Source of the DNA: Bacteroidota bacterium
GTDB taxonomy: Bacteria > Bacteroidota > Ignavibacteria > Kapaibacteriales > UBA961
Assembly: GCA_005788035.1 (NCBI GenBank)
Contig: SXZI01000022.1
Location: 1-36,042, forward strand
Reading direction: 5' to 3'
Length of the DNA: 36,042 nt
Part shown: one piece after another, positions 1 to 36,042 of the stretch
Numbering within the stretch: position 1 is the first letter of the stretch
Layout of the letters: each line of letters starts with the position of its first letter
The notes under the pieces: generated by a model
Database searches by the model: none
The model's input: only the letters and a program-made list of their open reading frames with translations
Told to the model about the DNA's origin: nothing
Position numbers and translations under genes: made by a program

Positions 1-52
1 TGCAAGAATGAATGATGATGCAACTTTGCTCCTTTTACGTATTTCTTCATAA
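1..52 (+). CDS. C-terminal end of a probable SpoIIE/PP2C-type phosphatase (partial)
   Basis: Reading from base 2, the frame ends at the TAA at 50-52 and encodes a 16-residue tail, ARMNDDATLLLLRISS. The pattern D-D-x-T-L-L-L-L-R is the usual last strand of SpoIIE/RsbU-type serine phosphatases, where the Asp pair helps hold the metal ions. Only this tail is visible, so the call rests on one short motif. A competing reading is the 5' end of a minus-strand gene starting at 50-48, but that peptide matches nothing I know. Confidence 0.4.
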   Translation, partial: ARMNDDATLLLLRISS

Positions 53-89
53 ATATATGGCAATAAGCAGCGAAAAACGTCGTAGGGGA

Positions 90-119
90 TTGTTTTTTTA
101 TGATTTCGCAGTATTTTTG
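90..119 (+). promoter_or_regulatory. Candidate Bacteroidota-type promoter for the uppS-lpxA operon
   Basis: TATTTTTG at 112-119 matches the -7 element TAnnTTTG of Bacteroidota primary sigma factors. TTG at 90-92 sits 19 bases upstream, within the spacing known for the -33 element. It lies between the stop of the previous gene (52) and the likely uppS start (254), so it would give a leader of about 130 bases. Confidence 0.4.
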
Positions 120-253
120 TCAATTAATGTTCCGCAATAAGCGACTGTCAGATCACTGCCTATGTTTCTTTGATCCCAAATGTTGGAAATCAATTTGTAC
201 ACCATCGGGTGTCATCCATTTGTTTTTGTCGAAGAAATGACATCGAGAGCGCT

Positions 254-1102
254 ATGATCAATCAATGGAAAGACGGTCAATCCCCTGAAGATAAAGATGT
301 TCAAGCCACTCTGCTTGCCGGCGGAGCTTTACCCAGACATATTGCCATCATAATGGATGGAAATGGTCGATGGGCAATGGATAGAAACCTACCAAGAGCC
401 GCTGGGCATCAGCAAGGAATTGAAAGTGTCCGCGATATCGTGAAAGCAAGTTCTCAATTGGGTATTGGCTTTCTCACAGTCTATGCTTTTTCAATGGAAA
501 ATTGGAAGAGACCTCGCGTAGAGGTGCAAATTCTCATGTCTCTTCTCAAAACATATCTCCTTCAGGAAATCGATGAATTACATGCAAACAATGTCCGTTT
601 GCAAGCGATCGGTAAATTGAATGCATTGCCGAAGAATGTTCAAACCATCCTTAATGAATCTATTGAAAAAACCGCTGGGAATACCGGGCTTACCCTCACA
701 TTGGCATTGAGCTATTCAGGAAGATGGGATATTGTCAGAGCCGTTCAAATGATTGCTTTGGACATCCGCCGTGGGACTCTTTCTCCCGAAGACATCACAG
801 ATGATCACTTCTCAGAGTATTTATTAACAAAGAATATGCCCGATCCTGACTTGATGATTCGAACTTCCGGAGAAATGCGATTGAGTAATTTTCTCTTATG
901 GGAATCTGCGTATTCAGAAATGTATATAACAGAAAGATTGTGGCCGGACTTCAGAAGAGAAGATTTGTACTCAGCCTTGAGGGATTTTCTCAATAGAGAA
1001 CGTCGATTTGGAAAAACAAGTCAGCAATTACGTGAATCTGATGAAAAGGAGCAACAACAGGGTTCCTTCAGAAGAATCATTTCATCTTTTTCTTCGCGGT
1101 GA
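254..1102 (+). CDS. uppS: Isoprenyl transferase / undecaprenyl diphosphate synthase
   Basis: Cytosolic cis-prenyltransferase that adds isopentenyl units to farnesyl diphosphate to make the C55 lipid carrier for peptidoglycan and O-antigen. With this start it is 282 residues. The signature HIAIIMDGNGRWA is near residues 29-41, with the catalytic Asp at 35, and the second signature RTSGEMRLSNFLLW begins at about residue 203. I chose the ATG at 254, which has a GAGAG four bases upstream. The frame also opens with a TTG at 170, but the extra 28 residues are not typical of the family. The stop is 9 bases before bamA, so the two are probably co-transcribed, an order common in Bacteroidota and Chlorobiota. 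Confidence 0.95.
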   Translation: MINQWKDGQSPEDKDVQATLLAGGALPRHIAIIMDGNGRWAMDRNLPRAAGHQQGIESVRDIVKASSQLGIGFLTVYAFSMENWKRPRVEVQILMSLLKTYLLQEIDELHANNVRLQAIGKLNALPKNVQTILNESIEKTAGNTGLTLTLALSYSGRWDIVRAVQMIALDIRRGTLSPEDITDDHFSEYLLTKNMPDPDLMIRTSGEMRLSNFLLWESAYSEMYITERLWPDFRREDLYSALRDFLNRERRFGKTSQQLRESDEKEQQQGSFRRIISSFSSR

Positions 1103-1111
1103 TTTGATTTC

Positions 1112-3481
1112 ATGCTCAATTCATATTCACATCCCTTTCTTTCTCGCTTATTAATGCTACTTGCATGTGCATTCATTTTCTTGAATTTGCCTTCTATCAA
1201 TGCACAAGATAAAGCTCGCTCTTTTGTAATTGCAGGTGTTTCCGTTGATGGAAATACCTATTCAGATGCTCAAACAATCATTACAATTTCCGGTTTGAAA
1301 GTAGGCGAGGAAATCAAAATCCCAGGGCCTAAGCAACAAGAAGCAATCAAGAATCTTTGGTTGCGAAATCAATTTGAGTCAATTGATATCATTATCGATA
1401 AAATTACAGCAAGTGGGATTTTCCTCACAATAAAAGTCAAAGAGTTTCAACGATTCAGTTGGCTTGATGTACAAGGTGCCGATAAAGTTAGTGTCAAGGA
1501 TATAGAAAAAGCTGTAGGAAAAATCAAAGGCGATATCTTATCCGCTTATGAAGTGGATCTAGCAAAAGATGCCGTGAAAGCATTATATGAAAAAGAGGGC
1601 TTGATGTATGCCAATATCAAGCCAACTGTTGTTCCAACTGATACAGGGTTATATGCCAAGTTGGAGTTAATTATCGAAGAGGGTGCCGACTTTTATGTTG
1701 ACACTATCAGTTTTGCAGGGAATTCCAAGCTGACTGCCTCTGATCTATCAGGGTCTTTCGAGGATACTAAAACCAAAACATGGTGGAAATTTTGGTCTTC
1801 CTCAAAATTTGATAAGCTGAAATATGAAGAAGATAAGAAAAAACTCCTTCAATTTTTCCGCTCCAAAGGATTCATAGATGCCGATATTCTTAAAGATACT
1901 GTTATAAACTATCCTGAAACGCAAAAAGTAAGCATTCATGTCGAAGTGTTCGAAGGAAAACAATATGTTTTGCGTTCAGTTACATTTGAGGGCAATACAG
2001 TATATCCTCAAGAATTTCTCTTCCGCAGATTGAATATTCCGTTGAATGAACCATATGATGCTGAACGATTTGATAAAAATCTTACAGGAAATGAGGATCA
2101 ATCAGATGTTGCGTCCATGTATCTCGACAATGGATATTTAGGTGCAAATCTTGTTAAGGAAGAAAGAAAGTCCGATGGTGATTCTCTTGACATTGTTGTG
2201 AAGGTATTCGAAAGAGATCGATATGTCATTCGAAAAGTTGAAATAGTTGGAAATACCAAAACCAAAGATAAAGTCATCAGAAGAGAATTATTCACAAGGC
2301 CTGGTGAATTCTTCAATCGCTCTGCCATCATTCGTAGCGTACGGGGTCTTGGTGTTTTGAATTATTTCAATCCTGAAGCATTGAAACCGGATATCAAGCC
2401 TGTAGACAATACAAGAGTTGATGTTTTATATAGGGTGGAAGAAAGATCTACTGATACCTTCAATGCATCAATGGGGTATGCCGGAACCTTTGGTTTAACG
2501 GGCTCTATTGGTATAACTCTTAACAATTTCTCTTTTTCCGAACCGCTCCGTGGTGGTGGAGGACAAATCCTGAATATCAATGCAGAGTTTGGTCAACAAA
2601 GCAGATATCAAACAATTCAATTGGGATTCACCGAACCCTGGTTAAACAATACTCCGACCACATTGGGTGTAAATCTGTATTCTATTCGACAGAATTTTGT
2701 ATTTGATCTTTTGCGATATGGTGCATCTGTCAATATCGGGCGTAGACTACGCTGGCCGGATGATTATTTCCGGGTTGATGGTGTTGTGAGAGCTCAATAC
2801 AATCAGCAAACAGCATCACAGGGCGTATTTCGAGCATTCAATGGAGGTGAGCTGAGTCTAACTGCTTCGATATCTCGAATCAGTTTAGATAATGCCATCT
2901 TCCCAACCTCAGGTTCCCGGTTCACCTATTCAAGCACATTCGCAGCCGGAGGTATTGGAATTGGAAAGGTCGACTATTTGAAAAGCACCTTTAATTTAGA
3001 AATGTTTCATCCTTTAGCTTCAGTGGATGGAAATCCAAGATTGGTCCTGTATCTGAGTACTGATATGGGGTATGTTGCAGGAATTAAAAGCGATACCAAT
3101 ATACTTGGCAATGAATTGTTCTTTATGGGTGGTAATGGTCTAGGTGGATTTGCAATCACTCCTCTTCGTGGATATGTGGACCGTTCCATTGGACCAAGTG
3201 GTGGCGGCCGCGTGATGACCAGGCATGTGATTGAAACACGGTTTGCATTGTCGCTTAATCCAATGCCAATATATCTTCTGGCTTTTGCGGAAGCAGGAAA
3301 TGTTTGGGAAAATCTTCGTTCATCAGATCCTTTTGATCTAAGACGTTCAGCAGGATTGGGTGTTCGTGTTCTTTTAAATCCAATCGGACTATTGGGTTTT
3401 GACTATGGTTATGGATTTGACTCTCAAATACCCGGTGGAAAACGATCGGGATGGCAATTCCATTTTCAATTTGGACGTTAA
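1112..3481 (+). CDS. bamA: Outer membrane protein assembly factor BamA
   Basis: Omp85-family core of the BAM complex, which inserts beta-barrel proteins into the outer membrane. It is 789 residues. The signal peptide has its likely cut after Ala31, leaving Gln at +1. POTRA repeats follow to roughly residue 440, visible as recurring V-x-G-N-T/K segments such as FEGNTVYP and IVGNTKTKD. A C-terminal 16-strand-type barrel completes it. The loop-6 signature is L685-R686-G687-Y688, matching the family (V/I)RG(F/Y). The protein ends FQFGR rather than in the usual terminal aromatic residue. It sits between uppS and two OmpH chaperone genes, the expected context for an envelope-assembly operon. Confidence 0.95.
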   Translation: MLNSYSHPFLSRLLMLLACAFIFLNLPSINAQDKARSFVIAGVSVDGNTYSDAQTIITISGLKVGEEIKIPGPKQQEAIKNLWLRNQFESIDIIIDKITASGIFLTIKVKEFQRFSWLDVQGADKVSVKDIEKAVGKIKGDILSAYEVDLAKDAVKALYEKEGLMYANIKPTVVPTDTGLYAKLELIIEEGADFYVDTISFAGNSKLTASDLSGSFEDTKTKTWWKFWSSSKFDKLKYEEDKKKLLQFFRSKGFIDADILKDTVINYPETQKVSIHVEVFEGKQYVLRSVTFEGNTVYPQEFLFRRLNIPLNEPYDAERFDKNLTGNEDQSDVASMYLDNGYLGANLVKEERKSDGDSLDIVVKVFERDRYVIRKVEIVGNTKTKDKVIRRELFTRPGEFFNRSAIIRSVRGLGVLNYFNPEALKPDIKPVDNTRVDVLYRVEERSTDTFNASMGYAGTFGLTGSIGITLNNFSFSEPLRGGGGQILNINAEFGQQSRYQTIQLGFTEPWLNNTPTTLGVNLYSIRQNFVFDLLRYGASVNIGRRLRWPDDYFRVDGVVRAQYNQQTASQGVFRAFNGGELSLTASISRISLDNAIFPTSGSRFTYSSTFAAGGIGIGKVDYLKSTFNLEMFHPLASVDGNPRLVLYLSTDMGYVAGIKSDTNILGNELFFMGGNGLGGFAITPLRGYVDRSIGPSGGGRVMTRHVIETRFALSLNPMPIYLLAFAEAGNVWENLRSSDPFDLRRSAGLGVRVLLNPIGLLGFDYGYGFDSQIPGGKRSGWQFHFQFGR

Positions 3482-3511
3482 TCATTATTCATATTTTTCA
3501 CAGGACTTTAT

Positions 3512-4045
3512 ATGAAATTCTCAACTCTTACTCTCATCGCATTATTTGTTTGCATGATTATGAGCAATCAAATGATGAATGCACAAACGCAAAAAATCGG
3601 TTATGTTGATACCGAGGTCATTTTGAAGCAATTACCTGAAGCACAGGAAGCAGACAAAAAACTCAAAGAAGTGGCTACGAAATTTCAGGACACATTGGTT
3701 GCTATGCAAAAAGACCTCTCCGAAAAACTGGAGCAGTACAAAAAACAAGAATCAATGATGACTGTAGATGCCAAGAAAAAAGAAGAGGATATGCTCAAGA
3801 ATATCCAACAAAGCATGTTGCAGTATCAAGAGGAAAAGTTTGGTAATACCGGAGAAATCAGAAAAATGCAAGAAAGCTTTCTGACACCGATTCGCGATCG
3901 TATTCTCTTGACAATCAAAGAAGTATCAAAAGATGAGAAATTCAATTTCATCTTGGATAAAGTAAATCCGGCATTGTTATATGCCGATGATAAATTCGAT
4001 TTGACATTCAAGGTATTGGATAAAATTCGAAGAAACAGTAAATAA
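3512..4045 (+). CDS. OmpH/Skp-like periplasmic chaperone (first copy)
   Basis: A 177-residue exported protein of the OmpH/Skp family, whose members hold unfolded outer-membrane proteins on the way to BamA. The signal peptide ends at about Ala24, with Gln25 at +1. The mature start KIGYVDTEVILKQLPEAQ is typical of the family's first strand and helix. A long Lys/Glu/Gln-rich helical stretch over about residues 45-130 gives the tentacle coiled coil. The C-terminal DLTFKVLDKI strand closes the small beta domain. It lies 30 bases after bamA and 20 bases before a paralogue, and tandem ompH genes after bamA are usual in Bacteroidota. Confidence 0.9.
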   Translation: MKFSTLTLIALFVCMIMSNQMMNAQTQKIGYVDTEVILKQLPEAQEADKKLKEVATKFQDTLVAMQKDLSEKLEQYKKQESMMTVDAKKKEEDMLKNIQQSMLQYQEEKFGNTGEIRKMQESFLTPIRDRILLTIKEVSKDEKFNFILDKVNPALLYADDKFDLTFKVLDKIRRNSK

Positions 4046-4065
4046 ACCAATAAATGGGGGTTTGT

Positions 4066-4887
4066 ATGTTCGCCAAAAGAAATATGATAATCAGCATGCT
4101 GTTCATGCTGCTAATGAATCTGCCGATTTTTGCACAAAAGATCGGGTATGTGTCTTCACAGGCAATTCGCGAGAAATTTCCGGAGGCGAAACAAGCTGAA
4201 CAACGATTGCAAACCATGGTTGACAATTGGAAAAGAGAACTTGAAGATCAGCAAAAAGTGATTAATGAATTGGAGATGGAAATCAAAAAAAATCGCTTGG
4301 TTTGGACTGAAGTCGAGAAGGCAGAAAAAATTGCGACATTCGAAAAGAAGAAAAAAGAACGCGAAGAATATGCTACCCGCAAACTTGGTCCGAATGGTGA
4401 GTATGATGCTGCCATAGCGCTCGTCTTTCGAGGAGTGGAAGAAAAAATATATGCTGCAATTCAAGAGGTCTCATTCACTGATAACTATGATATCGTATGG
4501 GATAAATCTACACAACCACTGGCTTTCATAAACCCTAAGTATGATTTGACTGTCAAAGTTCTTAAGAAATTGGGAATCAATGTTGATGACATGGAAAAGC
4601 AACAACAAGAGGCCATCGACAAAGACCCAAGAAACAATAAGAAATCATCTTCATCATCAAGTTCAACTAGCACAACAAAGCGGACTCGTACAAGGAAGCC
4701 TGCCGAAGTGCCTGAAGAAGAGAAAAAAAGCATGTTCGACACATTGAAAGATTCAGTAATGGATGGTTTGCAAGACATGATAAAATTACCCGGCCAATCC
4801 GCTGATTCAACGAAAAGTGGCGGGGGAACACCTTCCGGTGACCCGCAATTACTTCCGTCAGATACAACCGTCATAAAGAAACCATAA
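4066..4887 (+). CDS. OmpH/Skp-like periplasmic chaperone with long C-terminal tail (second copy)
   Basis: Second OmpH-family protein, about 273 residues. It opens KIGYVSSQAIREKFPEAK after a signal peptide cut at about Ala23, with Gln24 at +1. A charged coiled coil follows, then DLTVKVLKKLGI, the equivalent of the last family strand, near residue 165. After this it carries roughly 100 extra residues: a Ser run, a basic patch (TTKRTRTRKP), an acidic/Lys stretch, a helical segment and a Gly/Ser/Pro/Thr end. Normal OmpH proteins stop near residue 170-180. I prefer the ATG at 4066 because GGGGG at 4056-4060 lies five bases upstream; an in-frame ATG at 4054 would add four residues. The tail may tether the protein or bind a partner, which is inference. 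Confidence 0.85.
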   Translation: MFAKRNMIISMLFMLLMNLPIFAQKIGYVSSQAIREKFPEAKQAEQRLQTMVDNWKRELEDQQKVINELEMEIKKNRLVWTEVEKAEKIATFEKKKKEREEYATRKLGPNGEYDAAIALVFRGVEEKIYAAIQEVSFTDNYDIVWDKSTQPLAFINPKYDLTVKVLKKLGINVDDMEKQQQEAIDKDPRNNKKSSSSSSSTSTTKRTRTRKPAEVPEEEKKSMFDTLKDSVMDGLQDMIKLPGQSADSTKSGGGTPSGDPQLLPSDTTVIKKP

Positions 4888-4893
4888 GAAATC

Positions 4894-5961
4894 ATGAAGC
4901 TGCAACGCTCATATGCCATACAAGATATCGCCTCTCATCTTCAATCAGAGTTGGAAGGCGATGCTAGTATCATCATTGACGGTATAGGTAGAATTGAAGA
5001 GTCAAAACCGGGTGAAATATTATTCATTGCAGGCAAACAATTCATTTCTTATCTGGATGAATGTAAGAATAATTGCATTTTGATTCCACGTGCAATGAAT
5101 CTGAAACCAAGTCCTTCGCAAGCATTCATTCGAGTAGATAATCCTCATGCCGCATTTGCTAAACTCATTGCTTTCTTTTTTCCTGATCAATCATTCGATC
5201 CACATATCGCTAAAGAGGCATTTATTCATCCAACAGCATTGATTGGAAAACATGTATTGATTTATCCGGGTGCATATATTGGACCGAATTGCACAATTGG
5301 TGATGGATGTATCATTCACCCACATGTGGTATTGTCAGAGCATGTATCCATGGGGAATCATTGCATAGCATATCCCAATGTTGTGTGTTATGCGCATACT
5401 GTATTGGGTGACAATGTGATACTTCATGCCGGTTGTGTAATTGGTTCAGACGGATTCGGTTATATAGAACATCCGGATGGTTCTTATGAAAAAATCAAAC
5501 ATGTAGGAAATGTCATCATAGAAGACGATGTGGAAATTGGTGCAAATACAACCATCGATCGCTCTGTGGTAAATAGTACTATTATATCTAAAGGGGTCAA
5601 GATTGATAATCTTGTCCAAATTGCACATAATGTGACGATTGGAGAACATACTGCATTTGCAGCCCAGGTTGGTATCGCAGGAAGTGCAAAAATAGGTGCG
5701 AGAAATCGATTCGCCGGTCAAGTTGGGACTGTCGGACACCTTTCTACAGCCGATGATGTGATAGTCTTTGGTCAATCTGGAATCGCGCAAAGCATAGATC
5801 AATCGGGCATCTATTTTGGTAGCCCTGCAATAGAGCGTGGCAAGGAGATGCGAAGAATCTATGCATCTCAGCAATTACCCGAAACATTGAAATTGATTAG
5901 TTCTTTGGAGCTTCGCATCAAAGAATTGGAAGAAGCCCGTGATAATCAAAAAACCTCGTAA
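4894..5961 (+). CDS. lpxD: UDP-3-O-(acyl)glucosamine N-acyltransferase LpxD
   Basis: Cytosolic acyltransferase that puts the second acyl chain, from acyl-ACP, on UDP-3-O-acylglucosamine, the third step of lipid A synthesis. The protein is 355 residues, close to the usual 340-350. An N-terminal uridine-binding domain covers about residues 1-100 and includes the GRIEESKPGEILFIA segment. A left-handed beta-helix of hexapeptide repeats follows, with a C-terminal helix (LKLISSLELRIKELEE). The catalytic His is His245 in QIAHNVTIGEHT. The ATG is 6 bases after the ompH stop, so it is in the same transcript. Confidence 0.96.
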   Translation: MKLQRSYAIQDIASHLQSELEGDASIIIDGIGRIEESKPGEILFIAGKQFISYLDECKNNCILIPRAMNLKPSPSQAFIRVDNPHAAFAKLIAFFFPDQSFDPHIAKEAFIHPTALIGKHVLIYPGAYIGPNCTIGDGCIIHPHVVLSEHVSMGNHCIAYPNVVCYAHTVLGDNVILHAGCVIGSDGFGYIEHPDGSYEKIKHVGNVIIEDDVEIGANTTIDRSVVNSTIISKGVKIDNLVQIAHNVTIGEHTAFAAQVGIAGSAKIGARNRFAGQVGTVGHLSTADDVIVFGQSGIAQSIDQSGIYFGSPAIERGKEMRRIYASQQLPETLKLISSLELRIKELEEARDNQKTS

Positions 5962-5990
5962 TTTGGCATCGAATTACTCTGAGTATCCAC

Positions 5991-7394
5991 ATGAATGTCA
6001 ATCAAAGAACGATTAAAAAGCCCGTCACATTAAGTGGCATTGGACTACATACAGGAAATCCTTCAACGATCACCTTCCAACCCGCACCTGAACATTATGG
6101 TTTTAGATTTGTTCGTGCAGATTTGGAAGGGAATCCAGAGGTTCCAGCTTTGGTTGATTATGTAACTGATATAGCCCGCGGAACGACAATCACATGCAAT
6201 GGAGCGAGCGTACATACCGTTGAGCATGTGCTTGCAGCTCTCGTTGGACTTGAAATTGATAATTGTAGAATGGAATTGACGGCAAATGAGCCACCAATTG
6301 GTGATGGAAGTGCATTGCCTTATGCTGAAGTATTGCTTCAAGCAGGTTTTGAAGAGCAAAAAGCCCCACGAGATTTCATCGTAATTGATCAAATGTTACG
6401 ATATGTGAATGAATCCAAGCAAACTGAAATAGTTGCTTTGCCGAATGAGGATTTTCGCATAACTGTCATGATTGATTATCAGAATTCAGCATTGGCAAGC
6501 CAGCATTCGGGATTATTTGATTTACAATCTGAATTCCTTCGTGATTTTGCACCAGCCCGCACATTTTGTTTTCTCACCGAAGTTGAGTCATTGCATGAGC
6601 AAGGCCTTATTCGTGGTGGATCTTTGGATAATGCGATTGTAATTGTGGATAAAGAAATTCCCGATGAAGATCTTCGATCTATGCTTACGAAATTCGACAT
6701 TGAACAAAATGCAGTCCTTGGTCAAAATGGCATCTTGAACAATCGTCTTCTTCGATTCAAAAATGAACCAGCACGGCATAAATTACTTGATATGCTTGGC
6801 GATTTGGCACTCATTGGAGCCCCGATAAAAGGTCAGATTCTTGCGGCTAGACCGGGGCATGCAGTAAATATTGAATTTGCCAAGAAAATCAGAGCTTTGC
6901 ACAAGGAACAGAAGACACAGAAAAACAAAGTCGCTCAAAAACAAGTCCCTGTACTGGATATCAATCAAATTCTCAAGGTAATGCCTCATCGTTATCCATT
7001 TTTATTGGTTGACAGAATCACTGAAGTGGATCATGAAGCAAAGAAAATCATCGGATATAAGAATGTGACAATCAATGAACCTTTCTTTCCTGGTCATTTT
7101 CCAGAGCGTCCAATAATGCCTGGAGTTCTCATTGTAGAGGCCATGGCGCAGGTCGGAGGATTGCTTTTGTTAAATTCAGATGATTACAAAGAAGGCAAAT
7201 TGGTATTTTTCATGGCAATCAATAATGCAAAGTTCAGAAAACCTGTTACTCCTGGAGATCAATTGATGATGGAAGTAACAATGACTGGAAAACGTTTTAA
7301 CACATTTGCAATGAGTGCAAAGGCATATGTTGATGGAGGATTGGTTGCCGAGGCCGAATTGTCCGCAGCAATCGTAGATACTTTACCCGCTTAA
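5991..7394 (+). CDS. lpxC/fabZ: Bifunctional LpxC (UDP-3-O-acyl-GlcNAc deacetylase) - FabZ (3-hydroxyacyl-ACP dehydratase)
   Basis: A 467-residue fusion of two enzymes. Residues 1 to about 302 are LpxC, the zinc deacetylase that commits UDP-acyl-GlcNAc to lipid A. Zinc ligands are visible as His79 (in HTVEH), His263 and Asp267 (in RHKLLDMLGD), with the catalytic His290 in GHAVN and Glu78. A charged, Lys/Gln-rich linker of about 20 residues leads to FabZ at about 324-467. There the catalytic pair is His369 (FFPGHFP) and Glu383 (IVEAMAQ), and the domain also carries MPHRYPFLLVDR. FabZ dehydrates 3-hydroxyacyl-ACP, the same pool that LpxA and LpxD use, so the fusion ties flux between fatty acid and lipid A synthesis. 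The fusion is characteristic of Bacteroidota/Chlorobiota. Both active sites look intact. Confidence 0.97.
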   Translation: MNVNQRTIKKPVTLSGIGLHTGNPSTITFQPAPEHYGFRFVRADLEGNPEVPALVDYVTDIARGTTITCNGASVHTVEHVLAALVGLEIDNCRMELTANEPPIGDGSALPYAEVLLQAGFEEQKAPRDFIVIDQMLRYVNESKQTEIVALPNEDFRITVMIDYQNSALASQHSGLFDLQSEFLRDFAPARTFCFLTEVESLHEQGLIRGGSLDNAIVIVDKEIPDEDLRSMLTKFDIEQNAVLGQNGILNNRLLRFKNEPARHKLLDMLGDLALIGAPIKGQILAARPGHAVNIEFAKKIRALHKEQKTQKNKVAQKQVPVLDINQILKVMPHRYPFLLVDRITEVDHEAKKIIGYKNVTINEPFFPGHFPERPIMPGVLIVEAMAQVGGLLLLNSDDYKEGKLVFFMAINNAKFRKPVTPGDQLMMEVTMTGKRFNTFAMSAKAYVDGGLVAEAELSAAIVDTLPA

Positions 7395-7408
7395 CTTAAA
7401 CGAAATAC

Positions 7409-8188
7409 ATGTCAGTAGAAATACATCCCTTAGCAAGCGTAGCACCTGAAGCACAATTAGGAACCAATATTACAATCGGTCCTTTTGCAGTCATTGAACC
7501 TGACGTTGAAATCGGTGATGGCAGCACAATTTATTCGCATGCCACATTATTGAATGGATCTAGAATCGGACAAGATTGTTCGATTTTTCCGGGGGCCGTC
7601 ATTGGTGCCGTTCCTCAAGATTTGAAATTCAAAGGGGAACAAACCTTTGCAATCATTGGTGACAGAACTGTCATTCGTGAATGTGCTACGGTCAATCGTG
7701 GTACAGATGCCACTGGCCGTGCCATCATAGGAAAAGATTGCCTCATCATGGCTTATTGCCATGTTGCGCATGATTGCAGCGTTGGAGATCATGTTGTGAT
7801 GAGCAATGTATCTCAATTGGCCGGACATGTTACAATTGGTAATTGGGTTATTCTCGGTGGACTTGCAAAAATCATTCAATTTTGTAGTGTTGGTGATCAT
7901 GCCATGATAGGTGCTGACTGCAAAGTAACAAAGGATGTTGCGCCTTATGCACTTATTGGCAGAGAACCTGCAAAAGTTGAAGGAGTCAATAAGATTGGAT
8001 TACGAAGAAGGGGTTTTTCAAATCAGGCAATCGATGCAATACAGGAATTATATTCAGCTGTATTTTTCTCCGGAATGAACACCTCAGATGGTATGGAAGA
8101 ATATGAACGGTTACACGAACATGTATTGCCAGAGGTAGAGAAATGCATTTCATTCATACGTTCATCGCAAAAAGGAATCATTCGTTGA
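7409..8188 (+). CDS. lpxA: Acyl-ACP--UDP-N-acetylglucosamine O-acyltransferase LpxA
   Basis: First enzyme of lipid A synthesis; it moves a 3-hydroxyacyl chain from ACP to UDP-GlcNAc in the cytosol. The protein is 259 residues, the normal length. Hexapeptide repeats run from residue 5 to about 190, with the family segment GAVPQDLKFKGE at 67-78 and the catalytic His121 in CHVAHDC. A C-terminal helical domain begins at about residue 195 (GLRRRGFSNQAIDAIQELY). It starts 14 bases after lpxC/fabZ, so lpxD, lpxC/fabZ and lpxA form one block. Confidence 0.97.
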   Translation: MSVEIHPLASVAPEAQLGTNITIGPFAVIEPDVEIGDGSTIYSHATLLNGSRIGQDCSIFPGAVIGAVPQDLKFKGEQTFAIIGDRTVIRECATVNRGTDATGRAIIGKDCLIMAYCHVAHDCSVGDHVVMSNVSQLAGHVTIGNWVILGGLAKIIQFCSVGDHAMIGADCKVTKDVAPYALIGREPAKVEGVNKIGLRRRGFSNQAIDAIQELYSAVFFSGMNTSDGMEEYERLHEHVLPEVEKCISFIRSSQKGIIR

Positions 8189-8565
8189 TTTCAAGCATTA
8201 CTCTTAACATTCTATCCAAATTGCCCTTATTGGCGGCATCCGCCGGTATTTTCTATTTTTCTTCTTTACCCCAGCCCCCATTTGTCCTGACTTCTTTTCA
8301 GTGGCAGGATAAGGTCTTGCATTTGGCCGCATATTTTGCCTATGGTATCACGATTGCACTTGCAATTCATGTGCATCAGAGTATTTCCTCAAAAAAGAAA
8401 ATGACTATGATCGGATTTATAGGATTCTTATATGCACTTAGTGATGAATTTCACCAATCATTCGTGCCCGGTAGAACAAGTGAACTTGGTGATATCATAG
8501 CAGATTGGATCGGTGTAATATCAGCAATCATGCTCTATCGATTAATTATCAAGCGCATAGCTTGA
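8143..8565 (+). CDS. VanZ-family membrane protein
   Basis: Small integral membrane protein of the VanZ family. Members occur near cell-envelope genes and one is linked to teicoplanin resistance; the biochemical role is unknown. The family block is clear: DKVLHLAAYFAYG, then SDEFHQSFVPGR followed by a D-x-x-A-D-W-x-G segment. Four hydrophobic helices are likely. The start is uncertain. The ATG at 8143 overlaps lpxA by 46 bases; a TTG at 8185, overlapping the lpxA stop as TTGA with AAGGA eight bases upstream (8172-8176), is equally plausible and gives 126 residues. It is the last gene of the lipid A block and converges on the sod gene. Confidence 0.8.
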   Translation: MHFIHTFIAKRNHSLISSITLNILSKLPLLAASAGIFYFSSLPQPPFVLTSFQWQDKVLHLAAYFAYGITIALAIHVHQSISSKKKMTMIGFIGFLYALSDEFHQSFVPGRTSELGDIIADWIGVISAIMLYRLIIKRIA

Positions 8566-8570
8566 GTATT

Positions 8571-8591
8571 TAAGTTGAATTATTCAGCTTG
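8571..8591. terminator. Weak hairpin between convergent genes
   Basis: AAGTTGAA at 8572-8579 pairs with TTCAGCTT at 8583-8590 around a three-base loop: eight pairs with one G-U, plus a possible ninth. It sits exactly where the VanZ gene and the sod gene meet. Neither strand has a proper T run right after the stem, so termination is only a guess. Confidence 0.3.
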
Positions 8592-9299
8592 TCTCGCTTT
8601 TACATACATCTCATTGACCGCCTTCCAATTGACGATATTCCACCAAGCATTCACATAGTCTGAGCGCTTGTTCTGATACTTCAGATAATAGGCATGTTCC
8701 CATACATCGATCACCAAGAGGGGAATTGTATTCCAAGCTGAAAGCTTATGTTGATTTTCAGCTTGCAATATGATGAGTGCACCATCATTTTTTCTATAGT
8801 GTAAAATGGCCCAGCCACTTCCTTCAACTGCTGTTGCCGCGGCAGTGAATTGTTTTTTGAATACTTCAAAAGAACCAAAGGATGCTGTTATTGCATCGGA
8901 CAATGGGCATGTATCAAGTACTCCTCCGCCTTTCGCAATAGGTGCCATAATATTCCAAAACAATGAGTGCAATGCATGTCCACCTCCATGAAAAGCGCAT
9001 TGTTTCGACCAATGTTGAATCAATGAAAAATCGCCATTAGTTCTGGCTTTTGCCAATTCAGCTTCCGCTTTGTTCAAACCATCCACATACGCTTTATGAT
9101 GCTTTGAATGATGCAATTCCATTGTCATTGCATCAATGAACGGTTCCAATTCGGCATAGCCATATGATAATTGTGGTAATTCATGTTTTGTAAGAGATCC
9201 GGTTGTGGTTTTCTCATCGGCGATAGCTGGAAGTGAAGAGCCCAATGTACCGGCCATTGCCAAACCTGTTCCAATAAAAGTTCTACGTGTTGTTTTCAT
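8580..9299 (-). CDS. Tat-exported superoxide dismutase, Mn type
   Basis: Fe/Mn-family superoxide dismutase of 239 residues, turning superoxide into oxygen and hydrogen peroxide. The metal ligands are His63, His111, Asp198 and His202 (in VIDVWEHAYY). The GGG at 105-107 and Gln183 in ENQ point to manganese rather than iron, since iron enzymes carry their key Gln in the FNNxxQ segment instead. The N-terminus TTRRTFIGTGLAMAGT has the twin-Arg motif and a hydrophobic stretch, with a likely cut after Ala27, so the folded enzyme should leave the cytosol by Tat. I chose the start at 9299 because it places the RR at positions 5-6; the longer reading from 9326 adds nine residues inside the upstream gene. 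It overlaps that gene by 17 bases and is probably co-transcribed with it. Confidence 0.92.
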   Translation of the reverse strand: MKTTRRTFIGTGLAMAGTLGSSLPAIADEKTTTGSLTKHELPQLSYGYAELEPFIDAMTMELHHSKHHKAYVDGLNKAEAELAKARTNGDFSLIQHWSKQCAFHGGGHALHSLFWNIMAPIAKGGGVLDTCPLSDAITASFGSFEVFKKQFTAAATAVEGSGWAILHYRKNDGALIILQAENQHKLSAWNTIPLLVIDVWEHAYYLKYQNKRSDYVNAWWNIVNWKAVNEMYVKARQAE

Positions 9300-9651
9300 A
9301 TGTTTCACGGTATTTGATAATGTCATTCAATGAATCATCAGGTTTCCAAAGATGTTTGGACAAATCTACTGTTTCTCCGATAAATGTAATGTGTTCCTCC
9401 AGCAAGCGTTCTTTCATCTGCTGAGGATGATCGAAGTGCATTTTACCCGACAATTCGCCAAGCCTGTTAACAACTCTATGGCAGGGAATATCATTTCTGT
9501 CGATGACAGCATTTAATGCCCAGCCAACCATTCTTGACGACCCTTTTGACCCCAAAAATTCAGCTATAATGCCATAAGTGGTCACTTTCCCAACAGGGAT
9601 GCAACGCACCAATTCATAGACTCGAGAATAGAAATCAGTTGTATTATCCAT
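9283..9651 (-). CDS. MGMT-family protein, DNA-binding/active-site domain only
   Basis: A 122-residue protein equal to the C-terminal domain of O6-alkylguanine-DNA alkyltransferase. The winged helix begins VYELVRCIPVGKVTTYG. The Arg finger is Arg40 in SSRMVGWAL, and the active-site segment IPCHRVV has Cys57. Short homologues without the N-terminal domain are often alkyltransferase-like proteins, which have Trp instead of Cys and only flag damage for excision repair. Here the Cys is kept, so it could still accept an alkyl group. The residues after about 95 are not part of the core fold. It is the first gene of a two-gene minus-strand unit with the exported superoxide dismutase. Confidence 0.85.
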   Translation of the reverse strand: MDNTTDFYSRVYELVRCIPVGKVTTYGIIAEFLGSKGSSRMVGWALNAVIDRNDIPCHRVVNRLGELSGKMHFDHPQQMKERLLEEHITFIGETVDLSKHLWKPDDSLNDIIKYRETYENNT

Positions 9652-9785
9652 TAGCTTCTTTGTGAAAGGCGAATCATTTTACTGAATGTGGACAACTTTA
9701 AGGGCTTGATACGTGCCAAAAATGAAAAATTTACCTAAATTTCTGTGTTGGATATTGTTTCTGTATGCACTTGCACTTTCCTGAT
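9652..9785. promoter_or_regulatory. Divergent intergenic region with a weak promoter candidate
   Basis: Start region between the minus-strand MGMT/sod unit and the plus-strand carrier-protein gene. On the minus strand TAAAGTTG (9700-9693) differs by one base from TAnnTTTG, with TTTG (9720-9717) 16 bases upstream, slightly short of the usual spacing. I found no convincing plus-strand promoter here and no repeat or RNA structure. Confidence 0.25.
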
Positions 9786-10319
9786 ATGGCTGTTTCTTAT
9801 CACGCCGAAGCAGAGTTTCTTCAGAAAAAAAATGAACAATCTGTGATTGTTGAACATTTTTCTGCGATGTTTGGTGACGATGTTTTCACATTCGAACCAA
9901 TCTTGGGTTATCCCGCATTGTTTAAAGTGCATTCTGCTAATACCGATGAAGTTCGCACTGTAATAGCTATGCATCATGAACATGGAATGGAAATATCACT
10001 CAATGGATATTCCTATTTCATCGAGGTACAGGATTCAGAGCATTATGCTTTCAGGAATATTACTTCTTCAGGAACCGGAAAGCAAAATACAGTTTTGAAA
10101 GTTCCAGCTCCAATGCCGGGATTGTTGAAGTCAATCTCTGTTCAAGTGGGGCAATCAGTAAAGAAAGGCGATGCACTATTTGTACTAGAAGCCATGAAAA
10201 TGGAGAATATTATCAAGTCTCCAATAGCAGGTACATTATTATCCATTCCAACCGAATCCGGAAAAGCAATAGAAAAAGGCTCTATTCTTTGTACGATCGG
10301 TCCGGCAAACAAAGATTAA
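9786..10319 (+). CDS. Biotin carboxyl carrier protein of an acyl-CoA carboxylase
   Basis: A 177-residue biotinylated carrier protein. The C-terminal half (about 100-175) is a biotinyl domain with VPAPMPGLLKSISVQVGQ and the biotin site EAMKMEN, Lys138. The segment near residue 70-95 (ISLNGYSYFIEVQDSEHY) resembles the region just ahead of the biotinyl domain in propionyl- or acetyl-CoA carboxylase alpha chains. No biotin carboxylase or carboxyltransferase gene lies in the window, so its partners are encoded elsewhere. I prefer the ATG at 9786; an in-frame ATG at 9765 would add seven residues. Confidence 0.85.
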   Translation: MAVSYHAEAEFLQKKNEQSVIVEHFSAMFGDDVFTFEPILGYPALFKVHSANTDEVRTVIAMHHEHGMEISLNGYSYFIEVQDSEHYAFRNITSSGTGKQNTVLKVPAPMPGLLKSISVQVGQSVKKGDALFVLEAMKMENIIKSPIAGTLLSIPTESGKAIEKGSILCTIGPANKD

Positions 10320-10365
10320 CAATATGAATTCAGAATACATTACGTTTTCACTTCAAGGTTATGCC

Positions 10366-13122
10366 ATGAATAAACGACTACTTACTCTTTTCGGCGCAAT
10401 GCTGATAGGATGTTTTGCATTTGCACCGGTTAAAGCCGGAGTGTTGGAAGGCAAATTGCTTCATGCCGTCAAAAAATCAGTTGAATCAGCACCTGAAGAA
10501 CCCCTGTATCTTTATGCAGCCACAATTCAGGCTGATGATGATGACAATGCAAGTAATGCATTGAAGACAAAAAACATAAAGATCATCAATCTTGGTCCTG
10601 CCATTAATACCGGGGCTGATGAATATGCTCCAACAGTTACAGCGGATGGAAAAACATTGTTTTTTGTGTCCAATAGAAAAGGAAGCAAGGCCAGAGAAGA
10701 AGTTGAATATAGCGGTCCAGCATCCGATGACTTTTGGGCTTCTAAAAAGGAAGGACGTCTGGATGAATTTCAGGCAGATTCTTTGTTTAATATCGAGCCG
10801 GAACCAAAAGATTCAAAAAGCACTGTAAACACCATTTACAATGAAGGTGCTGCATCTATTTCTTCGGATGGTCAGCGATTGATTTTCACAGCATGTGATC
10901 GTCCAGATGGTATTGGTTCCTGTGATTTGTATCAAACAGAAATTGACGGAGTGAAATGGGGAAGACCATCAAATCTTGGTCCTGAAGTTAATTCCAAGTT
11001 TTGGGATTCACAACCCTCGCTTTCACCCGATGGAAACAGAATTTATTTTGCTTCCAATCGTTTAGGTCCAAACAATACAGATTCCGATCCAGGAAACACA
11101 AATTATGATATCTGGTACTCGGATTTTGATGAAGAGACCATGAAGTGGAAGCCTGCGAAGAATCTTGGAAACATAGTAAATACTTCAGGCGAAGAATTAG
11201 GACCATTCATTGCAAAAGATGGAGTTACCCTATATTTTGCTTCAACAGGACATCAACCTAATTTGGGCGCGAAAGATTTTTACTTTGCTACATTGACAGA
11301 TCCTGAGAAAAATGTTTGGTCAAAACCAGCTCCGATTCCTTATCCAGGAATCAACTCCAAGGATGACGAAGAGTTTATTTCATTCCCTGCTTCAGGCGAT
11401 GTGATTTACTTCTCTTCGGACAGGTCATTTGAACGCTCGCAAGGTGGCCAAGACATTTTCATGGCTTATGTACCTCCATTTTCCAGAGCAGTTATCATTC
11501 GTGTTCTCGTGCTTGATGAATGTACCGGAGAGGGTATTCCTGCTGCTGTTACAATCAAAAACAAGCATATTGGAACATCGAAACGCGATTCTTTGAAACT
11601 TGGTAAGAGCGAATTGCAGTATATAGTCCAGAATTCCGATTATGGAACAGGCGAAAAAGCTGCTGAAAAAATCGAATTTGAGATTGTAGCTGAAAACAGC
11701 AAATACGGCACAAAGAGCGAAACAGTAACAATTATAAAGCCTGAAATCACATATGATGAAGAAAAGGCAAAAGAATCAAAAGAAGAACCACCTGTTCGCA
11801 TTATGCTTGGTAGAAAACCAAGTATTACCGCAGAGATGGAATATGCCGATTATATCAAGCGAGTCAGCAAAAAGAATCCTTCATTGGCAAATTGGAAAGG
11901 TTTAGTCCTAGAAGAAGTCGCAACAATCGATCTCTTCCCGCTTTTGCCTTATGTATTTTTCGATTCCACATCTGCTGCAATGCACCCCCGTTATCGTCTC
12001 TTTAGTTCAGCTGCCCAAACAGCCGGCTTTACTGATGAAACCGTCAAGGGTGATAAAAATGCAAATACTCCCGAAAAATATTATGACATCTTGAATATTT
12101 ATGGATATCGTCTAAAAAAATATCCATCTGTATCAGTGACCGTTACAGGCTGCAATGATGAAACTTCTCCCGGTGAAAAAGACCTTGATCTTTCACAAAG
12201 AAGAGCACAAATCGTATATGATTACCTCAAAAATGTTTGGGGAATTGAGGAAAGTAGAATGAAGCTTGAGAAGAGAAATCTTCCTGATGCACTTGTAGCA
12301 TCCAAAACTTCCGACAAAGATCCTCAGAGTAAATTGTATAGCAATATTGAGAATCGTCGTACCGAGCTCACTTTCGCAAGTAGCTCAGAAGAGGATCTCT
12401 GGCAAGTACGCAAACCATTGATCGATCGTGAGCCAACGATTTTCCCGACTCCATTAACGATGAATTTCCAAATGGATAATGGCATCGATGAGGGACTTGT
12501 GGATTCTCGTAGAATTGAAGTCAAACGTGGCGATGCAGGTTGGGTTACACTCACAAATGTTGGCAAATCCGAAAAGACCTTCACATGGGATTGGAAGAAT
12601 GCGGCAGGTGCCAATCTTACTGAAACCATCTTCGATGAAGCGCCATTTTCTGCACGTCTTGTCGTGAAGAGTATCAATGGAACTGAATGTGCTTCTGACC
12701 CCATCTCAATCAAAGTGATGATCGTCAAGAATAAGCCAGGTGTGAAAGTTGAAAAAGCCGGTGCAAAAACAAGAGAAACATATAAACTGGTTCTCTTCCC
12801 ATTCAATCGTTATGATGCCGGTCCATTCAATGAGCGTATCATGAAGGAATTTGTCTTTACAAGAACAATGCCTAAATCAGAAATTGCCGTTGAAGGTCAT
12901 ACTGATGTTATTGGTATGTTCGAGTCAAATGCCAAATTGTCAACCAATCGTGCGAAAACAGTTGAAACAGCAATCCGAGCCGCTACCAAAGGTCAATTCC
13001 AATCATTGGAATCCAAAGGTGTAGGTGAAGATTTGCCATTCTTCATCAATGAGTTGCCCGAAGGCCGTTTGTATAATCGTACAGTTCGCATCAATATTCA
13101 AACACCTATCGAAGAAGAATAA
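10366..13122 (+). CDS. Exported PD40 beta-propeller protein with two OmpA-like domains
   Basis: A 918-residue envelope protein. About residues 80-372 hold PD40 (WD40-like) repeats, seen as S-x-D-G-x-x-x-x-F-x-S units, for example APTVTADGKTLFFVSN, QPSLSPDGNRIYFASN and FPASGDVIYFSSD. A middle region of unknown fold follows. There is a first OmpA-like domain at about 578-665 (CNDETSPGEKDLDLSQRRA) and a second at about 807-915 (EGHTDVIGMFESNAKLSTNRA, ending LYNRTVRINIQ). OmpA domains bind peptidoglycan non-covalently. The ATG at 10366 has AAGG seven bases upstream and opens a signal peptide; the frame's first ATG (10324) would bury it. The signal could be type I, cut after VKA, or lipoprotein type, since LIGC at 13-16 fits a lipobox. 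A strong terminator follows. Confidence 0.87.
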   Translation: MNKRLLTLFGAMLIGCFAFAPVKAGVLEGKLLHAVKKSVESAPEEPLYLYAATIQADDDDNASNALKTKNIKIINLGPAINTGADEYAPTVTADGKTLFFVSNRKGSKAREEVEYSGPASDDFWASKKEGRLDEFQADSLFNIEPEPKDSKSTVNTIYNEGAASISSDGQRLIFTACDRPDGIGSCDLYQTEIDGVKWGRPSNLGPEVNSKFWDSQPSLSPDGNRIYFASNRLGPNNTDSDPGNTNYDIWYSDFDEETMKWKPAKNLGNIVNTSGEELGPFIAKDGVTLYFASTGHQPNLGAKDFYFATLTDPEKNVWSKPAPIPYPGINSKDDEEFISFPASGDVIYFSSDRSFERSQGGQDIFMAYVPPFSRAVIIRVLVLDECTGEGIPAAVTIKNKHIGTSKRDSLKLGKSELQYIVQNSDYGTGEKAAEKIEFEIVAENSKYGTKSETVTIIKPEITYDEEKAKESKEEPPVRIMLGRKPSITAEMEYADYIKRVSKKNPSLANWKGLVLEEVATIDLFPLLPYVFFDSTSAAMHPRYRLFSSAAQTAGFTDETVKGDKNANTPEKYYDILNIYGYRLKKYPSVSVTVTGCNDETSPGEKDLDLSQRRAQIVYDYLKNVWGIEESRMKLEKRNLPDALVASKTSDKDPQSKLYSNIENRRTELTFASSSEEDLWQVRKPLIDREPTIFPTPLTMNFQMDNGIDEGLVDSRRIEVKRGDAGWVTLTNVGKSEKTFTWDWKNAAGANLTETIFDEAPFSARLVVKSINGTECASDPISIKVMIVKNKPGVKVEKAGAKTRETYKLVLFPFNRYDAGPFNERIMKEFVFTRTMPKSEIAVEGHTDVIGMFESNAKLSTNRAKTVETAIRAATKGQFQSLESKGVGEDLPFFINELPEGRLYNRTVRINIQTPIEEE

Positions 13123-13142
13123 AGAGTAGAACAAAACAACCC

Positions 13143-13175
13143 AGGGCTGTCCATTATTTGGTCAGCCCTTTTTTT
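13143..13175 (+). terminator. Intrinsic terminator after the PD40/OmpA gene
   Basis: AGGGCTG (13143-13149) pairs perfectly with CAGCCCT (13163-13169). After a T-T mismatch, CC and GG extend the stem by two pairs around an ATTATTT loop. Seven T follow (13169-13175). It lies 20 bases after the stop at 13122. Confidence 0.9.
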
Positions 13176-13198
13176 ATGTATTCCAGCAATAAACACGG

Positions 13199-13206
13199 TA
13201 TATTTG
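13199..13206 (+). promoter_or_regulatory. Candidate promoter -7 element for the glmM operon
   Basis: TATATTTG fits TAnnTTTG exactly and sits just after the terminator, 36 bases before the glmM start. The -33 position has only a weak match (ATG at 13176-13178). The location between a terminator and a gene start supports it. Confidence 0.45.
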
Positions 13207-13242
13207 CACACCTTATCAGCAGCATTTACAACACAGCTTTTT

Positions 13243-14607
13243 ATGGCAATAATCCGATCAATATCAGGGCTTCGGGCTACCACAGATGAGTTGACCAAGG
13301 AATTGATAGAATCCTATGCTCATGCATTCGGAACGTATATTCCTCATGGTCCTATCGTGATAGGTCGCGATGGCAGGCCAAGTGGTGCATGGATGGAAGA
13401 AGTGATCATTGATACATTGCTTCAACAAGGACATGATATCATTCAACTTGGTATTGCTCCCACTCCTACAGTCCAATTGGAAACCGAACATTCTCATGCC
13501 ATGGGTGGAATCTCCATCACTGCATCACATAATCCATCCCAATGGAATGGTATGAAGTTTTTGAATGCAGATGGTGTCTTTCTGAATGCAACAGAGAATC
13601 AAGAATTTTGGTCTATACTTGATTCTGGTAAAGTTTTAGGCAATCCCTCTACACATGGTACTTTGATCATGTTGAATGATGCTGTGCAGCGTCATGTTGA
13701 AAATGTAATGATAGCCCTACAAAAGATGAATATCTCGATTCCGGATCATGCAATCACTGCAGTCGTTGATGCAGTTAATGCTTCCGGTAGTAGATATGTT
13801 CCTGCCATGCTCGATGCATTACAATGTACATCGATTCCTCTGTATTGTGATCAGTCCGGAATATTTCCGCATGTGCCCGAACCGCTGTCAGATAATCTTG
13901 GTGAGCTTATGACAGCTGTAAAAAATACTCAAGCAGATCTAGGTATTGCAGTGGATCCTGATGCAGATCGACTTGTACTGATTGATGAACTAGGTGAACC
14001 AATCGGAGAAGAAAAAACTATTGCATTATGCGTGAAGGCACTTTTGGAATGTTCTGAACCTCCTTTTCAATATACAAGCATTGCTTTGAATCTTTCTACA
14101 TCCATAATGAGTGAAAAACTGGCTGTGCAAGCCGGTTGGGATATTCACAGAACGCCTGTCGGAGAGATCAATGTTGTTGAATCCATGAAATCTCATGGTT
14201 CAATCATAGGCGGTGAAGGGAGTGGAGGAGTAATCCTGCCTGCATGTCATTATGGAAGGGATTCCCTCATTGGTATAGCGCTGATCATTGCACTTATGAA
14301 ACAGACACAAAAAACTTTGAGTGCATTGGCAGGTGAATTGCCAAGAACAACAATGATTAAGGGCAAAATAGCATGGCATGGTCCTGCAAGAGAATTGTTT
14401 GAAAAAATACAGCGCCATTTTCAGGATTCATGTACAGAAGTAAGACATGATGATGGAATATGGTTGAAATTTGCTCATGGTTGGATGCATATTAGAACCT
14501 CCAATACAGAGCCAATACTTCGGTATATTGTCGAACAAGAGCAAGCCTATGATGCCAAAGCTCAAGTGCAAATATTGCAAGAATTATTGCATACACAACA
14601 AGGATGA
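13243..14607 (+). CDS. glmM: Phosphohexomutase, GlmM-type (phosphoglucosamine mutase)
   Basis: Alpha-D-phosphohexomutase of 454 residues, most likely converting glucosamine 6-phosphate to glucosamine 1-phosphate for UDP-GlcNAc, the precursor of peptidoglycan and lipid A. All four active-site loops are present: the phosphoserine loop TASHNPSQWNG (Ser95), the metal loop DPDADR (Asp238, 240, 242), the sugar loop GEGSGGV, and the phosphate loop RTSNTEPILR near the C-terminus. A phosphomannomutase or phosphoglucomutase role cannot be excluded from motifs alone. The start ATG at 13243 follows a promoter candidate; the frame extends back to a TTG at 13204, which would lie within that promoter. It overlaps the next gene by 4 bases (ATGA). 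Confidence 0.88.
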   Translation: MAIIRSISGLRATTDELTKELIESYAHAFGTYIPHGPIVIGRDGRPSGAWMEEVIIDTLLQQGHDIIQLGIAPTPTVQLETEHSHAMGGISITASHNPSQWNGMKFLNADGVFLNATENQEFWSILDSGKVLGNPSTHGTLIMLNDAVQRHVENVMIALQKMNISIPDHAITAVVDAVNASGSRYVPAMLDALQCTSIPLYCDQSGIFPHVPEPLSDNLGELMTAVKNTQADLGIAVDPDADRLVLIDELGEPIGEEKTIALCVKALLECSEPPFQYTSIALNLSTSIMSEKLAVQAGWDIHRTPVGEINVVESMKSHGSIIGGEGSGGVILPACHYGRDSLIGIALIIALMKQTQKTLSALAGELPRTTMIKGKIAWHGPARELFEKIQRHFQDSCTEVRHDDGIWLKFAHGWMHIRTSNTEPILRYIVEQEQAYDAKAQVQILQELLHTQQG

Positions 14608-15275
14608 ATAAGCATATAGCTCATATGATCCTGGCTTGTATGATGTGCACACTATCAGTTTTCTCACAAGTGCAATCCGGAAGCAAAGTAAAACTTGCAA
14701 GAGTGAAGTATTCAGGTGGAGGAGATTGGTACAATGATCAATCATCGGAGGTGAATCTCTTAAAGTACGTGAGTACACATACAACAATACAGACAGACCC
14801 GGTATATGAATTCGTAGATCTGTCGACAGACAATATATTTCTCTATCCTTTGCTCTTCCTCACCGGTCATGGCACAATGAATTTAACTGATGCAGAAGCA
14901 AAAAAGTTGAGATCATATTTGGAACATGGAGGATTTTTGTACATCGATGATGATTATGGAATGGATGCTTCTATAAGGAAAGAAATGAGCAAAGTATTTC
15001 CTCAACAAAAATTCATTGAGTTACCATTTAATCATCCATTGTATTCATCACATTTCACTTTCCCAAATGGGCTGCCAAAGATTCATGAACATGATGCAAA
15101 ACCACCGCAAGGACTGGGTTTATTTCATGAAGGGAAGCTTTGTGTATTTTACACATATGAAACAAATCCAAGTGATGGTTGGGCAGATCCGGATGTTCAT
15201 CATGATTCACCTGAAAAGAGAGAAGCTTCACTGAAAATCGGAACAAATATCATTGTCTATGCATTGAGTCGTTGA
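14604..15275 (+). CDS. DUF4159 exported protein
   Basis: A 223-residue protein of the DUF4159 family. A signal peptide ends at about Ser21, with Gln22 at +1. The domain body is textbook for the family: YPLLFLTGHG, then LEHGGFLYIDDDYGMD, then HPLYSSHFTFPNGLPKIHEHD with PPQGLG, then the C-terminal YETNPSDGW and GTNIIVYALSR. The fold is thought to resemble a class I glutamine amidotransferase, but no catalytic role is known. In Bacteroidota these proteins often sit with MoxR ATPase, DUF58 and DUF4175 genes. Here only the DUF4175 partner follows, 9 bases downstream, and the gene overlaps glmM. Confidence 0.88.
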   Translation: MNKHIAHMILACMMCTLSVFSQVQSGSKVKLARVKYSGGGDWYNDQSSEVNLLKYVSTHTTIQTDPVYEFVDLSTDNIFLYPLLFLTGHGTMNLTDAEAKKLRSYLEHGGFLYIDDDYGMDASIRKEMSKVFPQQKFIELPFNHPLYSSHFTFPNGLPKIHEHDAKPPQGLGLFHEGKLCVFYTYETNPSDGWADPDVHHDSPEKREASLKIGTNIIVYALSR

Positions 15276-15284
15276 GATTTACCC

Positions 15285-18200
15285 ATGCGAACAGAAGATC
15301 CGATATATCACATCATAGAGCGATTGCGTTCAGTACATCGCAGAGAACAATTCATGAAATTGCATGCCGCGTTCATGAATACATGTTCTGTTTCAAGCAT
15401 TGTATTGATCTTCTGTGCTATAGTCGAGCTTTTTGCGCAGGGTAATATTGCCTTTAGGACTTTTCTCTTTGCTTCATGGGTGATACTATCTGTTGTATCA
15501 TTACTCATGTTTACTCTCATTCCTTTTCGACAATTATTGCTTTCTTCGAGCAATCATGTGTATGATTCCATTGCTTCAAGAGTCGGTGCATTGTTTACGG
15601 ACATCAGGGACACATTGCAAAATGCGCTTCAATTGATACAAACAAAAGATTCATATCCTGCTTCCGCAATACCATTCATACAAGCTGCATTTGAGGATGT
15701 ATTGCATAAAACCCATGAAAAAGATTTTTATTTGATAATTGATGAACAAGAGCGTAAACGATCACTGCTATTCATGATGATTAGCCTTGGGATGACGATT
15801 ATGTTATTCATTGGAATATCTCCGCTTAGAGATTCACTCGGCAGAATATTCCAGTATGATGTGTCATTCATACCTCCTGCCCCGTACAGTTTGGATATTA
15901 CACCAGTCAATAAGACTGTTTTGCGCGCTAGCAAGGAAGAAATTCTTATTACTGTAAAAGGTACTCTTCCAGCTCGAATCGTATTACATATCAAAGAAGA
16001 GATGCAGGAAACATATGATACGGTTTCCATCGTTACGGATACTTCGCATGTATACAAATACGAAATCACATCGGCAAAGTCTTCATTGTATTTTTATGCA
16101 CATGCAGACTGGTTAGCAGAACAAGTGTTGTCACCAAAGGGGAACATTATTGTGATTGACAGACCCGAAATACGCTCATTGTCGGGTACTGTGTCTCCAC
16201 CTTCATATAGTAAGCAATCAGGAAGAACTCTCGATGAACAATCAGCTGATATTCTTGCTTTGAAGGGAACCAATGTAGTTCTTGAAATAGCCGCTAATAA
16301 ACCATTGTCCAAAGCATTCATTGTTATGCTTAAACAGAAAGGCATGACCAGTATTGATAATGCAACAAACAAACAATATGATACAACCAGAGTAGCGATG
16401 AATGTGCAGGAAATGTCTGCAAAAGGATCTTTTTCCATTCGTCAGGATGGAGAATATTTCATCAGTATTATCGATATTGATGGCAGGATGAATGCAGACC
16501 CAATTCATTATGCTATCACAGCAATTTCAGATAATTCCCCTACAATATCATTGATAGAGCCCCAAGGAAATGGCGTACTGAACGAGCAAGCATTATTACC
16601 AATCACTGTGCACATCAGCGATGATTATGGTTTTGGTGGTTTGAAATTGCACTATAGGCTCATTGAATCCATCTATGCTCCTGCAATGCAACAATTCACT
16701 TCGCTTTCTATTCCCATCCCCGGATCAGCAGGGCTAAGTACGGATTTATCTTATACATGGGATTTGAATACCATTGGAATAGCTCCAAGTGACAAGTATG
16801 AATTCTATCTGGAAATCATAGATAATAATACTGTAACCGGTCCAGGAAGAGCTAGAACAGGAATCATATCAATACGTCTTCCATCTTTGGATGAAGTATT
16901 GACTCAAGCAGATTCAGTTCAGGATAAAGCACTTGAAACATTGGAGCAAACTGCAAAGGATGCAGAGAAGATTGGGAAAGAACTCGAAGAGCTTCAAAGA
17001 GAGTTATTGAAGCAGGATCAATCAATGGAGTGGAAAGATGCAAAGAACATTGAGAATATGCTGAAAAAGCAAGCAGATCTTCAACAACAATTGTCAGAAG
17101 TTGGGAAACAATTGCAAGAGATGACAAATGAATTACAAGACAAAAATGCAATGTCACCAGAGACATTGCAAGAATATCAAAAATTGCAACAACTCATCAA
17201 AGAGGTTAATTCTCCGGAATTGAAAAAGGCAATGGAAGCCATGCAGAAAGCAATGCAGCAGGTTGATCCGGAGCAGATGCGCCAAGCCATGAAGAACATG
17301 AAATTCAATGAAGAGGAATTCAAGAAGGGAATTGAGCGAACAATGAACCTACTCAAACGCATGCAGGTTGAACAGAAAGCAGATGCATTAATCCGCAAGG
17401 CGGAAGAGCTAGCACGAAAACAAGACGAGTTGACTCAAAGAACAGAGAATACCAATCCTCGAGATACCAAAGAACAAGAACAACTATCCAAAAATCAAGA
17501 TATTTTGCAGAAAGAATTGAAAGACCTTGCTTCTGATTTGAAGCAACTTGAAGAATTGATGAAAGACCTCAAACAGCAAATGCCAATGGATGAATTGGAT
17601 AAGGCTAAACAAGAACTTTCAGAGCAACAGACAGATCAGCAGATGGAAGCCGCGCAACAAGACATGCAAAATGGCCAGATGAATGCTTCTGCCCAAAAGC
17701 AAAAGAAAGCATCACAAGCGATGAAAAAGTTTGCAAAGCAAATGAGCCAAATGAAGCAACAAATGAAAAAGAATATGAATAAAGAAGCCATCAGACAGAT
17801 GCAAAAATCATTACAGTCTGCATTGGCCATGTCGAAGCAACAGGAAACTCAAAAGTCAAAATCCCAATCTTTAGATTATAATTCCACTCAATTGCCTCAG
17901 TCGTCTCAGGAGCAAGCAAAATTACAAGAACAACTTTCATCAATGGCTTCGGAACTTATGCAATTGGCTCAAAAGACTCAGGCAGTCACTCCGGACATGG
18001 TCAAAGAGATGTCCAATGCCATGCAAGGCATGCAAAAAGCTTCAGAGCAATTAGGACAAAGAAATCCACAAATGGCCGCCAAATCGCAAGGTCAAGCAAT
18101 GGATGCATTGAATAAGGCTTCAATCAAAATGCAAGATGCATTAAATAAACTGCAAGGTGAAGGAGATGGATCCTGTGATAATCCCGGTGGTCAAGGTGAA

Positions 18201-18770
18201 GCAAAATCAGGAAGTGGTGGATTCATGCAACAATTGCAAAAAATGGCCGGTATGCAAGAGCAAATCAATCAAGGCATGCCTCAACCGGGTGCTGATGGAA
18301 GTCTAACTCCACAGCAGCAACAACAATTGGCTCGTCTTGCTGGGCAACAAGGAAAAGCTCAGCAAGCGATGCAGGAATTGGCAAAACAACAACAGGATCC
18401 TACAGGAAAGAAACAAGCTTTGGGGGATTTGCAACAAATAGCTGATGAAATGAAAGAAATTGTCTCAGCCATGCAAAGTGGCTCAATTACTCCTGAAACA
18501 CGTAGAAGACAAGAAAAAATATTATCCAGACTTCTTGATGCCACTCGTTCAATCAATGAACGAGATTTTGAAATGAAAAGAGAATCAAGAAGCGGAATTG
18601 ATATCATTGGTAAAAATCCGCCACCTCTGGATCTTGCAACACCAGAAGGCCGCCAAAGAGCAATGCAAGATGTACTTCGATCCTTGGGTAAAGGTTATAC
18701 GAAAGATTATGAAATCATGATTAGGCAATATTTTGAGCGACTGCAAAAAACACAGGGTGGACTCCGATGA
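15285..18770 (+). CDS. DUF4175-type membrane protein with giant Gln/Met-rich coiled coil
   Basis: A 1161-residue membrane protein. Hydrophobic helices lie at about 32-51, 57-80 and 161-180. A periplasmic beta-rich region follows to about 530, with segments such as VSPPSYSKQSGR and ISDDYGFGGLKLHYRL that are typical of DUF4175. From about 540 to 1060 the sequence is a long Gln/Met/Lys/Glu-rich helix, almost certainly coiled coil, with a short Gly-rich break near 960. The C-terminal tail ends LRSLGKGYTKDYEIMIRQYFERL. The function is unknown. Its pairing with DUF4159 is seen across Bacteroidota, and it overlaps the next gene by 4 bases (ATGA), suggesting translational coupling to the thioredoxin-like protein. 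Confidence 0.85.
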   Translation: MRTEDPIYHIIERLRSVHRREQFMKLHAAFMNTCSVSSIVLIFCAIVELFAQGNIAFRTFLFASWVILSVVSLLMFTLIPFRQLLLSSSNHVYDSIASRVGALFTDIRDTLQNALQLIQTKDSYPASAIPFIQAAFEDVLHKTHEKDFYLIIDEQERKRSLLFMMISLGMTIMLFIGISPLRDSLGRIFQYDVSFIPPAPYSLDITPVNKTVLRASKEEILITVKGTLPARIVLHIKEEMQETYDTVSIVTDTSHVYKYEITSAKSSLYFYAHADWLAEQVLSPKGNIIVIDRPEIRSLSGTVSPPSYSKQSGRTLDEQSADILALKGTNVVLEIAANKPLSKAFIVMLKQKGMTSIDNATNKQYDTTRVAMNVQEMSAKGSFSIRQDGEYFISIIDIDGRMNADPIHYAITAISDNSPTISLIEPQGNGVLNEQALLPITVHISDDYGFGGLKLHYRLIESIYAPAMQQFTSLSIPIPGSAGLSTDLSYTWDLNTIGIAPSDKYEFYLEIIDNNTVTGPGRARTGIISIRLPSLDEVLTQADSVQDKALETLEQTAKDAEKIGKELEELQRELLKQDQSMEWKDAKNIENMLKKQADLQQQLSEVGKQLQEMTNELQDKNAMSPETLQEYQKLQQLIKEVNSPELKKAMEAMQKAMQQVDPEQMRQAMKNMKFNEEEFKKGIERTMNLLKRMQVEQKADALIRKAEELARKQDELTQRTENTNPRDTKEQEQLSKNQDILQKELKDLASDLKQLEELMKDLKQQMPMDELDKAKQELSEQQTDQQMEAAQQDMQNGQMNASAQKQKKASQAMKKFAKQMSQMKQQMKKNMNKEAIRQMQKSLQSALAMSKQQETQKSKSQSLDYNSTQLPQSSQEQAKLQEQLSSMASELMQLAQKTQAVTPDMVKEMSNAMQGMQKASEQLGQRNPQMAAKSQGQAMDALNKASIKMQDALNKLQGEGDGSCDNPGGQGEAKSGSGGFMQQLQKMAGMQEQINQGMPQPGADGSLTPQQQQQLARLAGQQGKAQQAMQELAKQQQDPTGKKQALGDLQQIADEMKEIVSAMQSGSITPETRRRQEKILSRLLDATRSINERDFEMKRESRSGIDIIGKNPPPLDLATPEGRQRAMQDVLRSLGKGYTKDYEIMIRQYFERLQKTQGGLR

Positions 18771-19246
18771 ATCTACTATGTGCATTGTTATTTGGAATAT
18801 TTGTATTAGGCACTGCTCAAGCTCAAGTTGAAATAGTCACATTGGCAAGGCTTGAAAAAGTAATGTCATCTTCGAAAGATACTGTTTATGTGATCAATTT
18901 CTGGGCTACATGGTGTAAGCCATGCATAGAAGAATTGCCATATTTTGAAGAAGCACATACATTCTATGCTACTTCTAATGTCCGCATATTGCTTGTGAGT
19001 TTGGACATGCCATCGGAACTTGAAAGGACGCTAGTTCCGTTTATTGAAAAAAAGAAATTGCAATCTGAAATAGTATTGTTGAATGAACCTGATCCGAATA
19101 TATGGATCGACAAAATTGAACCTACTTGGACAGGGTCTCTACCGGCTACCTTAATATTCAATGGTTCATCAAAAAAACGCATGTTTTTTGAAAAGCAAAT
19201 ATCAAAAGAAGAATTATTTTCTACTATACAACAAATGAAGGAGTGA
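18767..19246 (+). CDS. Exported TlpA/thioredoxin-like disulfide reductase
   Basis: A 159-residue thioredoxin-fold protein with a signal peptide cut at about Ala19, leaving Gln20 at +1. The active site is WCKPC, with Cys50 and Cys53, and the cis-Pro loop is SLPATLIF. TlpA/ResA-type proteins reduce disulfides in periplasmic partners, often during cytochrome c maturation. No cytochrome maturation gene lies nearby, so the target is open; the DUF4175 protein it overlaps has few Cys. It is followed at once by a second thioredoxin-fold gene. Confidence 0.88.
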   Translation: MNLLCALLFGIFVLGTAQAQVEIVTLARLEKVMSSSKDTVYVINFWATWCKPCIEELPYFEEAHTFYATSNVRILLVSLDMPSELERTLVPFIEKKKLQSEIVLLNEPDPNIWIDKIEPTWTGSLPATLIFNGSSKKRMFFEKQISKEELFSTIQQMKE

Positions 19247-19251
19247 TTATG
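19238..19251 (+). promoter_or_regulatory. Strong ribosome binding site fixing the redoxin start
   Basis: AAGGAG at 19238-19243, five bases before ATG 19249. Most genes in this window lack a clear Shine-Dalgarno sequence, so this consensus site stands out. It overlaps the last codons of the upstream thioredoxin gene. Confidence 0.75.
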
Positions 19252-19851
19252 AAAACATTTATGCTTTCATTATTCATGATGTGTACGATGTCTCTGTACT
19301 CTGCTGAAGGCTTGAAAGTTGGTGACAATGCAATTGATTTTTCGCTCAAGAATATTGACGGATCAATGATATCCCTCTCCGATTATGCAAAAGATAATGG
19401 CGTCGTGGTTATTTTCACATGCAATCATTGTCCATTTTCCATTGCATATGAAGACCGTATCATCAATTTGCACAATGCCTTTGCATCCAAAGGATATCCT
19501 GTGCTCGCAATTAACCCAAACGATCCCGTTACGGTACCTGAAGATTCTTTCGAAAAGATGATTGAGCGATCCAAAGAAAAGAATTTCCCGTTCAACTATG
19601 TTATTGATGAAACTCAATCCATTGCAAAGCAATATGGCGCAACAAGAACACCGCATGTATTCCTTTTGAAAAAGCAGTCAAATAATACATTTACAGTTGC
19701 TTATATAGGGGCGATTGATGATAATCATAGTGATGTTTCATCCGTGAAACAGACTTATCTTTCCAATGCAATTGATGCACTCATTGCACAAAAGAATCCC
19801 GCACCGGAAAGCACAAAAGCCATCGGTTGCTCAATTAAGTGGAAGAAATAA
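19249..19851 (+). CDS. Exported AhpC/TSA-type redoxin with CxxC
   Basis: A 200-residue thioredoxin-fold protein of the redoxin (AhpC/TSA) group. A signal peptide runs over residues 1-19. The family N-terminus VGDNAIDFSLKNIDG is followed by the CxxC site TCNHCPF (Cys58, Cys61) and by the cis-Pro segment RTPHVFLL. The C-terminal GCSIKWK motif has a third conserved Cys, as in many Bacteroidota homologues. The start is clear: AAGGAG at 19238-19243 lies five bases before ATG 19249. The frame also opens with a GTG at 19243 inside that ribosome site. It could act as a periplasmic peroxidase or thiol oxidoreductase. Confidence 0.85.
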   Translation: MKTFMLSLFMMCTMSLYSAEGLKVGDNAIDFSLKNIDGSMISLSDYAKDNGVVVIFTCNHCPFSIAYEDRIINLHNAFASKGYPVLAINPNDPVTVPEDSFEKMIERSKEKNFPFNYVIDETQSIAKQYGATRTPHVFLLKKQSNNTFTVAYIGAIDDNHSDVSSVKQTYLSNAIDALIAQKNPAPESTKAIGCSIKWKK

Positions 19852-19872
19852 ACCAAGTATCGGATACACTTC

Positions 19873-20721
19873 ATGGATATAGGATCATATACAATTAGCA
19901 CCTTTGAAACAGGTGATTTCGCATTAGATGGCGGTGCAATGTTTGGGGTTGTTCCGAAGACGCTCTGGATGAAAGCATATCACACAGGAGATGATCATAA
20001 TCGGATAGACATGACAGCCAGAAGTCTCTTGATTAGAGGGAACGGGAGGATTATTCTTGTTGATACCGGTTGTGGACATAAAATGGCTGAAAAACTAGCC
20101 AATATTTATCGTCTTGATTATTCTCGGGCTTCGATTGAACAATCTCTTCAATCACATGGAATAACTCCTGAAGAGATTACTGATGTAGTCCTCACCCATT
20201 TACATTTTGATCATGTTGGTGGAGCAACAAAAAAAATATCCAATGGTGATATCATTCCAACATTTCCAAATGCCATGTATCATGTTCAAAAGGAACAGTT
20301 GCAATGGGCACAATCTCCAACTGATAAGGATCGTGCTTCTTTTATGCCTGAGAACTGGGATCCATTGATAGCCAATGGCATGCTCAATGTATTGGAAGGT
20401 GATGGAGAAGTGTTTCAGGGTATCAATGTACAACGAGTGTATGGTCATACATGTGGTTTGCAAGTTATTCATGTGCAAGATGATCGCCATCACATTGTAT
20501 TCCCGGCCGATCTCATACCAACCGCTGCGCATATTCCTGTTCCTTATGTAATGGGCTATGATAATTATCCTTTGACCAGTATGGAAGAAAAACAAGACTT
20601 ATTAACTCAAGCATCTGAGCAAGGATGGATTATATGTTTTGAACATGATGCATTTACAAAGGCCGGAACGATAAAGCGTACAGAAAAAGGTTTTTCTCTT
20701 GATCAAATCGTGAGTATTTGA
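19873..20721 (+). CDS. Metallo-beta-lactamase-fold hydrolase
   Basis: A 282-residue cytosolic MBL-fold protein with all metal ligands visible: the H-x-H-x-D-H motif at His109, His111, Asp113 and His114, then His192 (YGHTCG), Asp213 (FPADLIP) and His258 (FEHDAF). The N-terminal region with AMFGVVPKTLW resembles AHL-lactonase-like and methyl-parathion-hydrolase-like members. The substrate cannot be told from sequence. The neighbours give no pathway. The stop overlaps the next start by one base (TGATG), so it is translated with the Rieske gene. Confidence 0.85.
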   Translation: MDIGSYTISTFETGDFALDGGAMFGVVPKTLWMKAYHTGDDHNRIDMTARSLLIRGNGRIILVDTGCGHKMAEKLANIYRLDYSRASIEQSLQSHGITPEEITDVVLTHLHFDHVGGATKKISNGDIIPTFPNAMYHVQKEQLQWAQSPTDKDRASFMPENWDPLIANGMLNVLEGDGEVFQGINVQRVYGHTCGLQVIHVQDDRHHIVFPADLIPTAAHIPVPYVMGYDNYPLTSMEEKQDLLTQASEQGWIICFEHDAFTKAGTIKRTEKGFSLDQIVSI

Positions 20722-21131
20722 TGTCTGAAAAAGAAATTGGAAGATTTGAACATAGTATAGCATCATTCGAAGAGATCACAATAGAAGGCAAGTCCTATCT
20801 TCGGATATGTAAATCTGATGAGGTATTTCAGAAGAAAGGTAAGAACATCTATTTTGATGAAGATGTACAAGTCGCTTTGTTTAGAGAAGGTTCGAAGATT
20901 TATGCAGTTTCTAATATCTGTCCACATCAATATGCAGCTGTCATTTGTGATGGATTGATAGAAGAAGGTACAGTTACATGTCCGCTTCATGGTTGGATAT
21001 ATTCTCTTGATTCTGGTAAGGCTCTTGGTAGCAATGCACGCTTGAAGACTTATTCCATTTTTGAGCTGGATGGATTTGTAATGCTCGAGAAACCTGAAAA
21101 GAACACTCCATTATGGCTACGGAACTTCTGA
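20721..21131 (+). CDS. Rieske [2Fe-2S] ferredoxin-like protein
   Basis: A 136-residue soluble Rieske protein. The cluster ligands are Cys67 and His69 (CPHQ) and Cys87 and His90 (CPLHGW), spaced 17 residues between the pairs, as in NirD-type and dioxygenase-ferredoxin proteins. There is no signal peptide or membrane helix, so it acts in the cytosol. It carries one electron for an unknown partner; no oxygenase or nitrite reductase gene is present. I start at ATG 20721, which overlaps the MBL stop; the frame's TTG at 20718 adds one residue. Confidence 0.88.
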   Translation: MSEKEIGRFEHSIASFEEITIEGKSYLRICKSDEVFQKKGKNIYFDEDVQVALFREGSKIYAVSNICPHQYAAVICDGLIEEGTVTCPLHGWIYSLDSGKALGSNARLKTYSIFELDGFVMLEKPEKNTPLWLRNF

Positions 21132-22099
21132 CAATGCAGGTCGATTTATCGCTTAATGCTGAAAGAGTGAAGCAAGCTGCAAAAAAAGCTGGTTTTGAAT
21201 TGGTTGGTATTGCAAAAGCAGAATCCACCCCAGAAGAATATATCCAATTTGAAGAATGGTTGTCAGCAGGGTATCATGCAACCATGACCTATCTCGAAAG
21301 AAATACCGAAAAGAGGAAAGACATACGCGCAATAATGCCTGAAGCCAAATCTGTGATAGTTGTCGGACGCTCTTATTATACACCTCAAAATCATGAACAT
21401 AGTGATGATAGAGGCAAGATTTCTAGATATGCCTGGGGTACTGATTATCATGAACTGTTGCCGGATAACATTCAAGAAATCATAAAGGTATTACACACTA
21501 TTCATCCAGATTCCACATCAAAATGGTATGTAGATACCGGTCCTGTTTCCGAAAAACAATGGGCAAGGAAAGCCGGTATAGGTTGGCAAGGAAAGCATTC
21601 AAATATCATTTCAAGAGATATCGGTTCTTGGTTTTTTATTGGCGTGATCATAACAAGTGTTGAACTTGCTCATGATCAGCCTATTCAAGACTATTGTGGC
21701 ACCTGCACGGCATGTATGGAGGCATGTCCAACTGCTGCCATAGTTGAACCATATACAGTAGATGCAGGTAAATGTTTGTCATATTGGACCATTGAGGCAA
21801 AACCCGAAATTTCAATACCGTCCGAAATATCGCAGAACATGGATCAATGGATATTTGGATGTGATATATGCCAGGATGTTTGCCCGTGGAATTCATTTTC
21901 AAAAGAAACAACCATTGCTGAGTTTCATCCCAGACATGGGCAAACAACATTATTACTCAATGATATAATGTCCATGGAACAATCTGAATTCTCCGACAGA
22001 TTCCGAAAGAGCCCCTTGAAAAGAACCAAGCTTGCCGGATTACAAAGAAATGTCGAAGCTTTGCTGCATGCTCAGAAGGATACTGATGAACATATATAG
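21113..22099 (+). CDS. queG: Epoxyqueuosine reductase QueG
   Basis: Cobalamin and iron-sulfur enzyme that reduces epoxyqueuosine to queuosine at the wobble base of tRNA with GUN anticodons. Eight Cys for two [4Fe-4S] clusters are present: 195, 198, 201 and 205 in CGTCTACMEACP, 221, and 250, 253 and 257 in CDICQDVCPWN. The Asp in VDTGP (141 with this start) fits the expected general acid. Length is 328. The first ATG overlaps the Rieske gene by 19 bases; an ATG at 21134, two bases after that gene's stop, gives 321 residues and is equally good. No other queuosine gene is in the window. Confidence 0.94.
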   Translation: MATELLTMQVDLSLNAERVKQAAKKAGFELVGIAKAESTPEEYIQFEEWLSAGYHATMTYLERNTEKRKDIRAIMPEAKSVIVVGRSYYTPQNHEHSDDRGKISRYAWGTDYHELLPDNIQEIIKVLHTIHPDSTSKWYVDTGPVSEKQWARKAGIGWQGKHSNIISRDIGSWFFIGVIITSVELAHDQPIQDYCGTCTACMEACPTAAIVEPYTVDAGKCLSYWTIEAKPEISIPSEISQNMDQWIFGCDICQDVCPWNSFSKETTIAEFHPRHGQTTLLLNDIMSMEQSEFSDRFRKSPLKRTKLAGLQRNVEALLHAQKDTDEHI

Positions 22100-22811
22100 A
22101 CCATCAATATTTGAAGGATATCCTATCATAGCAGGCATGTCGATGCGCGGAAATTCATCGGATTTTCCACCTTGTGGATTCTCATTCAGGAAATTACCAC
22201 TTATATCAGATGATCAGTTTGCAGTACATGAAACAAGTTTTAACAAAACAATTGGTCTAGGTATTGGGAAGCGCATCATTACATTAAGACAAGAACATGG
22301 TTCGGAGATTATTTCAGCCGATGAAATGCATACTGATTGTGGAGATGGATTATATACAATAAGCCATCAAACAACAATAACAGTCTCTCTAGCAGACTGT
22401 TGTGGTATTCTGATTGTTGATCCTAAGCAAAGGGTTCTTATGGCTCTTCACTCCGGCTGGAAGGGGACGAAAGCCGGGATTGGTCCCAAAGGAGTGGATT
22501 TGCTGATGAAAACCTATGATAGCAAGCCTGAAGACCTCCTGATTTGGCTCACTCCTTGTGCCGGTAAAGATGCCTATGAAGTAGGTGAGGAATTCAATGA
22601 CTATTTTCCGGGACATGTTTATACTTCAAATGAAGGAAGAATAACATTGGATTTGCAGGGAGCAATCATCGAAGGTTTGCTTAATAAGGGCATACTATTG
22701 AAGCAATTGGAGATCAGCGATATCTGCACCATCGATGATGAGCGATTTCATTCGTACAGAAGGGATGGGGATTATGGAAGAAATGTGGCTTTCTTGGCCT
22801 TTTCAGATTGA
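22086..22811 (+). CDS. pgeF: PgeF/YfiH-family protein (purine nucleoside phosphorylase, laccase domain)
   Basis: A 241-residue protein of the YfiH/YlmD family. Members are reported as purine nucleoside phosphorylase/adenosine deaminase enzymes, and in E. coli PgeF keeps wrong amino acids out of peptidoglycan precursors. The metal-site residues are His71 (RQEHGSE), Cys105 (ADCCGI) and His122 (LHSGWKG). I start at ATG 22086: AGAAGGA at 22074-22080 lies five bases upstream, and the gene overlaps queG by 14 bases. The longer frame from 22032 lies inside queG and adds 18 residues that do not fit the family. It is the last gene of the glmM run. Confidence 0.87.
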   Translation: MNIYRPSIFEGYPIIAGMSMRGNSSDFPPCGFSFRKLPLISDDQFAVHETSFNKTIGLGIGKRIITLRQEHGSEIISADEMHTDCGDGLYTISHQTTITVSLADCCGILIVDPKQRVLMALHSGWKGTKAGIGPKGVDLLMKTYDSKPEDLLIWLTPCAGKDAYEVGEEFNDYFPGHVYTSNEGRITLDLQGAIIEGLLNKGILLKQLEISDICTIDDERFHSYRRDGDYGRNVAFLAFSD

Positions 22812-22814
22812 TGA

Positions 22815-22831
22815 AAGATTCCTGGGATCTT
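22815..22831 (+). terminator. Short hairpin after pgeF
   Basis: AAGATTC (22815-22821) pairs with GGATCTT (22825-22831), with one G-T pair and a CTG loop, four bases after the pgeF stop. There is no T run, so it is a weak terminator candidate, but it lies just ahead of a good promoter candidate, as expected at a transcript boundary. Confidence 0.3.
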
Positions 22832-22865
22832 GTCATCATTTGCCTCAAAAAATCGTAAAATACAC

Positions 22866-22895
22866 TTTGATATAGAAGAGATATTCGTATTTTTG
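22866..22895 (+). promoter_or_regulatory. Candidate Bacteroidota-type promoter for the TPR/barrel/TonB region
   Basis: TTTG at 22866-22869 (-33) and TATTTTTG at 22888-22895 (-7, TAnnTTTG) are separated by 18 bases, within the known range. This is the best promoter match in the window. It would start transcription some 25-30 bases before the TPR gene's ATG at 22929. Confidence 0.55.
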
Positions 22896-22928
22896 AATTG
22901 CAGCATCTTTCCATCCAAACAAAGTATT

Positions 22929-25900
22929 ATGAAGCACTGGTTTTTCGTGGCCATTTGCATATTGTGTTCAACAATGATGCAGGGTCAATTGATGAATCCC
23001 GGTATCCTTTATGGGACAAAGGACCTCCGTGAGATTGCCAAACTCGTCGATGAGGGTTTATTGGCAGAGGGAAGACTACGATTACAACGTTCATTGAGCA
23101 TCGCCCAAACAAGTGCAGCCAAAGATGAAGCGCATATGTTGCAATCCCTGATTTTGAGGCAATCTCAAGATTATCGATATGCAGACAAACTCCTCGGGGA
23201 ATTTATTCAGCAGCGACCCAATTCTCCCTTCATACCCATCGCATGGTTGGAACGTGGATTCATAGCATATCACATTACGGAGCTTTCCAAAGCAGTTGAA
23301 TATTTTTCGGGTATCGTCAATTTAACGCAAGAAAAAGCAAAAAATGATTCAGTCTTTGCCGATTATCGAGCAGAGGCTTTGTATTGGAAGGGAGCATCTG
23401 AAGCGCGACTTGGAAATCCTGATAATGCTTTATCAACATTGAAAGAGATGCAGGATATATATCCGCTTCATCGTCTTGCTGATGATGCATTGTATATGAG
23501 AGCTCAGTTGAAAGAAAGGTCAGGTTTGGAACAGGAAGCCGTGGTATTGTATGGGGAATTATTGCGTACATATCCCATGCGAAATACAGTATTGAATTCT
23601 GCGATCCGAGCTTCCAATATCAAACTTGGCATGCGTGAACCAAATGCATCTATAGCATATATTGATCAAGCCCAAGCAGTCATTGATAAATTACAAGCGA
23701 GTGACACATCAATTATAAAACCCGAGGAACAATCCTTCTCAAGTAGATCGAAGGAGGATATCGCATTCATAAAAGCTCAAGCATTAGTATTGGCAGGGCA
23801 ATGCAAATCTGGTTTGCAGGCATTTGAGGCATTTATGTCAGCATTTCCCGGATCCCCATTATTCATGCATGCAAACATGTCTGCAGGATATGCAGCATTC
23901 CATTTGCAGGACTATGCAGTATCCAAATCATATTATCAATATGTCATTGATTCCGCTCTAGATGAACAAGCACTGCTTCGTTCCGGAGCTCAGCTTTATC
24001 ATGCATTGATAAGCAAAGCAATCGGAGATCGAAGCTTGGCAAAGAAAGAATTCTCTTCTTTGTCCATGCAGACCGGCTATCCCTTTTTGGCGCAGGCATT
24101 ATTGGAATATGGTCAATTGGCATATGAGGATAATGAACTTGAAACAGCACGCAAAACCTTTGAAAGGGGTATTCGCGAAACGCAGGAAAAATCTTTGCTT
24201 GTAAAGTTCCATTTGCTTTTGGGAAGTGTTTATCATGATCAAGAGCAATTTGGAAAATCAGCAAGGGAATATGCATCTGCAGAGAGAATTGCAATTTCCA
24301 TGTCAAATATGGAATTGGAGAATAAAGATAATATCCTTGCGGAAGCTCGCTTAAAACAAGGGATATCATTTCATCAAAATGATCAATATAGAGATGCAAT
24401 CATCGAATTGTCTACATTTCTTGGAGAACATCCCAAAGATTCTAGAAAAGATCAGGCATTGTTTTGGCTTGCTGAGTCTTATTATAGAACAGATTTGTTA
24501 AAGAATGCAGAAGAGTTTTATAAGCAACTCATCAGTGATTTTCCCATTAGTAATAGAAGAGAGGAAAGTTTTTACGGAATTGCATGGTCGCAATTCAGGA
24601 GAAGAGATTTTTCTCAAAGCTCTCAATCTTTTTCAAAACTTGTAAAAGAATTTCCCAAGACTCGTTTTGCCACTGATGCATTGGCAAGAAAGGGTGATGG
24701 CCATTATGTATTGAAGCAATATAAAGAAGCGGCTCAGGCTTATAAGGCGGCAATGAATGAAGGACCTCGCAGCGAGGAAGGGCAATATTCTGCATATCAG
24801 TATGGACAGGCATTATATAGAATAGATGATTTTGATGCAGCAATAAAGGCATTTCGCACATTTGCAAGGTCATATCCACAATCACCACTCTCTGCATCAG
24901 CATTGTACTCAGTGGGTTGGACCCTCTTTCAACAAAGACGCTATGAAGAAGCCATTTCTGAATTAAGGACTTTGCTTGTAAATTATCCATCCACTCAACT
25001 TGCTGCAAGAACGCATTATACCATTGCCGATGCATTTTATAATATGGAACGATATGATGAGGCGATTTCATCGTATACAATCGTCAAGAATCAATATGCA
25101 TCCTCGCCATTGGCGGGTGAGGCTGTAAAGAGCATTCAATATTGCCTTGAATTTTTGGGTAGAATCGATGAAGCTAAAGTAGTCGTTGATGATTTCATCA
25201 TGAAAAATCCAGAATCGGAAATAGCAAAAGACCTAGTGATGAACCGTGGATTAAGTTTATACAATGGAAAGAACTATTCCGGCGCCATTGCTGAGTATGA
25301 AGCATTTCTTAAGAGCAATTCCGATATGGAGCGTAATGCAGAAGCATTATTCTACTTAGGGAAGAGTTTCGCAAGTCTTGGTGAGCCAGCAAAAGCAGAG
25401 CAATCATGGCGTGATGTGTTCAAACGCTATGCAAAAAGCGAATATGCACCATTGGCTCTATTGGAAATTGGCCTTCTGAAAACGAATGATCAACGATTGC
25501 GAGAAGCGGATACTGCTTTTGCCCTGGTCATGACGGAATTCCCTGAACACTCCTCTTCGGCCCAAGCCGGTTTCGAAAGAGCTGAAATAGCAAATTCCTT
25601 GGGGGATTCATTACAGGCATTGCGATTCTACACACTCATCGCGGATACATATTCCAGCACAGAATACGGAGATCAATCTCGATACAGAATTGCAATGTAT
25701 TTTCGTTCTCGCTTGATGTATGACAGTGCTTTGGTTCATTTCAACTCATTGGCGAAGCGGATTGACAATCCCAATATTGCTGCTGAAGCTCAATATCGCA
25801 TTGGTGAACTTTGGCTGAAGCAAAAAGAATATGACAATGCCATCACCGCATTTTTGGGAGTAAGAGAACAGTTTAGCTCAATAGAAGATTGGTTCTCATT

Positions 25901-26054
25901 ATCACTTCTTGGACTTGGCGATTGTTATGAAACAATCAAGAATTATGATGCCGCCAAAGAAGTGTTTCAAACATTGACTACGCTTCGTCCCGATGATGAT
26001 TATGGTAAATCAGCTTCTGCTCGATTGAAGAGAATCCAAAAGGTAAAGCCATGA
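22929..26054 (+). CDS. Large exported TPR protein
   Basis: A 1041-residue exported protein built almost wholly of tetratricopeptide repeats. A signal peptide covers the first 19 residues, with Gln20 at +1. The repeats are spaced about 35-37 residues and many have the YbgF/BamD-like pattern (ALFWLAESYYRTDLLKNAEEFYKQL, ALYSVGWTLFQQRRYEEAI). TPR solenoids bind other proteins, so this is likely a periplasmic scaffold. The ATG at 22929 opens the signal peptide and follows a promoter candidate; the TTG at 22830 in the same frame would lie upstream of that promoter. The stop overlaps the barrel gene (ATGA), coupling the two. The repeat region has no catalytic motif that I can see. Confidence 0.87.
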   Translation: MKHWFFVAICILCSTMMQGQLMNPGILYGTKDLREIAKLVDEGLLAEGRLRLQRSLSIAQTSAAKDEAHMLQSLILRQSQDYRYADKLLGEFIQQRPNSPFIPIAWLERGFIAYHITELSKAVEYFSGIVNLTQEKAKNDSVFADYRAEALYWKGASEARLGNPDNALSTLKEMQDIYPLHRLADDALYMRAQLKERSGLEQEAVVLYGELLRTYPMRNTVLNSAIRASNIKLGMREPNASIAYIDQAQAVIDKLQASDTSIIKPEEQSFSSRSKEDIAFIKAQALVLAGQCKSGLQAFEAFMSAFPGSPLFMHANMSAGYAAFHLQDYAVSKSYYQYVIDSALDEQALLRSGAQLYHALISKAIGDRSLAKKEFSSLSMQTGYPFLAQALLEYGQLAYEDNELETARKTFERGIRETQEKSLLVKFHLLLGSVYHDQEQFGKSAREYASAERIAISMSNMELENKDNILAEARLKQGISFHQNDQYRDAIIELSTFLGEHPKDSRKDQALFWLAESYYRTDLLKNAEEFYKQLISDFPISNRREESFYGIAWSQFRRRDFSQSSQSFSKLVKEFPKTRFATDALARKGDGHYVLKQYKEAAQAYKAAMNEGPRSEEGQYSAYQYGQALYRIDDFDAAIKAFRTFARSYPQSPLSASALYSVGWTLFQQRRYEEAISELRTLLVNYPSTQLAARTHYTIADAFYNMERYDEAISSYTIVKNQYASSPLAGEAVKSIQYCLEFLGRIDEAKVVVDDFIMKNPESEIAKDLVMNRGLSLYNGKNYSGAIAEYEAFLKSNSDMERNAEALFYLGKSFASLGEPAKAEQSWRDVFKRYAKSEYAPLALLEIGLLKTNDQRLREADTAFALVMTEFPEHSSSAQAGFERAEIANSLGDSLQALRFYTLIADTYSSTEYGDQSRYRIAMYFRSRLMYDSALVHFNSLAKRIDNPNIAAEAQYRIGELWLKQKEYDNAITAFLGVREQFSSIEDWFSLSLLGLGDCYETIKNYDAAKEVFQTLTTLRPDDDYGKSASARLKRIQKVKP

Positions 26055-27658
26055 TGTTGAGCCTTATTGTATTGTTGTTGATGTCTACCCCAATTGTGGC
26101 GCAAGACAATAAAAACACAGCCGATCAACAATTGGATTTGCAGGAGTTTGTTATTACAGGAAAGACAAATGCCGAAATCAAAGGCGGCTTAAAAATGAAG
26201 CCGTCAAAACCGGGGACACTCTCAAAAGCAGAATTAGATTCAATCAATACAGATGTTAAGATACCTGTACCATTATTGCCTACTGTGCCTTTACCATCTA
26301 GTGCAATGAGGCCCTATTCAGTACAAGGTTATGTCATGGGTGAATTTGGCATATTTGTCACTCCATATATCAATGCCGGATATTCATTTTCATCCGGTGG
26401 ATATGCAATTGATGTATTTGGAAATGTTGAACGTAGTTCAGGTCATGTTGATAATGCTGATTATACAAAAGCAGGCATATCCTTGCGTGCAAGTTATGAT
26501 GCTCCAAAAAAATTCATATTCTTCGGAGGAAGTCGCACTGAATCAGGGTTCACTTATGCCAATAAGTCATTTAAGCTATTCGGTGCCGACAAGCAATTTG
26601 TGTTGGATCGTTCCATGAACGATATAGGGGCGCATGTTGATGTCAAGGGTATAGTTGGTGAATATTCCTATGCAATGGGTGCTCTATGGCAGTCCCTTTC
26701 AATAGAAACTTCTGATAGTGCATTTTCAGATGCACGGATCAAAGGGTTTGCTGATATTACAATGCCATTGATGGGGATGCCTATCACAACTTCTTTATTA
26801 GTTGATCTGCATTCCTATGGCGAAGATTCCGATTATAATTTTTTACAAGCAGGGGCTTCTACCATCTGGACCAGTGGCGATTTAACTATTCGAGGTAGTG
26901 CTGGTTTTCAATCAGCAATGAATTCTCAAGGTGTGCAATTTGGAGCAATCTCTCTGATGGGTGATATTGATTATCGACTATCTTCAGAGTTTACAGCCTA
27001 TATGCACATAAGATCAGGTCTGAATAATTCATCGCTTTCACAAATGCTCGCAATCAATCCATATGTAATGAATAGTCCTGTTATTTCATTCAGAAGAGAT
27101 GATATAGATATAGCTCCCATGTTACAATGGCACCCATCAATCGATGTATCATCTTCAATAAAGTTATCATATCGTTCTTCCTCGAATATTCCGGTAATGG
27201 TTCCCAATTCGCTTGAAATAGGAAAGTTTGCCGGATTTGACATTGATTACATTTCAGCAACATTGTTGGACATGCGATTTGAAACCCAGTGGAAAGTATG
27301 GGGGCATTCAACCATCGGTGGATTTGCATCATATACCCATAGTTCCCAAGCAAATCAGGATATTGCCATTCCCATGATTGCTCCACTTACAATAGGATTA
27401 CGATATGAGCGTATGTGGTCAAGTTCCATGCAATCTGTCTTTTCTGTCGAGCATATAGGTTCCAGAACGGTCGATAAGGAGGGTCTGATAGATATACCTT
27501 CTTATATCATGGCCAATGCTCGAATGAATTATACCATTCAAAAGGACTTCGAAGCTTATCTTCGAATAGATAATATCCTCAATGCTTCTGTGTATCTTTG
27601 GACTAGATTCCGTGAGCGGGGAACATTTGTGGCACTAGGTGCAAGATATCTTTTCTAA
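26051..27658 (+). CDS. Outer-membrane beta-barrel resembling a TonB-dependent receptor without a plug
   Basis: A 535-residue outer-membrane protein. A signal peptide is cut at about Ala17, leaving Gln18 at +1. Near residues 28-36, LDLQEFVITGK resembles the TonB-box/plug entry seen in TonB-dependent receptors (E-V-V-V-T-G). A Pro-rich linker follows, and from about residue 92 alternating aromatic/hydrophobic strands run to the end. The final strands (LRIDNILNASVYLWT, then ERGTFVALGARYLF) match the last strands of TonB-dependent receptors. The roughly 130-residue plug domain is not seen. It overlaps the TPR gene by 4 bases, with SPOR and TonB-like genes next. The role is unknown; it may be a receptor relative that works with the TPR protein. 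Confidence 0.75.
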   Translation: MMLSLIVLLLMSTPIVAQDNKNTADQQLDLQEFVITGKTNAEIKGGLKMKPSKPGTLSKAELDSINTDVKIPVPLLPTVPLPSSAMRPYSVQGYVMGEFGIFVTPYINAGYSFSSGGYAIDVFGNVERSSGHVDNADYTKAGISLRASYDAPKKFIFFGGSRTESGFTYANKSFKLFGADKQFVLDRSMNDIGAHVDVKGIVGEYSYAMGALWQSLSIETSDSAFSDARIKGFADITMPLMGMPITTSLLVDLHSYGEDSDYNFLQAGASTIWTSGDLTIRGSAGFQSAMNSQGVQFGAISLMGDIDYRLSSEFTAYMHIRSGLNNSSLSQMLAINPYVMNSPVISFRRDDIDIAPMLQWHPSIDVSSSIKLSYRSSSNIPVMVPNSLEIGKFAGFDIDYISATLLDMRFETQWKVWGHSTIGGFASYTHSSQANQDIAIPMIAPLTIGLRYERMWSSSMQSVFSVEHIGSRTVDKEGLIDIPSYIMANARMNYTIQKDFEAYLRIDNILNASVYLWTRFRERGTFVALGARYLF

Positions 27659-27673
27659 TGAGGACATTGCCAT

Positions 27674-28810
27674 ATGAGCAATCAACAACAACCACAAGAT
27701 GAGTTTGGTGGATTCGGCGAATCTGATAATCAAACATTCATGCATGGGAAGTCTCAATCATCAGCTCCATCAGATACACAAGGAGAGAAGTCTCGTTCTG
27801 ATTCATCTTCAGGATTTATTTCCTATGTTCAACCGAATGCACTTCCGGAAGAAGAAAAAACATCCACAAAAAAAATAGGTCTCATAGCAGTATTAACACT
27901 ATCTGTGTTGGCTTTATTGTGGTTCGTATTGCCAAATACATCCGAAAAACAATCATCTGAAAAAATTACCCAGTCAGCAGACACGATTTCTGAGGTGGAA
28001 AAAGCTATTGCAAAAGATAAGGAGATTCTCGATGAAACACGCGAACAAGACTCACTAGCACGTGTGCAGGATTATTTGGCAAGAATGCAGCTAGCCCAAG
28101 GCAAAAGCATAGGTAATAATGAGAGAAATGATGATCAAGTTCAAGAACAGAATGAAGTTCAGAGACCTGTAGAGAAAATAATTCAAAAACAAGATCAGAT
28201 CGCTGAACAAGCACCGATTGAACAAAGAGCGCCGACTAAGAAAGTTGCTCCTCCTGATCCTGTACCTGCAAAATCATATCCTGAATACAATGAAAAAGGA
28301 CAAGGAATTCAATCTCCTTCCATTCAAAAAGATAAACAGCCGGCAAAAATTTCTAAGGTTGAAAGGCAAACTATGCCACAACCTGCACCTAAGATTGAAG
28401 CTAAGCGAAAAGAACCGGTACTGATTGCAAAAAAAGACCTGGTGCGTCCAAAGCCCGCTCAGAAGAAGCCTGCGATGAACAAAAGTCAGGCAAAACAACA
28501 AGTGCTGGATGAAACATTTGATGTTCCCAAAAAGAAAGAAAGGAAAGAGCCGGTAATCAAAGAAAAGAGCAAGAGTACAGGTGCTGAATACTCAGTGCAA
28601 GTAATGGCTAGTATTTCTAAAGATGAAGCTGATGCCGCATTGCGAAAATTAAAATCCAAAGGTGTTTCTTCAGCATTTATGAGCAAAAGATCCTTGAAAG
28701 GAAAGACATGGTATCGTGTTCGTTTTGGAGGATATTCTGAACGAGATCAAGCAGAAAATGCAGCGAGAAAAGCAGGATATACAAATGCCTGGGTTGAAAG
28801 AGTAAAGTGA
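27674..28810 (+). CDS. Single-span membrane protein with C-terminal SPOR domain
   Basis: A 378-residue inner-membrane protein. Residues 1-66 are polar and cytosolic, 68-87 form one membrane helix, about 90-300 is a long charged, Gln/Lys/Pro-rich periplasmic linker, and about 303-378 is a SPOR domain (YSVQVMASISKDEADAAL, then TWYRVRFGGYSERDQAENAARKAG). SPOR domains bind glycan strands lacking stem peptides, often at division sites. The length of the linker would let it cross the peptidoglycan. It lies 15 bases after the barrel gene and 7 before the TonB-like gene. No division gene is nearby, so it need not be a divisome protein. Confidence 0.85.
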   Translation: MSNQQQPQDEFGGFGESDNQTFMHGKSQSSAPSDTQGEKSRSDSSSGFISYVQPNALPEEEKTSTKKIGLIAVLTLSVLALLWFVLPNTSEKQSSEKITQSADTISEVEKAIAKDKEILDETREQDSLARVQDYLARMQLAQGKSIGNNERNDDQVQEQNEVQRPVEKIIQKQDQIAEQAPIEQRAPTKKVAPPDPVPAKSYPEYNEKGQGIQSPSIQKDKQPAKISKVERQTMPQPAPKIEAKRKEPVLIAKKDLVRPKPAQKKPAMNKSQAKQQVLDETFDVPKKKERKEPVIKEKSKSTGAEYSVQVMASISKDEADAALRKLKSKGVSSAFMSKRSLKGKTWYRVRFGGYSERDQAENAARKAGYTNAWVERVK

Positions 28811-28817
28811 GAAGATC

Positions 28818-29576
28818 ATGCATTTGAGAGAGAGACATAATGAGACACAATTCACCTATAATATTCAGGTGCTGTGGGATCGTTATGCCGCTCGTGGATT
28901 TGGCATAGCTTTGATGTTCATGCTCCTTTTGCTGATTTGGTTTTCCTATACATCAATCAATATTGAACCACTGCAACAAGAATACAATAGTCAACCCATC
29001 ATTTTATTGAATTTTGGTGAGGGTGACGGAACAGGAAAGAGCAAAGGAAATTTGGCCAAAGAAGGAGATGCTTCATCCGGTGCTAAACCTGAAAATCCAT
29101 TGCAAGATGCCGGCAAAACAAGATCTACATCATCGCCAATTGATCCTTTATCAACCTCAAACTTGACCGCAAAAGAAGATGTTTCTGCAATTAATAAAAC
29201 CGACATAGATTCTATGAAAGGGAAAGGTTCATCGATTGGATCCGGTGTTGGTACAGGAACAGGTTTAGGAAATAAAGGCACAGGATCTGGAAAAGGAATG
29301 GGTCTAGGTGATATTGAGTGGGGCGGTGGTGGTAATCGGACAGTATTGAATAAAGTTATGCCCCCCAGTCCTGAAACCCTCACAAAATTAGTTTCAATCA
29401 AAATACGATTTACCGTTCTTCCGGATGGAACTGTAGGTGAAATGAGGCCAATGACCAAGGGGGACCCCAGTTTGGAGGGTGTGTCTATGAAAACTCTTAA
29501 AAAATGGAAGTTTAATCGTTTGGAGGCAGATCTTCAGATGACAGGAACGATTACCTTCACATTCAAGCCTAATTAA
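28818..29576 (+). CDS. TonB-like energy transducer
   Basis: A 252-residue protein with one N-terminal membrane helix (about 28-45). The periplasmic stretch has a Gly/Ser/Lys-rich low-complexity part around residues 135-170. It ends in a TonB C-terminal-like domain (about 190-252) with IKIRFTVLPDGTVGEM and then LKKWKFNRL. TonB passes inner-membrane energy to outer-membrane barrels, so the neighbouring barrel is the obvious partner. The usual Pro/Lys-rich spacer is replaced by Gly-rich sequence. No ExbB or ExbD gene is in the window, so it would have to borrow a motor or act as a passive linker. Confidence 0.8.
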   Translation: MHLRERHNETQFTYNIQVLWDRYAARGFGIALMFMLLLLIWFSYTSINIEPLQQEYNSQPIILLNFGEGDGTGKSKGNLAKEGDASSGAKPENPLQDAGKTRSTSSPIDPLSTSNLTAKEDVSAINKTDIDSMKGKGSSIGSGVGTGTGLGNKGTGSGKGMGLGDIEWGGGGNRTVLNKVMPPSPETLTKLVSIKIRFTVLPDGTVGEMRPMTKGDPSLEGVSMKTLKKWKFNRLEADLQMTGTITFTFKPN

Positions 29577-29585
29577 TTCATCAAC

Positions 29586-29762
29586 ATGCCTGATTTTCCC
29601 CAAATATTCGAGCAATTCCCCATAATTATCCTTTTCTTGATTGGGGTGATTGTCCTGTTAATTGTGCTGAAAGTGGCACGTAGTTTCATTAAATTTGCAC
29701 TATCTGTTTGCGCCTTGGTAATCTTGGCGCTCGTTATTCTGAAACTTCTGAATCAACCCTAA
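29586..29762 (+). CDS. Small two-helix membrane protein (58 residues)
   Basis: A short frame filling the gap between the TonB-like gene and ugd. ATG 29586 runs to TAA 29760-29762, giving 58 residues. Residues 12-30 and 38-54 are strongly hydrophobic (FPIIILFLIGVIVLLIVL and FALSVCALVILALVILKLL), separated by a short basic turn (KVARSFIK). The stop is one base before the ugd ATG, and the start is nine bases after the previous stop, so it fits the operon exactly. I do not recognise a family. The basic loop between the helices suggests both ends face the periplasm. An untranslated gap is possible, but the composition is strongly that of a membrane protein. Confidence 0.6.
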   Translation: MPDFPQIFEQFPIIILFLIGVIVLLIVLKVARSFIKFALSVCALVILALVILKLLNQP

Positions 29763-29763
29763 T

Positions 29764-31104
29764 ATGTCACAAACGATTGGAATCATCGGAACAGGATATG
29801 TCGGTCTTGTAACCGGTACATGTTTCGCTGAAAGTGGAAATAATGTTCTTTGCATTGATGTAGATCAACATAAAGTTGAAACCTTGCTTCAAGGTAAAAT
29901 GCCCATTTATGAACCTGGGCTCGAACATCTGCTTGAACGTAATATTAGCAATGGTCGTTTAAAATTTTCAACTGACATAGAACTTGCTGTCAAACAATGC
30001 ACCATTCTGTTTTTATGTTTACCTACACCTCCAGGTGAAGATGGTTCTGCTGATTTGAATTATGTTATGGATGCAGCAAAGAATATTGCTGAAATCATAA
30101 AAAAAGAGAATATAACTGATCTACGAATTCTTGTAAATAAAAGTACTGTTCCTGTAGGCACGGCTGATAAAGTTCGCTCCATATGTAGAAATGCTGCCCC
30201 TGGTTTTGAAATTGAAGTCGTAAGTAATCCTGAGTTTTTGCGTGAAGGATTTGCAGTAGAAGATTTCATGAAACCTGATCGTGTTGTTGTGGGTACCTCC
30301 AATCCCAAAGCAGAACATGTGATGAGAGATATCTATGAACCTTTTCTCCGAAGCGGTAACCCAATTTATGTGATGGACGAAAAAAGTGCAGAAATCACAA
30401 AATATGCAGCAAATTGTTTTTTGGCGATGAGAATATCATTCATGAATGAACTTTCCGCATATTGTGAAACAATTGGTGCGGATATAGAAAATGTTCGAAT
30501 TGGTATAGGATCAGATTCAAGAATTGGAAAAAGATTTCTCTTTGCGGGCATTGGATATGGTGGAAGCTGTTTCCCAAAAGATGTTAAAGCGCTTCTTCAT
30601 TCCACCGATGCTGTTGGAACACCACTTGGTATCATTCATGCGGTGGAAGATGCAAATGCACGTCAAATACAACGATTCGTGGAAAAAGTAATTGATAGGG
30701 TACCAATTATCAAAGGGGCTAAGATTGCCTTGTGGGGGTTGTCATTCAAGCCAAATACCGATGATGTAAGGGAAGCGCCTGCATATACTATTATTGATCG
30801 ATTACTCGAAAAAGGTGCTCACATATCAGCATATGATCCGGAAGCAATTCCTAATACAAAGACTATTTATGGTGATTCAATTCAATTTGCAAGTTCTGCA
30901 TATGGCACTTTACAAGACGCCGATGTGCTGATTATTGCAACAGAATGGAATGAATTCAGAAAACCGGATTTTGCAGTATTGCGCAAAACCATGAAACATC
31001 ATTTGATTTTTGATGGACGTAATCTCTTTGATCCTGAAATCATAGCATCCGAAGGTTTCGAATATCATAGCATTGGCAGACTCGCCTCCGGCATTCATTC
31101 ATAG
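29764..31104 (+). CDS. ugd: UDP-glucose 6-dehydrogenase
   Basis: Cytosolic enzyme that oxidises UDP-glucose to UDP-glucuronate in two NAD-dependent steps, supplying acidic sugars for polysaccharide. It is 446 residues. The NAD-binding motif is GTGYVGLVTGTCFAESG at the N-terminus, followed by CLPTPPGEDGSADL and NPEFLREGFAVEDFMKPDR. The catalytic Cys269 is in GYGGSCFPKD, and the C-terminal UDP-binding domain opens LSFKPNTDDVREAPA. The length and motifs fit the bacterial family. UDP-ManNAc dehydrogenases are related but differ in these segments. It is followed by a family 2 glycosyltransferase, which suggests an exopolysaccharide or glycolipid product. Confidence 0.94.
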   Translation: MSQTIGIIGTGYVGLVTGTCFAESGNNVLCIDVDQHKVETLLQGKMPIYEPGLEHLLERNISNGRLKFSTDIELAVKQCTILFLCLPTPPGEDGSADLNYVMDAAKNIAEIIKKENITDLRILVNKSTVPVGTADKVRSICRNAAPGFEIEVVSNPEFLREGFAVEDFMKPDRVVVGTSNPKAEHVMRDIYEPFLRSGNPIYVMDEKSAEITKYAANCFLAMRISFMNELSAYCETIGADIENVRIGIGSDSRIGKRFLFAGIGYGGSCFPKDVKALLHSTDAVGTPLGIIHAVEDANARQIQRFVEKVIDRVPIIKGAKIALWGLSFKPNTDDVREAPAYTIIDRLLEKGAHISAYDPEAIPNTKTIYGDSIQFASSAYGTLQDADVLIIATEWNEFRKPDFAVLRKTMKHHLIFDGRNLFDPEIIASEGFEYHSIGRLASGIHS

Positions 31105-31148
31105 TGCCTTATTTCCATTAACGGCCTTTCCTATTCTTGAGCGATCTT

Positions 31149-32243
31149 ATGGTATTGATCGATCTCGTGCTTACTATCTTCATAGCAAAAACACTTTTTT
31201 TTGCTTTTGGAGTATTGAAATCTCGTAGAATTGGGTCCTTATCATTTCCAAATAATTCACTCACAGTTTCGGTTGTCATACCGGCAAGAGATGAAGCCGA
31301 GAATCTTCCAGCCTGCCTTGAATCACTAATGAAGCAGAATGCTGATTTTTGTGAGTTTATTATCGTAAATGACCGTTCTTCCGATGAAACACAAATAGTC
31401 ATAGATGCATTTGTAAAGAAGGATAATCGCTTTAAAGGCATTCAATTAACAGAAGATCGAAGTGGTAATCTTCGAGGTAAGCCCGGAGCGATTCATGCAG
31501 GAATCATGGCATCCTCAGGAGATATCATCATGATGTCAGATGCCGATTGTACTTTCCCTGATGGATGGATACAAAAAGTAAAACTCTACTTTGGTAATGA
31601 AGCAGTTGCAATGGTTGCAGGTTTTACAACAATTCGTGCTCAGTCATTATTCCACCACATGCAAGACATGGAATGGCTGATGAATCACACACTCGCTTCA
31701 GCCGGGGTTGCATTGGGTATGCCTTTGGGCTGTTTCGGAAATAATCTCTCAATCAGAGCCTCTGTTTACAGGGAAGTTGGTGGATATCCAGGAATCCCCT
31801 TCTCAGTAACAGAAGATTTGCTCTTATTACAAAGAATTGCAAATGGTGGATATAAGATACTCTATCCAATTAATGGTGAAAATGCGGTAAGTACTTTGCC
31901 TTGCAAAGACTGGAAAGGTTTTGTCAGTCAGCAACATCGCTGGGTACGAGGTTCTGAAGCTTTGGGATGGAAAAAACACTTATTCGTGTTTTTTGCTATT
32001 GTATTTTGGGGTAGTGTTTTATCGACAATTATTCAGGGTGACTTTAATGGGACTGTTTCCATTTTTGGGATGAGGATACTATGTGACTGTTTCTTGATTT
32101 TGCCATCTCTAACGGCCATAAAGCGCATGAAACAATTGCCTTGGATTATTCCGGGCATGTTATTCATGATATTTATAGAAATAATGGTGGCTATGCTCTT
32201 GCTAAAAAGAGACGTCCATTGGAAAGGGCAAACATTTCAGTAA
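31149..32243 (+). CDS. Family 2 glycosyltransferase, membrane-bound, QxxRW type
   Basis: A 364-residue membrane glycosyltransferase. One N-terminal helix (1-22) precedes a GT-A domain opening SVVIPARDEAENLPACL. The metal motif D-A-D is at 131-133, an acceptor-side TED follows, and Q261-Q-H-R264-W265 matches the QxxRW signature of processive and ceramide-glucosyltransferase-like enzymes. Two or three C-terminal helices close the protein. The donor is unknown; UDP-glucuronate or UDP-glucose is suggested by the upstream ugd. I start at ATG 31149; a TTG at 31137 would add four residues. The stop is 2 bases from the convergent pyrG stop. Confidence 0.85.
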   Translation: MVLIDLVLTIFIAKTLFFAFGVLKSRRIGSLSFPNNSLTVSVVIPARDEAENLPACLESLMKQNADFCEFIIVNDRSSDETQIVIDAFVKKDNRFKGIQLTEDRSGNLRGKPGAIHAGIMASSGDIIMMSDADCTFPDGWIQKVKLYFGNEAVAMVAGFTTIRAQSLFHHMQDMEWLMNHTLASAGVALGMPLGCFGNNLSIRASVYREVGGYPGIPFSVTEDLLLLQRIANGGYKILYPINGENAVSTLPCKDWKGFVSQQHRWVRGSEALGWKKHLFVFFAIVFWGSVLSTIIQGDFNGTVSIFGMRILCDCFLILPSLTAIKRMKQLPWIIPGMLFMIFIEIMVAMLLLKRDVHWKGQTFQ

Positions 32244-32247
32244 TGTT
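32231..32247. terminator. Weak hairpin over the convergent glycosyltransferase/pyrG stops
   Basis: AACATT (32231-32236) pairs with AATGTT (32242-32247) around TCAGT, spanning both stop codons. T-rich sequence follows on the + strand. The stem is short and AT-rich, so bidirectional termination here is only a possibility. Confidence 0.25.
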
Positions 32248-33847
32248 ATTTCTTCTGTAATGCAGCTTTCACGAAACTTATAAAGAGGGGGTGTCCTTTG
32301 ACAGCTCTTGATTTATATTCCGGATGGAACTGCACCCCAACGAACCAAGGATGGCTCTTTAATTCAATAATCTCTACCAAAGTGGTATCAGGTGAAACTC
32401 CGCTAAGTTTCATGCCATGATCCTCGAGCGTTTTTCTGTAGGCATTATTAAACTCATAACGATGTCTGTGACGCTCACTGATTGTATCGGATCCATAAGC
32501 AGCATGAGCAATCGTACCCTTGCGTATTGTACAAGGATAAGAGCCCAATCTCATTGTACCGCCTTTGTCCGTTACTTGTTTCTGGGCTGACATCAAATGA
32601 ATCACCAAATCTTTGCCTTTCTTGAATTCCGCAGAATGGGCATCTTTCAATCCAGCTACATTTCGGGCAAATTCAATCACGGCACATTGCATGCCAAGAC
32701 AAATTCCAAAAAATGGGATTTTTTGCTCCCGAGCATGTTTGATGACTTCGATTTTTCCTTCAATTCCTCTTGAACCAAAACCAGGGGCAACAAGAATACC
32801 TTGCATACCTTTTAACACTGATGCTACATTGCTTCTTGTAATTGATTCAGAATCAATCCAGGTGATATCAACTTTTGCATTATTGATTGCTCCTGCATGG
32901 ACGAAAGCTTCCAAAATGCTTTTGTATGAATCCTTTACTTGATTGTATTTTCCTACTAGGGCAATATTGACCGTATGTTTTGGTTGCTTGATGCGATTGA
33001 CAAATTTGGTCCAAGTATCAAGGTCAATTTTTCCTGGTGTGACTGAGAATTTTCTCAACACGATTTGGTCCAAATTCCGTTTGGCCAAACTCATGGGTAC
33101 TTCATAAATGGTTTCGGCATCCAAGACTTCGATTACAGAGTCTTCTTCAACATTGCAGAATAAAGCAATCTTACTTTTCAATTCTTTATTGATTGCCTGT
33201 TCGGTTCTACATAGGAGTATATCTGGCCTGATACCCATTTCCATTAACATTTTAACAGAATGTTGCGTTGGTTTGGTTTTGAGTTCGCCTGCTGACTTTA
33301 TGTATGGCACATAGGTCAAATGAATATTCAGTGTACTTTTTGGGCCTTTTTCCATGCATAATTGCCTCACGGATTCCATGAATGGAAGAGACTCAATATC
33401 TCCAACAGTTCCACCAATTTCAATGATCACGATATCAAACATTTTATCGTAAATAGTCATTCTTCGTTTGATTTCATCGGTGATATGGGGGATGACTTGT
33501 ACAGTTTTCCCTAGATATTGTCCCTGTCTTTCGCGTTGTATTACTTCAAAGTATACTTGTCCCGAAGAAACTGAATTGGCCCTAGTTCCATCAACATCAA
33601 GGAATCGTTCATAATGACCTAAGTCAAGATCGCACTCGGCTCCATCATCCGTGACATACACTTCGCCATGCTGTTGTGGATTCATTGTTCCCGGATCAAC
33701 ATTGATATAGGGATCAAATTTCATGATTGTGACAGAAAGACCTCGTTGTTTCAGCAATAGCCCTAAAGATGCAGATGCAATCCCTTTACCAAGAGAGGAT
33801 AGCACTCCTCCGGAAATAAAGATGTATTTCGTTTTCTTTGCTGCCAT
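32246..33847 (-). CDS. pyrG: CTP synthase
   Basis: Makes CTP from UTP, ATP and glutamine, the last step of pyrimidine nucleotide synthesis, in the cytosol. It is 533 residues. The N-terminal synthetase domain opens [23 protein letters not shown]. The C-terminal class I glutaminase has Cys383 in FGICLGMQC and the His/Glu pair in VQFHPEY. I start at 33847 ([10 protein letters not shown]), the usual family position; the frame runs nine residues further to 33874. It lies downstream of icd but behind a good terminator, so it probably has its own promoter within the short gap, which I could not identify. Confidence 0.96.
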
Positions 33848-33872
33848 GATCAATGCGAAAGTGTAAGTGAAC

Positions 33873-33910
33873 AAAAAAAGAGACGCGTGTACATTGCTAA
33901 ACCGCGTCTC
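33873..33910 (-). terminator. Intrinsic terminator after icd
   Basis: On the minus strand GAGACGCG (33910-33903) pairs perfectly with CGCGTCTC (33887-33880), with a 15-base loop, followed by seven T (33879-33873). It begins 25 bases after the icd stop. Confidence 0.9.
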
Positions 33911-33935
33911 CCCTCAGTTTCATCGCGAAATAAAA

Positions 33936-35204
33936 TTACATGTGCTTAATGACTGCATCACCAAAAGCAGAGCAAGTCACTTCTGTTGCACCTTCCATCA
34001 GTCGTGCAAAATCATAGGTGACTGTTTTTGCGGAGATGGCTCCGTCCATTCCTTTGATAATTAAGTCAGCGGCTTCATTCCAACCCATATAACGGAACAT
34101 CATTTCACCGGATAGAATGACGGATCCAGGATTGACTTTGTCAAGTCCTGCATATTTCGGTGCCGTACCATGAGTGGCTTCAAAGATCGCATATCCATTA
34201 TCATAATTAATGTTGGCTCCCGGAGCAATACCGATCCCACCAACTTGGGCAGCCAATGCATCGCTGATATAATCGCCATTGAGGTTCAATGTTGCAATTA
34301 CATCATATTCAGCTGGCCTTGTAAGAATCTGTTGAAGAAATGCATCTGCAATGGAGTCTTTGATAAGCAGCTTGTTTCCGGGATTTCCGCCACAATCATC
34401 CCAGCCAATTGCCTGATCTGAAAATTCCTCGCGTACTAGTTCATATCCCCAATCTCTGAATGCACCTTCAGTGAATTTCATGATATTGCCTTTATGCACC
34501 AAGGTGAGGCTTTTTCTTTTTTGAGAAATGGCATATTTGATTGCTGCTCGTATTAGACGTTTTGAACCCGGAGCGGAAACAGGCTTGATGCCAAGTCCTA
34601 CAAGCTCAGGTGATTCTGTGCCAAAACGAATCTTTTTATGAAATGCTGGAAAAGTCGACTCAAGAAATGATAACAGTGAGGCAGTATCTTGTTCTCCTGC
34701 CTTGAATTCTATTCCGGCATAAATGTCTTCAGTATTTTCACGGAATATGATCATGTCCACTAGTTCGGGATGTTTCACTGGGGAGGGAACACCTTGGAAA
34801 TATCGAACAGGACGAAGGCAAACATACAAATCCATCATTTGTCGCAAAGCAACATTTATGGATCGAATGCCACCACCAACCGGTGTTGTGAGAGGACCTT
34901 TGATGCCAACAACATATTCACGAAGTGCGGTCAAAGTGTCTTCCGGAAGCCATGTATTGGGACCATACACTTCATTTGATTTTTCGCCGGCAAAAATCTC
35001 AAACCATTCAATCTTTTTTGTTCCGCCATATGCCTTCTCAACGGCTGCATTCATGACGCGAACTGAAGATGCCCAAATATCAGGACCGGTTCCATCACCT
35101 TCAATAAATGGGATGATTGGATTATCAGGTACATTTAATGAACCGTCAGAGTTGACGGTAATTTTCTGACCTTTTTCAGGGGTTGTTAACTTGGTATAGG
35201 GCAT
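33936..35204 (-). CDS. icd: Isocitrate dehydrogenase, NADP-dependent
   Basis: TCA-cycle enzyme turning isocitrate into 2-oxoglutarate, CO2 and NADPH. The protein is 422 residues, close to E. coli Icd (416). The phosphorylation and substrate site [13 protein letters not shown] is kept, with Ser115 equal to E. coli Ser113. NADP-specific residues are present: Lys-Tyr in HGTAPKYAG, Val in DKVNPGS, and Tyr and Arg in TYDFARLM. It is flanked by a promoter candidate upstream and a terminator downstream, so it is likely a single-gene transcript. No isocitrate dehydrogenase kinase gene is in the window. Confidence 0.95.
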
Positions 35205-35245
35205 GTAGGGTTGTCCGAGGCTGAATTTGACTCAATAATTCATGG

Positions 35246-35253
35246 CAAATTTA
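35246..35253 (-). promoter_or_regulatory. Candidate promoter -7 element for icd
   Basis: The minus strand reads TAAATTTG, an exact TAnnTTTG match, 41 bases before the icd start and after the stop of the upstream OmpA-family gene. I see no clear TTTG at -33. Confidence 0.4.
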
Positions 35254-35287
35254 GAGAATTGGAGTGAATACACGTAAGGAAATATGC

Positions 35288-36042
35288 TTATTTCTTTGCA
35301 GCAGATACCGGAGTTCGGATTTCTACAAAGACCGTACGAGAATAAGCCCTTCCTTGCGGAGATTGATTCGTGAAGGGATAGGTTTTTCCACCCAATGGGA
35401 TTATTGTCACTTTATCATCCGGAAGTTGAAGAAATTGTTGAACTTCCTTGCATCTAGATTGAGACAAAGCAGTGTTATATTCTATATTACCACTTTGATC
35501 TGTATGTCCGCTGATAGTGACAAAAGAGTTGTCTTTAATGGATTCACGTATCGTTTTGGCTATTTGCTGATTAGCAGAGCTGAGGGTTGACTTGTTAAAT
35601 TCAAACAAAATGAGCGCAAACCGTTCAATGAGTGTATCATTAATTTGTAATTCTTGTTTTTTCTTCAATGTTAAGCGTTCGGTTGCAATAGATGTTGTCC
35701 ATTTATGCGTTTTTCCAAGTGTGTCTATTGCAGTAAACTTGACCGTATATGGTTTATCTTCCATGCTTTGCGAAGGTGCGATTCGCCATTTTAGCATTGT
35801 ATCGGGTATATTTCCATTGCCTGATATACTATAAATGGTATTGTTTTCATCTTCGATTTGAATGGCCCAAGCACGAATAGGTTTGCCATCTTCAATGGTT
35901 GGTTTTAAAAGAACATAAGGGGGATTCATAGTCTTGATATATGTTCTCTTTTTCAATGGAGCCATAATGGAAAAATCTTTCGATAAAATTTCAGCACGTG
36001 AGTTTTCAGATTGCCCCTCTATTGAATGAGTATTTGATGGAA
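35288..36042 (-). CDS. OmpA-family peptidoglycan-binding protein (N-terminus outside the window)
   Basis: C-terminal part of an OmpA-family protein. The frame stays open to the window edge: about 25 further codons lie upstream of the Met at 35965, with no stop, so that Met is probably internal and the gene continues beyond 36042. The visible middle region (about 110 residues) is of unknown fold and contains NPPYVLLKPTIEDG. The last 100 residues form an OmpA domain: FEFNKSTLSSANQQI, then SGHTDQSGNIEYNTALSQSRC, then GRAYSRTVFVEIRTP. The Asp of GHTD and the Arg of the SxxRC segment are the expected peptidoglycan contacts. Its C-terminus resembles the second OmpA domain of the protein at 10366-13122. 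Confidence 0.85.
   Translation of the reverse strand, partial: PSNTHSIEGQSENSRAEILSKDFSIMAPLKKRTYIKTMNPPYVLLKPTIEDGKPIRAWAIQIEDENNTIYSISGNGNIPDTMLKWRIAPSQSMEDKPYTVKFTAIDTLGKTHKWTTSIATERLTLKKKQELQINDTLIERFALILFEFNKSTLSSANQQIAKTIRESIKDNSFVTISGHTDQSGNIEYNTALSQSRCKEVQQFLQLPDDKVTIIPLGGKTYPFTNQSPQGRAYSRTVFVEIRTPVSAAKK

Follow-up and report, generated by a model that had tools for sequence, protein, structure and literature searches.

A conserved TPR-barrel-SPOR-TonB gene cassette in Bacteroidota as a candidate Tol/Ton-type trans-envelope linkage machine

Results

Layout of the cassette and its surroundings

The cassette occupies positions 22929-29762 of the window (the whole 36,042-nucleotide stretch of DNA analysed, part of a draft genome of 2.16 Mb on 212 contigs) and consists of five ORFs, all on the plus strand. 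In turn they encode a TPR protein that is exported, a barrel of the outer membrane, a SPOR protein of the inner membrane, a TonB/TolA-like protein and a small two-helix membrane protein (Table 1). A sequence-only reading of this DNA had described five adjacent genes with tiny gaps or overlaps, and every one of the ORFs was present as first described, the successive intergenic gaps being -4, +15, +7 and +9 bp. The mechanical ORF of the TPR gene begins at 22830 and the ATG at 22929 was taken as its start.

Table 1 Features of the five-gene cassette, with positions given in the window
Feature	Position	Strand	Remarks
Promoter-like site of Bacteroidota type, TTTG-N18-TATTTTTG	22866..22895	+	Upstream of the TPR gene
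TPR protein, exported	22929..26054	+	1041 aa, ATG at 22929, signal peptide
Outer-membrane barrel, TonB-dependent-receptor-type, plugless	26051..27658	+	535 aa
TonB-box-like N-terminal motif LDLQEFVITGK of the barrel protein	26132..26164	+	Residues 28-38
22-strand barrel (predicted)	26327..27652	+	Residues 93-534 of the barrel protein
SPOR protein, inner-membrane	27674..28810	+	378 aa
Short motif GGFGESDNQTF in the cytosolic part of the SPOR protein	27707..27739	+	Order-conserved form GGF...DDDSF
SPOR domain (PF05036)	28586..28795	+	
TonB/TolA-like protein	28818..29576	+	252 aa; single TM helix, Gly-rich linker in the periplasm, C-terminus of TonB fold
TM helix of the TonB-like protein	28881..28949	+	Residues 22-44; without the SxxxH histidine of class relatives
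WGGGGNR motif and TonB-fold C-terminal domain of the TonB-like protein	29319..29567	+	Residues 168-250
Two-helix membrane protein	29586..29762	+	58 aa

The site ahead of the TPR gene had been regarded as the best promoter candidate of the window, a claim that survives in part. The TANNTTTG element forming its -7 half is kept in four genomes of the genus together with about 20 bases downstream, however conservation of the -33 TTTG is incomplete among the four and the bare TTTG-N18-TATTTTTG pattern is not rare, with 3 occurrences in the window where 1.95 would be expected.

Upstream of the cassette lies a QueG gene (21113-22096), an arrangement seen in the genus, and a UDP-glucose dehydrogenase-like (UDPGDH) gene (29764-31104) begins 1 bp after the gene for the 58-aa protein. 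The genes queEC have been noted near tol-pal and porE, possibly by coincidence (PMC12204202). Elsewhere in the window we observed a 1161-aa protein (15285-18770) with a match to DUF4175 (43.6 bits, cut-off 27.3) and two OmpA-domain proteins on the same contig (10324-13122, with two OmpA-like stretches, and 35288-35965) that are possible wall-binding partners.

Gene order is conserved across the order, class and phylum

In order to assess conservation we compared 42 neighbourhoods from the order (window included), 22 from the class and 18 from the rest of the phylum, with ORFs picked without a filter against ORFs overlapped by longer antisense ORFs. The TPR, barrel, SPOR and TonB genes are complete, in the same order and on one strand in 35 of the 42 order loci, while the other seven have no TPR or no TonB gene call, in several cases because the contig stops there. 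The flanking genes vary among the same 42 loci, with PgeF upstream in 4, QueG in 5, UDPGDH after the cassette in 22 and a glycosyltransferase in 4; UDPGDH was found in none of the class and phylum neighbourhoods examined (22 and 18, respectively). SPOR was detected in 12 of the 18 phylum loci. Of the 123 order genomes 120 have a barrel match, usually a single one, and a barrel profile search gave matches in 298 of 345 phylum genomes, those outside the order being weaker and some only partial.

The TPR-barrel-SPOR-TonB arrangement is thus no chance cluster, its gene order being conserved far beyond chance, and because this order is kept across order, class and phylum there is strong support for the claim that the four genes belong to one system. 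Scattered genes, the arrangement that would speak against a common system, were not seen. The link had earlier been drawn from one genome and for all five genes. Proteins resembling the 58-aa two-helix protein, recognised by eye among the hydrophobic small ORFs listed per locus, occur in the majority of the order families sampled, follow the TonB-like gene in most sampled loci of four of them (f1, f3, f4 and f7) and do so in none of the 22 class or 18 phylum loci, therefore the 58-aa protein is outside the ancestral system.

Relatives carry motor genes within the operon

The main clue missed in the single genome lies inside the operon of its relatives. A TolQ/ExbB-TolR/ExbD pair stands between the SPOR and TonB genes in 14 of 22 class loci and 13 of 18 phylum loci, and in none of the 42 order loci. 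With T for TPR, B for barrel, S for SPOR, Q-R for the motor pair and A for the TonB-like gene, the arrangement T-B-S-Q-R-A is complete in 12 of the class loci and 5 of the phylum loci, and a further 5 have B-S-Q-R-A. The motor genes match the MotA_ExbB and ExbD families over cut-off; in one class locus (L105) TolQ was the top ExbB-type model (117 bits against 70 for exbB) and TolR the top ExbD-type model, with all of these scores below the equivalog cut-offs. These genes place the cassette among the Tol/Ton-type trans-envelope machines, and as the pair is usual in class and phylum operons a machine of this type, driven by protons, was probably the ancestral state.

In a tree of the TPR protein the order is a single clade with full support; its members have no motor genes, whereas the lineages around it do, so that loss in the order is the simpler reading. 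Motor presence changes state at least 7 times over the tree, and loss has occurred elsewhere too. The host genome has one ExbB, as does every genome of the genus that is more than 90% complete. Its housekeeping Ton cluster (locus L144, contig C211, 4778-9689) comprises ExbB, two ExbD, a PstS-like protein and two canonical TonB_C proteins, namely TonB and another that is fused to TPR repeats.

We infer that motor drive is absent in the order. An SxxxH motif in the TM helix of the TonB-like protein is found in all 14 class loci with motor genes against 1 of 39 order loci, the histidine being missing from the other 38, a contrast that is largely one clade event and whose Fisher test ignores kinship. 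As many TonB-like proteins of the wider phylum (Bacteroidia-type) are without the histidine despite adjoining motor genes, its loss is no proof of lost drive and we rejected it as a sign of a dead motor.

Domains and predicted folds of the cassette proteins

TPR families score well over cut-off in the exported 1041-aa protein. The YbgF model gave 303 bits (cut-off 90.1) as a whole-protein sum of nine matched stretches and the CpoB model failed (129.7 against 383 bits), thus an identity as CpoB/YbgF was set aside and the match treated as generic TPR similarity. Similarity to the BamD and PorW/SprE models is of the same generic kind, spread over many TPR families, and the scores for GltC/GltE are far below cut-off.

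The description of the second gene as a plugless outer-membrane barrel agrees with both the domain searches and the structure model. The model (mean pLDDT 82) has 22 strands, with residues 1-92 mostly disordered, and in structure it comes closest to TonB-dependent receptors (Z up to 24.0 over 435 residues, rmsd 3.0); the Pfam family TonB_dep_Rec_b-barrel falls just below cut-off (26.2 against 27 bits). No Plug domain was matched by Pfam in the barrel protein and none is seen in its model, for which reason a plain TonB-dependent transporter was set aside. The N-terminus carries a conserved LxLPxFxITG motif at the place where a TonB box is expected, resembling TonB-box stretches, for example VVVTG of a receptor from the same genome. 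This TonB-box-like pattern, fitted to the alignment with positions picked after the data were seen, is present in 41 of 42 order and 15 of 22 class barrels, in 1 of 18 barrels of the wider phylum, whose N-terminal motif is a different one, and in 10 of 244 background windows, an earlier pattern having matched 23 of 42.

The SPOR protein matches PF05036 (51.1 bits, cut-off 21) in a periplasmic C-terminus that follows a single TM helix near residues 68-86. In its relatives the SPOR proteins have at their cytosolic N-terminus an HU or HU-CCDC81 domain that scores over cut-off, and HU-type DNA-binding domains occur in the SPOR-position gene of the same operon in loci L103, L119, L122, L128 and L131, in the last of which the HU domains were matched and SPOR itself was not. 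Fusion of HU/CCDC81 domains to SPOR in Bacteroidetes was reportedly described in a paper of 2017. In place of HU, the SPOR proteins of 31 of the 42 order members have a GGF-x-DDDSF motif, a pattern fitted to these members.

For the TonB-like protein the TonB_C score (18.9 bits) lies below the cut-off of 24.6, which a class homologue passes with 38 bits. The modelled C-terminus matches the TonB C-terminal domain with Z 10.7, TolA domain III being a weaker match at Z about 6-7, and a profile search likewise matches it to TonB. It scores 21.7 bits on the AgmX/PglI tail model (cut-off 40), and the Gly-rich linker carries an invariant WGG.

Discussion

A proposed trans-envelope linkage

On balance we favour the view that the cassette encodes a Tol/Ton-type trans-envelope linkage machine, likely acting at division in a manner resembling Tol-Pal, and that the motor genes of this machine were lost in the order. 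The linkage of the cassette genes is well supported; the division role is reasoned from the partner domains, and the physical contacts and septal location set out below are likewise inferred. The TonB/TolA-like inner-membrane protein would span the periplasm, with its TonB-fold tip gripping the TonB-box-like N-terminal strand of the barrel, and the barrel, as it has no plug, would be a handle or anchor in the outer membrane and not a nutrient gate. On the periplasmic side the SPOR protein may tie the complex to septal peptidoglycan, and its cytosolic N-terminus, with HU in relatives and the GGF-DDDSF motif in the order, may reach the nucleoid or the divisome. The TPR protein would serve as a periplasmic scaffold in the position that CpoB holds.

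The ancestral form would have been powered by its own TolQ/TolR-type proton motor. As the motor genes are lost, and the motor-binding histidine is lost in nearly all members of the order, the linkage there may be passive or may borrow the single housekeeping ExbB-ExbD of the cell. The likely job of such a machine would be to hold the outer membrane to the wall and draw it in at division, as Tol-Pal does in Proteobacteria. In the bacteria studied, denuded glycans of the septum are what SPOR domains bind, and HU suggests contact with the nucleoid, and for these two reasons a role in division appears most likely.

More tentatively, the operon might be the missing Tol-Pal equivalent of Bacteroidota, a motor-driven and phylum-ancestral system tying together the nucleoid (through HU), the inner membrane, the septal wall (through SPOR) and an integral barrel of the outer membrane. 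In the order of the window it would have gained a two-helix partner and become a tether that is passive or works with a borrowed motor. We hold this broader proposal as a possibility that falls short of an even chance.

Alternative explanations

An export or assembly machine, in which protein, lipid or polysaccharide passes through the 22-strand barrel as a pore that is fed by the TPR protein and held to the wall and inner membrane by the SPOR and TonB-like proteins, is unlikely, though it comes with some evidence: the barrel is large and plugless, the TPR protein resembles the BamD and PorW/SprE models, and UDPGDH lies downstream in about half of the order loci. Against this, no UDPGDH was found in the class or phylum neighbourhoods, the similarity of the TPR protein to those models is generic and there is no conserved cargo gene.

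Dedicated TonB-dependent transport, with the barrel moving a substrate and the TonB-like protein energising it in the order through the housekeeping ExbB-ExbD, draws on the receptor-type fold, the TonB-box-like motif and the presence of ExbB-ExbD with a canonical TonB elsewhere in the genome. We consider it quite improbable given that the barrel has no plug by Pfam or model, that it occurs almost throughout the order as a single copy, in contrast to the 18 Plug matches of the host genome, and that its SPOR, TPR and HU partners are no transport parts.

Loosely related housekeeping envelope genes, brought together by co-transcription alone with no common complex, would be a very improbable account of a gene order that is stable across the phylum while its flanks change, and of a motor, transducer, box motif and barrel that make up one coherent mechanism. 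A machine for gliding or surface motility of the AglRQS-Glt kind known from Myxococcus is likewise very improbable, for although TPR proteins, a TonB-like GltG and a TolQR-type motor are common ingredients (PMC3169522) and the TonB-like C-terminus gives a sub-threshold AgmX/PglI score, the cassette is found in nearly all genomes of the order, its operon there is without motor genes and the GltC/GltE scores are far too low.

Comparison with known systems and significance

Returning to the linkage machine that we favour, its operon offers a concrete and testable candidate for how Bacteroidota, which are without a recognisable Tol-Pal, hold on to their outer membrane and pull it inward: it is near-universal and vertically inherited, and brings together a motor of TolQR-like type, a transducer, a SPOR protein that binds the wall and a barrel in the outer membrane. 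The order of the window would be a natural experiment in which the linkage was retained after loss of the motor genes, and the barrel suggests that a TonB-receptor barrel might shed its plug and turn into a structural handle. We found no description of a TPR-barrel-SPOR-ExbBD-TonB operon in the open papers searched, most subscription papers lying outside the search.

The Myxococcus xanthus AglRQS-Glt machinery is similar in its TolQR-type motor, TonB-like transducer, and TPR and barrel proteins; however Glt is without SPOR, its barrels are different, and according to its authors the machinery is not conserved in Bacteroidetes (PMC3169522). With the Ton system (ExbB-ExbD-TonB-TBDT) the cassette shares the barrel fold, the TonB-box-like motif and the TonB-fold C-terminal domain, whereas its barrel is plugless and partnered by TPR and SPOR (HU) proteins, and one near-universal barrel stands in place of many receptors.

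The resemblance to Tol-Pal (TolQ-TolR-TolA-TolB-Pal-CpoB) extends to the inner-membrane transducer with a TonB/TolA-fold tip, the TolQR-like motor genes of the relatives, a periplasmic TPR protein, a peptidoglycan-binding partner and broad single-copy conservation. A genuine Tol-Pal was rejected as neither TolB nor Pal is in the operon: TolB_N had no match there or elsewhere in the host genome (three control genomes were positive), and the domain search gave no OmpA-domain (Pal-type) gene in the cassette. The host genome has 25 OmpA-domain stretches elsewhere, and such proteins could act as Pal. Unlike Tol-Pal, the cassette has in place of TolB and Pal a SPOR protein and a barrel that is integral to the outer membrane, and in the order of the window the motor pair is missing from it.

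A 2025 survey identified no tol-pal loci in Bacteroidetes and PorE has been proposed as their outer membrane-peptidoglycan tether (PMC12204202). PorE is a single CpoB-TolB-Pal-like fusion lipoprotein whose unit is without barrel, SPOR or motor genes, in contrast to the cassette described here, which it resembles as a proposed substitute for Tol-Pal in the same phylum.
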